A stretch of 64,000 nt of DNA, taken from assembly GCA_016213105.1 (NCBI GenBank), contig JACRBN010000026.1, positions 434,001 to 498,000 of the forward strand. The letters are read 5' to 3'. Position 1 is the stretch's first letter. Each line of letters begins with the position of its first letter. Made by a program: the position numbers and the translations under genes. The notes under the pieces were generated by a model that was not told where the DNA came from, did no database searches, and worked only from the letters and a program-made list of their open reading frames with translations. Of this stretch, positions 1 to 64,000 are shown one piece after another. Origin of the DNA: Chloroflexota bacterium (GTDB taxonomy: Bacteria > Chloroflexota > Anaerolineae > Anaerolineales > Villigracilaceae).

Positions 1-1
1 A

Positions 2-2209
2 CTCCTGTCCTACATCCCAGGCACCTGGCCTGCCAACCGCGGATTGCTCTCCCGCTTCCTGCCTGCGCTGGAAGAGGGGACTGTCTCCGCCTGGCTCACG
101 TCCCGCCTGCCCGCCGGGAGTTGGGTGCTGGATCCGTTCGGATTCTCGCCCAGGCTGGTGCTCGAAGCGGCGCGGGCCGGGTACCGCGTGCTGGTCACGG
201 CCAATAATCCGATCACGCGTTTCCTGGTCGAGGTGGCCGCCTCCGCGCCGACGGAGGCGGAGCTGAAGGCCGCATTGGCCGACCTGGCCGCCGCCCGCAA
301 AGCCGACGAACGTCTCGAAACCCACCTGCAAGCCCTGTATCTCACGCCCTGTGGAAAGTGCGGCAAGGAAATCCACGCCGAGGCGTTTCTCTGGCGCAAA
401 GGCGAGGACGCGCCCTACGCGCGCATCTACACCTGTCCGCATTGCGGGGATGCGGGGGAGCATCCCGCCGCGCCCGCAGACCTGGAACGCGCCCGCGGAG
501 TCGCGCGCACGGCGGGCCTGCATCGCTCGCGCGTGCTCGAACGCGTGGCGCCCGTCGGCGACCCCGACCGCGAATATGCCGAGGAAGCCCTGCAGGTTTA
601 CCTGCCGCGCGCCATCTATGCGCTGGCCACGCTCATCAACCGCCTCGACGGGTTGGATGTCCCGCCCGAGCGTCGACGGCTGTTGACCGCGCTGGTGCTG
701 GCCGCCTGCGACGCGGGCAGTTCCCTGTGGTCGGAGGATCGTCCGCGCCCCAAGCAGTTGACGGTTTCGGGGCAATTCCGCGAGAACAACCTGTGGCGCG
801 CGCTGGAGTTGGCGATTGGTGAATGGGCCGAGACCGGCTCGCAGGTCCCGTGCGAAGCCTGGCCGCGGAAAATTCCCGAGGGCGGCGGCATCTGCCTGTA
901 CGAAGGCCGTCTCAAGGAACTCTCCGAACAGGTGCGCAAGGAGATTCCCATCCAGGCTGTTGTGGCCGCCATTCCGCGCCCGAACCAGGCCTTCTGGTCG
1001 CTGTCCGCGTTGTGGGCGGGCTGGCTGTGGGGGCGCGCCGCCGCGGAACCGTTCAAGATCGGCCTGCGCCGCCGCCGCTACGACTGGGCCTGGAACGCCA
1101 CCGCGCTCAGCGCCGCCTTCCATCACCTGGCCGACCTGCTGCCCGCAGGCAAGTCCATGCTGGGACTGCTGGCCGAGCCTGAGCCGTCCTTCGTCACCTC
1201 GGCGTTGACCGCCGCCGCAGGTTCGGGCTTCGACTTGAGCGGACTGGCCCTGCGCACCCTGTATGACCCGCTGCAGATCACCTGGAGTCACAGCGATGCT
1301 CCGCGCCCCTCCGTTCCACGCGACCTCGCGCCGGTGCGCCGCGCGCTCAGCGTGCATCTGGCCGAACGGGGCGAGCCTGCGCCCTACCTGCACCTGCACG
1401 TGGCGGCGCTGGCAGAGTTGGCCGATTCGCGCGCGCTCAAGCCGGCCGACGAGGAAGCGGACGAAGCCCTGCGGCGGACGAACGCCTTGATCGAGTCCGC
1501 GCTGGGCGGGGATGCGCGCTTCCTCCATTTCAGCACGGGTGAAGGAACGGAGACGGGCCTGTGGGGCTTGCACCATGACGGCGGGCGCGAATACGAATCC
1601 CTGGTCGACCGCGTGGAGATGGCGACGGTCAACTTCCTGGTGCGAAAACCCGCCAGTCTGTACATCGAGATCGAGAACGAGTTATACGAGAATTTTCCCG
1701 GCCTGCTTACGCCCTCCAAGGCGATGATCTATCAGGTACTGCATTCCTATGCCGATCGGGAGCGCAGCTTGTGGACGCTGCGCAGCGAGGATCATCCTGC
1801 CGCGCGGCGCGAGGAGTTGAAGCAGATGGCCGGGCTGATCGAGATCGTGGGCGCGCGCCTGGGCTATGGAACCCGCAGGGACGGCGCGACGTTAATCTGG
1901 GTGCAGGAGGAGCGCACCGAGCAGGTCTTCCACCTGGTCGCCTCGGCGTTGATCGGGCGGGCTGTGCTCGCCAACACCCATCCCGCCGAGAAGTGTGTTC
2001 TGGTGTTGCCCGGCGGACGCGCCGCGTTGGCCGCCTACAAACTCAAGCGCGATCCGTCCCTGGCGGAGCGCATGCGCGGCTGGCGGATGTTAAAATTCAG
2101 GCTGCTGCGCACGTTGTCCGAAATCCCCGTGTTGACGCGGCAGACCTTCGAGGAACAGCTCGCCAGCGACCCTGTGAAGCAGGCCGAAGGCCAGTTGATG
2201 ATGTTCTAG
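2..2209 (+). CDS. DNA-methylase-like protein with zinc ribbon, probably catalytically degenerate (5' partial)
   Basis: The reading frame is open from the window edge, and the translation upstream of the TTG at 44 looks coding, so the true start lies outside. Near the N-terminus, VLDPFGFSPRLVLEAARAG resembles the DPF.G motif that binds SAM in adenine-specific DNA methylases, and two CxxC pairs (CGKC, CPHC) about 60 codons later form a zinc ribbon. Where such methylases carry the catalytic DPPY, this protein has AAIPRPNQAFW, followed by a typical methylase-like helix with Trp-rich segments and GKSMLGLLAE in the place of the usual LKPGG strand. I infer a methylase fold that has lost base-methylating activity. 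The C-terminal part (about 250 residues) is unrecognised. No restriction or phage partner is visible in the window. Confidence 0.6.
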   Translation, partial: LLSYIPGTWPANRGLLSRFLPALEEGTVSAWLTSRLPAGSWVLDPFGFSPRLVLEAARAGYRVLVTANNPITRFLVEVAASAPTEAELKAALADLAAARKADERLETHLQALYLTPCGKCGKEIHAEAFLWRKGEDAPYARIYTCPHCGDAGEHPAAPADLERARGVARTAGLHRSRVLERVAPVGDPDREYAEEALQVYLPRAIYALATLINRLDGLDVPPERRRLLTALVLAACDAGSSLWSEDRPRPKQLTVSGQFRENNLWRALELAIGEWAETGSQVPCEAWPRKIPEGGGICLYEGRLKELSEQVRKEIPIQAVVAAIPRPNQAFWSLSALWAGWLWGRAAAEPFKIGLRRRRYDWAWNATALSAAFHHLADLLPAGKSMLGLLAEPEPSFVTSALTAAAGSGFDLSGLALRTLYDPLQITWSHSDAPRPSVPRDLAPVRRALSVHLAERGEPAPYLHLHVAALAELADSRALKPADEEADEALRRTNALIESALGGDARFLHFSTGEGTETGLWGLHHDGGREYESLVDRVEMATVNFLVRKPASLYIEIENELYENFPGLLTPSKAMIYQVLHSYADRERSLWTLRSEDHPAARREELKQMAGLIEIVGARLGYGTRRDGATLIWVQEERTEQVFHLVASALIGRAVLANTHPAEKCVLVLPGGRAALAAYKLKRDPSLAERMRGWRMLKFRLLRTLSEIPVLTRQTFEEQLASDPVKQAEGQLMMF

Positions 2210-2210
2210 A

Positions 2211-2259
2211 TTCGCGCCGAGCGGAGGGGCGGGTTCGCCTGCCTCGCAGTCGAAGCGCA
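2211..2259. repeat. Dispersed palindromic repeat, TTCGC-CTGAGCGGA family, copy 1
   Basis: Begins one base after the upstream stop codon. Starts TTCGCGCCGAGCGGA and ends CAGTCGAAGCGCA, the same ends as copies at 8001-8050 and 41007-41056; the middle is variable. A second repeat-like string containing TTCGACTCCGCCCAGGACGG follows at about 2288-2314, just before the next start codon. Confidence 0.6.
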
Positions 2260-2321
2260 TTGCAAGGTCAATATTTCCAGCCTTTATCCTTCGACTCCGC
2301 CCAGGACGGAATGACCCAAAC

Positions 2322-3353
2322 ATGACCAAAAAACTTCTTCCCATCCTTCTCGCGTTCGTGCTCGTGTTAAGTTCGTGCATCAAGGTCTCCTCCAACCCGA
2401 CGGAGGAGGTCACGCCGGCCTTCGTCACCTCGACGCTGCCGCCGACCCACTCCCTGGCCTCCCTGCCGACCGCCACATCCACAGGGAAGCCGCTCACGAC
2501 CACACCGACCCTGGCCATCACGGCCCCGCCCAATTGCAAGGTGAGCGCGGTGCTGCTCGAAGACGTGACCATCCCCGACGGCACCCAGGTGGAGGCAGGG
2601 AAGAAATTCACCAAGACCTGGAAATTCAAGAACACGGGTACCTGCCCGTGGTCGGGATACACGCTGGTCTTCGTCAGCGGGGAGCGCATGAGCGCGCCCG
2701 AGTCCGCGCCCGTGCCGCAGACGCTCTCGGGCAAGGAGGTGAACGTCTCGGTCGATCTGGTCGCGCCGTCCAAGGATGGGGCCTACACGGGTAATTTCGA
2801 ATTGCAGGATGAAAAGGGCAATGCGGTGCCCATCGGCCTGGAGAAAACCTTCTGGGTCAAGATCGCAGTGGGGACGGGCGGCATCCAATCCACGCCGCTG
2901 CCGAAGACCACTCCCATCAGCGGCGCGACCCAGCAGGGCGGGACCTGTCAATACAGCGGGGATGATACCTACGTCAGCGAGTTGCTGGCGCTGATCAACA
3001 CCGAGCGCACCAATGCGGGCGTCCCGGCCGTCACGTTGAACATGCAGCTCAGCGCCGCAGCCCAGGGTCACAGCATCGACCAGGCTTGCAACGGGTTTAC
3101 GGGGCACATCGGCTCGAACGGCTCCACCATCGGCGACCGCATCTATGGCTCGGGATACAGCCCGTCCTATTACGTCGAGATCATCGCCCCTGCCGCGGAT
3201 ACGCCGCAAGCAGCCATCGGCCAGTGGAACGGCAACGCCATCCACCGCCTGGCCATGCTCGACCCCAAGGCCACCGAGATCGGCATCGGCTACGTCTACT
3301 CCAGCACCAGCCTGTACGGCTACTACGTCACGGTCGACCTGGCCAGCCCGTAG
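2322..3353 (+). CDS. Lipoprotein with NBR1-type Ig-like domain and CAP domain
   Basis: A signal peptide ends in a lipobox (VLSSC, Cys about residue 19), so the protein is probably lipid-anchored outside the membrane. A Thr/Pro-rich linker follows. Residues about 65-185 form an NBR1-like Ig domain, recognised by FTKTWKFKNTGTCPWSGY and the SGERM turn. Residues about 215-343 form a CAP (SCP/PR1) domain, with LLALINTERTNAGV at its start and the GHS, GHIGSNGST and IHRLAML elements. The glutamate normally found in the ENIA motif is present in YYVEII. CAP proteins of bacteria have no firmly known role. The next gene is a paralogue with the same architecture. The real gene is preferred over long antisense frames because it carries the signal peptide and both domains. 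Confidence 0.85.
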   Translation: MTKKLLPILLAFVLVLSSCIKVSSNPTEEVTPAFVTSTLPPTHSLASLPTATSTGKPLTTTPTLAITAPPNCKVSAVLLEDVTIPDGTQVEAGKKFTKTWKFKNTGTCPWSGYTLVFVSGERMSAPESAPVPQTLSGKEVNVSVDLVAPSKDGAYTGNFELQDEKGNAVPIGLEKTFWVKIAVGTGGIQSTPLPKTTPISGATQQGGTCQYSGDDTYVSELLALINTERTNAGVPAVTLNMQLSAAAQGHSIDQACNGFTGHIGSNGSTIGDRIYGSGYSPSYYVEIIAPAADTPQAAIGQWNGNAIHRLAMLDPKATEIGIGYVYSSTSLYGYYVTVDLASP

Positions 3354-3376
3354 GCCGCGGATGACAGATCCGCGGC
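3354..3376 (+). other. GC-rich hairpin directly after a stop codon
   Basis: Perfect 9-bp stem (GCCGCGGAT / ATCCGCGGC) with a 5-nt loop, starting at the first base after the TAG. There is no T-run, so it is either a weak terminator, an mRNA 3'-end stabiliser or one of the many palindromic repeats. Confidence 0.5.
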
Positions 3377-3416
3377 AGGTGTCGCATCGTCAGGTCTTTC
3401 CCCACAATGGGGGAGG

Positions 3417-3446
3417 TTGATTTTTCGATTTATTTCACTGTATACT
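3417..3446 (+). promoter_or_regulatory. Sigma-A-type promoter for the second CAP lipoprotein
   Basis: TTGATT and TATACT separated by 18 bp, about 32 bp before the start at 3478. An RBS-like AGAGGTG precedes the ATG. The promoter suggests that the two CAP genes are transcribed separately. Confidence 0.55.
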
Positions 3447-3477
3447 GGGCTAACTTTTTATCAGTAGAGGTGCCCAA

Positions 3478-4539
3478 ATGGTCAGATCCGTTTTATTCAT
3501 GAGTCTCCTGTTTGCGTTGATTCTCTCCGCGTGCAGCGGGACTCCAACTCCCACCCAGGCTTCCGTCACGGAGCCCGGCCCACCGTCCACGCAAACCTCC
3601 AGCCCGCCGACCCTCCCCGCGAGTGAGCCCGCGCCGACCGTCAGTCCGACCGCCAGCGCAGCGCCGACCCAGGCGGCGGCCTGCACCGATGGCGCAGCCT
3701 TCGTCGCGGATGTGACTGTGCCAGATAACGCGCAGATGGACCAGGGCGAGGCGTTCACGAAGGTCTGGCGCGTGCGCAACACAGGCGACTGCACGTGGAC
3801 GACGGGGTACAGGTTGGTCTTCGAATCGGGAGAGAAGATGGGCGCGCCCGACGCGAGTCCGCTGGCCCGTGAGACGCCGCCCGGCAGTGAACTCGATATC
3901 TCTGTGGACCTGACCGCGCCCGCGCAGGCGGCCGCCTTCCGCGCCGACTTCGAGATTCACGACCCAGCGGGCAGGGCTGTCCCCATCGACCAGGAGACGA
4001 CGCTGTGGGTCATCATCAAAGTGGGGAATGCAAGCGCAGGTCCGATAAACACGCCCGTTCCCGTTCCGACCTCCGAGGCGACGCCTGCTCCCGAGGCGGG
4101 CGATCTTTTCTCCCCCGCCACCTGCGCCTACTCTGCCAGCCAGCCCCATGTGGACTCGGTCATCACTGCGCTCAATGCCTACCGCGCCGCGAACGGACTG
4201 GCCCCGTTGACCCTCGACCCGCAACTGACCGTGGCCGCCCAGGCGCACAGCGCGGATATGGCCTGCAACAACCTCTTCATGCACAGAGGCTCGGACGGGT
4301 CCACGCCCATCTCACGCGTGGCTGCGACGGGCTATGCCGCCTCGGGTGTGACGGAAAACGTGTATGGCAGTTACCCGCCTCTCAACGGCCCGGGCGTGGT
4401 CTCGTGGTGGGCCACCGACCAGGTCGACCCGAATCACAACGCCAACCTGCTGACCACCAAGTACACGCAGATCGGTGTGGGTTACGCGTTCTTCGATGAG
4501 TTTGGTTATTACGTGGTGGTGTTTGCGGCCCCGCAGTAG
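3478..4539 (+). CDS. Lipoprotein with NBR1-type Ig-like domain and CAP domain (paralogue)
   Basis: Same plan as the gene at 2322-3353: signal peptide with lipobox (ILSAC), a Pro/Thr/Ser-rich spacer, an NBR1-like Ig domain (FTKVWRVRNTGDCTWTTGY, SGEKM) and a C-terminal CAP domain. The CAP motifs are better preserved here: AHSADMACNNLFMHRGSDG, the TENVYG counterpart of ENIA, and PNHNANLL for the HxxNL element. It should be anchored on the cell surface, where the Ig-like domain may act as a spacer or carbohydrate- or protein-binding module (inference). It ends at a hairpin shared with the convergent DUF1501 gene. Upstream it has its own promoter and RBS. Confidence 0.87.
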   Translation: MVRSVLFMSLLFALILSACSGTPTPTQASVTEPGPPSTQTSSPPTLPASEPAPTVSPTASAAPTQAAACTDGAAFVADVTVPDNAQMDQGEAFTKVWRVRNTGDCTWTTGYRLVFESGEKMGAPDASPLARETPPGSELDISVDLTAPAQAAAFRADFEIHDPAGRAVPIDQETTLWVIIKVGNASAGPINTPVPVPTSEATPAPEAGDLFSPATCAYSASQPHVDSVITALNAYRAANGLAPLTLDPQLTVAAQAHSADMACNNLFMHRGSDGSTPISRVAATGYAASGVTENVYGSYPPLNGPGVVSWWATDQVDPNHNANLLTTKYTQIGVGYAFFDEFGYYVVVFAAPQ

Positions 4540-4543
4540 GGAC

Positions 4544-4574
4544 ATGATGGGGCGAGGTCCCCTCGCCCCATCAT
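4544..4574. terminator. Hairpin between convergent genes
   Basis: Perfect 14-bp inverted repeat (ATGATGGGGCGAGG and its complement) with a TCC loop, between the CAP gene and the convergent DUF1501 gene, whose stop codon it touches. It lacks a strong T-run, so it could be a bidirectional terminator or a repeat element. Confidence 0.5.
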
Positions 4575-5803
4575 TATTTCAATACATCCAACCCCCGCGC
4601 CTGGTAATTGGGGAAGATGTCGGCCAGCGCGGGATTGTTCAGCCGTTTGACCAAAATTTCTGAGAGCACGTCGCGGTAGTCGGTGGTGACGGCCAGGTCG
4701 CCGGGTCCCACCAGTTGAGCGGATCCCAGCCCGGGCCAGGTCCCGTGCACCTGCCCGCCGCGGACGTTGCCGCCCATCAGCATCATCAGGCTGCCGTGGC
4801 CGTGATCGGTGCCGAGACTGCCGTTCTCGGCGGCGCGCCGCCCAAACTCGGACATGGTCACGATGGTCAGCCTGTTCATGTGATCGCGCATCTCGGCGTG
4901 GAAGGCGGCCAGCCCGTCGCCCAGGTCGCGGATCAGGTTTGCCATCAGGCCCTCGGTCGAGCCTTGCGCGAAGTGCGTATCCCAGCCGCCCAGGTCGACC
5001 GCGGCCACTTCGAGTCCGACGTCCGCTTTGATGAGCATGGCGACCTGTTGGAGGGCCAGGCCAAAGTCAGAGAGTGGATATTGGAGAGTGGAGAGGGGGC
5101 GGTTGGAGGTTGGATCGAGTTTTTGCAGGATGTCGAGAATGCCCAGCGTCTCCTGGCCGAGAACAGAAAACGGATCGTTGCCGGAATAGAGCGTGTCCAG
5201 CGCGGAACGCATCTGCGCCACGGCGCGCTCGTCACCGTTGAGGTGGAAGTCCGCGATGGAGCGCAGGGCCGAGACGGGCACGGTGCCGCTCAGGCTGCGC
5301 TGCGGCATTTCGCCCACACCCACCGCCCGCAGCGGAGAGGCGTTGCCCGTATCGAGCGTGGCCAGGTGGCGGCCGATCCAGCCGGTGGCGGGGCCTTTGG
5401 CGTCATCCACGCCGCGCTCCATCAACTCCATCGCCTTGAAGTGACTGCGCGATTCGTCGGGCGCGCCGCAGGCGTGGATGATGGCGAGCTGTTTTTCGTT
5501 CCACGCATCCAGCAGGTTTTGCAGGGCGGGATGGAAGCCGAAGAAGCCGTCCAGGTCGAGGGTGCGCAGTTTGGATTTGGGATCATCGGGGCGCGGGATG
5601 CCGAGCGTGGGACGCAGGGCGTAATAGGCGTCCTCGCCGTGCGGTACGACCAGGTTGAGCACGTCCGCCGCGCCGCGCAGGAAGATGACTACCAGCGTGT
5701 CGCCACGTGATGCGCTGGTCTTTGGTGTGAAGGCCAGGCGCGGCATCCACGGGGCGTGCAGAGTGTAGTCGGTTAACGTTTGCAGGGTCATAAGGTTATC
5801 CAT
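4574..5803 (-). CDS. DUF1501 family protein
   Basis: Recognised by RGDTLVVIFLRGAADVLNLVVPHGEDAYY near the N-terminus, GFHPAL, the HACGAPDESRSHFKAMELMERG segment and AVDLGGWDTHFAQGS, all typical of DUF1501 proteins, which have an alkaline-phosphatase-like fold and no established function. They are usually encoded next to DUF1800 genes, as here. Most have their own Tat signal; this one starts without an RR motif, so it may be exported with its Tat-tagged DUF1800 partner or stay inside (inference). A short segment (nt 5069-5110, SNRPLSTLQYPLSDFG) resembles a CT-rich simple repeat common in related genomes and may be an in-frame insertion. Confidence 0.85.
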   Translation of the reverse strand: MDNLMTLQTLTDYTLHAPWMPRLAFTPKTSASRGDTLVVIFLRGAADVLNLVVPHGEDAYYALRPTLGIPRPDDPKSKLRTLDLDGFFGFHPALQNLLDAWNEKQLAIIHACGAPDESRSHFKAMELMERGVDDAKGPATGWIGRHLATLDTGNASPLRAVGVGEMPQRSLSGTVPVSALRSIADFHLNGDERAVAQMRSALDTLYSGNDPFSVLGQETLGILDILQKLDPTSNRPLSTLQYPLSDFGLALQQVAMLIKADVGLEVAAVDLGGWDTHFAQGSTEGLMANLIRDLGDGLAAFHAEMRDHMNRLTIVTMSEFGRRAAENGSLGTDHGHGSLMMLMGGNVRGGQVHGTWPGLGSAQLVGPGDLAVTTDYRDVLSEILVKRLNNPALADIFPNYQARGLDVLK

Positions 5804-5809
5804 GAAATT

Positions 5810-5889
5810 GGAGTCAACGACTCCTGTCGTTGACCGTCCAAAGTCTCAGCAGATTGGCAGGGTAGCGCGAGATAATATCTCGCGTTACC
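5810..5889. repeat. Two short palindromic repeats between DUF1501 and DUF1800
   Basis: 5813-5834 is GTCAACGAC-TCCT-GTCGTTGAC, a perfect 9-bp stem; almost the same string recurs at 7410-7431. 5861-5889 is a perfect 13-bp inverted repeat (GGTAGCGCGAGAT / ATCTCGCGTTACC with one wobble) that includes the stop codon of the DUF1800 gene (5885-5887). Confidence 0.65.
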
Positions 5890-7393
5890 GCCATTGAAAG
5901 GCAGGCGAAGCCAGGATGCCAGCGGTAAAAATGCGCAGGCTTTCGGTCTCGTCTGCGCCCGCCGAGCGGAGCGCCGCCAGCAACTCATCACGCGCGGAAG
6001 TCCCCAGCGAAGAGCCGAGCAGCAGGGACGTAATTTGGTCGGCAGATTCTTCGAACGTCCGCGCGCCGATTGTGTCCATCAATTTTGGCAACTCGACCTG
6101 CGTGCCCTTCATTTCATTCTGAGCCAGGGCGAAGGCGAACTGCCAGCGCGGCATGAGGTTGCCCTGCCAGGCCTGGGCGCGGTCGGGGTAGCCATCTGGG
6201 GTGGGCCAGTTGAAGGGGACATGGCCCAGGCGCAGAAGATACTCCTGCACCGCGTCGCCGCCGTCGGTCTCGGCGTTGAGGGCGCGCAGGGCCGAGGCGA
6301 TAAAGTTATTGGGACGTTTGTATTTTGAGGGTACAGACCCTAAAGGTTTTTGGAAACCTTTAGGGTCTAACCCGTCCAGTAAGATCACGCGCAGGATGGC
6401 GCGGATGTCGCCGTGAGTCTGTTCAAAAGTTTGGGCGGCCTTCCCGATGATCTCCGCGGGCGGGTCGTCGGCCAGGAAGCGGCGGGCCAGCTTGGTCGAG
6501 ACGAAACGCGCCGCGGCGGGATGTTCGGCCAGCCGCTCGATCACGCGCTCGGCCTCGGCCTGTCCCGCTTCGACGATTTCCAGACCCAGCACACGCTTCG
6601 CGCCCAGGTCGTGAACCTTCTCGTCGAAGGTGAACTGTCCGCGCCAGAAATGTTCCTTGACCGTCCAGCCCGTCAGGCAGCGCGCCAACTCCATCACGTC
6701 CTGCTGACTGTAGCCCGCCTCGACTCCCAGCGTGTGCAGTTCCATCAACTCGCGGGCGTAGTTCTCATTGGGCGCGCCTTTGGTGTTGGCCTGGTTGTCG
6801 AGGTAGACCAGCATGGCGGGCGAGTGCGCCGAAGCCCAGACCAGGTCGCGGAACGATCCCAGCGCATTCCTGCGGATGACCTCGCGGTCGTCCACGGTCT
6901 TGAGATAGTAGCAGTCGCCCTTTTCGGTGCTGATGTTGAAGTGATCCGACCAGAATTCGGTCATGACCTCGAAGAGTTGGCGGCGGCTGTAGACCTGTCG
7001 CAGCAGGGTGGCCTGGCGCAATTCCTGCGGGACCTTGAGCCGGTCGACGTTATCGAAGATCTGGTCGCTGACGTCGAACAGGTCCGAGGCTGACATGCCC
7101 AGTGTGCCGAGGTTGCGCAGGCGCAACTCACAGCCGAAATCGTCGATGGCATCGGGCGCAAGCTGTTCTTCGATCCAGGCCGCCAGACCGATCTGCGAAA
7201 AGCGGACGCGCTCTTCGGCGTTCGGCCCGAAGGTGAGTTGATTCAGGGCCAGGAAGTCGGCGGCGGCGAGCGCGGGCCAGGCGACATTTGCCAGCGGGGC
7301 CAGCAGTCGGTTGGCGGGCGCGCACGAGGCCAGGGCGGTGCTGGCGGCGACCAGGCCGGTCAGTTTGAGGAAGTCGCGGCGGGAAAGGTTCAT
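5885..7393 (-). CDS. DUF1800 family protein, Tat-exported lipoprotein
   Basis: The start at 7393 gives MNLSRRDFLKLTGLVAAS, a Tat signal with a possible lipobox (LASC), so the folded protein is probably exported and lipid-anchored. The body has the DUF1800 hallmarks: LNQLTFGPNAEER, IEEQL, TEFWSDHFNI, NYARELMELHTLGV and LTGWTV, and the C-terminal GHVPFNWPTPDGYP. Function of the family is unknown; it co-occurs with DUF1501, as here. A start 7 codons upstream is possible but would mask the Tat signal. Odd point: a 15-bp perfect palindrome (6335-6368) lies in frame and encodes DPKGFQKPLGS, just before the conserved RPNNFIASALRAL segment. Confidence 0.87.
   Translation of the reverse strand: MNLSRRDFLKLTGLVAASTALASCAPANRLLAPLANVAWPALAAADFLALNQLTFGPNAEERVRFSQIGLAAWIEEQLAPDAIDDFGCELRLRNLGTLGMSASDLFDVSDQIFDNVDRLKVPQELRQATLLRQVYSRRQLFEVMTEFWSDHFNISTEKGDCYYLKTVDDREVIRRNALGSFRDLVWASAHSPAMLVYLDNQANTKGAPNENYARELMELHTLGVEAGYSQQDVMELARCLTGWTVKEHFWRGQFTFDEKVHDLGAKRVLGLEIVEAGQAEAERVIERLAEHPAAARFVSTKLARRFLADDPPAEIIGKAAQTFEQTHGDIRAILRVILLDGLDPKGFQKPLGSVPSKYKRPNNFIASALRALNAETDGGDAVQEYLLRLGHVPFNWPTPDGYPDRAQAWQGNLMPRWQFAFALAQNEMKGTQVELPKLMDTIGARTFEESADQITSLLLGSSLGTSARDELLAALRSAGADETESLRIFTAGILASPAFQWR
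6335..6368. repeat. Palindromic repeat inside the DUF1800 coding sequence
   Basis: Perfect 15-bp inverted repeat (AGACCCTAAAGGTTT, loop TTGG, complement). The reading frame passes through it without interruption. A related string AAACCTTTAGGTTT is found in intergenic DNA at 63545-63558. Confidence 0.75.
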
Positions 7394-7406
7394 GATTGTA
7401 TTTTCT

Positions 7407-7455
7407 GGAGTCAACGACTCCCGTCGTTGACAGTTCCAAAGTCAGGAGACTTTGG
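7407..7455. repeat. Double-hairpin repeat upstream of DUF1800
   Basis: 7410-7431 is GTCAACGAC-TCCC-GTCGTTGAC, matching 5813-5834; it is followed by a second hairpin CCAAAGTC-AGGA-GACTTTGG at 7436-7455. The first copy of the pair near 5835 has a decayed second hairpin. Confidence 0.65.
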
Positions 7456-7465
7456 AGTCCAAGTT

Positions 7466-7978
7466 TTAAGCCTGCACGGGCGCAGGTTCAGATGCGGGCA
7501 CAGGTTTCGGCAGCCAGCGCAGGAGCGCAAAGGCGGCCGCGCCCAGGGTGGCGACGGTGGCCAGCGGGAAGAAGATGAACCAGCCGATGACCGGGAAGAA
7601 GGAGGCCAGTTCGAGGATGACCGCGCCACGCACGAAGGCGCCCAATCCACTGGCGGGGCTGAGGCGGCTGACCTGTTCGCCGAAACGGGCGGCCAGTCCC
7701 GCCGCGCCGAGGCCCGAGAAGGCCAGGGTCAGCGCGATCAGAATCCAGCCGAGGAATTTGGCGGGACCGAATGGCAGGGCCAGCAGGATGACGGTCGGGA
7801 TGAGCAGGGCGGCCAGCACCACGCCTCCCAGCCAGAAGGACTGCCAGGGCGTGCGGTCGAGGCGCAGGCGGGCGCGCTCCACGGTGGAGGGGAACAACAG
7901 CCACCAGGCGGTCAGCAGGGCGGGATACGACACGCCGATGATGAGCAGGATGAAGAAGATCGCGGATATGTCAGCCAT
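7466..7978 (-). CDS. Hypothetical integral membrane protein
   Basis: The start at 7978 (MADISAIFFILLIIGVSYP) is chosen because an AAAGGAG RBS lies just upstream (complement of 7984-7990); a longer frame would run back through the repeat at 8001-8050. About four to five hydrophobic segments fill the 170 residues: near residues 4-24, 48-75, 77-98, 112-130 and 130-150. There is no recognisable domain. It lies upstream of, and in the same direction as, the DUF1800/DUF1501 pair and may be cotranscribed with it. A repeat-containing gap of about 70 bp separates it from DUF1800. Confidence 0.7.
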   Translation of the reverse strand: MADISAIFFILLIIGVSYPALLTAWWLLFPSTVERARLRLDRTPWQSFWLGGVVLAALLIPTVILLALPFGPAKFLGWILIALTLAFSGLGAAGLAARFGEQVSRLSPASGLGAFVRGAVILELASFFPVIGWFIFFPLATVATLGAAAFALLRWLPKPVPASEPAPVQA

Positions 7979-8000
7979 GGGAAACTCCTTTGATTTATGG

Positions 8001-8050
8001 TTCGCGCTGAGCGGAGAGCGGGCGCTCTTCCCGCTTGCAGTCGAAGCGCA
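8001..8050. repeat. Dispersed palindromic repeat, TTCGC-CTGAGCGGA family, copy 2
   Basis: Same terminal motifs as 2211-2259: TTCGCGCTGAGCGGA at one end and CAGTCGAAGCGCA at the other. It lies between divergent genes. Confidence 0.65.
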
Positions 8051-8214
8051 GGTGTGCAGCAACTCTTACTGTGGGCCGGGAGGCTGTCCGCAGAAAATCG
8101 GAGCGCATCGCGGACTGAAGTTTGCACTCCAGGTTTTGTTCCATTTGGTCTTGCAAAGCGATACAGGCCGGTCGGGGGAAAAGTTGCAGGCCGAAAACGT
8201 TTATAATGAAGAGT

Positions 8215-9522
8215 ATGAAAGCTATCCGCTTATTATTGGTTGTGTTGGGAATCTCCCTGCTGGCGTTCGGATCGGTCCATGCCAGGCAGAATGTGCCGCT
8301 GGTGCTCACCATGAAGGCCGAGGGCGCGATCATGCCGCCCATGCTGGAATACATCCAACGTGGCATCGAAACCGCCGAAACGCAGCGGGCCGAGGCGCTG
8401 GTCATTCAGCTGGATACGCCCGGCGGGAGCATTGCCACGATGAAGGAGATCATCACTGCCATTCGCGCCAGCGAGGTGCCGGTGATCGTGTTCGTCTCCC
8501 CGCGCGGAGCTTGGGCGGGCAGCGCCGGCGCGCCCATCACCATGTCGGCCCACGCGGCGGCCATGTCGCCCGAGACCGTCATCGGCGCGGCCTCCCCGGT
8601 CGGCGGAGGCGGCGAGGATTTGGGCGAGACGATGAAGGCCAAGGAAATGGAAGCCCTGACCAGCATCGTGCGCTCGCTGACGGCGCGCCGCGGCCCCGAG
8701 GTGGTGGAACTGGCCGAGGCCATGATCACCGAGGCCAGGGCCGTCACCTCTGAAGAGGCGCTCGAGATCGGTCTGATCGACTTCATGGCCGAGGACACCG
8801 ACGATCTGCTGGACAAGCTGGACGGTTTCACGGTCGAGATGCCCGACGGTCCGCGCACGCTTCATACTGCGGATGCGCGCACCGAAGCGCTGACGATGAG
8901 CCTGATCGAACAACTCCTGCTGGTGCTGACCGACCCGAACATCGCCTTCCTGCTGCTGGCCATCGGCGTGCAGGCCATCCTGATCGAGCTGTCCAGCCCG
9001 GGCGGATGGGTGGCGGGCTTCATCGGCGTGGTCTGCCTGGCGCTGGCCACCTACGGCATGGGCGTGCTGGAGGTCGAGTGGTTTGGGCTGGTCGTCATCG
9101 GCATCTCGTTCGTGCTGTTCATTCTCGATATCAAGGCGCCCACCCACGGCGCGCTGACCGCCGCCGGCGTGGGCACGTTCATCGTGGGGGCGCTGGTGCT
9201 GTTCAATTCGCCGGGCACGCCCCAGATCCAGAAGGTTTCGGTCCCGCTTGTGGTTGGCATGGGGTTGACCATCGGCGTGGTCTTTGCGTCCATCCTGGTC
9301 TTCGCCCTGCGCGCCCAGCATGGACCGATTCGCATGGGGGCCGAGACACTGGCGCGCAAATCGGGCAGCGTCCGCACGTGGTCGGAGGGCAGCGGCCAGG
9401 TGCAGGTGGAGTCGGAGCTGTGGAGCGCGGAATCCGCCCCGGGGTCCGAACCCATCGGTAAGGGCGACCGCGTCGAGGTCGTCGAAGTCAGAGGTTTGAG
9501 ATTGATCGTCAAGAAAAAATAA
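8215..9522 (+). CDS. NfeD-family membrane-bound serine protease (SppA/ClpP-like)
   Basis: An N-terminal signal segment (MKAIRLLLVVLGISLLAFGSVHA) precedes a ClpP/SppA-like protease domain: LVIQLDTPGGS, then PVIVFVSPRGAWAGSAGAPI, whose Ser is the likely nucleophile, and AAMSPETVIGAASPVGGGG. Four hydrophobic segments follow (about residues 235-350), and the last 80 residues form the OB-fold NfeD domain (PIGKGDRVEVVEVRGLRLIV). Members cleave membrane-associated proteins and usually work with a stomatin-like partner; none is visible here. TATAAT lies 8-13 bp before the ATG at 8215, so the mRNA may be leaderless; the earlier ATG at 8206 overlaps the -10 box. Confidence 0.85.
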   Translation: MKAIRLLLVVLGISLLAFGSVHARQNVPLVLTMKAEGAIMPPMLEYIQRGIETAETQRAEALVIQLDTPGGSIATMKEIITAIRASEVPVIVFVSPRGAWAGSAGAPITMSAHAAAMSPETVIGAASPVGGGGEDLGETMKAKEMEALTSIVRSLTARRGPEVVELAEAMITEARAVTSEEALEIGLIDFMAEDTDDLLDKLDGFTVEMPDGPRTLHTADARTEALTMSLIEQLLLVLTDPNIAFLLLAIGVQAILIELSSPGGWVAGFIGVVCLALATYGMGVLEVEWFGLVVIGISFVLFILDIKAPTHGALTAAGVGTFIVGALVLFNSPGTPQIQKVSVPLVVGMGLTIGVVFASILVFALRAQHGPIRMGAETLARKSGSVRTWSEGSGQVQVESELWSAESAPGSEPIGKGDRVEVVEVRGLRLIVKKK

Positions 9523-9525
9523 CTT

Positions 9526-9611
9526 CGTCATTGCGAGGCGGCGTTCTTCCGCCGAAGCAATCCCCTAGTTGGAATATTGAGATTGCTTCGGGCTACGCCC
9601 TCGCAATGACG
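9526..9611. repeat. 86-bp palindromic repeat (MITE-like), copy 1
   Basis: Begins CGTCATTGCGAGG and ends CCTCGCAATGACG, complementary ends, with inner arms CCGAAGCAATC and GATTGCTTCGG. A second copy with matching ends and arms lies at 48673-48752. No transposase is nearby. Confidence 0.8.
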
Positions 9612-9624
9612 TAATAAGGAATTT

Positions 9625-10557
9625 ATGCCTGTTACCCCTACCAGAGACCGAGTCTCCCCCCAGCCTGAAACCCGCCCCCTGCGCCGCCCCGATTGGATCA
9701 AGGTGCGCGCGCCCTCGGGCGAAGTGTACGAACGCCTGCAAACGTTGATGCGTTCGAAGGAACTGCATACCGTCTGTGAAGAAGCCATGTGCCCGAACCT
9801 GGGCGAATGTTGGGGCAGCGGCACGGCCACCTTCCTGATGCTGGGCGATGTATGCACCCGCACCTGCGCGTTCTGCGACATCAAACACGGCAAGCCGGCC
9901 CTGCTCGATTGGGGCGAGGCCGAACGCGTGGCGCAGGCCGTGAGGACCATGAACCTGAAGCACGCGGTCATCACCTCCGTCAACCGCGACGAGCGGCGGG
10001 ACGGCGGCGCGCCGATCTTCGCGATGGTCATCCGCCGCATCCGCGAACTGCTGCCCGGCTGTTCCATCGAGGTGCTGATTCCCGATTTCAAGGGCAGCGT
10101 CGAGGCGCTCAAGATCGTGATGGATGCGCGCCCCGAGATCCTCAATCACAACGTGGAGACCGTGCCGCGATTGTTCAAGACCGTCCAGCCGCAGGACAAG
10201 TATGAGTGGGCCGCCGCCACCCTGAGTCACGCCAAAAAACTCGACCCCGAGGTGCTGACCAAGAGCGGCATCATGCTCGGCCTGGGCGAGACGATGGACG
10301 AGGTCAAGGCCGTGATGCGCGACCAGCGCAGTTGGGGCGTGGACATCCTGACCATCGGCCAGTACCTCCAGCCCAGCAAGAAACACCTGCCCATGCAGCG
10401 CTACTACACGATGGAGGAATTCGCCGAATTGCGCGACTATGGCAAGGAGATTGGCTTCCAGTGGGTCGAGTCGAATCCGCTGGTGCGCTCGTCGTATCAT
10501 GCCGCGGAACAGGTGCGGGCGTTGAGCGTGGTGCATCGAAAACTTTATGGGGTGTAG
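9625..10557 (+). CDS. lipA: Lipoyl synthase
   Basis: Radical-SAM enzyme that inserts two sulfurs into octanoyl groups on lipoyl domains of 2-oxoacid dehydrogenases and the glycine cleavage system. Both iron-sulfur cluster motifs are complete: the auxiliary cluster [12 protein letters not shown] (C51, C56, C62; Cx4Cx5C) and the radical-SAM cluster CTRTCAFC (C77, C81, C84; CxxxCxxC). The C-terminal RSSY (in [11 protein letters not shown]) that anchors the auxiliary cluster is present. Length (310 aa) is normal. No lipB or other lipoylation gene is next to it, and an intrinsic terminator follows, so it is a single-gene unit here. Confidence 0.97.
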
Positions 10558-10580
10558 TGAGTAGAGAATAGAGAGTGGAG

Positions 10581-10615
10581 AACTCCCACGGCCGGTTGGT
10601 TGGTGGGAGTTTTTT
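10581..10615 (+). terminator. Intrinsic terminator after lipA
   Basis: AACTCCCAC (10581-10589) pairs with GTGGGAGTT (10603-10611), directly followed by a T6 run (10610-10615). Just upstream (10561-10580) is a purine-rich GAGAATAGAGAGTGGAG string. Confidence 0.9.
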
Positions 10616-10640
10616 GTTGCGGAGTGGGGCGAAGCTGACT

Positions 10641-10666
10641 TATAATTTTCGCAGACGCGAAAGGAG
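10641..10666 (+). promoter_or_regulatory. Promoter -10 box and RBS of the 10673 gene
   Basis: TATAAT at 10641-10646, with TTGCGG 18 bp upstream as a possible -35 box, and a clear AAAGGAG RBS at 10660-10666 before the ATG at 10673. Confidence 0.5.
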
Positions 10667-10672
10667 TTTCCC

Positions 10673-11068
10673 ATGACCCGCCGTCCGTTTTCTGTGACCG
10701 TTACCCTGGGGCTGATCCTGTTCAACGCCGTGATCTGGCTGGCCTTCGGCGTCATCGTGGCCGCGCACCTGCATCCCGCCCTGCCGGATGAACCGGCCTA
10801 CCTGCTCATTTTGTCTGTCCTGTCTTTGGGGGCGGCGCTGGTTCTGTCGGGGCTGGCCTTCTTCCTGATGAAACACAATCGCCTGGTCTATTTTCTGGCC
10901 CTGGCTTTTTTCGGCCTGACGACCCTGGCCTTCTTCCTGGATGATTTCGGCTGGATCGACCTGGCCTTCCTGGTCATCAACATCCTGCCTGCGGCCCTGC
11001 TGCTCAAGGACAGGGACTGGTACCTGCACGATCTCTCACATCTCACTTCGACAGGGATTCACTCATGA
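10673..11068 (+). CDS. Small four-helix membrane protein, hypothetical
   Basis: 131 residues with four strongly hydrophobic segments: near 10-30 (SVTVTLGLILFNAVIWLAFG), 42-64, 70-88 and 97-115. It has no signal motif and no recognised family. A strong RBS and a promoter precede it, and its last codons overlap the start of the MaoC-like gene by 4 nt (ATGA at 11065-11068), so the two are translationally coupled. No function can be given. Confidence 0.75.
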   Translation: MTRRPFSVTVTLGLILFNAVIWLAFGVIVAAHLHPALPDEPAYLLILSVLSLGAALVLSGLAFFLMKHNRLVYFLALAFFGLTTLAFFLDDFGWIDLAFLVINILPAALLLKDRDWYLHDLSHLTSTGIHS

Positions 11069-11466
11069 CTCAATTGACCGTCGGCGACTCCGCTTCGCGC
11101 ACGATGACCATCACGGACGAAACCATCCGCGTCTTTGCCGAACTCACCGGCGACAGGAATCCCGTCCACCTGGACGAGGCCTACGCAGCCGGGACGCGCT
11201 TCGGGCGGCGCATTGCCCACGGCATGATCGCAGCCGGGCTGATCTCGGCCGCGCTGGCCAATGACCTGCCCGGGCCGGGCACGGTCTACCTGGGACAGAC
11301 CCTGCAATTCAAGGCCCCGGTCTACCCGGGTGACACGATCACCGCCACGGTGGAGGTCAAAACCGTCCGTGCCGACAAGCCCATCGTGACCCTGTCCACC
11401 TACTGTGTCAACCAGGATGGGACGCGCGTCCTCGAAGGCGAGGCCACGGTGCTGGTCAGCCGGTAA
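11065..11466 (+). CDS. MaoC-like (R)-specific enoyl-CoA hydratase
   Basis: A single hot-dog domain of 133 residues, the usual length of PhaJ-type enzymes. The hydratase motif is present: FAELTGDRNPVHLDEAYA, with catalytic Asp and His in DRNPVH, followed by FGRRIAHGMIAAGLIS. Such enzymes hydrate trans-2-enoyl-CoA to (R)-3-hydroxyacyl-CoA and act in fatty-acid or polyhydroxyalkanoate metabolism; which pathway applies here cannot be told. It overlaps the upstream membrane-protein gene by 4 nt. Confidence 0.88.
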   Translation: MTQLTVGDSASRTMTITDETIRVFAELTGDRNPVHLDEAYAAGTRFGRRIAHGMIAAGLISAALANDLPGPGTVYLGQTLQFKAPVYPGDTITATVEVKTVRADKPIVTLSTYCVNQDGTRVLEGEATVLVSR

Positions 11467-11549
11467 ACATGCCATTTTCCTGTAACAATGAATGACCGGA
11501 AAAGCGATATAATGCCTTTGTAGTATTTTGCACAAAAGGATGAGGCTGA

Positions 11550-11945
11550 ATGGCCATTCAATGGAACCCTGAAAAGATGGCGACCGGTTTTGCCGACGTG
11601 GATGCGCAGCACCAGGAGTGGATCCGCCGTTATAACCAGTTCGATGAGGCGATCCAAAAACAACACGGCCTGGAAACGGTGCGTTCGACCCTGGATTTCT
11701 TCATCAATTACGCCGATACACATTTCGCCCTCGAAGAAGCCTGCATGGCCGAACATCACTGCTCCTCGGCGGCGGCCAATCGCGCCGCGCACCAGGTGAT
11801 GCGCGATGTGCTGGTCGGGTACAAGAAATATCTCGACAAGAAGGATGTCTCGATGTCTGACGTGGCCATCCTCAGGCTCGACATGGAAAACTGGCTCACC
11901 AAACACATCTTGGAGATCGACATCAAGTTGAAGGATTGTCACTAG
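11550..11945 (+). CDS. Bacteriohemerythrin-like protein with one changed iron ligand
   Basis: A 131-residue four-helix bundle of the hemerythrin family, which binds O2 at a di-iron centre in the cytoplasm. Ligands visible: H21 (DAQHQEW), H58 and E62 (DTHFALEE), H81, H119 and D124 (LTKHILEID). The usual HxxxH pair reads NRAAH here, so the position normally held by His is N77. That could weaken or alter one iron site. An RBS (AAGGATGAGG) and TATAAT at 11508-11513 lie upstream, and an intrinsic terminator follows, so the gene is monocistronic. Confidence 0.85.
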   Translation: MAIQWNPEKMATGFADVDAQHQEWIRRYNQFDEAIQKQHGLETVRSTLDFFINYADTHFALEEACMAEHHCSSAAANRAAHQVMRDVLVGYKKYLDKKDVSMSDVAILRLDMENWLTKHILEIDIKLKDCH

Positions 11946-11974
11946 AATTTCCCGCTTCAACAGCATAAGCCCCC

Positions 11975-12005
11975 AAAGAGATTGGCATGCGCCGATCTCT
12001 TTTTG
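11975..12005 (+). terminator. Intrinsic terminator after the hemerythrin gene
   Basis: AAAGAGATTGGC (11975-11986) pairs with GCCGATCTCTTT (11991-12002) with one G-T pair and an ATGC loop, then TTTTG. Confidence 0.85.
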
Positions 12006-12052
12006 TTTCGCGTTGTTGGTTTTCAGAGTCCTAACAGTTTTGAGGGAAAACC

Positions 12053-12081
12053 TTGCTTAAAAAAATATGAGCATTTATACT
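12053..12081 (+). promoter_or_regulatory. Sigma-A-type promoter of the amylase/C25 gene and lasso cluster
   Basis: TTGCTT (12053-12058), 17-bp spacer, TATACT (12076-12081). The expected transcription start is near 12088, giving a leader of about 300 nt before the ATG at 12385. Confidence 0.7.
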
Positions 12082-12087
12082 GCTTCG

Positions 12088-12282
12088 CGAGTCGAGTATG
12101 GGTAAAGCACTTCCCTTACTGTTTGGGCCCCGGGTTGTCCAATGAATTCATAGACAGATGCGATGAGGCAGGGTATTGTGGGGGAGGGATTTGGGCGCCT
12201 GGAACCACCCTGCGGAGCCAGTGGCGCAACCGGCTGTCTATTGCAAGTCACTTTCTAAATCTGATTTTATTGTCCCGTTCGT
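12088..12282 (+). promoter_or_regulatory. Candidate structured 5' leader (riboswitch-like)
   Basis: This gene-free stretch (11946-12384) holds nested pairings: P1 ATAGACAG (12150-12157) with CTGTCTAT (12234-12241); P2 GCAGGGT (12168-12174) with ACCCTGC (12207-12213); and P3 GCC (12217-12219) with GGC (12232-12234), which slightly competes with P1. An intrinsic terminator follows 40 nt later and the gene starts 70 nt after that, the usual aptamer-terminator-gene layout. I compared it by eye with c-di-GMP, SAM, TPP, cobalamin and c-di-AMP riboswitch consensus strings and none fits. A 100-codon frame over it lacks an RBS and coding character. Confidence 0.4.
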
Positions 12283-12317
12283 GAGCAAACGCAAGGCGCG
12301 TTCCTGCTCGGTTTTTT
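12283..12317 (+). terminator. Intrinsic terminator in the leader of the amylase/C25 gene
   Basis: GAGCA..ACGC (from 12283) pairs with GCGT..TGCTC (to 12309), followed by GGTTTTTTG. It lies between the promoter at 12053-12081 and the start at 12385, so it would stop transcription before the gene unless relieved. This supports attenuation or riboswitch control. Confidence 0.65.
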
Positions 12318-12384
12318 GTTTTGCGCAGATACACGGCAATTTCACAATCCATCCAGATCCAACCCTACACACAAGGTGGTAGAA

Positions 12385-15300
12385 ATGAACCGAAAAGCTT
12401 TCTTCCGAATCTCGTTCCTGACAGTCACCCTGATGGGCCTGTTGTTTTTGTTCGTCCAGCCGGGCCTGGCGGCGATTGGCCAGCCGCGGCCGCTGATGTC
12501 GTTGGGCTGGGTCGGGAATATGTGGCCGGCGGGTGGGACGACCCACACCATCACAACGGGAACCAGTTTTAACGTGTATGTCCAGGTGTGGAAGGGTGGG
12601 GTGACCGATTCCTCCGGCCAGGGCGCGAACATTACTTGTACGCTGACCTGGACGCCAGTTCCGTACTTTGGCGGGAGTGGGGGGACGACAACCGAGACCG
12701 CCATGACATATAACGGGGACCCTACCCCCAGTAATGACGAATACATGGCTACCATCACCCCTTCTGTCGGGTTGTACGAAATTTCGGCGTATTGCACCGA
12801 CACGACGGACAGCACTTCAATGGAGCAGGGGGCAGGCAAGATCAAGCTGGTGGTGGATGCCGCCAGCGGAGCCTGCAACGGGGCAGTCCAGAATAATAAC
12901 AATCTTTACTGGAACGGCCTCTTCCACGATTCATTTTCCACCTCTTACCGTACTCCCACCGGCCCGGTCACGACCGGCTCCACCGTCACCCTGACCTTCC
13001 GCACCTGCATGGATGACGTGAATGCGGTTCCCACCATTCGCATCTGGAACGACCGCACTAATACCTCCACCACTCCCGCCATGACCTTCGACGGGCACGG
13101 CAGCGACGCGACCCTGGGCGGCGTAACCTACTGGACCTATGACCTGTCTGTGGGCGCGGACCCCACCATTTACTATTACGTCTTCCAAACCACCGATGGC
13201 AGCGCGACGGCCTACTATCGCGATGACGACCCGAAATTTTATGGCGGCGGATATGGCGCGGCGGAGAGCAACCAGACCACGGCCTACGATAATTCCTACC
13301 AACTGACCGTCTACGATCCCTCCTTCTCCGTTCCATCCTGGATGCAGCGCGGCGTGGTCTACCAGATCTTCCCTGACCGCTTCCGCGACGGGAGCGCGGG
13401 CAATAACCCGGCCGCGGGACGTTTCTTCTACAACGAATCGGGCGGGACGATCGTCCGCTCCAATGACACCGATTGGAACACGGCCATCTGCGACCCGCGT
13501 TCGGCGGGCGGTTGTCTGGGCGATTACAGCAACAATTTCTACGGCGGCGACCTGGCGGGCATCACCGCAAAGATTAATGCGGGCTACTTCGACCAATTGG
13601 GTGTCTCGGTGATCTATCTCAACCCGATCTTCCTCTCCCCGTCCAATCACAAATACGACACCGCCAACTACTTGCAAATCGATCCCGATTTCGGCACCTT
13701 GACTGATTTTGGTAATCTGGTAACCGCGGCGAATAGCCACAACATCAAGATCATTCTGGACGGCGTCTTCAACCACACCTCGTCCGATAGCATGTATTTC
13801 GACCGCTATGGCCGCTATGATTCTGCGGGTACGATCAATGATATCGATGGCGGCACCGACGATAATACCGGCGCGTGCGAAGCCGGCGCATCCCCCTTCT
13901 ATTCCTGGTTCTACTTCCCGGCGGGCAGCAATCCGGGTAAGGATCAGCCCGGCAATGTGACCGTCTACTGCCCCAACGGTGCGGGCAATGCGGACCAGAC
14001 CTACGAAGCCTGGTATGGCTACTCCTCCCTGCCGAAATTGCAGGCCAACATTCCAGCGGTCACCGACCTGATCTGGGATAACGGGACCAGTTCCGTCGGT
14101 CCGTATTGGATCGATCAGGGTGCTTCGGGCTGGCGCTTCGACGTCGGCGCGGATGTCGACCCGGGCCTGACGAACGATCCCTCCAACGATTATTGGGAAG
14201 GTTTCCGCACGGCCGTGCGTACCGTCGACTCTGAGACGATCACCCTGGGCGAGGAATGGGGCGACGCCTCCCCCTGGCTGCTGGGCAACGAGTGGGACAG
14301 CGTGATGAATTACCGCTATCGCTCGGCGGTGATGAGCTGGCTGTTCACAGGTTGCTCGGGCGACGGCTGCACAGGCGGGACATCCTTCTCGGACAACGAC
14401 AGCAACTCCTTCAGTTCCAGTGGTTCGATCTCGGCGATTACGCCCTCGCAGTTCAACGCGCGCCTGCTTTCCATCCAGGAGGATTATCCGCCCATGGCCT
14501 GGAAGGCCATGATGAACCTGGAAGGCTCGCATGACACCAACCGCATCCGCTTCCTGCTGAAAAAAGTCAATAATAACGACGACCCAGCCGCCATCCAACG
14601 CATGAAGGAATTATGGCTGTTCGCCTTCACCTACGCCGGCGCGCCCACCCTGTATTACGGCGACGAGGTTGGCCTGAGTCAGGATGGCGTGTGGGACGGT
14701 TCGCAATATCAGGATGATCCCTACAACCGCGCGCCCTTCCCCTGGGATGATGAGTCTGGAACCAGTTTCACGGCGGACACCGACCTGCAAGACTTTGCGC
14801 GCCAGATGGCCAGCATCCGCCACAGCTACCGTGCCCTGCAGGACGGCGACGTTCAGCACGGCATCCTGATCGATGATGTCAACAAACTCTACGGCTTTGC
14901 GCGCACGAATGGCAGCCAGACGGCGCTCATCGTGCTCAACCGGGATAGTTCTTCTCACAGCGTCACCCTTAGCGGATTGAACTCCGCGCCTTATTCCCTG
15001 ACAAACGGCACAGACCTGGTGGATGTCATCTCAGGCGACACGTATACCGTTTCAGGCGGGGCTGTTACGGGCATTTTGGTCGACGCGACCTGGGGCGCGG
15101 TTCTGCTCGAACAGAATAAGATCGAAACTCCCGCCGAGCCGGGCGCCGCGACGTTCAACTTCAACGGCTCCGACGTAACCCTGGGCTGGAACCTGGTATC
15201 CCTGGATAGCGGCATTGGGCGCGAAACGCCGACCGTCTATACCATTCATCGCAGCGCCACCTATCCCTTCACGCCCGACGGGTCCAATTGGCTTGCCAAT

Positions 15301-18300
15301 GTCAATCCCCCGACATATGGCGCCGCCCAGTCGCGCCTGACCTATACTGACTCCGGCGTGAGCGGAACGGCCGCGTATGCCATTTGCGCCGAGAATGCCG
15401 GCGGCAAGGCGGGCTGTGTCACCTTCGCGCCTCAATGCGCCGCAGATACGAATATGTTCCGCTCCACCGCCAGCGGCCTCTGGACCGATGAGACCACCTG
15501 GCAGGTTTCACCGGATGGCATCAGTTGGGCCGCGGCCTCCTGCTGGCCGACAGCCGATAACGATGCCATCGACATCCTGGCTGGTCATACGGTCACGGTC
15601 GACTCGAATTTCCCGGTCGATCAATTAACCATCGCATCCACCGCACAAGTCACAGTGGACAGCGGCACAACCTGGACCGTTGCAAATGGGACCGGCACCG
15701 ACCTGACCGTCAATGGAACGGTGGCCAATGCCGGCACGATCACGATGACCGGCAGCGGCTCCTTTGCCGCAGGAAGCACCTACCAGCACAGCCAGAACGG
15801 CGGCGTCATCCCGACCGAAACCTGGAACTCGACCTCGACCGTCCTGGTGACGGGCGTGACCACCACTGCGCCGACTGGGCTGGGGCAGACCTTCGGCAAT
15901 TTCACCTGGAATTCCACTGGACAAACGGCCGATGTCACCCTGGCGGGCGGCCTGACGACGGTGGTTGGCAACTTCACCGTGACCTCCACGGGCGCCAGCC
16001 AGCTTGGCCTGGTGGCGGATTCACCGGCTGCTCCGACAACCAATATCACCGGCAACCTGACGGTGAACGGCGGGACGTTCGCCTTTTCGACGGGCACGTC
16101 CGCTCCCACCGTGAACCTCACCGGGAACGTGGTGCTGGCGGGCGGAACGCTGCGCCCCGGGGCCGGCAGCGGCGTCCCCACCTTTACGGTCAGGGGCAAC
16201 TGGACGAATAACGGCAGCGCCTTCGACGGCGGCACGGGAACCGTGACCTTTAATGGGACCGCAGGACAGACCATCAATGGAACGGCGGCCAGCCAGACCT
16301 TCAATCACATCACCATCAGCAAAACGGCGGGCACACTCCTGAACACAGGCGGCAGCACCACCAGCCTGACCGTGAACAACCTGACTGAGACGACCGGCAA
16401 TTTCACCGCGCCGGCGGCCCTCGATATCAACGGCAATTTTGTACATTCTGCCGGCACCTTCACCGCTGGCGCCAACATCACCATTGCCGGGAACTGGACC
16501 AACAATGCGGCGGGTTTCGGGGCGAACGGCGGCACCGTCACCTTTGACGGAGCCACGCAGGCGCTTGGCGGTTCAACTGCGACAACGTTCAGCACGTTGA
16601 CTGTTGCCAATGGATCGACCACGACCAGCACGATTAACCCGACCATCGCAACATTTAATGTGAACAATGGCGGCAAATATATTCATAATCCTACTGTTGC
16701 TGCTGGCCTCCCCGGTACCACGAGAAATTTTGGCGCAACCAGTACCATTGAGTATCAAAGGAATTCAGCAGCTGCATGCCCCGTCTCGGCTAATTATGGT
16801 AATCTAATTATTAATGTCAGTAATTTCAGCCAAAGTATTGGCTGTGCAGGTGCTTTGACTTCGATAGCTGGCGACCTTGAGATCAAAAATACCAGCGGAT
16901 TCGAGTTTAGATTTGCCTCTACTCAGAGCACAACCCACAATATCGGTGGGAATTTGATCATCAGCGGCGGAACCCTGGTGTTTTCGAGCACCACGGGCGC
17001 TCCCACAGTAAACGTGGCTGGCAACACAACGATTTCTTCGGGTACGCTCAATCTGGGTGGTGGCTCTGGTGCTCCCACGTTGAATATCAGCGGCAACTTT
17101 ACCCAGACGGGCGGTACCCTGACGCGCACCGGCACCAATAACCGCACCATCAACCTGGCCGGTAATTGGAGCTATTCCGCTGGAACGTTCACCAACACAG
17201 GCATTGTAGTCAACATGAACGGTACCTTGGCCCAAACCATCGGCGGGTCGGCTGCCACGACCTTCAACAGCCTGACGATCAGCAATACGGCCGGCGTCTC
17301 GCTCAGCGGCGTCGATGCCACCGTCAACAGCGTGCTGACGCTGGGCGCCAACAAACTCGCCACGGGCGCAAACAGGGTCATCCTGGTCTCCACATCCTCC
17401 CTGTCGCGCACGACCGGCTGGGTCAACGGCAACCTCCAGAAGCCGGTGGCAGCCAATACCATCTCGCCCATCACCTTCGAGGTGGGCGGCGCGACGAATT
17501 ATGCGCCCATCACTATCACCTTTAGTGGAGTATCCGCCGGCACCCTGACCGGCTCCACCACCGATGGGCAGCATCCCGCCTTCCGCGACAACAGCATCAG
17601 CAGTGAGAACTACATCAACCGCTACTGGACACTGACGCCTTCCGTCGGAATGACCTTCACCAGCTACGATGCCACTTTCACCTTTAATGACCCGGGCGAC
17701 TATGTCGGTTCCCCCACGATTGGCTCCCTGGCGCTGCAAAAATATTCGGGCGGAATCTGGACAAGTTCTCCCAATACCCCTTCCTCCACTGCCACCACCG
17801 TGACCGGCACCGGCTTCACCAGCTTCAGCGACTTCTACGCCGGCAACGGCGGCACGCCCCTGCCCGTGACGCTCTCCTATGTCAATGCCGCGCGCAACGG
17901 CACCGAAGTGCTCTTCGACTGGTCGACCGTCACCGAAAGCGGCAATCTCGGCTTCAACCTGTATGGCGTCGATGAGAACGGCCAGCGCGTCCTGTTGAAC
18001 AAAGCGTTGATCCCCTCGCAGGATATCGACTCCCTGTCGCGCCTGGACTACAGCCTGCAAGTCGAGACACCCTTCGACACCTTCTACATCGAGGAAGTCG
18101 ACATTACCGGACGGGGCGACTGGCACGGCCCCTACCAGGTCGGCCAAACCTACGGCGCCCGCGCCGAGTCCAGCCGCATCGATTGGGCCGCCGTCCGCGC
18201 CGAACGCCAGGCCGCCAGCAAGGACCTGCGCCTCGAACTGACCGCCCTGCCCGAGGAACTCAAGCTCAACCTCAAGGTGCGCCAGACCGGCCTGCAGCGC

Positions 18301-20298
18301 GTCACCTACGAAATGCTGCGCGCCGCCGGCCTCGACCTCGAAGGCCTGCCGGCCGCCAACCTGCTGCTGACCAACCGCGGCAAACAGGTTCCGCTCTACG
18401 TGGGCGGGCCCGATCCCCTGGGCGCGGGCAGCTTCCTGGAATTCAACGGCGAGGCCCTGGATACGCTCTACACCGACGCCAACGTCTACACCCTGCAGGT
18501 CAGTCCCACTCCGGTTGGATCGCTGCTGGTCGAAGACACCAACTTCAACCGCTGGCCGATGGAGGTCGCCCTCTCGTACACCCAGACCCTGGTGTTGAAC
18601 AACCAGCGCGAATTTGCCAACTACGCGCCCGGCGCGGACGCCTGGTACGACACCTCGATGACGGCCTACACCAGCGCCAGGAGTTGGGAGATCCCCTTCC
18701 AGGTGGACGGCCTGGCCGATCCCACCGAGAAGATCGACCTCGACCTGGTGGTGTGGGGCGTGACGGACTGGCCGCAAAGCCCTGACCATCACCTGCTGGT
18801 CAGCGTCAACGGCCTGCAAGTGGCCACCGATACCTTCGACGGCCTGGTCGAACGCACCCTGCACATTGCATTGCCGGCCGGCCTGCTGCGTGAAGGCAGC
18901 AACACCCTCACCCTGACCCTGCCGGGCGACACCGGCGTGCCGGGCGAGGTCATCAACCTGGACAAATTCAGTCTCACCTACTCGCGCCTGATGCAGGCCC
19001 GCGAAGGGCGCCTGGCCTTCACGGCCGCCGCCAACTCCTTTACGGTGACGAACCTGCCCGGCGAGGATGTGGTGGTCTACCGCGTCAACAGCAAGGGCAC
19101 CCTGACCCGCATGGACCTGGTGCGCACCAGAGCCGCCGGCGACGGCAGCTTCACGGCCACCTTCAACGGCGCGCCCCAGCCCACGAAGTACATCGTCTCG
19201 ACCGTCGACGCGATGTTTACGCCCGAGTTCGAAACGCCCTACGTGCAGGCCGACCTGGATCAGCCCGCCCAATACCTGGTTATCGCCCATCCCGATTTCA
19301 TCGCTGGCATCCAGCCGCTCGTCCAGGCGCGCGAGGCCCAGGGCCTGACCGTGAGCGTGGTCGACGTGACCGACCTCTACCGCCGCTACACCTATGGCAT
19401 CTTCGACCCGCAGGCCATTCAGCAATACATCGCCTACGCGGTCGAAAACCTTGGCACCGAATACGTTCTGCTGGTGGGCGGCGACACCTATGATTACCGC
19501 AACCACCTGGGCATCGACAGCGTCAGCTTCATCCCCTCGCTGTACGTTGCCACGGGCCCGATTGCCCGCTACGTCCCGGCCGATCCGCTTTATGCGGACG
19601 TGAACCATGACAATGTGCCGGATGTGGCGCTGGGTCGTTTCCCGGTGCGCAGCGCGGCCGAACTGAATCTGATGGTCTCCAAGACCCTGGCCTACGCTTC
19701 CAAGGCCTACGACCAGACCGCCGTGTTCGCCTCGGACCTGAGCGAGGGCGGGCTGTCCTTCAAGGACATCAACGAAGCCATGAGCGCGCAACTGCCCGGC
19801 TGGTCGGTGGAAAACGTGCATCTGGATGATCTGAGCGTGGTAACTGCCCGCAATCAGTTGATCGCCGCCATGAACCGCGGCACTGCGCTGGTCACCTTCA
19901 CCGGGCATTCCGGTCCGCAGGAATGGACCTTCAGCAGCCTGTTCGATATGAGCCATGCCGCCGCCCTGACCAATCACGGCAAACCCTTCGTGGTGGTTCA
20001 GTGGGGCTGCTGGAACAGCTATTACATTGACCCGCAGCATAACTACATGGTGCAAAGCTTCCTGTTCTCGGGAGACCAGGGCGCGGCGGCGGTACTGGGC
20101 GCTTCGACCCTGACCGACTCCACCTCCGAGATCCTGTTGGGCCGCCTGCTGACGCCCAAACTGGCCAGCCCGGGCGTGACCCTCGGCCAGGCCTTGCTGC
20201 TGGCGAAGAACGAACTGGCCCAGGCTCATCCCGAACTGCTGGATGTCCTGCTGGGCTGGTCATTGATGGGCGATCCCGCTTTGGTCATTACCCCCTAG
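12385..20298 (+). CDS. Giant secreted chimera: GH13 alpha-amylase, beta-helix-like repeats, C25 gingipain-like peptidase
   Basis: 2637 residues from the ATG at 12385 (RBS AAGGTGGT). Residues 1-28 are a signal peptide. A beta-sandwich region like the N-terminal modules of pullulanases follows to about 300. The GH13 barrel (about 315-820) has all four conserved regions: DGVFNH (D459-H464), GWRFDVG (nucleophile D586), LGEEW (acid E623) and SHDTNR (H716, D717). After an FnIII-like segment comes SGLWTDETTW and some 700 residues of Thr/Gly/Asn-rich repeats (GNLTVNGGT-type), probably a beta-helix. The C-terminal third contains a C25 peptidase-like domain, with FTGHSG (H2508) and WGCWNS (C2542) as the likely catalytic pair. 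The fusion suggests surface starch breakdown plus proteolysis (inference). Its stop is 2-11 nt from the lasso cyclase start. Confidence 0.88.
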   Translation: MNRKAFFRISFLTVTLMGLLFLFVQPGLAAIGQPRPLMSLGWVGNMWPAGGTTHTITTGTSFNVYVQVWKGGVTDSSGQGANITCTLTWTPVPYFGGSGGTTTETAMTYNGDPTPSNDEYMATITPSVGLYEISAYCTDTTDSTSMEQGAGKIKLVVDAASGACNGAVQNNNNLYWNGLFHDSFSTSYRTPTGPVTTGSTVTLTFRTCMDDVNAVPTIRIWNDRTNTSTTPAMTFDGHGSDATLGGVTYWTYDLSVGADPTIYYYVFQTTDGSATAYYRDDDPKFYGGGYGAAESNQTTAYDNSYQLTVYDPSFSVPSWMQRGVVYQIFPDRFRDGSAGNNPAAGRFFYNESGGTIVRSNDTDWNTAICDPRSAGGCLGDYSNNFYGGDLAGITAKINAGYFDQLGVSVIYLNPIFLSPSNHKYDTANYLQIDPDFGTLTDFGNLVTAANSHNIKIILDGVFNHTSSDSMYFDRYGRYDSAGTINDIDGGTDDNTGACEAGASPFYSWFYFPAGSNPGKDQPGNVTVYCPNGAGNADQTYEAWYGYSSLPKLQANIPAVTDLIWDNGTSSVGPYWIDQGASGWRFDVGADVDPGLTNDPSNDYWEGFRTAVRTVDSETITLGEEWGDASPWLLGNEWDSVMNYRYRSAVMSWLFTGCSGDGCTGGTSFSDNDSNSFSSSGSISAITPSQFNARLLSIQEDYPPMAWKAMMNLEGSHDTNRIRFLLKKVNNNDDPAAIQRMKELWLFAFTYAGAPTLYYGDEVGLSQDGVWDGSQYQDDPYNRAPFPWDDESGTSFTADTDLQDFARQMASIRHSYRALQDGDVQHGILIDDVNKLYGFARTNGSQTALIVLNRDSSSHSVTLSGLNSAPYSLTNGTDLVDVISGDTYTVSGGAVTGILVDATWGAVLLEQNKIETPAEPGAATFNFNGSDVTLGWNLVSLDSGIGRETPTVYTIHRSATYPFTPDGSNWLANVNPPTYGAAQSRLTYTDSGVSGTAAYAICAENAGGKAGCVTFAPQCAADTNMFRSTASGLWTDETTWQVSPDGISWAAASCWPTADNDAIDILAGHTVTVDSNFPVDQLTIASTAQVTVDSGTTWTVANGTGTDLTVNGTVANAGTITMTGSGSFAAGSTYQHSQNGGVIPTETWNSTSTVLVTGVTTTAPTGLGQTFGNFTWNSTGQTADVTLAGGLTTVVGNFTVTSTGASQLGLVADSPAAPTTNITGNLTVNGGTFAFSTGTSAPTVNLTGNVVLAGGTLRPGAGSGVPTFTVRGNWTNNGSAFDGGTGTVTFNGTAGQTINGTAASQTFNHITISKTAGTLLNTGGSTTSLTVNNLTETTGNFTAPAALDINGNFVHSAGTFTAGANITIAGNWTNNAAGFGANGGTVTFDGATQALGGSTATTFSTLTVANGSTTTSTINPTIATFNVNNGGKYIHNPTVAAGLPGTTRNFGATSTIEYQRNSAAACPVSANYGNLIINVSNFSQSIGCAGALTSIAGDLEIKNTSGFEFRFASTQSTTHNIGGNLIISGGTLVFSSTTGAPTVNVAGNTTISSGTLNLGGGSGAPTLNISGNFTQTGGTLTRTGTNNRTINLAGNWSYSAGTFTNTGIVVNMNGTLAQTIGGSAATTFNSLTISNTAGVSLSGVDATVNSVLTLGANKLATGANRVILVSTSSLSRTTGWVNGNLQKPVAANTISPITFEVGGATNYAPITITFSGVSAGTLTGSTTDGQHPAFRDNSISSENYINRYWTLTPSVGMTFTSYDATFTFNDPGDYVGSPTIGSLALQKYSGGIWTSSPNTPSSTATTVTGTGFTSFSDFYAGNGGTPLPVTLSYVNAARNGTEVLFDWSTVTESGNLGFNLYGVDENGQRVLLNKALIPSQDIDSLSRLDYSLQVETPFDTFYIEEVDITGRGDWHGPYQVGQTYGARAESSRIDWAAVRAERQAASKDLRLELTALPEELKLNLKVRQTGLQRVTYEMLRAAGLDLEGLPAANLLLTNRGKQVPLYVGGPDPLGAGSFLEFNGEALDTLYTDANVYTLQVSPTPVGSLLVEDTNFNRWPMEVALSYTQTLVLNNQREFANYAPGADAWYDTSMTAYTSARSWEIPFQVDGLADPTEKIDLDLVVWGVTDWPQSPDHHLLVSVNGLQVATDTFDGLVERTLHIALPAGLLREGSNTLTLTLPGDTGVPGEVINLDKFSLTYSRLMQAREGRLAFTAAANSFTVTNLPGEDVVVYRVNSKGTLTRMDLVRTRAAGDGSFTATFNGAPQPTKYIVSTVDAMFTPEFETPYVQADLDQPAQYLVIAHPDFIAGIQPLVQAREAQGLTVSVVDVTDLYRRYTYGIFDPQAIQQYIAYAVENLGTEYVLLVGGDTYDYRNHLGIDSVSFIPSLYVATGPIARYVPADPLYADVNHDNVPDVALGRFPVRSAAELNLMVSKTLAYASKAYDQTAVFASDLSEGGLSFKDINEAMSAQLPGWSVENVHLDDLSVVTARNQLIAAMNRGTALVTFTGHSGPQEWTFSSLFDMSHAAALTNHGKPFVVVQWGCWNSYYIDPQHNYMVQSFLFSGDQGAAAVLGASTLTDSTSEILLGRLLTPKLASPGVTLGQALLLAKNELAQAHPELLDVLLGWSLMGDPALVITP

Positions 20299-20309
20299 GC
20301 TTGTCTGGG

Positions 20310-22127
20310 TTGAGCGGACTGGCTGTCATCTACGAACGTTCCAACGCACCGGCGCAAGCCGGTGCGTTGGAACGCGTCCTATCCCGCCTGTCCCATCGCG
20401 GCCCGGATGGCAGGGATGAATTTTCGGCCGGGCCCCTTGCGATGGGCCACTGGCATTTCTGGACCACCCCCGAGGAGGTGAACGAAAGACAACCTCTGGC
20501 CGTGGGCGGGCTTCCGTTTCGGATCGTGTTCGACGGCCGCCTGGACGACCGCCCGGGCCTGCTGGCGCAGTTGGGGCTGACCTCGGCAGACGATGCCTGC
20601 CTGTCCGATGCGGCCCTGGTCCTGTACGCTTATTCCCGCTGGGGCGCGGATTGCCTTCAACGCTTCCTGGGCGAATTTGCCTTCATTCTCTTCGATGAAA
20701 ACCGCAAGGAATTGTTCTGCGCCCGCGACCCGCTGGGCGACCGCACCTTGTTCTATTCCCTGACAGATACACGCCTCGTGGCGGCCTCTGAAGCCTGGGC
20801 CGTGGCCGCGGCGATGGACAGGGTGGAATTGAATGAAACCGCGGCGGCGCATTTCTTTGCGCTGCGGGCCGCTGAAAATGGTCAGACCTTTTTCAACGGC
20901 ATCCATGAACTTCTGCCCGCGCACGGGCTGCTCGTCCAGGACGGCGGACTGCGACAGTGGCGCTATTGGACTCCCGAATCTTCCCATATACGCGGCAGGT
21001 CAGACGAAGAGCTGGCGGAGGAATTCCGTTCCCTGGTGGAGCAGAGCGTGCGCAGCCGCTTGCGCGCCTCCACGCCGGTTGGCATTCTGATGAGCGGCGG
21101 CCTCGACTCGGGCTCATTGGCTTGTCTGGCCTCCCAAATGCTGGGACCCGAAGCCCTCGTCACCATCTCGTACGTGTTCGATGAGTTGAAGGATTGCGAC
21201 GAGCGCGAGTATATCCAGACCATCATCGACCGCTATGGGGTTCGGTCAATTCAAATTCCCTGCGATGATGCCTGGCCGTGGAAGGATTGGGAATCCTGGC
21301 CCCACCCTCCCAATCAGCCCGAGGTCAATCCCTACCGCCTGTTGAAGGAATGCGCCTATCGGCGCGCGCATGAGGAAGGCCTGCGCGTTCTGATGCCCGG
21401 CGCATTTGGCGACAACCTCTATTGCGGAGAGGAGGATTGGCTGGCCGACCTGTTCCGCGATGGACGTTTGCGGGAGGCAGCCCGGGAACTCCAGCGTCAC
21501 ATCCGTTATGCGGGCTGGGGCGCAACTTTAAGATCGGATTACCTGCGCCAGGCCGGCCGCCGTTTGTTGGGCCTGCGGCGCCCCCGCAAATCCGCTCCTG
21601 CCTGGCTGACGCCGCATTCCACAGCCTTCCTGAGCGATGCCTGCGCCTGGTTCGAGCCTGCCTTCGAATTGCGGGATAATCTGCTGGGCGACCATATTGC
21701 CCAGGACGCGGCCTATGAAACCTTCAGCGCCAGCCGCCATGGAGTGGAACTGCGTCACCCCTACCGTGACCGCCGCCTGGTCGAGTTCGTATTGTCCCTG
21801 CCCGCCTACCAGCTCTACAATCGCGGGTATTACAAATACATCCTGCGCCGCGCCATGCGGGACCACCTGCCGCAGCCCATCCTGGCCCGTTTGCAGTCCA
21901 GCCCCTTGTTTTCCCTGATTTCCCGCGGGCGGGAGCGGGAGGGACCGACATTGCAGGCATACATGACCGGCCCCAATGCGGCCTGGCGCAAATACGTGCG
22001 GCCCGATTGGCTCATCGAGCGGTCACGGATCGAACTGACTCAGGAAACGGATGGCCCCGAGGCGATCATCCCCTGGTTGTGTGTATCATTTTCAGCTTGG
22101 TCTCAAGCATCTTTTTCGTCAACATGA
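20310..22127 (+). CDS. Lasso peptide macrolactam synthetase (asparagine-synthetase-like)
   Basis: Two domains as in AsnB: an N-terminal class-II amidotransferase fold (LSHRGPDGRDE, then LGEFAFILFDENRKELFCARDPLGDRTLFY) and a C-terminal synthetase domain with the ATP PP-loop SGGLDSGS (about residue 262). The start TTG at 20310 gives MSGLAVIYE, matching other lasso cyclases; TTG at 20301 is the alternative. The catalytic Cys that follows Met in true glutamine-hydrolysing enzymes is absent, as expected of lasso cyclases, which adenylate the ring Asp/Glu and join it to Gly1. The gene follows the amylase/C25 gene with no room for an own RBS, so it is probably translationally coupled. A 17-bp perfect palindrome lies 27 nt inside it. 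Confidence 0.88.
   Translation: MSGLAVIYERSNAPAQAGALERVLSRLSHRGPDGRDEFSAGPLAMGHWHFWTTPEEVNERQPLAVGGLPFRIVFDGRLDDRPGLLAQLGLTSADDACLSDAALVLYAYSRWGADCLQRFLGEFAFILFDENRKELFCARDPLGDRTLFYSLTDTRLVAASEAWAVAAAMDRVELNETAAAHFFALRAAENGQTFFNGIHELLPAHGLLVQDGGLRQWRYWTPESSHIRGRSDEELAEEFRSLVEQSVRSRLRASTPVGILMSGGLDSGSLACLASQMLGPEALVTISYVFDELKDCDEREYIQTIIDRYGVRSIQIPCDDAWPWKDWESWPHPPNQPEVNPYRLLKECAYRRAHEEGLRVLMPGAFGDNLYCGEEDWLADLFRDGRLREAARELQRHIRYAGWGATLRSDYLRQAGRRLLGLRRPRKSAPAWLTPHSTAFLSDACAWFEPAFELRDNLLGDHIAQDAAYETFSASRHGVELRHPYRDRRLVEFVLSLPAYQLYNRGYYKYILRRAMRDHLPQPILARLQSSPLFSLISRGREREGPTLQAYMTGPNAAWRKYVRPDWLIERSRIELTQETDGPEAIIPWLCVSFSAWSQASFSST
20337..20374. repeat. Perfect 17-bp palindrome with GCAA loop at the 5' end of the lasso cyclase
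   Basis: CGTTCCAACGCACCGGC, loop GCAA, exact complement. It is in frame and encodes part of SNAPAQAGALER. GCAA is a GNRA tetraloop, so the RNA hairpin would be very stable. Confidence 0.85.
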
Positions 22128-22141
22128 CGTGGAGTGAAAAC

Positions 22142-22381
22142 ATGTCGAAGTCTCATGCAGTGCTTACAGGAATACGCAAACCCTACCGAAAGCCCCATTT
22201 GAAGAAGTTGGGGGATTTGCGTACGCTCACTCTGGGCGGCTCACTTGGAACGGGCGATTCAGGGTCGAGTTTTACATATAAGGTGAAGGTTGGGCTTCCC
22301 CAGCCCGGCGGATACTACCCGCCCGAATTTTTCCCTCACCCCGAGGGAGCGCCGCCGCTATCCGGCGAAAAATCAGAATGA
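22142..22381 (+). CDS. Lasso peptide precursor
   Basis: 79 residues, start ATG 22142 with GGAGTG RBS. The leader matches the B1 recognition pattern YxxPxLx3Gx5Tx exactly: Y15, P18, L20, G24 and T30, with T30 as penultimate leader residue. The core would start at G32: GGSLGTGD, giving an 8-residue ring between Gly1 and Asp8. The tail after the ring is about 40 residues, long for a lasso peptide, with several Pro and aromatic residues (GGYYPPEFFPHPEG) and Ser near the C-terminus (PPLSGEKSE). Either the tail is trimmed after cyclisation or the mature product is unusually long. The gene sits between the cyclase and the kinase/B1/B2 genes. Confidence 0.85.
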   Translation: MSKSHAVLTGIRKPYRKPHLKKLGDLRTLTLGGSLGTGDSGSSFTYKVKVGLPQPGGYYPPEFFPHPEGAPPLSGEKSE

Positions 22382-22397
22382 CTCATCCCAGCCATAG

Positions 22398-23231
22398 ATG
22401 ATGTACTGCTATCGCCCGGCTGGACAGGAACTCCACTTCCCGGGGCTGTTCCCTGAGCTCGAGGCCTTTACGTGTCCTGGAGTCGCGCCTGGTCCCGCGG
22501 CCCCGACTGTCCCTGCGCCCCGAGCCTTGACCTCCCGCACACAGGGCTGGGTCGCCGGGGAACTGCGCGACGTGGAGGCGTGGTCCGCTTCGACGGGCGT
22601 GCAGCTCAAGGTCAGCGGGGTCGGCGATTTCCACGTCACACCACAGGGCATCCAGTGCCTGGGCGGGACCGCCGACCGCCCGTTGACAGGTCTGGAACGG
22701 GAAACGATCCTGGGGCCAGCGCTCGTGCTGGCCCTTGCTTTTCATGAAACCTGGTGCCTGCATGCCAGCGCCGTGCTGTTCAACGGTCAGGTCACGGCCT
22801 TCCTGGGCGAATCGGGCCAGGGAAAATCCACCCTGGCAGCCCATCTTTCCGAAGCGGGCTGGCGGCTGGTCGCCGACGACATCCTGCCCGTAGCGCGGGA
22901 CCAGGCCGGGGTCCAGGCCTGGCCGCATTTCCCGCAGTTAAAGTTGACGGTCCAGCCCGGGGTCTCGCTGGCGGAGCAGCTGCCCCTGAGCCGCATTTGT
23001 GTGCTGGCCCAGGCGGAGGTCCCTGAAATACGGCGGCTTTCGAGCGGGGAGGCCTTGCAGGCATTGCTCCGTCACACGGCCGGGACGCGCCTGTTCGATC
23101 CACCCCTGCTGGCGAAACATATGGCCTTTTGCGCCTGGGCCGCCGCGCAGACGCCCGTCTTTTCCCTGGCTTATCCGCGCAGATGGGAGTCCCTTCCCAA
23201 AGTGAAGGAATTATTGGAGAACCCATGTTGA
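22398..23231 (+). CDS. HPr-kinase-like protein of the lasso cluster
   Basis: 277 residues resembling the HPrK/P C-terminal kinase domain: LHASAVLFNGQVTAFLGESGQGKSTLAAHL, with the P-loop GESGQGKS at about residue 136, then WRLVADDILPV for the Walker-B-like region. Homologues in paeninodin-type lasso clusters phosphorylate a Ser on the precursor tail; other relatives sit beside PqqD-like genes with unknown roles. Here the precursor ends EKSE, so the target would be S78 or S74 rather than the last residue (inference). The gene overlaps the B1 gene by 7 nt, which supports a common operon. Confidence 0.8.
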   Translation: MMYCYRPAGQELHFPGLFPELEAFTCPGVAPGPAAPTVPAPRALTSRTQGWVAGELRDVEAWSASTGVQLKVSGVGDFHVTPQGIQCLGGTADRPLTGLERETILGPALVLALAFHETWCLHASAVLFNGQVTAFLGESGQGKSTLAAHLSEAGWRLVADDILPVARDQAGVQAWPHFPQLKLTVQPGVSLAEQLPLSRICVLAQAEVPEIRRLSSGEALQALLRHTAGTRLFDPPLLAKHMAFCAWAAAQTPVFSLAYPRRWESLPKVKELLENPC

Positions 23232-23506
23232 CCCTGGATTCCAAATTGCACATTCCCGCGCACGTGCTCTTCACCACCGTGGAGCAGGATGCCATCCTGC
23301 TCCATACCGGCACCAATCAATACTTTGCGCTCGAAGAGGTGGGCACGCGCCTGTGGGAGTTGTTGAGCCGCGGCATGGGACTGCGCGAGGCGCATCAGGC
23401 GCTGCTGGCTGAATACGAAGTGACGCCGGCTGAACTGGAACGGGATCTGCTCGACCTGCTCGGCCATCTTGTGGAGAGCGATCTTGTCGACGTGGTTGAC
23501 GGATAA
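23225..23506 (+). CDS. Lasso leader-binding protein B1 (PqqD/RRE-like)
   Basis: 93 residues with the PqqD-like winged-helix fold: a beta-hairpin (LHIPAHVLFTTVEQDAILLHTGTNQYFALEEVG) followed by three helices (TRLWELL, LREAHQALLAEY, ELERDLLDLLGHLVESDLVDV). Such RiPP recognition elements bind the YxxP part of the leader and hand the precursor to the B2 protease. The start at 23225 is chosen because it follows an in-phase overlap with the kinase gene and matches family length. It overlaps the B2 gene at its 3' end. Confidence 0.87.
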   Translation: MLTLDSKLHIPAHVLFTTVEQDAILLHTGTNQYFALEEVGTRLWELLSRGMGLREAHQALLAEYEVTPAELERDLLDLLGHLVESDLVDVVDG

Positions 23507-23906
23507 GGCCCGCCTCGCGCGCGGACTCTCTGCGGCCGACTGGCTGGTTTTGGCCGAGGCGTGGTGGACCCTGCCCGCCTATTGGCTGGCCCTGCGTTGG
23601 GTGAGCTATGACCGTCTCGGTCGGGAACCCGACGGCGGGAAAGTGGATTTGCCTGCGGTCGAAAGATTGCATCGCCTGGTGACGTGGGCCTCCCGCCTGC
23701 AGCTCCTGCCGATGACCTGCCTGGTGCGGGCTTGCACCCTGCGCCGCACGGCCGCCCGCCGCGGACTTCAGGCGCAGGTGCGCATTGGCGCGGCGCGGAA
23801 CGTGGAAGGCATCCACGCGCACGCCTGGGTGGAGGTGGATGGGCAGGTGGTCGGGGAGGACGGGGTCGCGGGACAGTTTAAGGTTTTGAAATCTTCCCAA
23901 GTGTAG
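23484..23906 (+). CDS. Lasso leader peptidase B2 (transglutaminase-like)
   Basis: About 140 residues. Catalytic triad residues of the bacterial transglutaminase-like fold are visible: Cys79 in MTCLVRA, His113 in HAHAWVEVDG and Asp119. LRRTAARRGLQAQVRIG between them is typical of lasso B2 proteins, which remove the leader after the penultimate Thr. The start is uncertain: TTG codons at 23469, 23484 and 23496 are all in frame and overlap the end of B1, and no ATG is available, so translation is likely coupled. No ABC transporter follows, unlike many lasso clusters. The cluster ends here. Confidence 0.85.
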   Translation: MSTWLTDKARLARGLSAADWLVLAEAWWTLPAYWLALRWVSYDRLGREPDGGKVDLPAVERLHRLVTWASRLQLLPMTCLVRACTLRRTAARRGLQAQVRIGAARNVEGIHAHAWVEVDGQVVGEDGVAGQFKVLKSSQV

Positions 23907-23976
23907 AACGGGATATGGTGAAGCCCCCGCCATCCTGGGAACGAACCCTGGCGCGCCAACATGACAAAAGTAAGCG

Positions 23977-24005
23977 TTGACTTTTTGGCATGGACCCGAT
24001 ACACT
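23977..24005 (+). promoter_or_regulatory. Sigma-A-type promoter of the FHA gene
   Basis: TTGACT, 17-bp spacer, TACACT. Only 70 bp after the B2 stop, so it separates the FHA gene from the lasso cluster. Confidence 0.7.
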
Positions 24006-24037
24006 ACACCAAAACAGGTCATTTTTTGGAGGATATT

Positions 24038-24610
24038 ATGGCATTTCAACTCGTGATGCGTTCAGGCCCAACCCCCGGCGCAGTCTATCCTCTTGAGGGC
24101 GATCAGTTGACGATTGGGCGTGATTCGACCAACGGAGTGGCGATCAACGACCCCGAAGTCTCCCGCCGTCATGCCCGCCTGACTTTCCAGGGCGGCAAGT
24201 ACGTGCTCGAAGACCTTGGCTCCACCAACGGCTCCTTCGTCAACGGTCAGCGCCTTTCAGGGCCGCACGTTCTCAAGGCTGGGGATGTGGTTGCATTTGG
24301 GGAGCAGATCGTGCTGATGTACGACGCAGTCAACATCGATCCCGGCGCCACCATTGCCTCGCCGCGCAATGCGGTGCGCATGGCGCCCATGCCCTCCCCG
24401 GTACAGGCTCCCGTGGTCGCGCCTCCGCCGGCCCAGAATTACGCCGGGCAGGTGCCCGGAGCGTATGTCCCGCCCCGCAAGACCAACCTGCTGCCCGTCT
24501 TCATTGGTGTGGGCGTGCTTTTCTTCATTTGCCTGTGCGCCGCGGTCTTCTGGTACATCGACGCGAATTACCTGTGGTGCACCTTCTTCCCCTTCATTAG
24601 CGGCTGCTAG
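24038..24610 (+). CDS. Membrane-anchored FHA domain protein
   Basis: Start at 24038 has a TTGGAGGA RBS; the frame extends upstream but only through the promoter. Residues about 2-90 are an FHA domain, a phosphothreonine-binding module: LTIGRDSTNGVAI, SRRHARL and DLGSTNGSFVNGQRL. A Pro/Ala-rich linker follows, then one membrane helix (LLPVFIGVGVLFFICLCAAVFWYI, about 157-180) and a short tail. The arrangement places the FHA domain in the cytoplasm. No Ser/Thr kinase lies nearby, so the partner is unknown. A terminator follows about 100 bp after the stop. Confidence 0.88.
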   Translation: MAFQLVMRSGPTPGAVYPLEGDQLTIGRDSTNGVAINDPEVSRRHARLTFQGGKYVLEDLGSTNGSFVNGQRLSGPHVLKAGDVVAFGEQIVLMYDAVNIDPGATIASPRNAVRMAPMPSPVQAPVVAPPPAQNYAGQVPGAYVPPRKTNLLPVFIGVGVLFFICLCAAVFWYIDANYLWCTFFPFISGC

Positions 24611-24631
24611 TTGACAAGTTAAATCTGCCGG

Positions 24632-24652
24632 GCGCAATTTAGCAAATTGCGC
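24632..24652. repeat. Short palindromic repeat GCGCAATTT-AGC-AAATTGCGC
   Basis: Perfect 9-bp stem in the gap 24611-24898; a close relative with a 13-bp stem lies at 46225-46253. A 75-codon frame over this gap has no coding character. Confidence 0.65.
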
Positions 24653-24709
24653 TACAGTTTCATCTGGCACCAGTCCCGGCGCAGCCTTCATATCGTCGTC
24701 AAGCAGTCC

Positions 24710-24744
24710 AAGCCTCTGCGGATCTTTCCAGCAGGGGCTTTTTT
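24710..24744 (+). terminator. Intrinsic terminator after the FHA gene
   Basis: AAGCCTCTGC (24710-24719) pairs with GCAGGGGCTT (24731-24740) with one G-T pair, followed by a T6 run. Confidence 0.8.
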
Positions 24745-24852
24745 GACAGAAGCCTCCGTGGTTCGAATGCTCCTCTGTCGCTGTCGTTCGTGGCAAAAGG
24801 TGAACGGACTTGACGAGATGTCCGAATTCCTGTTCGAAGATGGGTCTCCTCG

Positions 24853-24881
24853 TTGTAAAATAGGAATGGTTTGACTACAAT
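24853..24881 (+). promoter_or_regulatory. Sigma-A-type promoter of the AI-2E permease gene
   Basis: TTGTAA, 17-bp spacer, TACAAT. The transcription start would be near 24888, leaving only about 10 nt before the ATG at 24899; AAGGACAGG overlaps this short leader. Confidence 0.6.
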
Positions 24882-24898
24882 AAGGACAGGCATATACC

Positions 24899-26113
24899 AT
24901 GACCGTTGAGCAACCCGAACACACCTCCCCCAGGTGGGGCGCGACCACCAAACTGGTGGTGGCCCTGACCTTCGTCGCCATCATCGCCGCGCTGCTGATC
25001 AAGTTCCAGTTCATTCTCAGCCCGCTGGTGCTGGCGTTGCTGCTGGCTTACCTGATCCAGCCTGTGGCCAACCTCCTGCAGCGCACCCGCCTCTCGTGGA
25101 ATCTTTCGGTCAGCATCATCTACCTGTTGATCTTCCTGCTGCTGCTCGGCCTGCTCACCGTCAGCGGCGTGGGACTGGTCCAGCAGGTGCAGAGCGTCGT
25201 CACCATCGCGCAGGACGGGCTGACCAAACTGCCCGCCCTGATCGCCGAAGTGTCGGGCAAGGTGTACACTTTCGGACCGTTCCAGTTCGACTTCAGCCAC
25301 CTGGACCTGAACGATCTCAGCAGCCAGGTGTTGGGCATGATCCAGCCGCTGCTCAGCCGTACAGGCTCGGTGCTCAGCACGGTGGCCAGCAGTGCGGCCA
25401 ACTTCCTCGGCTGGACGCTCTTCGTGCTGCTCGTCTCGTATTTCACCCTGCTGGAAAGCGGCGGCCTGCGCGACCGCATCCTCAACCTGCAAATCCCCGT
25501 CTACGCCGATGACGTGGCGCGCCTGGGCCGCGAGTTGGGCCGCATCTGGAATGCCTTCCTGCGCGGGCAGATCATCATCTTCTTCCTGACCGTTATCATC
25601 TACACCTTCGTCCTTGGCGGGCTGGGTGTGAGTTATGCAGTGGGACTGGCCCTGCTGGCCGGCCTGGCCCGTTTCGTCCCGTATGTAGGTCCCGCGATGA
25701 ATTGGCTGGTGCTGGCGCTGGTGGCCTACTTCCAGGTCTACAAAATATTCGGCATGGAGCCGCTCTATTACACCCTGCTCGTGATCGGGGTGGCCCTCGT
25801 CATCGACCAGATCTTCGACAACCTGATTTCGCCGCGCATCATGTCCGACGCGCTCAAGGTGCATCCCGCCGCGGTGCTGGTGGCCGCCATCATTGCCGCC
25901 AACCTGTTCGGCATCCTCGGCGTGGTGGTGGCCGCGCCCATCCTCGCCACGGTGACGTTGTTCTGGAAATACATCATGCGCAAGATGCTCGACCTCGATC
26001 CGTGGCCCGACGAGGAGATCCGCCAGCCGGCCCCGCCGCCCGGCTCGCGTCTCATCATCCAGGCGCGGCGTCTCTGGCGGAGCCTGCGCCAGCCCCGCCC
26101 CCCCAAGGCTTGA
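24899..26113 (+). CDS. AI-2E family transporter
   Basis: 404 residues with the AI-2E (PF01594) layout: two N-terminal helices with FILSPLVLALLLAYLIQPVANLL, a third helix, a soluble segment of about 100 residues, then four or five helices, including GLARFVPYVGPAMNWLVLAL and the C-terminal LVIGVALVIDQIFDNLISPRIM with the conserved NLI.P string. The family includes TqsA, peptidoglycan-intermediate exporters and Na+/H+ antiporters, so the substrate cannot be inferred from the name. It has its own promoter. Confidence 0.9.
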   Translation: MTVEQPEHTSPRWGATTKLVVALTFVAIIAALLIKFQFILSPLVLALLLAYLIQPVANLLQRTRLSWNLSVSIIYLLIFLLLLGLLTVSGVGLVQQVQSVVTIAQDGLTKLPALIAEVSGKVYTFGPFQFDFSHLDLNDLSSQVLGMIQPLLSRTGSVLSTVASSAANFLGWTLFVLLVSYFTLLESGGLRDRILNLQIPVYADDVARLGRELGRIWNAFLRGQIIIFFLTVIIYTFVLGGLGVSYAVGLALLAGLARFVPYVGPAMNWLVLALVAYFQVYKIFGMEPLYYTLLVIGVALVIDQIFDNLISPRIMSDALKVHPAAVLVAAIIAANLFGILGVVVAAPILATVTLFWKYIMRKMLDLDPWPDEEIRQPAPPPGSRLIIQARRLWRSLRQPRPPKA

Positions 26114-26162
26114 CCAGCCCTTTGGGCTGTTTCTGCAAATACCCCAACCCTAGGAGAATCCC

Positions 26163-26342
26163 ATGTCCAACAATGATGAACCCAAGACCGAAACCCTGGC
26201 CGAGACCGAGAACTTCCTGGCCTGGATGGCCGAAGAGCCGGATGGCGAAACCACCTATCACATCGAATTGAACAACGTGACCGTACACTTCTTCGAAGAA
26301 GAGTGGCAGGAATTCCTCGAACTGGCCAAGCTGCTCAAGTAG
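26163..26342 (+). CDS. Small acidic protein, hypothetical
   Basis: 59 codons, ATG 26163, with a good RBS (TAGGAGAATCCC), ending at 26342. The product is rich in Glu (TETLAETENFLAWMAEEPDGE) with a second half VTVHFFEEEWQEFLELAKLL predicted as strand plus helix. Codon use matches the neighbours and the RBS spacing is right, so it looks genuine although short. Function unknown. A small hairpin (GTCACGCT-GCA-AGCGTGAC) spans its stop codon and the gap to the next gene. Confidence 0.7.
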   Translation: MSNNDEPKTETLAETENFLAWMAEEPDGETTYHIELNNVTVHFFEEEWQEFLELAKLLK

Positions 26343-26372
26343 TCACGCTGCAAGCGTGACCCGCCAGGTACC

Positions 26373-27374
26373 ATGAAATCGAATGACACCATCACTGACG
26401 TGCCCGGCCTCGAGGTCGGGCACGCTCAGGATAACGAAGCTTTGACCGGTTGCACGGTCGTTTTGTGCCGCAGGGGAGCCGTCGGCGGCGTGGACGTGCG
26501 CGGCAGCGCGCCCGGCACGCGCGAGACCGACCTGCTCGATCCGCTCAACCTGGTGGAGAAGGTGCATGCCGTGATGCTGGCCGGCGGCTCGGCCTATGGC
26601 CTGGACGCGGCGGGCGGCGTGATGCGCTACCTCGAAGAACGCAGGATCGGCTTCAACACCGGCGCGGGACTGGTTCCCATCGTCCCGGCGGCGATCCTGT
26701 TCGATTTGGGCATCGGCCGCGGCGACGTGCGCCCCGATGCGGCCATGGGTTACCGTGCCTGTGAATCCGCATCCACGGCGAGAGTGGCCGAGGGCAACGT
26801 GGGAGCGGGAACCGGCGCGAGCGTGGGAAAGCTGCTTGGGGCGAAGCAGGCCATGAAGTCCGGGCTGGGCAGCGCCAGCATCCACATCGGCGGCGGGATC
26901 GTGGTCGGGGCGCTGGTCGCGGTCAACGCTTTCGGTGACGTCATCGATCCCCAAAATGGGCAGATCGTGGCGGGCCTGCGTTCGGCCGAGGTCGGTCCGT
27001 TCCACATCGGCGCGCAGGGTTATTTTGCCGACACGCTGGAGTTGATGAAGTCCATGCTGGGGCGCGGCGTGCTGGGTTTCGCCACCCGCTCCAACACGGT
27101 GCTGGCGGTGGTGGCCGTCAACGCCGACCTGACCAAGGCCGAGGCCACCAAGATGGCGCAGATGGCCCACGACGGCCTGGCGCGCACGATCCGCCCGGCG
27201 CATACCATGCTCGACGGCGACACGATCTTTGCGCTGGCCACGGGCGGTCACAAGGTGGATGTGACCACGGCGGGCGCGTTTGCGGCCGAGGCCTTGAGCC
27301 TGGCCGTGCTGCGCGGCGCGCGGGCGGCGGCTTCCGCGGGCGGGCTGCCGGGTCTGAATACGAACGGGGATTAG
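26373..27374 (+). CDS. P1/S58 family N-terminal-nucleophile hydrolase (DmpA/NylC-like)
   Basis: 333 residues, starting ITDVPGLEVGHAQD, the classic N-terminus of this family, then RGSAPGTRETDLLDP, LAGGSAYGLDAAGGVM and GAGTGASVGK. Members are made as a precursor that cuts itself just before a Ser or Thr nucleophile; here RSNTVLAVVAVN near residue 235 fits cleavage between Asn and Thr, as in the nylon-oligomer hydrolase NylC. Known activities are aminopeptidase or amidase on small or beta-peptides; the natural substrate is unknown. No signal peptide, so cytoplasmic. The next gene starts 2 nt after the stop. Confidence 0.9.
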   Translation: MKSNDTITDVPGLEVGHAQDNEALTGCTVVLCRRGAVGGVDVRGSAPGTRETDLLDPLNLVEKVHAVMLAGGSAYGLDAAGGVMRYLEERRIGFNTGAGLVPIVPAAILFDLGIGRGDVRPDAAMGYRACESASTARVAEGNVGAGTGASVGKLLGAKQAMKSGLGSASIHIGGGIVVGALVAVNAFGDVIDPQNGQIVAGLRSAEVGPFHIGAQGYFADTLELMKSMLGRGVLGFATRSNTVLAVVAVNADLTKAEATKMAQMAHDGLARTIRPAHTMLDGDTIFALATGGHKVDVTTAGAFAAEALSLAVLRGARAAASAGGLPGLNTNGD

Positions 27375-27376
27375 AC

Positions 27377-29167
27377 TTGAATTCTCCCGCAAAAATTTCC
27401 TATTCGAGTCTGGGTATGGCCTGGGTCCTGAGCGTCCTGGGCGCGTATTTTGTATTGGGCTTTTTGGAAAACTTTTATCCCGCCGTTTGGATGCTGAACC
27501 TGTGGGGCTTTTTTATTTTGGCAGGCCTGGCATTTGTGCTCTACCATTTGATCCGCGATCTATTCCCCCGTTTTCGGTTCATGCGTCACGGGCTGGGACT
27601 ATTGGTTTTGGGGGCCGTCCTGCTTTTCAGCGCCGCGGTGGTCTGGCTGTTGAATCAGTTCCCCGCCTGGTTCGATCAGGATTTCTTCCGCTTGAATGTC
27701 ACGCTTTTTCCGTGGTTTTCGAATCTGGCCATTATCCCCGTATTCCTGCTGATCCGGACTGAAACCCTGGAGCGGCTTCTTCTTTCCAGCCGCGCCTTCC
27801 GCTTTCTGCGCGCGAACTTGCCCGGGCTGACGCTTGCCCTGTTCTTCTTTGTCGTGTACTTTTCCCTGGCTGTGACCTACAGCCTGGTCCTGCGCGATCC
27901 CACGCAAAATTTCGACGACAACTTCTACGACACGGACCCCACCAGTTGGATGAATCGCTTTGCCGCGCCCGCCGATCAGTTGATCGAGATGCGGCCCGTG
28001 CATCCGCTTGCATTCCTCCTCTTCCGCCCGCTGACCTGGTTTGTCTCGCTGTTCCTGAACGGGGACCGTTTTTATGCCGCGCTTCTGCTAAACGCAGGCG
28101 CAGGCGCGTTGTGCGTCCTGCTGGCGTGGATGCTGGTCAAACGCTGGACGAAGAATTCCACGTATGCGTTGATCGTTGCCTGCCTGCTGGGGGGCAGTAC
28201 ATCCCACCTGATCCTGGGCGCTTTTCTCGAAACGTACATTTTCTCCGCGGCCGCCCTGATCGCATTTCTGCTGGCGCTGCAAAACGACAGGAGACCGCTC
28301 AAGGCGCTGGTGCCCATTGGCCTGTTGACCTTCGGCGTCACGATCACCAATTTCATCCAGACAGGCATCCTGTTGCTGGCGGCGGAATGGGGAAGCCGCG
28401 GGATTACAAATCCCGCGGGAGCAAGTGAGTCTGATGCCAATCCCGCGGGAGCGGCCCCTGCTCGCGGCGGATTTGCAATCCGCCGCCTCCCGTTGGGCGG
28501 CACCCTCCTCAAGATCATCCAATATAGCCTGATCGTGCTGGCCCTGGGACTGCCGCTGGCCTGGCTGCAACACGTCATCTATCCCACCAGCCAGCCCTTC
28601 TACGACGTCGGGCAGATGCTGGCCGAGGATCGCTACTCGACCGGGCTGACCACCCTGGAACGCACGCTCGAACGCGGCTACAGCCTGGGACGCACCATCC
28701 TGCTCTACAGCACGGTCGGCCCGCGTCCGCTGGCGTTGACCGAGGAAGTCGGCTGCCATTTCCCGTGCTTCAAGACCTACAAGCCGAGATACGGCCCCGA
28801 CCTGATCACCTCCTATGCGGGTTTCGGCAGTTGGGTGGCGCGCGCCTGGTTCGGTATTCTGGTCATCGCCGGCGTGCTGTTCGCCTGGAAATTCATCCAG
28901 TCGCCCAAAAGCGTTTCGTTGGAGGTTGGCCTGCTGTTGTGCGTGCTGTTCAACTTCCTCCTGCACGTGGCCTATGGCGACGATCCCATGCTTTACTCGC
29001 CCGACTGGACCTACGCCCTGATCCTCTTCGTCGCGCTGGCCTTCCAGGATTTCGCCGGCAGGAAATGGTTCCAGGCTGTTGCGCTGGTCTTCCTGGCCGC
29101 GCTGATGGTCAACAACTGGACATTCCTGCGCGCCATGCTCGTGGCGGTTGTCCCCTACCTATTATAG
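27377..29167 (+). CDS. Polytopic membrane protein, GT-C-like, with in-frame repeat insertion
   Basis: About 596 residues with a dozen hydrophobic helices. Start TTG 27377 lies 2 nt after the previous stop; an ATG at 27416 is the alternative. It is a paralogue of the next gene (29236): both share VHP.A...FRPL.W..SL..NGDR and KRW......YAL..ACLLG.ST.HL, and a C-terminal DWTYAL..FVA. The large loop after the central helices and overall plan resemble GT-C glycosyltransferases, but I see no catalytic signature, so the role in glycan transfer is a guess. A stretch of about 36 residues encoded by nt 28391-28500 is made of two palindromes and is missing from the paralogue. Confidence 0.75.
   Translation: MNSPAKISYSSLGMAWVLSVLGAYFVLGFLENFYPAVWMLNLWGFFILAGLAFVLYHLIRDLFPRFRFMRHGLGLLVLGAVLLFSAAVVWLLNQFPAWFDQDFFRLNVTLFPWFSNLAIIPVFLLIRTETLERLLLSSRAFRFLRANLPGLTLALFFFVVYFSLAVTYSLVLRDPTQNFDDNFYDTDPTSWMNRFAAPADQLIEMRPVHPLAFLLFRPLTWFVSLFLNGDRFYAALLLNAGAGALCVLLAWMLVKRWTKNSTYALIVACLLGGSTSHLILGAFLETYIFSAAALIAFLLALQNDRRPLKALVPIGLLTFGVTITNFIQTGILLLAAEWGSRGITNPAGASESDANPAGAAPARGGFAIRRLPLGGTLLKIIQYSLIVLALGLPLAWLQHVIYPTSQPFYDVGQMLAEDRYSTGLTTLERTLERGYSLGRTILLYSTVGPRPLALTEEVGCHFPCFKTYKPRYGPDLITSYAGFGSWVARAWFGILVIAGVLFAWKFIQSPKSVSLEVGLLLCVLFNFLLHVAYGDDPMLYSPDWTYALILFVALAFQDFAGRKWFQAVALVFLAALMVNNWTFLRAMLVAVVPYLL
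28396..28486. repeat. Two palindromes inserted in frame in a membrane-protein gene
   Basis: 28396-28418: CCGCGGGATT-ACA-AATCCCGCGG. 28464-28486: GCGGCGGATT-TGC-AATCCGCCGC. The second shares GGATTTGCAATCC with an intergenic copy at 57872-57890. The encoded residues include NPAGASESDANPAGAAPARG. Confidence 0.8.
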
Positions 29168-29213
29168 GACTGCGGACTTCAGTCCTCACCCATGCAGGCT
29201 GAAGCCTGCACTC
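29168..29213. repeat. Short palindromic repeats between paralogous membrane genes
   Basis: TGCAGGCT-GA-AGCCTGCA at 29193-29210 is a perfect 8-bp stem, preceded by GGACTGCGGACTTCAGTCC. It fills the gap and touches the stop codon of the upstream gene. Confidence 0.6.
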
Positions 29214-29235
29214 CATTTGCCAAAAAAGGATTCTC

Positions 29236-31239
29236 ATGCGCTGGTTCGTCAGTATCTTTTTTGCCAGCACCCTGGCTGTCGTCATTGCCAACCGCTTCTT
29301 CGATATCGCGGGGCGGACCGTCTCCGAGCGAATTTCCCTCCTGCTGGTCACATCCATTGGATTTGGCGTGTTGATCTTCCAGGCTTATCCGCGCCTTGAA
29401 GCCTGGGCGCGCGCCGCGAAATACAAGCTGCTCCTGCTGATCCAGGCGGCCCTGGCGGGGATGACAGCCTATCTGCTGAACACTTCCTATTCGAGCAGCT
29501 ACGTCACCAGCCTGTTCGCGCTGGGACTGGTCTCCCTCCTGCCCTTTGCGTCCGGTTATGACTACATCGTTCGCAAACAGCGTGTTTACTCCCTGATCGC
29601 CGGTTCCCTCATCGCTGCGCCTTTTGCCTACCTTGCGGCGGGATTCCTCGGCCATACCTATCCCGGTTACCTGACCCTGCCCATCTCGATCCTGTGCCTG
29701 CTCCTGGCGGGGTTGTCTGCCTACGTCGTTCTGCTCCACGTCCGCAGTCGCTCCACACCCAGGGTCCCTGGCCCGCTGACCGTTCTCCTGTCGTTTTTCT
29801 TCGCCCTGGCGCTGGCCGCCCTGGCCCTGCAATATCCCAATATCTTCAACCGCGCGCGTTTTCTGCTTTCGCCCGACTCTTCCGCCCTGTTCCTGCTGCT
29901 GGCATTTCTCTCCCCCGCCTGGCTGGCGTGGACGTTGAAGACTCTCGACGAGCGTGGCTGGTCCGCCCGCCTGCAAGCGACCCGCGCGTGGATTTTTGCG
30001 CGCGAGAACCTGCCTGGCCTGATCCTCGGTGGGATGTTCACCCTCGGCTACACCGCGCTCAGTTTCACCTTCAACCACCCTGGCCTCGACCAGACCGAGA
30101 ACTTCCTGGCCATCGACAACTTCGCGTGGATGGGACGCCTGGCCAACCCCGACGGCACGGAGATCGAGATGCGCGCCGTGCATCCGTTTGCGTACTTCAT
30201 CTTTCGTCCGTTGGTGTGGCTGCTGTCCCTGCTCTTCAACGGCGACCGCTACGCGGCCACGCTGCTGCTCGTTCCGCTCACGGGCGGACTGTGTGTCCTG
30301 CTGGCCTATCTCTTCATCAAACGCTGGTCAGGCTCGGAGACGTACGCGCTGCTGACGGCCTGCCTGTTGGGCGCGAGCACGGCGCACCTCGTCTTCGGCT
30401 CCTTCGTGGAATCCTACATTTTCTCCGCGGCGGTTCTGTTGTTCTTCTTCCTGCTGCTTCTGGAGGAAAAGACTCACCTCTTTGCCCTGGTTGCGGTTGG
30501 GACGTTGACCTTTGGCATCACCATCACCAACTTCATCCAGACCTTCCTCGGTTATGCGGTGGCGCGCCCGAAGTTCAAATCTCTTTTCATGTTCGGGCTG
30601 CTGGCCTCGGCCCTGTCCATCACGCTGACCGTCCTGCACGCGGCGGCCTTTCCCTCCGCGCTGTTGTTCTTCGATCCCGCCGGCGCGGGCGTGGAATCGG
30701 ATTACGCCATTCCGCTGATCGGCGCGCCGACCTGGCGGGTGGCAGGCCGCGCCCTGCTGCTGGTGCGTAATATTTTCCTGTACAGCCTCGTCGCGCCCCA
30801 GCCCTTCATCCTCACCGAGGAAGTCGGCGGGATTTTTCCGCGTTTCAACTTCTTTAAGATCACGCCGGGGGATTACAGTTACAGCACCTACGATGGGCTG
30901 GGAACCGTGCTCGTGCTGGCCTGGGGCCTGCTGCTCCTGGCAGCGGGACTGGCCTTCCTGTGGAAGCTGCTCCGCGCGCGCAAATTCGACCTGACGGCCG
31001 CCTTCCCGCTGGTCATCCTCTTCAACTTCGGCCTGCACATGACCTACGGCTATGAACCTTTCCTCTATGCCGCCGACTGGACCTACGCGCTCGTGCTCTT
31101 CGTCGCTGCCTCGTTATCGGATTTCGGCAAACGCCGCTGGTTCCAAATCATCCTGCTGGTTTTCGTGGCCCTGCTGATGGTCAATCAGTGGAATTTCATC
31201 CAAACCATGCTGGCAGCCATTTCCCCATTCTTTAAATAA
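29236..31239 (+). CDS. Polytopic membrane protein, GT-C-like (paralogue)
   Basis: 667 residues, about 14 hydrophobic segments, ATG start after a spacer that holds a repeat. It matches the upstream gene over its C-terminal 400 residues (VHPFAYFIFRPLVWLLSL, STAHLVFGSFVESYIFSA, and DWTYALVLFVA near the end) and has an extra N-terminal block of about 200 residues with five or six helices. In the place where the upstream protein has the palindrome-derived insert, this one runs ITNFIQTFLGYAVARPKFKS without a break. Function unknown; the pair may act on surface lipids or glycans. The end has a GC-rich hairpin (31245-31267) without a T-run. Confidence 0.78.
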   Translation: MRWFVSIFFASTLAVVIANRFFDIAGRTVSERISLLLVTSIGFGVLIFQAYPRLEAWARAAKYKLLLLIQAALAGMTAYLLNTSYSSSYVTSLFALGLVSLLPFASGYDYIVRKQRVYSLIAGSLIAAPFAYLAAGFLGHTYPGYLTLPISILCLLLAGLSAYVVLLHVRSRSTPRVPGPLTVLLSFFFALALAALALQYPNIFNRARFLLSPDSSALFLLLAFLSPAWLAWTLKTLDERGWSARLQATRAWIFARENLPGLILGGMFTLGYTALSFTFNHPGLDQTENFLAIDNFAWMGRLANPDGTEIEMRAVHPFAYFIFRPLVWLLSLLFNGDRYAATLLLVPLTGGLCVLLAYLFIKRWSGSETYALLTACLLGASTAHLVFGSFVESYIFSAAVLLFFFLLLLEEKTHLFALVAVGTLTFGITITNFIQTFLGYAVARPKFKSLFMFGLLASALSITLTVLHAAAFPSALLFFDPAGAGVESDYAIPLIGAPTWRVAGRALLLVRNIFLYSLVAPQPFILTEEVGGIFPRFNFFKITPGDYSYSTYDGLGTVLVLAWGLLLLAAGLAFLWKLLRARKFDLTAAFPLVILFNFGLHMTYGYEPFLYAADWTYALVLFVAASLSDFGKRRWFQIILLVFVALLMVNQWNFIQTMLAAISPFFK

Positions 31240-31244
31240 ACGGA

Positions 31245-31267
31245 CTCCGCAAGCTCTGCTTGCGGAG
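31245..31267. repeat. Hairpin after the membrane-protein pair
   Basis: CTCCGCAAG-CTCTG-CTTGCGGAG, perfect 9-bp stem, a few bases after the stop. No T-run follows on either strand. Confidence 0.55.
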
Positions 31268-31294
31268 ATAAAAATTCAGAAGCAGAGTTTCTAG

Positions 31295-31750
31295 CTATTT
31301 CTTCTTTATGTTCTGCTTTATATGTGACAGAAGTTCACTATGGTTGGATAAACTTTCCCAGATCACAAATCCAGGAACAAACTTAAAGGAAAGTAAAAAA
31401 CTGTACAGGTAATGAAGAAATGTTATTTTTTTAGCCGTTACCAACCAGGCCTTTTGAGGCAAATAATTAATCTCTTTTACCTCCAGAATATCTTCCCACG
31501 GTATTTTGATGGGCCAACCTAAAAACTCCAGATATAAAGATTCTTTATCACATTTTACATTTGGCCACCAGGAAAATCCAAAAATAAAAATGCTATAGGC
31601 AACAGCAAGAATTAGCGGGCCACCTATGGAGGCTAACCCGCCTTTAGCAATGACTAAACACGATGGGATAAGCACTGTAAGAAGCATTACTATCGGTCCT
31701 GTTTTGCCAGACAATCCAGGAGAAGATTTGCCATACTTATATTCTTTCAT
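31295..31750 (-). CDS. AT-rich membrane protein, hypothetical
   Basis: 151 residues from the start at 31750 (MKEYKYGKSSPG), which has GAGGG as RBS about 12 nt upstream; an earlier start 20 codons up lacks one. Two hydrophobic segments (PIVMLLTVLIPSCLVIA and GPLILAVAYSIFIFGFSW) are followed by a small domain with LYLEFLGWPIKIPWEDILEVKEI, reminiscent of bacterial PH-like domains. It is much AT-richer, and Lys/Ile-richer, than its neighbours, so probably acquired from elsewhere. No homologue recognised. Confidence 0.7.
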   Translation of the reverse strand: MKEYKYGKSSPGLSGKTGPIVMLLTVLIPSCLVIAKGGLASIGGPLILAVAYSIFIFGFSWWPNVKCDKESLYLEFLGWPIKIPWEDILEVKEINYLPQKAWLVTAKKITFLHYLYSFLLSFKFVPGFVIWESLSNHSELLSHIKQNIKKK

Positions 31751-31810
31751 ATTTACAATCCCTCGTTTTTTTGTCCTGTATATGACTTGTTGGCCATTAT
31801 CAACCTTCAA

Positions 31811-31843
31811 TAAAAAACTCGGAAGCCATCCGGCTTCCGAGTT
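31811..31843 (-). terminator. Intrinsic terminator of the holin-like gene
   Basis: AACTCGGAAGCC (31816-31827) pairs with GGCTTCCGAGTT (31832-31843). Read on the minus strand the stem is followed by TTTTTTA, placing it as terminator 15 bp after the stop at 31858. Confidence 0.92.
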
Positions 31844-31857
31844 GCGTTTGTGCGACT

Positions 31858-32241
31858 TTACGCGTGCTTGCCCTTCAACTCATCCTTGAAGATCAGGCTG
31901 AGCACGATGCTCACGACGCTCACGATCAGGCCGCCCAGGAAGGCGGGCCAGAAGCCGTCCACCGACAGGCCCAGGTCGAACCACTGGCCGATCTGTCCCG
32001 TCAACCAGAACATGAGGGTGTTGATCAGCAGCGTGAACAGGCCCAGGGTCAGGATGATGAGCGGGCAGGTCAGCAGTTTCAGCAGGGGGCGCAGGAAGGC
32101 ATTGACCAGTCCGAAGATCAGCGCCAGCCAGACGATCGAAAGCCAGTTGCCCTCGAATGCCACGCCCCGGCCGTCGAGCAGAAAGATCGCCGCAAACAGG
32201 GCCGCGGCATTGATAATCCAACGCAGGAAGAATTTTGTCAT
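31858..32241 (-). CDS. Phage-holin-family-IV-like membrane protein (PF04020)
   Basis: 127 residues from the start at 32241 (MTKFFLRWIINAAALFAAIFLL), backed by an AAAGGAG RBS; the frame extends five codons upstream without one. Four helices with the family marks: SIVWLALIFGLVNAFLRPLLKLLTCPLIILTLGLFTLLINTLMFWLTG. These are small chromosomal membrane proteins named for resemblance to mycobacteriophage holins, without a proven role and not a sign of a prophage. A strong terminator follows. Confidence 0.9.
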   Translation of the reverse strand: MTKFFLRWIINAAALFAAIFLLDGRGVAFEGNWLSIVWLALIFGLVNAFLRPLLKLLTCPLIILTLGLFTLLINTLMFWLTGQIGQWFDLGLSVDGFWPAFLGGLIVSVVSIVLSLIFKDELKGKHA

Positions 32242-32269
32242 TTGAACTCCTTTCATTCAAAATACGGAT

Positions 32270-33256
32270 TTAAGCCTGTGAAGTTGCGCCCACATATTCC
32301 ATCCAGATCAACGTGCGTTGGGCAGAGAAGCCCGCCGCGCGGATGGCGTCATCGGCCTGACCGCTGGGATAGTCGAGCGTGAGATGCGGATGCCCCGTCA
32401 GATTCCGCCGCGCGTGGAGCAGGAGACTGGTCAGCGCCTCGGGCCTGGACCTGGGGTCCGCCGCCAGCCATAGGGCATTCGGCTCCCGCCCGGAGGGCAC
32501 CACCGCCAGGGCCGCTTCGAGGCGCCCCCCGCGCAGGGCCGACCATTGATGGATGCCGGCGTCGACGAAGAACATGTACAGCCAGTGCCACAGGCCGGGT
32601 TGCAGGGAGGAAAAATTCCACTTGTGGTACCAGCCCAGGCTGTCGGGGTATTGGCGGCGGAGCCATTCCACCTGTTGCGGCCAGTCGCGGCTGGCGCGCC
32701 CCCCGAGGACGATATCCGTTTGCGGCAATTGAAGCGCACGGTCCGCATAGCCCTTCCAACTGGTGCGGCGGGCGCGCTCCTGAAAGCCCAGGTCGCTGTA
32801 GAGCAGGACGGCGCCCGGGTTGTCGTCGCGGACGTGCAGCCAGATGGCGGCCTTGTGGTCGAGGCCATGCTGGATGGCGCGTTCGGTCAACGCGCGCGCA
32901 ATGCTGCGGCGGCGGAAATCGGGGTGGGTGGCCACGTTGGCGATCAGGTACAACCTCTGCCCGTTATGGCGGAAGGGCACCAGGCTGGCGTTGCCGACGA
33001 TCCTGTTGTTTTCCTCCCAGATGTAGCCCGTCAGCGGCAGGGAGGTGCTTTCGGCCACCTTGGTGGCCCAATTCAGGAAACTCTCGTCGCGCCCGGCGCG
33101 GCGCATGTCCGCCACGTAGCGCTGGCCCTCGTTGTCCATAGTGCTGGCAAAGCACAACTCGATCAGGTCAGCCACGGTGGGCAGATCGCGCAGGATGTTG
33201 AGCGAGCGCAGGTTGGGGTGGGTGTGGCCCCGCGCAGGGATGGGAATGGATGCCAT
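32270..33256 (-). CDS. GNAT family N-acetyltransferase
   Basis: 328 residues. The first 150 hold a GNAT fold: GYIWEENNRIVGNASLVPF (strands 2-4), then IANVATHPDFRRRSIARALTERAIQHG, whose RRRSIA matches the acetyl-CoA pyrophosphate loop, and WLHVRDDNPGAVLLYSDLGFQE at the C-terminal strand. The remaining 170 residues look like a second, degenerate GNAT half (ALWLAADPRSRPEALTSLLLHARR ... RAAGFSAQRTLIWMEY), giving a tandem arrangement. Substrate unknown. It is divergent from clpC; the 209-bp gap holds the clpC promoter. Confidence 0.85.
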   Translation of the reverse strand: MASIPIPARGHTHPNLRSLNILRDLPTVADLIELCFASTMDNEGQRYVADMRRAGRDESFLNWATKVAESTSLPLTGYIWEENNRIVGNASLVPFRHNGQRLYLIANVATHPDFRRRSIARALTERAIQHGLDHKAAIWLHVRDDNPGAVLLYSDLGFQERARRTSWKGYADRALQLPQTDIVLGGRASRDWPQQVEWLRRQYPDSLGWYHKWNFSSLQPGLWHWLYMFFVDAGIHQWSALRGGRLEAALAVVPSGREPNALWLAADPRSRPEALTSLLLHARRNLTGHPHLTLDYPSGQADDAIRAAGFSAQRTLIWMEYVGATSQA

Positions 33257-33370
33257 TAAAGGTAATTATAGCGCGTCTGTGGTTTTTTCGGCTTGTCTGA
33301 ATGAGTTGTCCGGCCGTATGCTCTAACACTCCTCTTACACGGTATTGATAAACCGCAGGCGCGCTTTTGT

Positions 33371-33376
33371 TATAAT
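33371..33376 (+). promoter_or_regulatory. Putative -10 box of clpC
   Basis: TATAAT, about 90 bp before the start. TTGATA at 33345-33350 is 20 bp upstream, a longer spacer than usual. I looked for a CIRCE operator (TTAGCACTC and its inverted partner) in the gap and found none. Confidence 0.45.
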
Positions 33377-33465
33377 CGCCCCCATAGTAGGACGAATTTT
33401 CAACCGGTTCCATTATGCCCTGAGAGGGTGCGGAGTGGTATTTGTCCTGCGGAGGATTAGACCTT

Positions 33466-35931
<2,466 letters not shown>

Positions 35932-35965
35932 AAGGCAGTAAGTAAACAGGTACACACGTAAACAC

Positions 35966-36012
35966 GTAAATAGGTAAACACGTACACAGGTTTGTGTGCG
36001 TGTTTTTTTTTA
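35966..36012 (+). terminator. Terminator after clpC with short tandem repeats
   Basis: The stretch 35940-35990 repeats GTAAACACGTAAA/GTACACAGG-like units. The last part folds as AAACACGTACACA with TGTGTGCGTGTTT and is followed by a run of nine T, an intrinsic terminator. Confidence 0.7.
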
Positions 36013-36100
36013 TTTTCATCCTCGCGTGAGAACGTTGCGCGCGTGGTTGTAGGGCGAAAAGAATCTGCAACAATCCAACTGGCTGGCCTGTATCTCTTGC

Positions 36101-36838
36101 ATGCGACGCTTTCTGACGTTCCCCACCCTGATCCGCGTGTTGGCCGTTTGGACGGGGCTCTCCTCGACTTTCCTGCTGCTCATCGCCATCTTCTTCATGG
36201 GACCGAACAGCCGCGCCGTCATCTTCATGGCGACGGGCTTGACGCTGATTTGGATCGCGCTCGGCGGGGGTTTGATGTGGCGGATGCGCGACCGCGCGCG
36301 TGCTTTCGTCCGGCGGATTCCGCTGCCGTGGGCGCTCAAGTTCATCCTGTTCTGCACCCTGCTGGCGCTGACCGAGGAGGCTGTCACCGTTTCGATGACG
36401 AATCTCGCTCCTGTCTTTGGCGTGCCCCAGGGCGCGGCGTACATCACGGCCTCGGCCAATTATCTCGACGTGGTGACATTGCACAGCGTGGTCGTGTTCG
36501 TGCCGATGTTCATCGCCTGGGCCTGGATGCTGCGCCGCTGGGGTTTCTCTCCGCGGGCGGTCTTTCTGCTCTTCGGGCTGACGGGCTTCCTGGCCGAAGC
36601 GCAGTTTGCAGGCTCGCTGAACCTGCTCCAGGCGCCGTTCTGGATCTTCGTCTACGGGCTGATGGTCTGGCTGCCCGCCTACAGCCTGGAGGCCAGGGAC
36701 GGGATCAAGACTGCAAAATGGGGACAGGCTGCGGTGGCGGTGTTCCTGCCGTTCGTATTCGCCATCCCGGTCGTCCTCCTGGTCGGCCTGCTGCATCCCG
36801 TGTCGATCCACTTCCCGCCTATCCCACCGAATTCCTAA
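36101..36838 (+). CDS. Polytopic membrane protein, hypothetical
   Basis: 245 residues with about seven hydrophobic helices (first near 9-32, last near 210-232). One helix carries ALTEEAVTVSMTN, and a later loop has DVVTLHSVVVFVPM; acidic pairs and a His in helices recall intramembrane proteases of the CPBP type, but the remaining motifs do not fit, so I leave the family open. No clear RBS is visible before the ATG at 36101. It lies between clpC and a metalloprotease gene and may be transcribed alone. Confidence 0.65.
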   Translation: MRRFLTFPTLIRVLAVWTGLSSTFLLLIAIFFMGPNSRAVIFMATGLTLIWIALGGGLMWRMRDRARAFVRRIPLPWALKFILFCTLLALTEEAVTVSMTNLAPVFGVPQGAAYITASANYLDVVTLHSVVVFVPMFIAWAWMLRRWGFSPRAVFLLFGLTGFLAEAQFAGSLNLLQAPFWIFVYGLMVWLPAYSLEARDGIKTAKWGQAAVAVFLPFVFAIPVVLLVGLLHPVSIHFPPIPPNS

Positions 36839-36898
36839 TCCCTTTTTCACTCAAATCAAGTATGATGGGCCAATCTTTTCCTCAGAAAGGGTTCGCCC

Positions 36899-38917
36899 AT
36901 GCAATCCAATAACTCGAGTTCCACAACCGCGATCATCGTCGGCATCGTCGCGCTTCTGTGCTGCATCTGCCTGATCGTGATCGGAGTCGGCGGGTACATC
37001 TTCTATGCAATAAGCCAGGAAATCGTCACCAACATCGACGTGCCGACCCTGGTTCCTTTTGACATCGTTCCCACCAATACCCCGTCTGTGCAGATCACCC
37101 GTCCTCCGTCGGACCAGATATCGGTCAACACGCTCGAACTTTTGGAGACAATAGTGGTGCCCTTTAGCGACCCGCGTGAGCTGGCCTGCCGCCTGGACGG
37201 CAAGTGCAACATCCCTGAGGTGGTGGCCGAGAGCGCCGCGCCGCGTGAAGTCGGGGAAAAGGCCACCTTCTGGGCCAACGACATCAGCACCAACGAGAAT
37301 TTCGAGGTCGATGCCACCCTGCAATATGCCACGCCCCACGTGTATTTCTGGGTGGAGAATGGAGTGGACTTCGACGAACGGGACATGCAGCGCCTGGTGG
37401 ATACCTTTGAGAATGAGATCTATCCCACCAACCGCGAGTTCTTCGGCAGCGAGTGGACGCCGGGTGTGGACGGCGATCCGCACATCTACATCCTGTATAC
37501 GCGCGGCATCGGCTTTTCCATTGCGGGATACTTTTCTTCGGCCGACTCGCTCAACCCACTGGCGCACGAATATTCCAACGCGCACGAGATGTTCGTCTTC
37601 AACGCGGACAATACCGACCTGGGCGGCGAGTTCACCTACGGCGTGCTGGCGCACGAGTTCCAGCACATGATCCACTGGTACCAGGATCGCAACGAGGCCA
37701 CATGGCTGAACGAGGGTTTCTCTGAACTGGCGGCCTTCCTGAACGAGTACGACCCGGGCGGCTTCGACTGGCTGTACATCTCGGACCCCGATGTGCAGTT
37801 GAACGACTGGCCCAACGACCAGAATGCCACCACGCCGCATTACGGCGCAAGCTTCATCTACCTGACCTATTTCCTCGACCGCTTTGGCGAGGAGGCCACC
37901 CAGGCCGTGGTGCAGGATCCCGCCAATGGCTTCGACAGCATCGACAATGCCCTGCGCGCCATCGATGCCACCGACCCGTTGACGGGCCAGCCCATCAGCG
38001 CCGATGACCTGTTCATGGATTGGGCTGTGACCAATATCGTGGGGGATGGCAGTGTGGGAGACGGCCGCTACGTCTATAACAATTATCCCGACGCGGGCCA
38101 GGCCTCGCCCACCGAGGTGGTCAGCTCGTGCCCGCAGTCCGCGCTGGATCGCAGCGTACATCAGTATGGCGTGGACTATATCGCCATCGACTGCGCGGGC
38201 GATTTCACCCTGAGCTTCACCGGCTCCACCGTGACGCGCCTGCTGCCCGCCGACCCCAACTCCGGGTCATACGCATTCTGGTCGAACAAGGGCGACGACT
38301 CGGACATGACCCTGACGCGCGAGTTCGATTTCACGAACGTCAGCGGCCCAATCGAATTCACCTTCAACACCTGGTACGACATCGAGACCGATTACGATTA
38401 CGTCTACTTCCTGGTCTCCGAAGACGGCGTGACCTGGGACATCATCACCACGCCCTCGGGCACGGCGGATGACCCCTCGGGCAATTCCTATGGCTGGGGC
38501 TACAACGACGTGACCAACGACTGGATGGAGGAGACCGTCGACCTGTCCGCTTATGCGGGCAAGAAGGTGCAGGTGCGCTTCGAGTACGTGACCGATGCCG
38601 CTGTCAACGGCGAGGGCTTCCTGATCGACGATGTCCGCGTGGATGCCGTCGGCTACTCGACCGATTTCGAGACCGACGACGGCGGCTGGGTGGGGGAAGG
38701 CTTCGTGCGCGTCGAGAACGTCCTGCCGCAGACCTTCCGCCTGGCGCTGATCATCGAAGGCAGGGATGGTACCACGGTGCAGATGATCGAACTGACCGCC
38801 GACCAGGTTGCCGAGATTCCGCTGTCGCTGGAGAGCGGCGAGCGCGCCATCCTGGTGGTGTCGGGCACGACCCGCTTCACCCGCGAACTGGCGGCGTATC
38901 AGGTCGAGGTCAGGTAA
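36899..38917 (+). CDS. Immune-inhibitor-A-like secreted zinc metalloprotease
   Basis: 672 residues. One N-terminal membrane helix (TAIIVGIVALLCCICLIVIG, about 10-30) anchors the protein with the rest outside. The protease domain holds HEFQHMIH, the HExxH zinc motif at about residue 252, and NEGFSELAAF downstream, which supplies a further ligand, as in M6-type peptidases. Next is a MAM/VEG-like beta-sandwich (FTFNTWYDIETDYDYVYFLVSEDGVTW ... KVQVRFEYVTDAAVNGEGFLIDDV), typical of InhA. The C-terminus is another beta domain. It probably degrades extracellular protein. RBS AGAAAGGG; a shared terminator follows. Confidence 0.9.
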   Translation: MQSNNSSSTTAIIVGIVALLCCICLIVIGVGGYIFYAISQEIVTNIDVPTLVPFDIVPTNTPSVQITRPPSDQISVNTLELLETIVVPFSDPRELACRLDGKCNIPEVVAESAAPREVGEKATFWANDISTNENFEVDATLQYATPHVYFWVENGVDFDERDMQRLVDTFENEIYPTNREFFGSEWTPGVDGDPHIYILYTRGIGFSIAGYFSSADSLNPLAHEYSNAHEMFVFNADNTDLGGEFTYGVLAHEFQHMIHWYQDRNEATWLNEGFSELAAFLNEYDPGGFDWLYISDPDVQLNDWPNDQNATTPHYGASFIYLTYFLDRFGEEATQAVVQDPANGFDSIDNALRAIDATDPLTGQPISADDLFMDWAVTNIVGDGSVGDGRYVYNNYPDAGQASPTEVVSSCPQSALDRSVHQYGVDYIAIDCAGDFTLSFTGSTVTRLLPADPNSGSYAFWSNKGDDSDMTLTREFDFTNVSGPIEFTFNTWYDIETDYDYVYFLVSEDGVTWDIITTPSGTADDPSGNSYGWGYNDVTNDWMEETVDLSAYAGKKVQVRFEYVTDAAVNGEGFLIDDVRVDAVGYSTDFETDDGGWVGEGFVRVENVLPQTFRLALIIEGRDGTTVQMIELTADQVAEIPLSLESGERAILVVSGTTRFTRELAAYQVEVR

Positions 38918-38982
38918 ACGCAGCGGCTCGCTGAGATGTCGGCGGGTTGCAAATCTGCCGCGAGCGCATAAATTGCAAAACA

Positions 38983-39016
38983 AAAACAGCCTCGTCTTTT
39001 CAGACGAGGCTGTTTT
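38983..39016. terminator. Bidirectional terminator between convergent protease genes
   Basis: Perfect 14-bp stem AAAACAGCCTCGTC with its complement and loop TTTTCA; A-run on one side and T-run on the other give terminators on both strands. Confidence 0.88.
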
Positions 39017-39029
39017 GATACCGTTCGCT

Positions 39030-40511
39030 TTACTTCGAGCTTTGGATGAACCCCGCCAAATCGCTCTTGAGCGCCTCCAGTGAGGGCAGGTGGATGTACA
39101 TCATGTGGCCCGCTTCGTAATATTCCATGCTGACGTTGCCGCGCACGGACTCGTCCAGGCCAAGGTGGTTGAAGGTGTACTCGGTGGCGAAGTAGGGCGT
39201 GCCCAGGTCGAAGTAACCATTGGCCACGAAGACCTTGAGGTGCGGGTTGTAGGTCATGGCGGAGCGCAGGGTCTCGCCCACGTGGACGAAGCGGCCCTCG
39301 AACTCAGCGTAGCTCCACGGGTGGACGAATTCGCTCAGAATCTCGTAGCGGATGTCGGTTTCATATTTCAACTCGTTGCGCACGTAATCGTAGAACGCAG
39401 CGGTGTAGGGACCCAGCACGTTGGTCAACAGCGGATCGTATTCGGGCTGATGGGTGACTCCCAGGCGGTCGACGCCCGTGAAGCGGCTGTCGAGGCGGCC
39501 GACGGTCTGTCCGCGCGAGCGCAGCAATTCCTTGAAGAAATGCTGGTCGTTGATGCGCAGGTTCGAACGCTCGATGAAGTTGGCGGACAGCCCCGTGTAG
39601 CGCGCCATCTTCTCGACCACCGAAGCACGTTCACTTTTGGTCAAGCTGTCGCCTTTGAGCAGGGCGGCGGCGTACTCGCCCTGCGCGAACTTCTCCACTT
39701 CGGCCAGCAGCTTTTGCAGCGGCTTGCGCACACGCAGCGCGCCGTGATACCAGGCCGTGGCCGCATACCCGGGCAGGAACATGATGTAGGGCAGGTCGTT
39801 GTTGACCTGGAAGTCGATGGTGGTGAAATCGAGCACGGCCGAGATGAGCATCAGGCCGTTCAGGTACATGCCGTGGCGTTCCTGAAGATAGCCCGAGAGT
39901 CCTGCCGCGCGCGTGGTGCCGTAGCTTTCCCCTGCCAGGAATTTGGGCGAGAGCCAGCGCCCGTAGCGCGTGGTGTACAGGCGGATGAAGTCGCCGACTG
40001 ACTCGATATCCTTCTTGAAGCCGTGCCAGTCCTTGGGCTTGTGTCCCTCGACGGGGCGCGAGTAGCCCGTGCTGATCGGGTCGATGAAGACCAGGTCGGT
40101 CTCGTCGAGGATCGAGAACTCGTTGTCGGCCAGTTGGAAGGGCGGCCTGGGCAGGTTTCCGTCGAATTCGAGCACCACGCGCCGCGGCCCGAGTGTGCCG
40201 AGATGCAGCCACACCGACGAGGAGCCGGGTCCGCCGTTGAACGAGAAGGTGATCGGACGTTTGGATTTGTCCTCCACATCGTCCCTGGTGTAGGCGACAA
40301 AGAAAACCTGCGCCCTGGGCTTCTCGCCCTCGGCTTCCTTTTCGCGGTCGCCGCTCTCCTCCTTCATGACCATTGTCCCGGCGGTGACAGTATATTTGAC
40401 CTCCTGTCCCCCAATGACGACGCTGTGCTGGGTCTGGACGAGATTGTCCTTCGGGGTCGGCTTGTCTTCTTTCTTCTCTTCGGGCTTGGTGGTTTCTTCT
40501 TTTTCAGGCAT
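39030..40511 (-). CDS. Serine carboxypeptidase-like protein (peptidase S10)
   Basis: 493 residues from ATG 40511, supported by AGGAAGGA; the longer frame upstream has no coding look. After a very charged Lys/Glu-rich N-terminus, the S10 marks appear in order: FSFNGGPGSSSVWLHLG (oxyanion loop), FLAGESYGTTRAAG with the Ser nucleophile, FVANGYFDLGTP with the Asp, and EAGHMMYIH with the His. No signal peptide is visible, so the protein seems cytoplasmic, which is common for bacterial relatives. Activity would be removal of C-terminal residues at low pH. The 40504-40869 gene overlaps its start by 8 nt, so both are likely cotranscribed. Confidence 0.9.
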   Translation of the reverse strand: MPEKEETTKPEEKKEDKPTPKDNLVQTQHSVVIGGQEVKYTVTAGTMVMKEESGDREKEAEGEKPRAQVFFVAYTRDDVEDKSKRPITFSFNGGPGSSSVWLHLGTLGPRRVVLEFDGNLPRPPFQLADNEFSILDETDLVFIDPISTGYSRPVEGHKPKDWHGFKKDIESVGDFIRLYTTRYGRWLSPKFLAGESYGTTRAAGLSGYLQERHGMYLNGLMLISAVLDFTTIDFQVNNDLPYIMFLPGYAATAWYHGALRVRKPLQKLLAEVEKFAQGEYAAALLKGDSLTKSERASVVEKMARYTGLSANFIERSNLRINDQHFFKELLRSRGQTVGRLDSRFTGVDRLGVTHQPEYDPLLTNVLGPYTAAFYDYVRNELKYETDIRYEILSEFVHPWSYAEFEGRFVHVGETLRSAMTYNPHLKVFVANGYFDLGTPYFATEYTFNHLGLDESVRGNVSMEYYEAGHMMYIHLPSLEALKSDLAGFIQSSK

Positions 40512-40869
40512 GGGGGATTCCTTCCTGTGGAGGTGTGGATGGATTTTCAGCGCGCCAGCCGAACACGGCGTAGAGCAGGGCGATGCCGAGCATGGTCTGC
40601 AGGGCAACTCTGACAAGGCCAATGCCCGTCATGATCAGCCCAGTTTGTGACCAGGTAGATCCCTGGGAGTTCAGATATAACGGCAGGAGGGATAATCCGC
40701 TGCCGATGAGGGAGAGCAGGAAACTGCCCAGAAAATAAATCCCCGCCAGCAGGGACACCTTGGGGTGGCGTTTCCTTTGCAGAATGGCAATGACCAGCCC
40801 GGCCAGATCGACCAGAAATAAAGGAGTTTGGGGCAGGATGATCGCAAAGAATGAACTGAGATACTCCAT
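40504..40869 (-). CDS. Small membrane protein, hypothetical
   Basis: 121 residues from the start at 40869 (MEYLSSFFAIILPQTP), with AAGGAA as RBS. Four hydrophobic segments: about 5-30, 36-62 (VSLLAGIYFLGSFLLSLIGSGLSLLPLYL) and 75-105. No known domain. It overlaps the start of the S10 peptidase gene by 8 nt, which suggests translational coupling. Confidence 0.7.
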   Translation of the reverse strand: MEYLSSFFAIILPQTPLFLVDLAGLVIAILQRKRHPKVSLLAGIYFLGSFLLSLIGSGLSLLPLYLNSQGSTWSQTGLIMTGIGLVRVALQTMLGIALLYAVFGWRAENPSTPPQEGIPHA

Positions 40870-41006
40870 GATCGTGATTCCTTTACTTGTAATTGTACAT
40901 CCTGATGGCAAACCTGTTGCTCTACGGCACGATCCTGTTCAGAATGTTTATCGCCAGCCACTCGAACGGCTTGAGCAGCAGATAGGCCGCATCCGCCACG
41001 AATGGA

Positions 41007-41056
41007 TTCGCCCTGAGCGGAGCCGCACGTTCTTTGTGGCACAGTCGAAGGGCGAA
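41007..41056. repeat. Dispersed palindromic repeat, TTCGC-CTGAGCGGA family, copy 3
   Basis: Starts TTCGCCCTGAGCGGA and ends CAGTCGAAGGGCGAA; here the outer 8 bases are perfectly complementary. It ends 4 bp before the stop of the downstream minus-strand gene. Related copies: 2211-2259 and 8001-8050. Confidence 0.68.
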
Positions 41057-41059
41057 GGG

Positions 41060-42646
41060 CTATTTCACGATCACCCTGTCCCACAACACATACGGCGAAT
41101 CCTTGCGCAGGTAGACTTGCAGTTTCTCGCCGATGGTCGCGTAGACGTAGTCCTTCAAATAGGGCGCGGCCTCGCTGTTCGTGCCCTCCCAGATCGAGAC
41201 GATGATGTCGGGTCGCAGCTCGCCGAAGGTGTAGGCGTAGTCCCATTTCATGTGACCGGGCCGCATGGTCGGCACGTCGGCGATGCTCATCGGCACGCGC
41301 ACATTTTGATTGGCGATGTACGGGTCGGCCTTGCCGAGGATGTCGATGGCGTAGTCCCCGGGTAGCAGGTAGGGGATCGTCCCCGCGCCGATTACGGCCA
41401 CCGAGGCGCCTGGCTTGGTCGTCTCTTGCAGGGCCAGCGCGATACGCAGGTTGCGTTCGTTGCCCGCCGTGTAATCGGGCCTGCGCAAAAAGGCCCAGCG
41501 CTCGATGGATTTCCAGTCGCCGATCAGCGCGTTGAAGTTCAGCAGGGCGATGACGAAGAGGATCAGCCAGACTAGGCGGGATGCCGCCAGCGGCCCCTGC
41601 CTGTCCCCGAACTCTGCCACCATTTCCTGGCGGATTTCCTCCACGGTGAGCATCAGGCAGGCAAACAACAGCGGCATGGCGATGGCAATGGTACGGTTGG
41701 CGCCGCCGTGCTCCTCCCAGGCATCCCCGCCCACGTACACGGAGTAGGCCATCTGTCCGAGGATGACCCCCAGGAGCAGCAGCACCCGCCAGTCGCGGCG
41801 GAAGAAATACAGCGCCAGCGGCAGCAGAATCAGCATCCAGTTCGAATAATAGATGAACATGACCAGCGCGTACAATCCGCGCAGCAGGCGCAGACTGGCA
41901 GGCCAGCCTTCCACTTTGAGGGCATAGGTGTTGGGCAGCCACTCGCCGTAATAGGCGTGACGCGCGTACATTTGCGCGCCGAGGAAGACCGCCAGCAGGA
42001 TCAGGCCCCAGAGCAGGTGTTTCCAGCGGTGATCCCTTTGGGTGAGGAGCATGACCGCCAGCACGATGATGTACGGGACCGCCATATCGATGCGCACCAG
42101 CGTCGCAACGGCCAGCAGGAGGTAGGTCCAGATCGGGAAGCGGGAGCGCTCCAGGCTGAGGAAAATCGCCGCCGAGAGCAGCAATCCCAGCAGGCTGACC
42201 TCCATCCCCAGCAAAGCCCACGAGTGCAGGGGCTGGTAGAAGGCCGTCAGCGCAACCGCGCCGAGCATCGCGAAGGGGTCATCGGTAAAATGCTCGACGA
42301 TGCGTTTGACAAAGTACAGCGTGCCCGCCATGAAGACCGCGCCGCCCCACTGCACCACCAGGCTGGTCTGTGAGAGCGGAAGCGGCAGCAGGTGGACGAG
42401 CGCCATCAGCCCGACCCACAGCGGATTGGTGAAACCCTCCACGCGCTCGCCCGCGTTCCAGACCGGCCCGAGACCGTGCGTCAGATTGTAGGCGTAGCGC
42501 ATCGAGATCATGGCGTCGTCGAACAGCACGTAGTATTTTTCGCCGTTCACCGTCACGCTGGTGGATTCGATGTAGCGCCAGGCATAATAGAAAAAGCCCG
42601 CCACGATCAGGAGGAAGAAAAGATTGCGCAGAAATTTGGAATTCAT
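41060..42646 (-). CDS. GT-C-like membrane glycosyltransferase, hypothetical
   Basis: 528 residues starting at ATG 42646 (MNSKFLRNLFFLLIVAGFFYY). The frame runs open for a further 2 kb upstream, but that part is antisense to the PAPS-synthase gene. The first loop contains VLFDDAMISMRYAYNLTHGLG and NPLWV, resembling the catalytic acidic loop of GT-C enzymes such as mycobacterial arabinosyltransferase relatives and ZomB-like proteins. Ten to twelve helices follow, then a soluble C-terminal domain of about 140 residues. TATAAT lies 9 nt before the ATG on the minus strand, so the mRNA may be leaderless. Confidence 0.78.
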   Translation of the reverse strand: MNSKFLRNLFFLLIVAGFFYYAWRYIESTSVTVNGEKYYVLFDDAMISMRYAYNLTHGLGPVWNAGERVEGFTNPLWVGLMALVHLLPLPLSQTSLVVQWGGAVFMAGTLYFVKRIVEHFTDDPFAMLGAVALTAFYQPLHSWALLGMEVSLLGLLLSAAIFLSLERSRFPIWTYLLLAVATLVRIDMAVPYIIVLAVMLLTQRDHRWKHLLWGLILLAVFLGAQMYARHAYYGEWLPNTYALKVEGWPASLRLLRGLYALVMFIYYSNWMLILLPLALYFFRRDWRVLLLLGVILGQMAYSVYVGGDAWEEHGGANRTIAIAMPLLFACLMLTVEEIRQEMVAEFGDRQGPLAASRLVWLILFVIALLNFNALIGDWKSIERWAFLRRPDYTAGNERNLRIALALQETTKPGASVAVIGAGTIPYLLPGDYAIDILGKADPYIANQNVRVPMSIADVPTMRPGHMKWDYAYTFGELRPDIIVSIWEGTNSEAAPYLKDYVYATIGEKLQVYLRKDSPYVLWDRVIVK

Positions 42647-42733
42647 GATATTGAAATTATAACGTAGCGGTGGGGCGGGTTGCATAGCCAAAATCAGGTG
42701 AAAATTCCAAAATTCACTGGCTGAATTTTGGAG

Positions 42734-42817
42734 TATAATTCGCGCTTGTGAAAACTCAAAGCTTCGGAAGTCCACCTTTCGCCTTGCGGCGAAAAGACTC
42801 CTAAAAGACTTCCGAAG
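42734..42817 (+). promoter_or_regulatory. Promoter -10 box and nested-hairpin leader of the PAPS-synthase gene
   Basis: TATAAT at 42734-42739. The leader contains an 11-bp stem, CTTCGGAAGTC (42762-42772) with GACTTCCGAAG (42807-42817), enclosing a second hairpin CTTTCGCC-TTGC-GGCGAAAAG (42776-42796). A TGGAG RBS is at 42831. The fold could regulate translation or mRNA life; no known riboswitch is recognised. Confidence 0.5.
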
Positions 42818-42844
42818 TTTATTATTCAACTGGAGCAACCAATC

Positions 42845-44569
42845 ATGGCAAAAGCAAAACTGATTCCCCCCTATGGCGGAAAACTCGTTGACCTGGTGTT
42901 GACGGGCAAGGAACGCGAGGAGCAGCTGGCGCGCGCCGCCAAACTGCCTTCGATCAAGATTTCCATGCGCGCCCTGTGCGACCTCGAACTGCTCGCCACG
43001 GGCGGATTTTCCCCGCTGACCACCTTCATGGGCAAGGCCGACTATGAGCGCGTCCTGCACGAGATGCGCCTGGCGGACGGCACCCTCTGGCCGCTGCCCA
43101 TCACCCTGACGGCTGATCCCAGGGAACTGCCGACCGTGGGCGATGACCTGGTGCTGCGCAACGCCAACAACGACACCATCGCCATCATCACCCTCGATGA
43201 GGTCTATCACTGGGACGCCGCCACCGAGGCCGCCCTGGCTTATGGTTCGACTGACTCGAAGCACCCGATGGTCTCCGAGATGACCCGCTGGAACAAAGTC
43301 TGCATCAGCGGCCCGCTCAAGGTGCTGAACCTGCCCAAATACCACGACTTCACCGACCTGCGCCACACCCCCGCGCAGGTGCGCGCCATGCTCGAAGAGA
43401 TGGGCCACGATAACGTGGTCGCCTTCCAGACCCGCAACCCGCTGCACCGCATCCACGAGGAACTGACCAAGCGCGCCGCCGCCGCGGTCAAGGGTTCGCT
43501 CATTGTTCACCCTGTGGTGGGCATGACCAAGCCCGGCGACGTGGACCACTACACCCGCGTCCGCACCTACAAGGCGTTGGTGGACAACTACTATGACAAG
43601 CAAAGCACCATGCTCAGCCTGCTGCCGCTGGCCATGCGCATGGCTGGCCCCAAGGAGGCTTTGCTGCACGCCATCATCCGCCGCAACCACGGCGCGAACC
43701 ACTTCATCGTCGGCCGCGATCACGCGGGCCCGGGCAACGACTCGACGGGCAAGCCGTTCTACGGGCCGTATGACGCGCAGACTTTGATGACCGAGCACGA
43801 GTCCGAACTGGGCGTCAAGATGGTGCCGTTCGAGATGCTGGTCTACCTGCCCGACGAAGACCGCTACGTCGAAGAGAAGGATGTCCCCAAGGGCGCGAAG
43901 ACCCTCAACATCTCGGGCACGCAGGTGCGCGATGACTACCTGGCCAAGGGCAAACTGCTCCCCGAGTGGTTCACCCGCCCCGAGACCGCCGAGATCCTGC
44001 GCCAGATGTACCCGCCACGCCACAAGCAGGGCTTCTGCCTGTGGTTCACCGGCCTGAGCGGATCGGGCAAGTCGGCCACCACCCAGGTGCTGACCGAGCT
44101 TATGCTTCAGTACGGCCGCGAAGCCACCGTGCTCGACGGCGACGTCGTCCGCACGCACCTTTCCAAGGGCCTCGGCTTCAGCAAGGAAGACCGCGACACC
44201 AACATCCTGCGCATCGGCTTCGTGGCCGGTGAGATCGCCCGCCACGGCGGCGCGGTCATCTGCGCGGCCATCAGCCCCTACCGCGCGGCGCGTGAAGAGG
44301 CCCGCAAGTTCGTGGGCGAGAACTTCATCATGGTCTACATGGACACCCCCGTCGAAGTCTGCGAAGAGCGCGACGTGAAGGGTCTGTATGCCAAAGCCCG
44401 CCAGGCCATGCAGGACGGCAAGCCGATGGGCTTCACGGGCGTGGACGATCCGTACGAGCCGCCGATCGAACCCGAGATCAACCTCAAGGGCTACGGCGCG
44501 ACTCCCGAGGAGAACGCCCACATCGTGCTCGCGTATCTTGAAAAGCAGGGTTACCTGCCGCAAAGTTAA
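42845..44569 (+). CDS. Fused sulfate adenylyltransferase / APS kinase (PAPS synthase)
   Basis: 574 residues. The first 390 are ATP sulfurylase: QTRNPLHRIHEEL (the QxRNPxHxxH ATP motif, about residue 195) and GRDHAGPGND (about 290). Residues about 395-574 are APS kinase with P-loop GLSGSGKS (about 402), LDGDVVRTHL and GFSKEDRD. The product, PAPS, is the sulfate donor for sulfotransferases and a precursor for assimilation. No PAPS reductase or other assimilation gene is next to it, while two sulfotransferase genes lie 5 and 8.5 kb downstream; I infer a role in making sulfated surface glycans. A structured leader precedes it and a strong terminator follows. Confidence 0.95.
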   Translation: MAKAKLIPPYGGKLVDLVLTGKEREEQLARAAKLPSIKISMRALCDLELLATGGFSPLTTFMGKADYERVLHEMRLADGTLWPLPITLTADPRELPTVGDDLVLRNANNDTIAIITLDEVYHWDAATEAALAYGSTDSKHPMVSEMTRWNKVCISGPLKVLNLPKYHDFTDLRHTPAQVRAMLEEMGHDNVVAFQTRNPLHRIHEELTKRAAAAVKGSLIVHPVVGMTKPGDVDHYTRVRTYKALVDNYYDKQSTMLSLLPLAMRMAGPKEALLHAIIRRNHGANHFIVGRDHAGPGNDSTGKPFYGPYDAQTLMTEHESELGVKMVPFEMLVYLPDEDRYVEEKDVPKGAKTLNISGTQVRDDYLAKGKLLPEWFTRPETAEILRQMYPPRHKQGFCLWFTGLSGSGKSATTQVLTELMLQYGREATVLDGDVVRTHLSKGLGFSKEDRDTNILRIGFVAGEIARHGGAVICAAISPYRAAREEARKFVGENFIMVYMDTPVEVCEERDVKGLYAKARQAMQDGKPMGFTGVDDPYEPPIEPEINLKGYGATPEENAHIVLAYLEKQGYLPQS

Positions 44570-44573
44570 TCGG

Positions 44574-44625
44574 ACGGAACACGCAGCGCGGATTACAGAT
44601 TTCGTGTTGCGTGTTCCGTTTTTTG
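44574..44625 (+). terminator. Intrinsic terminator after the PAPS synthase gene
   Basis: ACGGAACACGCA (44574-44585) pairs with TGCGTGTTCCGT (44608-44619), then a run of seven T. Confidence 0.9.
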
Positions 44626-44629
44626 TTGA

Positions 44630-46222
44630 ATGAGATCCTTCCCCGCCTCCCGCCTGCCGCGACCGACCTGGGCTTTTTTCGCCGCCCTGGCTTTGCTCGC
44701 CATCGCTGGAGGCGGGTTGCTTTTCTACGCCACCCCGCAGGGACTCGGCCTGAACGATGACTCGATTGCCTACGTGGCGGGCGCGCGCTCCCTGCTCGAA
44801 GGGCGCGGCTATCGTGAGATCTGGATCGTCAGCGCGGGGCCTGTCACACACTTCCCGCCCGGCTTCCCCACGACGCTGGCGTTCACCAGTCTCGTCACGG
44901 GCATCGATCCGCTGCGGGCGGCGCGCCTGCTCAACGTGCTGCTGTTTGTCTTCAATACCTTCCTGATGGGCTGGCTGGCCCTGCGTATGACGAAATCGCG
45001 AGTCGTCGGCCTGCTGACCGCGGCGTTATTTTTGCTGACTCCCTCGCTGCTCAAGATCCATTCCAATGCGATGAGCGAGCCGCTGTACGTGTTCTTCACG
45101 CTGGTCACGTTTTTGTTGCTTGACTTTTATTTTTACCCTCACCCCTTGCCCCTTCGCGAAGCACCCCAGTGGGGCTCCCGAATTCGGGAGTGGGGTTGGG
45201 GAGAGGGCCTGCTCCTTGCGGCAGGACTCATTACCAGTCTGGCTTTCCTGACGCGCTACGCCGCGCTGGCCCTGTTGGCCACGGGTGTGGTGGCGTTGGT
45301 CATTATGCATAGCGAGTGGCGCAAGCGACTTGTCAGTGCAGGGATTTATCTGGCAGGCTTTGTTCCATTTGTCGTAGCCTGGACGATCCGCAACCGCATC
45401 GTGGGCGGGACGGTGACCAACCGCGCCATCGACTGGCATCCCATCGTGGAGTCGAACGCGCGCACGGGCATCCGCACCTTCTCGGAATTCCTCGTTCCGA
45501 TCCAGAACTGGCAGCTCAGCCTGATCAAGGTGGATGGCTTGTTCGAGGTCATCCTGATCGCGCTGGCGCTGGGATTGCTGGTTTGGACGCTCAAGGTCGG
45601 CCTGCCGCGCTTCTTCCAACCCGAAAAAAATTCGCAGCCCGAAGTCATCTCATTTTTGAACGGGCTGTACATCTTTGGTTATTTCCTTTCGCTGGTCGTG
45701 ACGATGACCTTCTTCGACCCCGCCACGAAGTTCCAGTTGCGGATTGTGTCACCGATGCTTGTCTCGTTGCTGCTCTTGCTGGCGTTCGGCTTGAAAACGG
45801 TGGCAGGCCCGGGTCCAGGCAGGCGGATCGCCCTCGGGCTGACGGTCATCCTCTTCGCGGTATCCGCGGTTGGGATGAGCGAGTCCCTCGTCAACCTGCG
45901 CCGCGGCGGACAGGTCTACGCCAACGAACGCTGGTATGATGCGCCCGCCATCGCCGCCCTGCGCGAGCTGCCCGCGGATGTGGTCATCCACAGCAATCAG
46001 CCGGGCGTGATCTACCTGTACGTGGGCCGCCCGGGCGCCTTACTGCCCGGGAGTGTGGAGGCCGCGCGGGAGCTTCAGGAGGAAGTGCGCGCAGGCAGGG
46101 CCGTGATCGTAATCTTCAGGGATGCGAATGCCGAGGAGGCGACCCTGGCTTATTACGAAGCGCTCGGCCAGGGATTGCAAGTTGAAAAATACAACGGCGA
46201 CGTGATCTATTCCGCGCCATAA
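44630..46222 (+). CDS. GT-C-like membrane glycosyltransferase with in-frame repeat
   Basis: 530 residues, about 12 helices. The first extracytoplasmic loop has GLNDDSIAYVAGARSLLEGRG, an acidic DD typical of dolichyl-phosphate-mannose-type GT-C enzymes, and FPPGFPTTLAF after it. The C-terminal 80 residues look soluble. ATG at 44630 lies 5 nt beyond the T-run of the preceding terminator, with no clear RBS. Residues near 168-192 (YPHPLPLREAPQWGSRIREW) are encoded by a palindromic repeat that resembles intergenic elements of related genomes; it sits in a loop between helices. Substrate unknown, probably a lipid-linked sugar. Confidence 0.75.
   Translation: MRSFPASRLPRPTWAFFAALALLAIAGGGLLFYATPQGLGLNDDSIAYVAGARSLLEGRGYREIWIVSAGPVTHFPPGFPTTLAFTSLVTGIDPLRAARLLNVLLFVFNTFLMGWLALRMTKSRVVGLLTAALFLLTPSLLKIHSNAMSEPLYVFFTLVTFLLLDFYFYPHPLPLREAPQWGSRIREWGWGEGLLLAAGLITSLAFLTRYAALALLATGVVALVIMHSEWRKRLVSAGIYLAGFVPFVVAWTIRNRIVGGTVTNRAIDWHPIVESNARTGIRTFSEFLVPIQNWQLSLIKVDGLFEVILIALALGLLVWTLKVGLPRFFQPEKNSQPEVISFLNGLYIFGYFLSLVVTMTFFDPATKFQLRIVSPMLVSLLLLLAFGLKTVAGPGPGRRIALGLTVILFAVSAVGMSESLVNLRRGGQVYANERWYDAPAIAALRELPADVVIHSNQPGVIYLYVGRPGALLPGSVEAARELQEEVRAGRAVIVIFRDANAEEATLAYYEALGQGLQVEKYNGDVIYSAP
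45136..45209. repeat. Palindromic repeat inside a GT-C-like gene
   Basis: Outer arms CCCTCACCCC and GGGGTTGGGGAGAGGG, inner CACCCCAGTGGGG, and a perfect 16-nt palindrome CTCCCGAATTCGGGAG (45175-45190). The reading frame stays open. Confidence 0.75.
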
Positions 46223-46224
46223 AC

Positions 46225-46253
46225 CGTCGCGCAATTTGCCAAATTGCGCGACG
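46225..46253. repeat. Palindromic repeat CGTCGCGCAATTT-GCC-complement
   Basis: Perfect 13-bp stem just after the upstream stop codon. It is a longer relative of 24632-24652. A second, imperfect unit (CGCGGGATGCCATCTCGCG) follows at about 46262-46280. Confidence 0.7.
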
Positions 46254-46295
46254 AAACGCAACGCGGGATGCCATCTCGCGCAACAGGAGACATCA

Positions 46296-47123
46296 ATGAA
46301 AATCCAGGAAAAGTTTGATCTCACTGGCCGTGTGGCTGTGGTGACGGGCGGCGTGGGGCTGCTCGGCGCTGAGTTTTGCAAGACGCTGGCAGAAGCGGGC
46401 GCGGCGGTGGCTGTGGTCGATTTGAACGGCGCGGCTGCCGAGAAAGTGGCGGCGGGACTCGTCGCGGATGGCTATCGCGCCAAGGCAGTTCCCACCGACA
46501 TCACCCAACCCGAGTCGGTCAACGCAATGGTGGCCGCTGTTGTGGCGGAATTCGGGCGGCTGGACATCCTCGTCAACAGCGCGGCCCTCGACCCGAAGTT
46601 CGATCCCGACGCGGCGGCTAAAGGTATCGCACCGGGCGCTTTCGAGGATTATCCGCTCGAGCAGTGGAACGCGGCCTTGAACGTCAACCTGACAGGTATG
46701 TTCCTGGTCACGCAAGCCTGCGTCAAGCAGATGAATGCCCAGGGCAAAAAGGGCAGCATCATCAATATCTGCTCGACCTATGGTCTGAACGGCCCCGACC
46801 AGCGCATCTACATCAAGGACGGAAAACGCGTGGCCTTCAAGCCCGTCTATTACACCGTCACCAAGGGCGGCGTGATGGGCTTTACAAAATATCTCGCGGC
46901 CTATTACGCTGAGACTGAGATCCGCGTCAATGCGTTGACCCCTGGCGGCGTGTTCAATAATCACGAAGATTATTTCGTCAAGAATTATTCCGCCAAGACC
47001 ATCATGGGACGCATGGCCAAGAAGGACGAGATGAACGGCGCTCTGCTGTTCCTGGCCTCGGATGCGTCCTCGTACATGACGGGAAATAATGTGGTCGTGG
47101 ATGGCGGGTGGACGGCTTGGTAA
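46296..47123 (+). CDS. Short-chain dehydrogenase, PtmA-like
   Basis: 275 residues from ATG 46296 (RBS AGGAGA). Rossmann motif TGGVGLLG, then LVNSAALDP in place of NNAG, catalytic Ser in ICSTYGLNGPDQ and YxxxK in YYTVTKGG. The substitution pattern and the insertion GPDQRIYIKDGKR resemble PtmA/oxidoreductases encoded in legionaminic- and other nonulosonic-acid loci. It stands upstream of the cytidylyltransferase and synthase genes, which supports a role in making a sugar precursor; the exact step is not established. One AT-rich gene is wedged between it and the cytidylyltransferase. Confidence 0.85.
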   Translation: MKIQEKFDLTGRVAVVTGGVGLLGAEFCKTLAEAGAAVAVVDLNGAAAEKVAAGLVADGYRAKAVPTDITQPESVNAMVAAVVAEFGRLDILVNSAALDPKFDPDAAAKGIAPGAFEDYPLEQWNAALNVNLTGMFLVTQACVKQMNAQGKKGSIINICSTYGLNGPDQRIYIKDGKRVAFKPVYYTVTKGGVMGFTKYLAAYYAETEIRVNALTPGGVFNNHEDYFVKNYSAKTIMGRMAKKDEMNGALLFLASDASSYMTGNNVVVDGGWTAW

Positions 47124-47136
47124 AAAACGGTATCCT

Positions 47137-47463
47137 ATGAAATGCTGTTTCAAAGAGTGTTCTAGTTCAGATAATCAGAATTTGAGTCTGTTAACTGTAG
47201 CATTGCTGGATGATAGCTTCTGCAGGTTATATACCCATGATCAATGCTTTGTGTCAAAATGTCATCCCAATGTTAGCTTTGATAGCCCCAAAGAGCATGG
47301 TCATATCCCTAAGAACGCCAAATGTATCTTCTGTGGTGAAAAGCTTCCAGTGATTGGTATACATCCATACACTTTTGATTTTGGCAACTTTGTTCCGCCT
47401 CACCGATACTGGGCTCACTCGCATTGCATGAAGAATATGGTAAATCTTGACATCAATGACTGA
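47137..47463 (+). CDS. Small Cys/His-rich protein of foreign composition
   Basis: 108 residues. It contains several Cys pairs and single residues that could bind zinc: MKCCFKEC at the start, CFVSKCH, CIFCGEKLP, and HSHCMKN near the end. No known family is recognised. Its composition is distinctly AT-rich compared with both neighbours. It starts 14 nt after the SDR stop, without a convincing RBS, and its last 8 nt overlap the start of the cytidylyltransferase gene. I take it as an inserted passenger gene; a decayed gene is possible. Confidence 0.6.
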   Translation: MKCCFKECSSSDNQNLSLLTVALLDDSFCRLYTHDQCFVSKCHPNVSFDSPKEHGHIPKNAKCIFCGEKLPVIGIHPYTFDFGNFVPPHRYWAHSHCMKNMVNLDIND

Positions 47464-48673
47464 AATTCTCGCTCTCATCCCCGCGCGCGGAGGCTCAAAA
47501 GGCATCCCGCGCAAAAATATCCGCAGCTTCGCGGGCTGGCCGCTGATCGCGTGGAGCATCGCCGCGGCCCAGCAATCGAAGTATGTGACGCGCATCATCG
47601 TCAGCACCGACGACGAGGAGATCGCGGCCGTGGCGCGTGAATACGGCGCGGAGACGCCCTTCCTGCGTCCCGCCGAGTTCGCGCAGGACAAATCCACCGA
47701 CATGCCGCTCTTCGAGCATGCGCTGGCCTGGCTGGCCGAGCACGAAGGCTATCACCCCGAGGTAGTCGTGCAACTGCGGCCCACCTCGCCTGTCCGCCCG
47801 CGCGGGCTGATCGACGACGCGATACAGATCCTGCTCGATCATCCCGATGCGGATTGTGTGCGCGGCGTGGTACCCTCGGGCCAGAATCCGTTCAAGATGT
47901 GGCGCTTCGATGATCCCAAACAGCCGATGAAGCCGCTGCTCACGGTCGACAGCCTGGCCGAGCCGTACAACGCGCCGCGTCAGATCCTGCCGCCGACCTA
48001 CTGGCAGACGGGTCACATCGACGCCATCCGCGTCTCGACGATTCTGGAACGCCACACGCTGACGGGCAACGTCATCTATCCGCTGGTGATCGACTCGAAG
48101 TACACGGTCGACATCGACACGCTGCCCGACTGGGCCAAGTACGAAGCCCTGGTCTACAGCGGCCTGGAGATGGTCAGCCCTGGAAAAGCCCGCCGCCCGA
48201 TGCCTGATTCCGTTAAAATGGTCGTCACCGACTTCGACGGCGTTATCACCGACGGGCGCGTCTGGGTGAACGGAGACGGCGTCGAAACGGTGGCAGCCTC
48301 CCGCGCCGATTCGATGCGCATCAAACAGATGCGCGCCGCGGGCATCGAGGTCATGATCCTGTCTTCGGAGGTTGACAACGTGGTCAGCGCGCGCGCCCGA
48401 AAGATGGGCATCCAGGCCATCCACGGCATGGGACTCGATGGCAAGGGCAAGGTGCTCAAGAATATCCTGGCCGAGAAGAATTTGAACGCGTCTGAAGTGG
48501 TGTATCTCGGCAATGACTTCAACGACCTGCCATGCTTCGACGTGGCGGGCTGGGCCGTGGCCGTTGCGGATGCGTATCCCGAAGTGCTGCGCGCCGCGGA
48601 TTATGTGCTGAAAACAAACGGCGGCTTTGGGGCGCTGCGCGAGTTGTGTGATCTGATTTTGAAAAATAAATAA
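47456..48673 (+). CDS. CMP-nonulosonate cytidylyltransferase fused to a HAD phosphatase
   Basis: 405 residues. The first 230 match acylneuraminate cytidylyltransferase: ALIPARGGSKGIPRKNIRSFAGWPL (CTP loop), STDDEEIAAVAREYGAETPFLRP and VVQLRPTSPVRP. Residues about 250-405 form a KdsC/YrbI-type HAD hydrolase: VVTDFDGVITDGRVW (D-x-D nucleophile motif), ILSSE and GNDFNDLPCF. The synthase step in some nonulosonate pathways yields a 9-phosphate, so the second domain may remove it before CMP activation (inference). The neighbouring genes, an SDR and a synthase, fit such a pathway. The ATG at 47456 overlaps the upstream passenger gene. Confidence 0.92.
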   Translation: MTEILALIPARGGSKGIPRKNIRSFAGWPLIAWSIAAAQQSKYVTRIIVSTDDEEIAAVAREYGAETPFLRPAEFAQDKSTDMPLFEHALAWLAEHEGYHPEVVVQLRPTSPVRPRGLIDDAIQILLDHPDADCVRGVVPSGQNPFKMWRFDDPKQPMKPLLTVDSLAEPYNAPRQILPPTYWQTGHIDAIRVSTILERHTLTGNVIYPLVIDSKYTVDIDTLPDWAKYEALVYSGLEMVSPGKARRPMPDSVKMVVTDFDGVITDGRVWVNGDGVETVAASRADSMRIKQMRAAGIEVMILSSEVDNVVSARARKMGIQAIHGMGLDGKGKVLKNILAEKNLNASEVVYLGNDFNDLPCFDVAGWAVAVADAYPEVLRAADYVLKTNGGFGALRELCDLILKNK

Positions 48674-48752
48674 TGTCGTTGCGAGCGGAGCGAAGCAACC
48701 TCCCAAAACAGGAGATTGCTTCGTCGGGCTAGCGCCCTCCTCGCAATGACAT
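48673..48752. repeat. 80-bp palindromic repeat (MITE-like), copy 2
   Basis: Begins ATGTCGTTGCGAG at the last base of the stop codon and ends CTCGCAATGACAT; inner arms AGCGAAGCAACC and GGAGATTGCTTCG. Same family as 9526-9611. Confidence 0.8.
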
Positions 48753-48768
48753 AAAACAAGGAGAAAAA

Positions 48769-49653
48769 ATGGCTCGAGAAATTAAACTCGGAAATCGAAT
48801 GGTCGGCGACGGGCATCCTGCCTACGTCATCGCGGAGATCGGCATCAACCACAACGGCGACATGGACATCGTCAAGGGCATGATCGACGCCGCTGTGCAC
48901 GCGGGCGCGGACGCAGTCAAGTTCCAGAAGCGCACGCCCGAAGTCTGCACGCCGCCCGAACAGCAGAAGCAGATGCGTGAGACGCCCTGGGGCTACATCA
49001 CGTATCTCGACTACCGCTACAAGGTCGAGTTCAACGAAGAGCAGTACCGCGAGATCGACCGCTACGCGCGCGAAAAAGGCATTGCCTGGATGGCGTCGGT
49101 CTGGGATGAGCCGTCGGTGGACTTCCTGGAGAAGTTCGAGACGCCCGCCTACAAGGTGCCGTCTGCTTCGTTGACCGACCTGCCGCTGTTGAAGTATGTG
49201 CGTAAGACAGGCAAGCCGATGATCATCTCGACGGGTATGTCCACTATGGAGCAGATTCACAAGGCCGTGGATGTGATTGGCACCGAGAACCTGATCATCA
49301 TGCACTGCACCAGCACCTATCCGTGCGAGCCTGAGGAACTAAACCTCAAGATGATCGAAACCCTGCGCCGTGAATTCCCGAACAACCCGATCGGTTACTC
49401 GGGCCACGAAGTGGGACTCGTCCCCTCGGCGGTGGCCGTGGCTTTGGGCGCTTCATCCGTGGAGCGCCACCTGACCCTCGACCGCGCCATGTGGGGCAGC
49501 GACCAGGCCGCCTCCGTGGAACCTGGCGGCTTCGAGAAGCTGATCAAATACATCCGCGTGACCGAAGCGGGAATGGGCGACGGCGTGAAGAAGGTCTACG
49601 AATCCGAGAAGGGTTCGATGAAGAAACTGCGCCGCGTGGTTTCGGACGATTAA
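48769..49653 (+). CDS. N-acetylneuraminate synthase family protein (NeuB-like) without SAF domain
   Basis: 294 residues of TIM barrel that condenses a hexosamine derivative with PEP to give a nonulosonic acid. Motifs: YVIAEIGINHNGDM, GADAVKFQKRTP, YKVPSASLTDLPLL, ISTGMSTMEQI, MHCTSTYPCEPEELNL and GYSGHEVGLVPS, with ERHLTLDRAMWGSDQ near the end. Usual NeuB/SpsE proteins are about 340-350 residues and finish with a SAF (antifreeze-like) domain; this one stops after the barrel at RRVVSDD, with a normal stop codon. A short subfamily of this type exists, so it may be intact. RBS AAGGAG. It follows the cytidylyltransferase after one repeat. Confidence 0.9.
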   Translation: MAREIKLGNRMVGDGHPAYVIAEIGINHNGDMDIVKGMIDAAVHAGADAVKFQKRTPEVCTPPEQQKQMRETPWGYITYLDYRYKVEFNEEQYREIDRYAREKGIAWMASVWDEPSVDFLEKFETPAYKVPSASLTDLPLLKYVRKTGKPMIISTGMSTMEQIHKAVDVIGTENLIIMHCTSTYPCEPEELNLKMIETLRREFPNNPIGYSGHEVGLVPSAVAVALGASSVERHLTLDRAMWGSDQAASVEPGGFEKLIKYIRVTEAGMGDGVKKVYESEKGSMKKLRRVVSDD

Positions 49654-49659
49654 TATGTG

Positions 49660-49688
49660 GTAGGGGCGATGCGCCGCATCGCCCCTAC
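49660..49688. repeat. Perfect hairpin just before the sulfotransferase start
   Basis: GTAGGGGCGATGCG with CGCATCGCCCCTAC around a short loop; it ends 8 bp before the ATG at 49697 and leaves no room for a normal RBS. Confidence 0.75.
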
Positions 49689-49696
49689 GTTGAATC

Positions 49697-50551
49697 ATGA
49701 CCCTGACCCAGAAAATCCGCCGCACACTCCGCCCCGCAGGGAAGACCGCCCAGGCCGTCTGGCGCTGGAAGCGGCTTTCCTTCAACGAGGTGCCGCCCGT
49801 CTTTGGCAACTCCAAGCCGAAGAGCGGGTCGCATTTGTTGTTGCAGATTCTGAACGGCTTCACGCAGATCATGCCCTATCGCTACGTGGATGCGGATCCG
49901 ATCCGCACGATCAACAAGGACGGCGGACGGCGGACGATTGACCGTGTTGCCGCAGACCTGGGCAATGTGCCGCAGGGGGTGATCGGTTGGGGCTATGTGG
50001 ATGCGACGCCCGAGAATGTGGCGGTGCTGTGTGCGCCGAATCGCGTGAATTATTTCATCTATCGCGATCCGCGCGACATGCTGGTCTCACAGGTCTTCTT
50101 TGCGACCGACATGCACGAAGAGCATGGGATGCATGCGTATTACAAATCGCTGCCCGATTTCGGTGCGCGGCTCAATGTGGCCATTACCGGCATCGAGCGC
50201 GACGGGCTGAAGATGGTCAGCGTCAAACAGCGTTACGAAGGCGTGTTCCAATGGCTGGAACAAAAAATGGTGATGTGCCTGCGCTTTGAAGACCTGATCA
50301 ACAACCGCGACGCCACGCTCCACGCCATGCTCGATGAAGTGGAAAAGACAGGCTACAAAATCCCCACGCCGCGCGAGAAGGCATTGTTGATTTTGGTCGA
50401 GGCAATCCAGCCGAAGAAGAGTCACACCTTCCGCTCAGGCAAGACGGGCGGCTGGAAACAGCACTTCACCGATGAGCACAAGCAACTGTTCAAAGAGGTG
50501 GCGGGGAATTTGCTGGTGAGACTTGGGTATGAAAAAAATAATGATTGGTAG
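49697..50551 (+). CDS. Sulfotransferase
   Basis: 284 residues, cytoplasmic. The 5'-phosphosulfate loop is PKSGSHLL (residues 41-48) and the 3'-phosphate motif is YFIYRDPRDMLVS. The C-terminus has RSGKTGGWKQHFTDEHKQ, the conserved RxGxxGxW element of PAPS-dependent sulfotransferases. The acceptor cannot be read from the sequence; its place next to nonulosonate genes suggests a surface glycan. A paralogue with the same ending (LGYE.NNDW) is at 53029. The PAPS synthase at 42845 could supply the donor. Instead of an RBS, a hairpin stands before the ATG. Confidence 0.9.
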   Translation: MTLTQKIRRTLRPAGKTAQAVWRWKRLSFNEVPPVFGNSKPKSGSHLLLQILNGFTQIMPYRYVDADPIRTINKDGGRRTIDRVAADLGNVPQGVIGWGYVDATPENVAVLCAPNRVNYFIYRDPRDMLVSQVFFATDMHEEHGMHAYYKSLPDFGARLNVAITGIERDGLKMVSVKQRYEGVFQWLEQKMVMCLRFEDLINNRDATLHAMLDEVEKTGYKIPTPREKALLILVEAIQPKKSHTFRSGKTGGWKQHFTDEHKQLFKEVAGNLLVRLGYEKNNDW

Positions 50552-50578
50552 GGCAGGGTTACTGCCCTGTGGTTAATA

Positions 50579-52234
50579 ATGAAAGAATTTATCACCCAAC
50601 GCATCAAACGCGGACTTGTCCGCCGCTTCAATAATTTCAAGGTGGCCGCTGTGGCGCGACAGGTGGCGCAGCGCGAACCTGAACCGAAAGGCGCGCCTAT
50701 CGTGTTCTTCAAGGCCTCCACGGGCATCGATGACCTCTCATGGAACAGTGGATTCCATCTGCTGGCTTCGTGGGCGCTGCGCCTGCGTGGGATCCCCGTT
50801 GCGTACTTTGCCTGCAACGCGGGCATGAGTCATTGTGTCCTCGGCACGAACCGCGACGATCCGCACAAGGCGCCGCCGTGCAGGTCGTGCGTGATGCAGT
50901 CACAGTCGTTGTATGCGGGGGTGCCAGTCGAAGGCGGTGCTCTGAGCTTGTCGAAGGGTTCAACGTTGAACGTCGAAGGTCAAAGGTCGCAGGTCAATTG
51001 GTTTGAGTTTGAACGTGACCCGCAACTTGTCTTGGCCATCGAAAAACTTTCCCTGCAAAACTTGATGAATTTTGTTTGGAAGGAAATTCCGCTCGGCCCC
51101 TTGTGCCTGCCTGGTCTGCGCTGGATTCTACGCATCCATCACCTGAGCGATGACGGGAACACGCGTCATCTGCTGCGCGAGTACATTTTGTCCGCGTGGA
51201 ATGTGGCGCGGAAATTTGCAGACTTTCTCGATCTGACTCAGCCGAGGGCAGTCCTCGTGTTCAATGGGCAGTTCTTCCCCGAAGCGACCGCTCGCTGGGT
51301 GGCGCAGAAACGCGGACTGCGGGTCATCACGCACGAGGTAGGCTTCCAACCTGCCACCGCATTCTTCACCGAGGGCGAAGCGACCGCCTCGCCGATTCCG
51401 CTTCCCGAGGCATTCGAGATGAACGCGGAACAAAACGCAAAACTGGATGCATACCTGGCGAAGCGCTTTCAAGGCGACTTCACGATGGCGGGCATCAAGT
51501 TTTGGGCGGACATGCAGGGGCTCGACGAGTCCTTCCTGCAAAAGGCGGCGGGCTTCAAGAAAATCGTGCCCGTCTTTACCAACGTCATCTTCGATACCAG
51601 CCAGCCGCACGCCAACACGGTCTTCGAGGACATGTTCGATTGGCTCGACCTGACCTTGGAGATCATCCGCGAACACCGCGACACGCTGTTCGTCATCCGC
51701 GCGCACCCCGACGAGCTGCGCGTGCGCAAGGCCAGCCGCGAAACGGTGGCAGGCTGGGCCGAAAGCCGCGCCCTCGAAACGGAACCAAACGTGGTCTTCG
51801 TCGGCCCGAAGGAGACACTCAGCTCATACGAGTTGATCCTGAAGTCCAAGTTCGTCATGGTCTACAACTCGACCATCGGCCTGGAGGCCGCGATCATGGG
51901 CGCCGCGGTGCTGTGCGCGGGCAAGGCACGTTTCACGCAATATCCCATTGTCTTCTTTCCGCAGACGGTGGACGAGGTCAGAAGAAAGACGGAAGAATTT
52001 TTGAATGCCGATAAGATCGATGTCCCCGCTGAGTTCAAACGCAATGGGCGCCGATTTTTATATTACCAGTTGTATCGGACTTCCCTGCCGTTCGGCGATT
52101 TCCTCGAACCATCCGTCCGCACGACACAGACGCGCCTGAAGACCTTCAGCCTGGACAAACTACTGGAGTCCGATGCGGTCAATGCGATCCTGGATGGGGT
52201 GTTGAAGAACGAGGATTTCCTGCTCAACGAATAA
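50579..52234 (+). CDS. Putative capsule-polysaccharide-type glycosyltransferase
   Basis: 551 residues, no signal peptide. The N-terminal half has a Rossmann-like VFFKASTGIDDLSWNSGFHLLASWALRLRGIPVAYFACN with a Cys-rich patch (CRSC). The C-terminal half looks like the UDP-sugar-binding lobe of GT-B enzymes and capsule synthesis proteins: FVIRAHPDELR, KETLSSYELILKSKFVMVYNSTIGLEA, and GAAVLCAGKARF. I infer transfer of a sugar to a surface polymer, though the family is not settled. Residues about 122-142 (GALSLSKGSTLNVEGQRSQV) come from a repeat (nt 50931-50990) inserted in frame. A convergent terminator follows. Confidence 0.7.
   Translation: MKEFITQRIKRGLVRRFNNFKVAAVARQVAQREPEPKGAPIVFFKASTGIDDLSWNSGFHLLASWALRLRGIPVAYFACNAGMSHCVLGTNRDDPHKAPPCRSCVMQSQSLYAGVPVEGGALSLSKGSTLNVEGQRSQVNWFEFERDPQLVLAIEKLSLQNLMNFVWKEIPLGPLCLPGLRWILRIHHLSDDGNTRHLLREYILSAWNVARKFADFLDLTQPRAVLVFNGQFFPEATARWVAQKRGLRVITHEVGFQPATAFFTEGEATASPIPLPEAFEMNAEQNAKLDAYLAKRFQGDFTMAGIKFWADMQGLDESFLQKAAGFKKIVPVFTNVIFDTSQPHANTVFEDMFDWLDLTLEIIREHRDTLFVIRAHPDELRVRKASRETVAGWAESRALETEPNVVFVGPKETLSSYELILKSKFVMVYNSTIGLEAAIMGAAVLCAGKARFTQYPIVFFPQTVDEVRRKTEEFLNADKIDVPAEFKRNGRRFLYYQLYRTSLPFGDFLEPSVRTTQTRLKTFSLDKLLESDAVNAILDGVLKNEDFLLNE
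50931..50990. repeat. Repeat inside the putative capsule glycosyltransferase gene
   Basis: Contains GCTCTGAGCTTGTCGAAGGG, a string I recognise as a common dispersed repeat in related genomes, then the palindrome GTTCAACGTTGAAC (50958-50971) and GTCGAAGGTCAAAGGTCGC. Confidence 0.6.
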
Positions 52235-52251
52235 TTTGTTACAGAAAACAA

Positions 52252-52288
52252 AAAATGCCAGGTAGCGTGTATTGCTGCCTGGCATTTT
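52252..52288. terminator. Bidirectional terminator
   Basis: AAAATGCCAGG (52252-52262) pairs with CCTGGCATTTT (52278-52288); T-run on both strands. It separates the convergent glycosyltransferase and acyltransferase genes. Confidence 0.88.
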
Positions 52289-52299
52289 TGTGTGAGCGT

Positions 52300-52893
52300 T
52301 TACCTCTCCAGCGTGATTTCCTTCCTTCTCGGATTGATCCCCACCTTGCCCGCAAAATAGCCCTTGATGGTCTTCAAGTCCGCATCCGCATCCTCGCCGG
52401 GGTGGAAGACCTGTCCCACCATGACCTTTTTCCGAATCCCATCCACCACGGCCATCACCACGGGAATGCCCGCGCTTTTGGCGATGTGATAAAAGCCCAT
52501 CTTCCATTCGGTGACGCGGTGACGCGTGCCCTCGGGCGCGATGACCAGGATGAATTTCTGCGAGGCTTCACAGGCGGATACCATCTGTTCGACCAGGCCC
52601 GTGGACTTGGAGCGGTCCACGGGGATGCCGCCGCACCAGTAGAAGAACCAGGCGAAGGGTCCGCGGAACAACTCGGCCTTGCCCATGAAGCGCACGTTTG
52701 CCCGCAGGTGGAAGATGATCGCCAGGAACATCATGAAGTCCCAGTTGGAGGTGTGCGGCGCGCCGATCACGATGAACTTGGGCAGGTCGGGAAAGCGGCC
52801 CTCCACCTTCCAGCCGATCAGGCCCAGGATGGCTCTCGCCAGAAGATGAAGGAGGTAGCTCAGGATGGGGGTGTTGAAGATCGTTATTTTCAC
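52300..52893 (-). CDS. Lysophospholipid acyltransferase family protein (PlsC-like)
   Basis: 197 residues with GTG start at 52893 (RBS AAGGA). Family blocks are present: GAPHTSNWDFMMFL (HxxxxD-like catalytic motif), GKAELFRGPFAWFFYWCGGIPVDRS, and IAPEGTRHRVTEWKMGFYHIAKSAGIPVV. Such proteins acylate lysophosphatidate or other lysolipids at the inner membrane. It is the only minus-strand gene inside the glycan region, so it may be unrelated to it, or may act on a glycolipid anchor (guess). Confidence 0.9.
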   Translation of the reverse strand: MKITIFNTPILSYLLHLLARAILGLIGWKVEGRFPDLPKFIVIGAPHTSNWDFMMFLAIIFHLRANVRFMGKAELFRGPFAWFFYWCGGIPVDRSKSTGLVEQMVSACEASQKFILVIAPEGTRHRVTEWKMGFYHIAKSAGIPVVMAVVDGIRKKVMVGQVFHPGEDADADLKTIKGYFAGKVGINPRRKEITLER

Positions 52894-53028
52894 GGCAAAG
52901 TCCTTGTCGAATCCATCCGCAGGTTCGAACAGACCACAAACCGCGGTGTCATATCAGATTGATAATAGCATAACCCCGCCCGCCTTTGAAAGTCACTCAC
53001 GCCCGCCGTTCTGTGGTTAAATATCCCC

Positions 53029-53886
53029 ATGAATTTGAAAAGCTCCCTCCGCTCGCTCGTCTATCAAACCGAAAAGATCGCCCAGCACGTCCGCTTTGCC
53101 TCCCAGCCCGCGCCCCAAAATGGATGGCCGACCCTGCTGGGCATTTCCTTCCCTAAAAGCGGCACGCACCTGCTCGATCAGATTTTGCTTGGCCTGGCGC
53201 AGGTCGCGCCGTTCTCGAAACGGATTCATTCCTTTTATGCCGAATACGACGGCGAGAGCGGAGTCAAGCGCGCGCCCGAACAGGCCCTGCATTGGCTGGA
53301 TTCCCTGCGCCCGGGCGACATCGCTTCAGCCCATCTCTTCGCCCGCCCCGAGGCCGTGATCCGCGTCTGCTCGCCGCGCTTCACGCCTTACTTCATCTTC
53401 CGCGACCCGCGCGACGTGGTCGTCTCGCACGTCTTCTACGTGACCGACATGGAGCAGCGCCACGTCCATCACACGTATTATCAATCGTTGCCCGATTTCG
53501 ACGCGCGGCTCAAGGTCAGCATTCTGGGACGGCCCGATGCGGACGTTGAATTCCCAAACATCGCCGACCGCTTCGCGCCCTACCTGGGCTGGCTGGACCG
53601 CCCCGAGGTGCTGACCCTGCACTTCGAGGACTTGATCCACGCCCGCGCCGCGACGTTGGCCCGCATCCTCGACCACCTGCTGGTCCGTGCCCCGCTCTCC
53701 GCGTCCCGCGAGCGGATCCTGTCCGCGATGGAAGAGTCCATCAACCCGACCAAATCCCCCACCTTCCGCTCGGGCAAAACAGGCGAGTGGAGCAAGCATT
53801 TCACCGACGAGCACAAACGCCTCTTCAAGGATGCGGCGGGCGACCTTTTGGTGAAGTTGGGCTATGAGCAAAATAATGATTGGTAA
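53029..53886 (+). CDS. Sulfotransferase (paralogue)
   Basis: 285 residues. The PAPS loop is FPKSGTHLLDQILLG (from residue 41), the 3'-phosphate motif YFIFRDPRDVVVSHVFY, and the end RSGKTGEWSKHFTDEHKRLF. It is homologous to 49697-50551 along the entire length, including the last residues (LGYEQNNDW), so the two arose by duplication and may sulfate different positions. TTAAAT about 7 nt before the ATG could be a -10 box of a leaderless mRNA. No RBS is visible. Confidence 0.9.
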   Translation: MNLKSSLRSLVYQTEKIAQHVRFASQPAPQNGWPTLLGISFPKSGTHLLDQILLGLAQVAPFSKRIHSFYAEYDGESGVKRAPEQALHWLDSLRPGDIASAHLFARPEAVIRVCSPRFTPYFIFRDPRDVVVSHVFYVTDMEQRHVHHTYYQSLPDFDARLKVSILGRPDADVEFPNIADRFAPYLGWLDRPEVLTLHFEDLIHARAATLARILDHLLVRAPLSASRERILSAMEESINPTKSPTFRSGKTGEWSKHFTDEHKRLFKDAAGDLLVKLGYEQNNDW

Positions 53887-53934
53887 TGCGCCAGGAAAAT
53901 GAGGTAACGATTTTTATAAAAAGATCCCTTGCCG

Positions 53935-55482
53935 ATGATGTTCGATGGATTCGATGAGGAAATTCCCTTGAAAAAAAGTTGGTTTGCAGAAAGCTTTACT
54001 GACAATACGGTTTTGGTGCTGTTGGGCTTGGCGTTGTTCCTTCTCCACATGTTCACCAACCACCAATATGGATTTCATCAGGACGAAATGGTGGTCGTGG
54101 ACAATGCCTACAACCTGGCCTGGGGCTATGTCGAATATCCTCCTCTCACGCCATTTCTGACGCGCCTTTCGATCAGCCTGCTCGGCTTGTCCCTGGTCAG
54201 CGCGCGGATGTTTTCTGCGCTGGCGCAAGGCATTGCCATGGTGCTGGCGGGTTTGATGGCGCGTGAACTGGGCGGAAAACGCACGGCCCAGATCGTGGCG
54301 ACGCTGGCGGCGGCGATTTCGCCTGTTGTCATGGCCTGGGGAGCGGCGGTCACGTATGTCACCTTCGATTTCCTTTGGGCGGTGCTGCTTGCTTATTTGG
54401 TTATCCGTCTGTTGAGATCGGAAGACCCGCGCCTGTGGTTGGGAATTGGCGCGGTGATCGGGCTGGGGATGATGACCAAGTACACGATGGCCTTTTTCAC
54501 GGCGGGCATCGTGGGCGCTGTCCTGTTGACGGATGCGCGTCGCTACTTGACGAGTCCGTGGTTATGGGGCGGGGTGGCCGTATCGGTTTTGATCTTCCTT
54601 CCCAACCTGCTCTGGCAGGTGCAACACGACTTCATTTCGCTGGATTTTCTTGCGAGCATTCACAAACGTGACGTTGAAATCGGCCGCACGTCGAGTTACC
54701 TTATCGACCAGTTCATCTCCTGCACAAATCCATTTTTCATTCCCATGTGGATCTCCGGGCTGGGGTATTATCTCTTCAAGGAGACGGGCAGGCGATTCCG
54801 TGCGGTGGGTTGGATGTACGTCATCCCGTTTTTGCTTTACCTGGTCACACAGGGCCGCGGATATTACATGGCGGGTGCATATCCCATGTTGATCGCCGCG
54901 GGCGCGGCAGCCTGGGATGGTGGGCTTCTCTCGGCATCGACTGACAAGGCCAGGTCTATGTTGAGAAGCATTTGGGGCAGCATTGCGGCTGGCGCGCTTT
55001 TGAGCGGCGTTTTGACCCTGCCCATTGCGCCGATCAACTCGGCCTGGTGGAACGTGGTTGCCAGGGTCAACGATTCTTTCACCGAACAAATCGGCTGGGA
55101 CGAAATGATCAAAACGGTTGGGGAGGTGTACGCGGGCCTGCCAGCGGAAGATCAGGCGCGGACGGGCATCCTGACTGGCGAGAACGATGAGGCCGCCGCG
55201 TTGAACATCTATGGCGGCGAGTATGGACTTCCCCAGGCCATCAGCCCGTCGGACACCTTCTGGCTGCGCGGCTACGGCAATCCGCCGCCGCAGATGGTGA
55301 TCGTCGTGGGCTTCGAACGTCAATATGCGACCTATCTTTTCGAGGACTGTACCGTGGTTGGCACGACCCGTAACTCTTATGGCGTCGAGAACGATCTGGC
55401 CGACCCGCCCGAGATTTACTTCTGCCGCAAAGTCCGCCTGCCTTGGGATGAAATCTGGAGAAGGACAAAACATTATTCATGA
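53935..55482 (+). CDS. ArnT/PMT-like glycosyltransferase (GT39-type)
   Basis: About 516 residues; ATGATG at 53935. First loop GFHQDEMVVVDNAYNLAWGYVEYPPLTPFLTRL carries the acidic DE and the YPPL element typical of GT39/ArnT enzymes, which take a sugar from polyprenyl phosphate outside the membrane. AHELG-type helix is replaced by ARELGGKRTAQI; ten to eleven helices, then a soluble C-terminal domain of about 130 residues. Its last 4 nt overlap the next gene, so both are coupled. Acceptor unknown. Confidence 0.85.
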   Translation: MMFDGFDEEIPLKKSWFAESFTDNTVLVLLGLALFLLHMFTNHQYGFHQDEMVVVDNAYNLAWGYVEYPPLTPFLTRLSISLLGLSLVSARMFSALAQGIAMVLAGLMARELGGKRTAQIVATLAAAISPVVMAWGAAVTYVTFDFLWAVLLAYLVIRLLRSEDPRLWLGIGAVIGLGMMTKYTMAFFTAGIVGAVLLTDARRYLTSPWLWGGVAVSVLIFLPNLLWQVQHDFISLDFLASIHKRDVEIGRTSSYLIDQFISCTNPFFIPMWISGLGYYLFKETGRRFRAVGWMYVIPFLLYLVTQGRGYYMAGAYPMLIAAGAAAWDGGLLSASTDKARSMLRSIWGSIAAGALLSGVLTLPIAPINSAWWNVVARVNDSFTEQIGWDEMIKTVGEVYAGLPAEDQARTGILTGENDEAAALNIYGGEYGLPQAISPSDTFWLRGYGNPPPQMVIVVGFERQYATYLFEDCTVVGTTRNSYGVENDLADPPEIYFCRKVRLPWDEIWRRTKHYS

Positions 55483-56408
55483 ACTGCTCCCTCGTTATCC
55501 GCGCCTACAATGAAGCCGCCCACCTGCCGCGCCTGCTGGAGGGTATCCGCCAGCAGACCGTCAGGGACGTGGAAGTCATTCTCGTCGATTCAGGCTCGAC
55601 CGACGGCACGGTTGCGGTAGCCGAGTCCTTCGGGACGCGCATCATGCACATTCCGTCCGCGGAGTTTACGTTTGGACGGTCGCTCAACCTGGGGGCCCAG
55701 GCCGCGACGCGGGAACGGGTCGTCATCGCCAGCGCCCACGTTTATCCCGTCTATCCCGATTGGCTGGAGACGCTCCTGCGTCCGTTCGAGGATGAAACCG
55801 TCGGGTTGACCTACGGCAAGCAGCGCGGCCCCGCCAACGCCAAATTTTCCGAACAGCAAATTTATCACCAATGGTATGCGGACGTGAGCCAGCCGCGCCA
55901 GGAGACGGCCTTTTGCAACAACGCCAACTCCGCCATCCGCAAAAGCCTGTGGGAGCAGAATCCCTACGACGAAACGCTGACGGGACTCGAAGACCTGGCT
56001 TGGGCCAAGTGGGCCAGGGAGCAGGGACATAAAATCGCCTACGTGGCCGAGGCCGAGATCATCCACGTCCACAACGAGACGCCGCGCGGGGTGTACAACC
56101 GCTATCGGCGCGAGGCGATGGCGCTGCGCCGCATCTATCCCGAGGCGCATTTCAATTACTACGACTTCCTGCGCCTGACCGCGACCAACATCCTGAGCGA
56201 TCTGTGGCACGCCGCGCGCGAGGGCCTGCTGTGGCAGAACATCGCTTCGATCTTCTGGTTCCGCTATATGCAATTCCACGGCACGCGCATGGGACACCGC
56301 GAGACCAGCCTGGTCACACCGCAGTTGCGTGAGACGTTTTATTATGCGAGGGAGAGAAAGAGGAAAGAGGGAAAGAAAAGGGATGTGGAGCCGATTCGAT
56401 ACACGTAA
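55479..56408 (+). CDS. GT2 family glycosyltransferase
   Basis: 309 residues. GT-A fold signature SLVIRAYNEAAHLPRLLEGI, VILVDSGSTDGT, and FGRSLNLGAQAA with the metal-binding region YPDWLETLL; EDLAWAKW is the usual ED-W motif of the acceptor side. It resembles rhamnosyltransferase-type enzymes of capsule loci. It overlaps the GT39-type gene by 4 nt. The last residues are KRDVEPIRYT; a second copy of this ending is left downstream at 57199-57261, on the far side of one passenger gene. Confidence 0.9.
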   Translation: MNCSLVIRAYNEAAHLPRLLEGIRQQTVRDVEVILVDSGSTDGTVAVAESFGTRIMHIPSAEFTFGRSLNLGAQAATRERVVIASAHVYPVYPDWLETLLRPFEDETVGLTYGKQRGPANAKFSEQQIYHQWYADVSQPRQETAFCNNANSAIRKSLWEQNPYDETLTGLEDLAWAKWAREQGHKIAYVAEAEIIHVHNETPRGVYNRYRREAMALRRIYPEAHFNYYDFLRLTATNILSDLWHAAREGLLWQNIASIFWFRYMQFHGTRMGHRETSLVTPQLRETFYYARERKRKEGKKRDVEPIRYT

Positions 56409-56433
56409 TTGGAAAATACGAAAAGGAGAGGTT

Positions 56434-57108
56434 ATGAAATTCTGGATCAAATTGATAGTCAAAACGCTGGCTGGTGGATTTGGCGCTGTATTGCTTTTCC
56501 TAAGCTTAATTGCCAGTCGTGATATGATTTATTCATTGTTTCGCGGACACACATGTAACGATATCTGGATTTTTTTCTACCTTAAACTACATTACATTAA
56601 TTGGTGGAATGATTGGGACTTTATGTACCTTTTCTTGGGGGTCTTATTAGTGTTGTTGGTTGAATTTCGTTTTGATTTGTTTGCCTATTTTTCAAAGAAA
56701 TCCATCCCTGTTATTCTGATGCTGTCCTTTATGACAATTACTGGGTGTGGCATAGGTTATCAATTGTGGACGGAGTCATTAATCACCAAAACCTATTCTG
56801 GTTATTGTGATGCGATTATAGAAAGAGATTATGCCTTGGCGTATTCTTATTTTTCCCCAGAATTTAGAAGCGAGGTGGGTTTGGGAACATTTACAAGAGG
56901 TTTTGCCTTTCCTTTGGATTGTGAAGACAAATCTACCAGCATGATCGATCATCGCTTGAATGGTGCTTCTTTGAATTTTCCATATCCATATTTTCAATCG
57001 AGGCCGATTTCAGCCTGTAATCCTTTTTCCCTTTACAGGAAATTCATATTGGTGAGGGTCGGCGGCAGGTGGTATTTTACGGGTGAACACCATCGATTTT
57101 CCGATTAA
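56434..57108 (+). CDS. AT-rich membrane protein with NTF2-like domain, passenger
   Basis: 224 residues from ATG 56434 with a strong AAAGGAGAG RBS. Three hydrophobic segments in the first 120 residues, the third ending in a Cys (MTITGCGIGYQL). The C-terminal 110 residues contain YCDAIIERDYALAYSYFSPEFRSEV and LVRVGGRWYFTG, a pattern seen in NTF2-like/DUF4878 domains. The gene is markedly AT-rich. It lies between the GT2 gene and a fragment of the same GT2 gene's 3' end, so it was probably inserted. Function unknown. Confidence 0.7.
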   Translation: MKFWIKLIVKTLAGGFGAVLLFLSLIASRDMIYSLFRGHTCNDIWIFFYLKLHYINWWNDWDFMYLFLGVLLVLLVEFRFDLFAYFSKKSIPVILMLSFMTITGCGIGYQLWTESLITKTYSGYCDAIIERDYALAYSYFSPEFRSEVGLGTFTRGFAFPLDCEDKSTSMIDHRLNGASLNFPYPYFQSRPISACNPFSLYRKFILVRVGGRWYFTGEHHRFSD

Positions 57109-57198
57109 TTATTTTGCCCGCCGCCGTCCGTAAAATGGCGGCAGTAGACCTCTTGTATAAATGCTCCCGCCCCAGTCCTTGGCGGCGGGGACACCGTC
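57109..57198. other. Short intergenic stretch before the GT2 fragment
   Basis: Holds GCCGCCG.. and ..GGCGGCGG arms that can pair loosely; nothing else identified. Confidence 0.4.
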
Positions 57199-57261
57199 TT
57201 GAGCGAGTTGAAAAGAAAGAAAAAGACGCGCGACGTGGAGCCGATTCGGTATAATGGTTAA
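57199..57261 (+). pseudogene. 3'-end fragment of a GT2 glycosyltransferase gene
   Basis: Reads LSELKRKKKTRDVEPIRYNG then TAA. The DVEPIRY ending and the basic run before it match the end of the intact GT2 gene at 55479-56408 (KKRDVEPIRYT). The matching DNA (GACGTGGAGCCGATTCGGTA versus GATGTGGAGCCGATTCGATA) differs at two bases, both silent in the shared codons. No upstream part of the gene remains. Confidence 0.75.
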
Positions 57262-57282
57262 ACGATTTGGAATGTGGCGCTC

Positions 57283-57852
57283 ATGTTCAAAACAAATTTT
57301 CAAAAAATGATCCTGGCTGTTCCGCTCAAACCGTTCACTGCGATTGTGTTCAGTTTTCTGATCGGTTATCTGGGAGTATTTCTCCCTCGGGGCCATATAA
57401 ATGTGACTGTCCAAACATCTCAAGGCGAATCTGTAATAAACGCGCCAGTGCATGATGAAGTTGATTGGAGAGTCGAAATAAACGATTGTTCGATCCGCGT
57501 TGAAGAGTGGTTGTCTGAGCCCAGCCTTTTCTTTCGTATGGAAGGGGTGGAAAGGCTGTCATTTAGCGCTTCGATTATTATACTGCTTCAATACCTTCGC
57601 TTTGTTCCGAAGACGCCCAGGTCATTGTGGGCTTTCTTTTTTGCCAGTATGACAGCGGCATTTGTTCCGATTGGATTCATGGTGTGGTTTATGCCTCATT
57701 CATTGAATTGTGACCTCTCCGCCCAGGCTGTAGTGAATAGTTTTTCGATCTCGTGGTTTGCCTGTTTTGTATGGCTGTTTGGTCCATTACTTGGTCTCTA
57801 TGCCGTTCAACGCCGTGCTTTGATGGAAAAACAAAAAGCAGACCAGTTGTAA
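57283..57852 (+). CDS. AT-rich membrane protein, hypothetical passenger
   Basis: About 189 residues; ATG 57283, with a GTG three codons earlier. TATAAT at 57250-57255 may be its -10 box. Four or five hydrophobic segments: about 12-35 (PFTAIVFSFLIGYLGVFLP), 95-115, 122-145 and 160-180. No known domain. It follows the GT2 fragment and is AT-richer than the glycan genes around it. Confidence 0.65.
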   Translation: MFKTNFQKMILAVPLKPFTAIVFSFLIGYLGVFLPRGHINVTVQTSQGESVINAPVHDEVDWRVEINDCSIRVEEWLSEPSLFFRMEGVERLSFSASIIILLQYLRFVPKTPRSLWAFFFASMTAAFVPIGFMVWFMPHSLNCDLSAQAVVNSFSISWFACFVWLFGPLLGLYAVQRRALMEKQKADQL

Positions 57853-57871
57853 GCACAATTTTTCGGCTCCT

Positions 57872-57890
57872 GCTGGATTTGCAATCCAGC
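57872..57890. repeat. Palindromic repeat GCTGGATT-TGC-AATCCAGC
   Basis: Perfect 8-bp stem sharing GGATTTGCAATCC with the in-frame copy at 28464-28486. Confidence 0.75.
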
Positions 57891-58000
57891 GCGCTAACGC
57901 GGATGGCTTATGGGTTTTGCGTAAGCCCAGTTAATCTTTTTTCTCTCTATGCTCCGTGGTAAATGCCTTCGGCAAGGCCGCAGAATTAGACACCTGCGCT

Positions 58001-58010
58001 CCCCCCCCCC
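58001..58010. repeat. Homopolymer tract of ten C
   Basis: C10 in the 261-bp gap between 57852 and 58114, about 100 bp before the cytidylyltransferase start. Such tracts can slip, but may also be a sequencing artefact. Confidence 0.8.
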
Positions 58011-58034
58011 AGTTTTTCAGGTCAATTCGGTATG

Positions 58035-58105
58035 ATACCCATGCTCACAAATTACGCTTCTCCCTCTCTAAAAAAAGCGCAATTTGTGAGCGCGCTGGGT
58101 ATAAT
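58035..58105. promoter_or_regulatory. Long inverted repeat overlapping the promoter of the second cytidylyltransferase
   Basis: GCTCACAAATTACGC (58043-58057) pairs with GCGCAATTTGTGAGC (58077-58091) at 14 of 15 positions; flanking GATACCC and GGGTAT extend it with a few mismatches. TATAAT (58100-58105) lies at the outer end, 8 nt before the ATG. It may be an operator or an RNA hairpin for upstream transcription. Confidence 0.55.
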
Positions 58106-58113
58106 CGCCTTCT

Positions 58114-58785
58114 ATGAAACTCGTTGCCCTTGTTCCCATGCGTCACCACAGCCAGCGTGTGCCTGGCAAGAACTACCGTCCGTTGGCGGGAAAACCCCTC
58201 TTCCATCACATCATCGAGACCCTGCTGAACGTGCCCGAGATCGATCAGATCGTGGTGGACACGGACTCGGAACCCGTCATGGACGGCCTGCGCCAGCACT
58301 TCCCGCAGGTGGCCACCATCAACCGCCCCGAGTCGCTGCGTGCCGACGATGTGCCCATGAACGAGATTCTGCTGCACGACACGGAACGGTTCCCCGCCGA
58401 TTTCTACTTACAGACCCACAGCACCAATCCTTTGCTCAAGGCCGCCACCATCTCGCGCGCCATCCAATCCCTGCTTGCCAATTACCCCAAGACCGACTCG
58501 CTCTTCTCGGTCACGCGCTGGCAGACGCGCCTGTACTTCCAGGACGGCACGGCCATCAACCACAATCCGCGCGAACTGCTCCAGACGCAGGACCTGCCGC
58601 CCGTCTACGAGGAAAATTCCTGCCTGTACATCTTCAACCGCGCCAACCTGCAGGCCAAACGCCACCGCATCAGCGACCATCCGCTCATGTTCGAGATCGA
58701 CGCCGACGAAGCCTGGGACATCGACGAAGAACTCGATTTTGCCATCACCGATTTCCTCCTCAGCCGCCTCAAGAAAAATGAATAA
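58114..58785 (+). CDS. Acylneuraminate cytidylyltransferase family protein
   Basis: 223 residues, single domain. VALVPMRHHSQRVPGKNYRPLAGKPL is the CTP-binding loop of CMP-sialate synthetases (usually PARGGSKRIPGKN; here MRHHSQRVPGKN), followed by QIVVDTDSEPV, FYLQTHSTNPLLKA and YEENSCLYIFNRA. It lacks the HAD domain of the enzyme at 47456, so it may activate a different nonulosonic acid or another 3-deoxy sugar acid. It starts a tightly packed group: the next gene overlaps by 8 nt and the third starts immediately after. The mRNA may be leaderless. Confidence 0.88.
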   Translation: MKLVALVPMRHHSQRVPGKNYRPLAGKPLFHHIIETLLNVPEIDQIVVDTDSEPVMDGLRQHFPQVATINRPESLRADDVPMNEILLHDTERFPADFYLQTHSTNPLLKAATISRAIQSLLANYPKTDSLFSVTRWQTRLYFQDGTAINHNPRELLQTQDLPPVYEENSCLYIFNRANLQAKRHRISDHPLMFEIDADEAWDIDEELDFAITDFLLSRLKKNE

Positions 58786-60322
58786 GTTCAACCAGATCAA
58801 ATCCAGCCTGGGACGGTGGTTCGCCGTGCCCTGGTATCCGCTCGCGTTCAGCCTGTATCCCGCGCTGGCCCTGCTTTCCGCCAACATCGGCCAGGTGGAG
58901 GCTGGCGCGGGTATACGCGTCCTGCCGGCTTCGCTGGCCCTAGGCGCCCTGTTGTATTTCATCTTCTGGATCATCCTGCGCCAGGTTCACCGCGCCGCCT
59001 TCCTCGCGACCCTGTGGATGGCCCTGTTCTTCACCTACGGCCACGCCTACAACCTGATCGCGGAGTTGGTCCCCGACTTCAACCTGACCCCGTGGCTGCT
59101 GGCAGGCTGGGCCGTGCTGCTGCTGGCCGCCATCCGCTGGGCGACCCGCCCGAAGCTGGAATTTGCCTCTGCGGCTGCGGGCTTGAACGCAGTCACGCTC
59201 GGGCTGTTGATCCTGTCTGGGGGGCAGATCCTGCTCGGGTCCAGGGCGGGGGACGGGCAGCGAGTCGCGGCCGAGTTCGCTCCCGTCCAGGAGTTGAATC
59301 CGCCCGAGGGCCAGCCGCTTCCCGACGTCTATTATTTCATCCTTGACTCCTACACCCGCGCCGACCTGCTCGAATCGGCCTACGGGTACGACAACAGCGA
59401 ATTCATCGCGGGCCTCGAACAGCGCGGCTTCTACGTGGCTTCATGCGCTCAGTCGAATTACGTGCGCACCGAGATCTCGCTGGGCTCGTCGCTGAACATG
59501 CTGTATTTGCAGGATCTCGACCCCCTGTTCAACCCCGAAAATATCGGGCGCACGCGCCTGTGGGATTCGCTCAAGCACAGCGCCGTGCGGTACAATTTCG
59601 AAAGCCTCGGCTACCAGACGGTCAACTACGCCACCGGCTTCGCCTGGAACGAGATTCGTGACGTGGATATTTTCTACAGCCCGCCGCCGCTTTCTTCGGG
59701 GCTGAGCGAGTTCGAGGGGCTCTTCCTGCGCACCACCCTGGCGCGTTACGCGGAGAACCTGGGCTGGGTCGATTCGGATGCGGTCATGGGCCAGGGGTTT
59801 CGCGACCGCTTCAACCTGGTCTTCGACAGCCTCGACGGCCTGTCCAGCAACCCCGACCCGACCTTCGCCTACATCCACCTCATCTCTCCGCATCCGCCCT
59901 TCGTGTTTGGCCCCGACGGCCAGCCGACCGACCCCTCCGATTTTTGGAACGCGAAGCGCGTGTACCCGGGCACCCTGTATGCGCAGGGCTATCAGAATCA
60001 GTTGACCTACCTGAACACGAAGATGCTGGCCGCCATCGACACCATCCTGGCGAACTCGGACACGCCGCCCATCATCATCCTGCAGGGCGATCACGGCCCG
60101 TGGCTCCAGCCCAAGGCCAAGCGGATGCAGATCCTGAACGCGTACTATCTGCCAGGTCACACCGATGCGCTCTATCCCGACATCACGCCCGTCAACACCT
60201 TCCGCCTGGTCTTCAGCCTGTACTTCGGCGGCGACTATCCGCTGCTCGAAGACACCGCCTACTTCTCGCCCGTGCCCAGGCTGTATGAGTTTTCCGAAAT
60301 CCCAAACGACTGTGAGAAATAA
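58778..60322 (+). CDS. Membrane protein with sulfatase/LTA-synthase-like domain
   Basis: 514 residues from ATG 58778. Four or five N-terminal helices (up to about residue 160), then an alkaline-phosphatase-superfamily domain: YYFILDSYTRADLL at its start, AYIHLISPHPPFVFG, YQNQLTYLNTKMLAAID and IIILQGDHGPW. The layout matches LTA-synthase-type phosphoglycerol or phosphoethanolamine transferases. The Thr/Ser nucleophile position falls in DSYTRAD, not in an obvious consensus, so activity is uncertain. The product may decorate the surface glycan. The gene overlaps the cytidylyltransferase by 8 nt. Confidence 0.82.
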   Translation: MNKFNQIKSSLGRWFAVPWYPLAFSLYPALALLSANIGQVEAGAGIRVLPASLALGALLYFIFWIILRQVHRAAFLATLWMALFFTYGHAYNLIAELVPDFNLTPWLLAGWAVLLLAAIRWATRPKLEFASAAAGLNAVTLGLLILSGGQILLGSRAGDGQRVAAEFAPVQELNPPEGQPLPDVYYFILDSYTRADLLESAYGYDNSEFIAGLEQRGFYVASCAQSNYVRTEISLGSSLNMLYLQDLDPLFNPENIGRTRLWDSLKHSAVRYNFESLGYQTVNYATGFAWNEIRDVDIFYSPPPLSSGLSEFEGLFLRTTLARYAENLGWVDSDAVMGQGFRDRFNLVFDSLDGLSSNPDPTFAYIHLISPHPPFVFGPDGQPTDPSDFWNAKRVYPGTLYAQGYQNQLTYLNTKMLAAIDTILANSDTPPIIILQGDHGPWLQPKAKRMQILNAYYLPGHTDALYPDITPVNTFRLVFSLYFGGDYPLLEDTAYFSPVPRLYEFSEIPNDCEK

Positions 60323-61273
60323 ATGCCAACCGTCCTGTTGACCGCCCCCTACATGATCCCATTCGTGGAACGCTTCCGCCCTACCTTCGAGAAATACGGC
60401 CTCGACCTGATCGTCCCCGAGGTGCAGGAGCGCATGGAGGAGGCCGACCTGCTGAAATATGCGGGCCAGTTCGACGGCGCCATCTGCGGGGATGACCGTT
60501 ACACGGAGCGCGTCATCGCCGCCTGCTCCCCCCGTTTAAAAGTCATCTCCAAATGGGGGACGGGCATCGACTCCATCGACGCCCCGGCCTGCTCCCGTTA
60601 TGGAGTGGCCCTGTGCCGCACGACGAACGCCTTCACAACCCCAGTGGCTGATTCCGTTTTGGGCTACCTGCTGGCCTTCGCCCGCCGCCAGCCGTGGATG
60701 GACGCGGCCATGAAGCGCGGGGTCTGGGAGAAAATTCCTGGCAAAGCCCTAAGCGAATGTACGCTCGGCATCATCGGCATCGGCAACATTGGCAAGGCCG
60801 TCACGCGCCGCGCCAAAGCCTTCGGCATGAAAGTTTTGGGAAATGATATTGTCGACATAGACCACGTCTTCGTCAACGAGACGGGCATCCAACTCACAAC
60901 TCTCTCTTCCCTACTCTCTGAATCCGACTTCGTCTCGATCAACTGTGACCTGAATCCCACCTCGCATCACCTGATGAATGCCGACACCTTTGCGCTGATG
61001 AAGCCGTCCGCGGTCATCCTCAACACCGCCCGCGGCCCCATCATCGAGGAAAAGGCCTTGATCGAAGCATTGCAGTCCAAGCGCATCGCAGGCGCCGCCC
61101 TGGACGTGTTCGAGTTCGAACCCCTGCCGCTCGAAAGTCCCCTGCTCAAAATGGACAATGTCATGCTGGCCCCGCACAACACCAACTCCAGCCCCGCCGC
61201 CTGGGAGCGGGTGCATTGGAATACGATCAGGAATCTGGTCGAGGGGTTGGGCATAAAATATGAAGAAAGATGA
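60323..61273 (+). CDS. D-2-hydroxyacid dehydrogenase (phosphoglycerate-dehydrogenase-like)
   Basis: 316 residues starting right after the previous TAA. NAD-binding motif LGIIGIGNIGKAVTRRAKAFGMKVLGND, INCDLNPTSHHLMNADTFALMKPSAVILNTARGPIIEEKAL, and the catalytic His in APHNTNSSPAAWERV; the Arg and Glu are expected in NTARG and FEFEPLP. It lacks the ACT/ASB domains of true SerA. In this operon it probably oxidises or reduces a sugar acid. A CT-rich string (nt 60898-60917, TTLSSLLSE) may be repeat-derived. Confidence 0.85.
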   Translation: MPTVLLTAPYMIPFVERFRPTFEKYGLDLIVPEVQERMEEADLLKYAGQFDGAICGDDRYTERVIAACSPRLKVISKWGTGIDSIDAPACSRYGVALCRTTNAFTTPVADSVLGYLLAFARRQPWMDAAMKRGVWEKIPGKALSECTLGIIGIGNIGKAVTRRAKAFGMKVLGNDIVDIDHVFVNETGIQLTTLSSLLSESDFVSINCDLNPTSHHLMNADTFALMKPSAVILNTARGPIIEEKALIEALQSKRIAGAALDVFEFEPLPLESPLLKMDNVMLAPHNTNSSPAAWERVHWNTIRNLVEGLGIKYEER

Positions 61274-61286
61274 AAGAGGAAAGAAC

Positions 61287-62048
61287 ATGGCTGATTCAAA
61301 GACTGTGTTGGTGACTGGGGCTGGTGGTGGAATTGGTCGCGCTGCGGTTGCCCTTTTTTCTAAAAAAGGCTGGCGCGTCATCGGCGTAGACCGCGCTGAC
61401 TTCGGCGAAGGATTTCCACAAAATGGACGCTTCATAAAAGCTGATATTTCACACCCTGAGTCTGTTCAGCAAATCTTTCAGCAGGCGCGTGATTTCAGCG
61501 CCACACTGGATGTTCTTATCAACAACGCTGCGATGCAGATCGCCAAGCCGTTGATCGAAACCAGCGTTGAAGAGTGGGACACAGTGATGGCGTCCAATCT
61601 GCGTTCGGTATTTTTGTTTGTCAAACTCGCGCATCCCTTGCTGAAGGCCGCAGGCGGCGGGGCGATTGTCAACGTCTCGTCGGTGCATGCCATCCAGACC
61701 TCGGCCAATATCGCGGCCTACGCCGCCTCCAAGGGTGGGATGCTGGCCCTGACCCGCGCCATGGCCATCGAGTTTGCGCCCGATAACATCCGCGTCAACG
61801 CCATCCTGCCTGGCGCCGTGGACACACCCATGCTGCGCGCGGGACTCGACCGCGGCCACGTCGGTCACGGCGACATGCAGGAGCGCCTCGACAACCTGGC
61901 CCGCAAGACCGTCAATGGCAAGGTGGGCAAACCCGCAGAGATCGCCCACGCCATCTACTTCCTCGCGGATAACGAGCAGTCCTCCTTCATGACGGGTCAG
62001 GCGCTGGTGGTGGATGGGGGTGCGACGGCGAGATTGAGCACGGAGTGA
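61287..62048 (+). CDS. Short-chain dehydrogenase with duplicated 3' end downstream
   Basis: 253 residues from ATG 61287. Motifs: TGAGGGIGRAA, LINNAAMQ, NVSSVHAIQ and YAASKGGM (YxxxK), ending LADNEQSSFMTGQALVVDGGATARLSTE. The upstream purine-rich GAAGAAAGATGAAAGAGG serves as RBS and recurs before the next gene. It is the last gene of the second nonulosonate-like group (cytidylyltransferase, sulfatase-fold, hydroxyacid dehydrogenase, SDR). Pieces of a close relative's 3' end are found at 62678-62709 and 63564-63662. Confidence 0.9.
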   Translation: MADSKTVLVTGAGGGIGRAAVALFSKKGWRVIGVDRADFGEGFPQNGRFIKADISHPESVQQIFQQARDFSATLDVLINNAAMQIAKPLIETSVEEWDTVMASNLRSVFLFVKLAHPLLKAAGGGAIVNVSSVHAIQTSANIAAYAASKGGMLALTRAMAIEFAPDNIRVNAILPGAVDTPMLRAGLDRGHVGHGDMQERLDNLARKTVNGKVGKPAEIAHAIYFLADNEQSSFMTGQALVVDGGATARLSTE

Positions 62049-62082
62049 TTGAAGAAAGATGAAAGAAGAAAGAGAGGTTGGC

Positions 62083-62505
62083 GTGAACAACCTAAAAAAA
62101 CCACTTTTGTGGGCCCATATAACGAACTATGTTTATTGGCTCACTCTTTTTGGGGTTGTAATCATTTTTGTGCAGTTTCCTCCCAGATTACAATTGCTCC
62201 TTCAGTTGGGCCTTTTGTTATTGTGCATATTAATTGCGGCTGTTATGGTGCTTCTGTTTCGCCTACCAGATAATAAATCAGGCCTCAAATCTAAGTTTGT
62301 TGCCTTTTTATTTTTGTTTGTAAGTACAGTCTATATACTTTGTGGAGGATTCGTTTTATATGTTTTATCAATTTCCTGGGATTTTCTTTATGAACAGTCT
62401 CAAATGAAATTTATGGCAGTAGTTGTTGCTGGACTATTTCCAGTTGGAATTTTGATCTTCGTTCTTTCATTGCTTGCTCTGATGACATTTAGAAAGTCAG
62501 AATAA
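62083..62505 (+). CDS. AT-rich small membrane protein, passenger
   Basis: 140 residues from GTG 62083 (AGAGAGG RBS); ATG 62059 is an alternative but has a weaker site. Four hydrophobic segments fill it: around 11-30, 38-58, 72-95 and 110-132. No domain is recognised. The gene is AT-rich, follows the SDR by 34 nt and precedes the first SDR 3' fragment, so it is a probable passenger like those at 56434 and 57283. Confidence 0.68.
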   Translation: MNNLKKPLLWAHITNYVYWLTLFGVVIIFVQFPPRLQLLLQLGLLLLCILIAAVMVLLFRLPDNKSGLKSKFVAFLFLFVSTVYILCGGFVLYVLSISWDFLYEQSQMKFMAVVVAGLFPVGILIFVLSLLALMTFRKSE

Positions 62506-62564
62506 TAGATCTTTTACTTCAGTTCTCGATTCAATAACACTCAATCTTTCCTCTTTCTTCTCCC

Positions 62565-62677
62565 TATGAAACAAATCCTAAAAACTCTCCTCCCCACCCC
62601 ATTCTCCGCCTCGTCAGGAATACTTGTGACGCCATCCGCCGCCTGCCGCAAGTGCCTAACGTCTACCTGCATCCCTG
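62565..62677 (+). pseudogene. N-terminal remnant of an unidentified protein gene
   Basis: Starts ATG, reading MKQILKTLLPTPF, then continues in another frame as LVRNTCDAIRRLPQVPNVYLHPWRRDS, so a frameshift is likely. It is cut off where the SDR 3' fragment begins. The start resembles those of FkbM-type methyltransferases in surface-glycan loci, but the piece is too short to be sure. Confidence 0.4.
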
Positions 62678-62709
62678 GCGGCGCGACAGCGAGATTGAGC
62701 ACGGAGTAG
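62678..62709 (+). pseudogene. SDR 3'-end fragment, short copy
   Basis: GGCGGCGCGACAGCGAGATT onward reads GGATARLSTE and stop, the ending of the SDR at 61287-62048. It ends 26 bp before the MntA-like start. Confidence 0.75.
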
Positions 62710-62735
62710 ACAATCAAAGAAGTTATAATCGGATT

Positions 62736-63065
62736 ATGAAGAAACTACGCCCCCGAGTCCGCGCTCTCAAGCTTGCGAAGGAAGTCCGTATTCGCTTGAC
62801 CAAGGAGTTGGGACAGCCCGTCAAAGTCATCATGTTCGGCTCGCAGGCGCGGGGCGATGCGACCAAAGAGTCTGATATTGACCTGCTTGTCATCCTGCCT
62901 TCATTGGACAGCAAGATGATGAATCTTGCGTTTGATACTGCCTGGGAAGTTGGATTCGAGGCGGGAAAAATCATATCTGTCGTACCCGCAGAAAAGAATG
63001 AATTAAAACGCCTGGCCGGATCACCCTTTTATCGCGCAGTTATAAGGGAAGGAATTGCTGCATGA
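62736..63065 (+). CDS. MNT-type nucleotidyltransferase, antitoxin of a HEPN pair
   Basis: 109 residues from ATG 62736; the frame extends upstream into the SDR fragment but that is not used. Nucleotidyltransferase motif MFGSQARGDATKESDIDLLV, with G35-S36 and D47, D49 as metal ligands. Minimal nucleotidyltransferases pair with HEPN RNases; in MntA-HepT systems the antitoxin AMPylates the toxin. It overlaps the HEPN gene by 4 nt. TATAAT at 62724-62729 is 6 nt before the ATG, so the mRNA is probably leaderless. Confidence 0.9.
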   Translation: MKKLRPRVRALKLAKEVRIRLTKELGQPVKVIMFGSQARGDATKESDIDLLVILPSLDSKMMNLAFDTAWEVGFEAGKIISVVPAEKNELKRLAGSPFYRAVIREGIAA

Positions 63066-63472
63066 GCAAGAAACCATACGACAGGAAGGCATTGATTCAA
63101 TACCGCCTTGACCGTGCTCACGAAGCGCTGAATGACGCTCGTCTAATGCTCGAACAAAATGGAAGTCCCGCCGGGGTAATCAATCGGGCGTATTATGCGA
63201 TGTTTTACGCCGCGCTTGCCTTGCTCATCACGATTGACAAGGGCTCGTCCAAACATCAGGGCGTTATTGCTCTCTTTGACGAACACTTCATAAAACAAAA
63301 TATTTTGCCGAAAGAGTTGGGCAAGATATTGCATCGCGCTTTTGAAATGCGTCAGGTGGGAGATTATCGCGATCTACTGGTTGTCACAAAAGAGCAGGCC
63401 ATGGATGTGTTTGAGTCGGCGATTAAATTCATGCAAGCCATTGAAGAAAAGCTCCTGGAACACAAATCCTAA
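63062..63472 (+). CDS. HEPN domain protein, putative toxin
   Basis: 136 residues, all helical. RLDRAHEALNDARLMLEQN and INRAYYAMFYAALALL are the first and second HEPN helices, and MRQVGDYRDLLVVTKEQAMDVF the last. The RNase motif of HepT toxins (R-x4-6-H) is not obvious; the nearest candidate is RQVGDY, as in the HEPN subgroup found with nucleotidyltransferases. Whether it is an active RNase is open. It forms a two-gene unit with the MNT protein. Confidence 0.87.
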   Translation: MSKKPYDRKALIQYRLDRAHEALNDARLMLEQNGSPAGVINRAYYAMFYAALALLITIDKGSSKHQGVIALFDEHFIKQNILPKELGKILHRAFEMRQVGDYRDLLVVTKEQAMDVFESAIKFMQAIEEKLLEHKS

Positions 63473-63563
63473 AGTTTTTTCCCGGCAGATCAGGTGAAAA
63501 ATTTGCGAGGATGTTTCGTTAAAACACTTGTTCGATGGCAAAGGAAACCTTTAGGTTTTTTTG
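63473..63563. other. Short gap with decayed palindromic repeat
   Basis: Contains AAACCTTTAGGTTT (63545-63558) followed by T7, similar to one arm of the repeat at 6335-6368. It may act as a weak terminator for the HEPN gene. Confidence 0.45.
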
Positions 63564-63662
63564 CACCATCTACTTCTCGCGGATAACGAACAATCCTCCT
63601 TCATGACGGGCCAGGCGCTGGTGGTCGACGGCGGCGCGACAGCGAGATTGAGTACGGAGTAG
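63564..63662 (+). pseudogene. SDR 3'-end fragment, 99-bp copy
   Basis: From 63576 the frame reads LADNEQSSFMTGQALVVDGG and then ATARLSTE and stop, identical in protein to the end of the SDR at 61287-62048. About a dozen bases differ over 99 bp; in the readable 28 codons all substitutions are synonymous (for example GAG/GAA, CAG/CAA, GTG/GTC, GAT/GAC). One C is missing at about 63573, shifting the first few codons. Confidence 0.85.
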
Positions 63663-63668
63663 AATCTC

Positions 63669-64000
63669 ATGTCAATCGAAGATAACAAAAAACTCGTCCG
63701 CAGATATTTTGAGGATGCTCGCTATGATCCTAATATTTGTGATGAGATTTTTGCTCCTCGTTTCCAGTTTCATACGATCCAGCATGCCGCCATTACCCAA
63801 CAATCTGTGGAGTCCGATCCGCAAAGTGAGAAAGTCGCCTATAAGTGGCTTACGAAAGTCTGGTCTGCGGATTGGAGTATGGCCATTGACGAAATGATTG
63901 CCGAAAACGACCGCGTGATGGTTCGCTGGACATTCAGCGGTGTTCAGATAGGCGAATACGCTGGTTTACCGCCCACCCACAAAGCGGTTACGTATGCAGG
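63669..64000 (+). CDS. SnoaL-like ester-cyclase family protein (3' partial)
   Basis: Starts ATG 63669, 7 nt after the SDR fragment's stop, and runs off the window. 110 residues visible: MSIEDNKKLVRRYFEDA, EIFAPRFQFH, YKWLTKVWSADWSMAIDEMIAENDRVMVRWTFSG and YAGLPPTHKAV, the SnoaL pattern with the usual GxxPT/THK end. Such cone-shaped proteins are often predicted cyclases with unknown substrate. It may be the original neighbour of the duplicated SDR. Confidence 0.8.
   Translation, partial: MSIEDNKKLVRRYFEDARYDPNICDEIFAPRFQFHTIQHAAITQQSVESDPQSEKVAYKWLTKVWSADWSMAIDEMIAENDRVMVRWTFSGVQIGEYAGLPPTHKAVTYA

Follow-up and report, generated by a model that had tools for sequence, protein, structure and literature searches.

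A lasso-peptide operon in a Chloroflexota bacterium adjoined by the gene of a giant secreted protein with a C25 peptidase module

The stretch of DNA analysed here (the window, 64,000 nucleotides) contains a lasso-peptide operon of a member of the Chloroflexota, and the gene upstream of it, encoding a giant protein with a C25 peptidase, is part of the same conserved locus, since homologues of this gene adjoin the lasso genes in relatives. This gene had been overlooked by the earlier note on this DNA. The locus is read as a new, C25-coupled lasso variant: it is probably a working kinase-type lasso operon whose functional unit includes the upstream giant gene and which would act by the mechanism proposed below. 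The features are as follows.

12385-20298, + strand: giant secreted protein ending in a C25 peptidase (Pfam matches)
19273-20286, + strand: C25 peptidase domain of the giant (Pfam, profile match to PorU, catalytic His and Cys)
20310-23906, + strand: lasso-peptide operon C-A-K-B1-B2 (profile matches, ORFs)
20310-22127, + strand: C, lasso macrolactam synthetase, AsnB-like, TTG start, SGGLDS loop kept, without N-terminal Cys
22124-22381, + strand: A, lasso precursor, start at 22124 or 22142
22184-22234, + strand: leader recognition motif YRKPHLKKLGDLRTLTL (Thr at -2)
22235-22378, + strand: core GGSLGTGD and 40-residue tail, predicted isopeptide Gly1-Asp8
22398-23231, + strand: K, HprK-like lasso precursor kinase (H122, K143, D160, D161)
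23225-23506, + strand: B1, PqqD-like leader-binding (RRE) protein
TTG start at 23484 or 23469, end at 23906, + strand: B2, transglutaminase-like leader peptidase

The five genes lie on one strand in the order and at the place first proposed, and the suggestion that their complement is that of known kinase-type lasso clusters agrees with the order C-A-K-B1-B2(-D) given for firmicute paeninodin clusters in the available part of the source (PMC5067487). The ATG of A overlaps the stop of C, with a further ATG at 22142, in keeping with the overlapping or nearly touching genes that had been described. The operon does start in an unusual way: C begins 11 nt downstream of the stop of the giant's 2660-aa ORF, which itself belongs to the locus. 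In a profile search C matched Asn_synthase (129 bits) and GATase_7 (71 bits); it is an AsnB-like cyclase with the ATP loop and, as had been predicted, without the glutaminase Cys, given that relatives align from L/M/V/I-S-[GA]-x-[AV]-x at the N-terminus and Cys is absent there. Against NCBIfam lass_lactam_cya it scores 379 bits, below the cut-off of 525. B1 proved PqqD-like (58.2 bits) and B2 transglutaminase-like (Transglut_core3, 61 bits), and the proposed check of whether B2 fits a different RiPP class came out in favour of a lasso protein, as B2 matches the lasso equivalog lasso_biosyn_B2 at 57.9 bits, above the cut-off of 33, and is the sole PF13471 match in the genome. Among relatives, B1 and/or B2 are locally absent in G003, G107, G002 and G150, which counts against the explanation preferred here; B2 is present elsewhere in G003, G107 and G002, and in G003 and G107 it is part of another lasso cluster.

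The precursor had been said to fit YxxPxLx3Gx5Tx exactly, and YxxPxLx3Gx5T does occur, a single time in the six frames of the window, at 22184. A chance leader motif is rejected, given a mean of 0.03 occurrences in 30 first-order Markov sequences of the window's length. Against lasso_leader_L3 the leader reaches 17.7 bits (cut-off 19), and that both it and C fall below NCBIfam curated cut-offs was counted against the preferred explanation. The set of precursors compared, 21 sequences from 20 genomes, was collected with a profile of such leaders, and conservation of the leader is therefore partly by construction. All 21 share Thr-Leu, with Thr at -2, and Gly1, and Asp or Glu stands at position 8 or 9 in 20 of them; the window precursor has the YxxPxL leader, Thr at -2, Gly1 and an Asp/Glu at 7-9, as do 20/21 in the set. 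The sole precursor without an acceptor is that of G153, a genome showing no C of this type, and a G565 precursor (Thr at -2, Ser1, Glu at 7 and 9) was left out of the set. The question of whether the precursor is conserved along with the enzymes is answered by the leader and ring residues kept in 20 genomes, and a precursor that is not conserved is rejected. Across the set the ring is largely GGSPGxGDSG and the tails vary, those of G024 and G039 being shorter than the tail of the window precursor. Between the two precursors of G155 dN/dS is 0.095 over 65 codons including the tail; two further pairs, with few changes, gave 0.38 and 0.58.

The HPr-kinase-like protein also stands, K being HprK-related, weakly, at 35.7 bits against a cut-off of 200. 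H122, K143, D160 and D161 are invariant in 15/15 sequences; the His-Lys-Asp-Asp motif of lasso kinases is taken from the available part of PMC9266682 and its positions in K were assigned by eye. The AlphaFold model of K has a pLDDT of 91, with HprK/P and PEPCK as best Foldseek matches. The residue phosphorylated by known lasso kinases is a C-terminal Ser, with which none of the 21 precursors ends; a C-terminal Ser is thus ruled out as the substrate of K, which is left without the known paeninodin substrate.

The reported lack of an ABC transporter holds for the window and for 26 stretches from relatives by a pattern of Walker A plus LSGGx, which finds 8 of the 9 ABC loci of the genome, and 11 further loci gave none by the same pattern. 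ABC_membrane has 14 matches elsewhere in the genome, the nearest on the contig approximately 50 kb upstream of C and outside the window, and a transporter hidden nearby is rejected on the pattern results in the window and the relatives' stretches. None of the six locus genes is a lasso isopeptidase, the neighbouring peptidase being of family C25.

The ORF of the giant opens at TTG 12316, with the likely start at ATG 12385 (by eye). The protein has a signal peptide (by eye), an alpha-amylase catalytic domain (Pfam, 184 bits), a variable middle and a C-terminal PorU/gingipain-type C25 module (Peptidase_C25, 227 bits), in which the catalytic His and Cys are invariant in 14/14 aligned homologues and a PorU-like N-terminal region is present. 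As judged from sequence, the closest likeness of this module, which is encoded from approximately 18100 to 20298, is to PorU, the sortase of type IX secretion: the profile match to PorU 6za2 extends across nearly the whole 700-aa module (E 1.1e-15). Foldseek likewise placed PorU 6za2 on top (E 6.5e-20), and given that the model is of low confidence (pLDDT 62) weight was put on the sequence profile. The residue aligned by eye with what we take to be the Arg-pocket Asp of RgpB is not conserved, and a tail-trimming specificity derived from this pocket is not supported. The N-terminal domains of the giants vary among relatives, so that a common task of these proteins is not obvious, which counts against the preferred explanation. 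The same genome has weaker C25 matches on C9 and C21, in whose vicinity the models used showed no RiPP genes.

Among 152 genomes of the family, this C is found in 19 and the C25 module in 18 of these (17 over threshold and G056, a 64-aa fragment at a contig start); C25 without this C is found in two, G050, in which the contig ends at the giant, and G153, where the sole C at threshold is of another type (33% identity) on another contig, and neither is found in 131. The co-occurrence gives a Fisher p of 3.5e-20, relatedness being ignored. G130, represented by a 3.1-kb contig that ends inside C, is a case apart. In 17 of the 18 genomes C25 adjoins the lasso genes on the same strand, and this near-constant adjacency suggests that the peptide and the protease work together. 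The giant lies between C and A in G040 and G155, the latter with a second giant and A pair, and on both sides of C in G003; in G565, of another family, giant, A, C and K are adjacent. Counted against the preferred explanation are that B1 and B2 were not seen in the stretch of G565 that was read, that in G166 C25 and C are on separate contigs with unrelated genes behind the giant, and that distances of C25 and C are only moderately correlated (Mantel r 0.49, p 0.006, 17 genomes); the trees of C25, C and K are likewise only moderately congruent. Loci L106, L108, L048 and L049 repeat L035, L037, L034 and L036, respectively, and other lasso clusters (L118-L121, L124, L056, L065, L126, L127) were excluded from the counts.

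Outside the family, all 25 C25-bearing genomes of a 400-genome sample of the phylum were examined, and 16 carry another RiPP cassette, with genes for PqqD, radical SAM and HprK-like proteins, upstream of C25; conversely, 15 of the 17 genomes with the radical SAM gene of that cassette have such a C25. Counted against are eight of the 25 with a C25 relative and no full RiPP cassette nearby. The same was seen in 6/6 further genomes of the order with weaker C25 matches (G065, G066, G070, G073, G082, G095; G072, G079, G086 and G091 left out), two with a PqqD-like gene and some represented by short stretches. Run as a control on 39 other stretches, 306 kb with the window counted in, the radical SAM model had no match and the C25 model matched the window gene only; the model for the second type of kinase had six matches, namely the K of the window and L016, L118, L119, L120 and L124, which are other lasso clusters. 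In the C25-linked non-lasso locus of G200, the PqqD, radical SAM and HprK-like proteins weakly match ScmD, ScmE/F and ScmC of the SynChlorMet (Scm) radical SAM cassette (NCBIfam), far below the curated cut-offs. Heme b synthase (124 bits, cut-off 500) and other models give the radical SAM protein a higher score than Scm does; the Scm likeness concerns G200 and not the chemistry of the window.

By homology, it is suggested that B1 would bind the YxxPxL leader, that K would phosphorylate the precursor at a Ser or Thr other than the C-terminal residue, that B2 would cleave after Thr-Leu and that C would close the Gly1-Asp8 ring around the tail. The peptide would then be exported by a transporter encoded elsewhere and, outside the cell, may act together with the giant surface protein through its PorU-like C25 module, of which the peptide would most likely be a ligand or substrate: the peptidase may trim the long tail or attach the peptide, or the peptide may modulate the peptidase.

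How the peptide and the protease would be linked biochemically can be read in several ways. Lasso peptides of ordinary size have 14-23 residues, and gingipains cut after Arg or Lys. It is conceivable, although unlikely, that C25 is a maturation protease which cleaves the exported peptide behind a basic residue of its long tail to leave a lasso of this size: all 12 precursors with a core of at least 30 residues, whose tails are long, have Lys or Arg at 14-23, and the other nine, whose cores have 16-26 residues, are of ordinary length as they stand, four of them with a basic residue behind the ring. However, a basic residue at 14-23 is frequent in a random tail too, the C25 module is closer to PorU than to gingipain, and the lack of conservation at the RgpB pocket position weighs in the same direction. 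Some lasso peptides inhibit proteases, and that this one serves specifically to inhibit or regulate the C25 peptidase would fit the near-constant partnership and the largely fixed ring beside variable tails, as it would the finding that the RiPP linked to C25 is of the lasso kind in one clade and of the radical SAM kind in other clades, as if stiffness outweighed any single chemistry; it leaves the need for a kinase unexplained and is regarded as quite improbable.

A reading without direct contact, in which peptide and giant merely share an envelope or exopolysaccharide locus and its regulator, is a serious possibility, if a doubtful one. Wzz/tyrosine-kinase, DUF4012, LysM and TMEM260-like genes follow in several related loci and the giants carry SdrD-B, DUF11, GEVED or amylase domains; those genes, however, are not seen beside the window operon or some other loci, whereas C25 is nearly always present. 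It is very unlikely that this is an ordinary paeninodin-type cluster with a giant neighbour by descent only. Gene order and kinase residues would fit, but in relatives the giant does not keep its place with respect to C and A, yet remains at the locus, the C25 giant recurs in another family and with another RiPP chemistry, and there is neither a C-terminal Ser nor a D gene.

The locus shares with paeninodin-type clusters the order C-A-K-B1-B2, a split B and an HprK-like kinase with His-Lys-Asp-Asp, as far as the available parts of PMC5067487 and PMC9266682 describe them. It differs in having no D transporter, no C-terminal Ser in the 21 precursors, tails of up to 40 residues behind the ring and an added C25 giant. 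With isopeptidase-type proteobacterial clusters (astexin, caulosegnin) it shares a peptidase gene in place of an ABC transporter (PMC5067487, available part); theirs, however, is a lasso-specific isopeptidase, whereas the present one is a cysteine peptidase of family C25 and forms part of a giant secreted protein. From PorU, which shares the catalytic His and Cys, the module differs in forming the C-terminus of a giant protein with an N-terminal part of its own. Among the matches listed in open-access PMC, as far as their available text goes, no paper links a lasso peptide with gingipain or peptidase C25, and in open-access PMC no paper was found on a lasso peptide with type IX secretion or on family C25 with PqqD and a radical SAM protein.

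This raises the possibility, put forward tentatively and at somewhat less than even chances, of a general kind of RiPP system in Chloroflexota. It would combine a recognition protein of the PqqD type and an HprK-like kinase with a ring-forming enzyme that can be exchanged, either a lasso cyclase or a radical SAM enzyme. Its product, a small peptide with a YxxP leader, would be dedicated to a PorU-like C25 peptidase carried by a giant secreted protein, serving it as ligand, substrate or attached group. The substrate rule of lasso kinases can also be tested here, on a kinase whose precursors lack the known phosphorylation site. Many lasso peptides have, to our knowledge, no known natural role, and the secreted PorU-like peptidase, as an almost constant genetic partner, offers a concrete protein with which such a role can be tested. 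If the general system is true, the pairing of one peptidase family with two chemically unrelated kinds of peptide would imply that rigid ring peptides serve in nature as partners of surface proteases.

The window lies on the contig named C25 (a contig handle) of a 5.4 Mb genome, and the earlier note's reading of five closely packed genes, C-A-K-B1-B2, as a lasso peptide cluster is borne out there, with protein-family hits for the encoded proteins. The locus as read here comprises:

12385-20298, +: gene for a secreted protein ("giant") with a C-terminal C25 peptidase module
20310-23906, +: lasso operon of five genes, in the order C (cyclase), A (precursor), K (HprK-like kinase), B1 (PqqD-like leader binder), B2 (transglutaminase-like peptidase)

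The start of A lies inside the stop of C, B1 and K overlap by 7 nt, and B2 overlaps B1. The precursor has the leader YRKPHLKKLGDLRTLTL and then a core beginning GGSLGTGDSGSS, with Asp at position 8. Across all six frames of the window the strict leader pattern turns up a single time, where 0.03 occurrences would be expected. Lasso formation by these genes would follow from their families, each step being that expected by homology. Export of the peptide would use a transporter encoded elsewhere, or the peptide may remain intracellular; a sphingomonad lasso operon without the transporter gene D is described in the portion consulted of PMC11006600. Lassopeptides are among the BGC classes predicted for Anaerolineae MAGs in the available part of PMC11748557, and the portion consulted of a survey of anaerobes including 6 Chloroflexi notes that HPr kinases accompany certain lasso clusters and gives no lasso cluster for Chloroflexi (PMC4289311).

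The giant ORF stops 11 nt before C and encodes 2660 aa with an alpha-amylase domain ahead of the C25 peptidase, and a signal peptide is judged present by eye. The C-terminal 700 residues match PorU (6za2) over nearly their whole length (E 1.1e-15), the gingipain match is restricted to the catalytic part, and Foldseek, run with a weak model, likewise ranks PorU first. The catalytic His and Cys are invariant (14/14), and the N-terminal parts vary among seven scanned giants or parts, the window's included: amylase, SdrD-B repeats, DUF7507/GEVED/CARDB and others. In G003 (L050 / L064), where two giants flank the lasso genes, the two proteins look identical by eye over their last 350 residues but not at their N-termini, a pattern resembling gene conversion or module exchange.

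Among the 152 family genomes, this C (E < 1e-110) was found in 19, the C25 module (E < 1e-200) in 19 and both in 17; a 64-residue C25 fragment in G056 brings the last count to 18 (Fisher p 3.5e-20 for 18/1/2/131, shared descent ignored). The gene orders were compiled over the 21 genomes having C or C25.

Gene orders in the 21 genomes
giant-C-A-K-B1-B2: 11/21 (giant cut by the contig start in G056; giant and C separated by two additional ORFs in G039)
C-giant-A-K-B1-B2: 2/21 (G040, with an in-frame stop in B1; G155)
giant-A-C-giant-K: 1/21 (G003)
giant-C-A-K, B2 or both B genes missing nearby: 3/21 (G107, G002, G150)
giant-A-K-B1-B2 without C: 2/21 (G050, at a contig end; G153)
C-A-K on a different contig from C25: 1/21 (G166)
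fragment: 1/21 (G130)

The giant's gene belongs to the locus: it shifts position yet remains there, which disfavours mere neighbourhood. Mis-binned contigs could occur in MAGs, yet the genes are linked on single contigs, and this is so in many genomes. At L034:7215-8962 the giant and C are separated by two unrelated ORFs, one of which resembles a DNA methyltransferase by eye; the stop in G040's B1 (L052:16961-16963) may be real or a sequencing error; and a partial second copy of the K start precedes the full gene at L035:12142-12258. Downstream of the lasso genes, L053, L034, L036, L037 and L054, and by eye L105, L114 and L115, have DUF4012, LysM, TMEM260-like and Wzz/tyrosine-kinase genes in differing combinations; none was seen beside the window's operon.

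A profile built from such leaders yielded 21 precursors beside homologous enzymes in 20 genomes. The precursor is conserved along with its enzymes, one of the two points on which the earlier note had staked its reading: Thr-Leu ahead of the core and Gly1 occur in 21/21, and Asp or Glu at core position 8 or 9 in 20/21. The exception, G153 (core GTSTGGGWS; L109:10439-10579, reverse complement), has no Asp or Glu at 7-9, and its draft genome (87% complete) yielded no C of this kind; this single case is what lost cyclisation would look like. Cores span 16-48 residues; the part consulted of a review gives generally 13-33 (PMC13352647). In the G155 type, selection acts on the long tail as protein, because most differences between that genome's two precursors, along their full length, are synonymous (dN/dS 0.095, 65 codons); the values are 0.38 for G039/G024 (about 25 changes) and 0.58 for G040/G050 (about 5 changes).

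K has a predicted HprK/PEPCK-like fold (pLDDT 91), best matched by 3tqf (TM-score 0.35 by query, 0.60 by target). Its His122, Lys143, Asp160 and Asp161, invariant in 15/15 kinases, fit the His-Lys-Asp-Asp motif of lasso kinases; the known ones, according to the portion consulted of PMC9266682, modify a C-terminal Ser that is extremely conserved in their precursors. In contrast, none of the 21 precursors here ends in Ser. Core residue 3 (Ser in 20/21, Thr in 1/21) and the Ser behind the ring would be candidate phosphorylation sites.

In the order-wide sample (400 genomes), C matched at E <= 1e-60 in 19; 15 of these, all within the family, carry this type, and the other four have a more distant C (G153, and G083, G216 and G352 outside the family). 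Related genomes also carry kinase-bearing lasso clusters of another kind, with a more distant C and other gene orders (L118, L119, L120, L121, L124, L056, L065, L126 with several precursor-like ORFs in a row, and L127), and no C25 was seen beside these clusters. Phylum-wide (400 genomes), the C25 module (E <= 1e-30) was found in 29, four in the family and 25 outside. One of the latter, G565, has adjacent giant-A-C-K genes, and neither B1 nor B2 in the stretch read. In 16/25 the C25 match is preceded, at a distance of up to about 8 kb, by same-strand PqqD, radical SAM and HprK-like genes, the gap being widest in G443; these genes form a non-lasso RiPP cassette that shares the C25 partner.

Loci in which a C25 giant follows PqqD, radical SAM and HprK-like genes
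L129:1221-9476 (G200)
further loci: L130, L131, L132, L136, L138, L139, L142, L145, L147-L150, L153-L156

The full cassette is absent from the stretch fetched in 8/25 (G513 has a PqqD-like gene only) and in six further order genomes with weaker C25. Reading between these genes in 10 radical SAM loci showed, in 10/10, an ORF of 49-70 residues whose leader fits YxxPx[LIVM] and whose C-terminal part contains Cys; conversely, 15/17 genomes carrying that radical SAM protein (E <= 1e-45) have a C25 of this kind. For the G200 cassette NCBIfam gave only sub-threshold matches, SynChlorMet models included. Among the papers listed from open-access PMC (titles, abstract starts, term counts), none connects lasso peptides or PqqD/radical SAM RiPPs with C25 peptidases, and no literature was found there on 'SynChlorMet' or on PorU with Chloroflexi and C25.

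Should the peptidase trim the peptide, a cut in the long tail would leave a lasso of the usual size, and a basic residue stands at 14-23 in all 12 long cores, where such a cut would fall (a count with no null model); against this, the module is PorU-like and does not keep the RgpB specificity residue, at what we take to be its position. The near-constant companion of the lasso genes is an exported peptidase, and a direct relation between peptide and C25 is on balance probable, in which the peptide may be a substrate, to be trimmed or attached, or a regulator.
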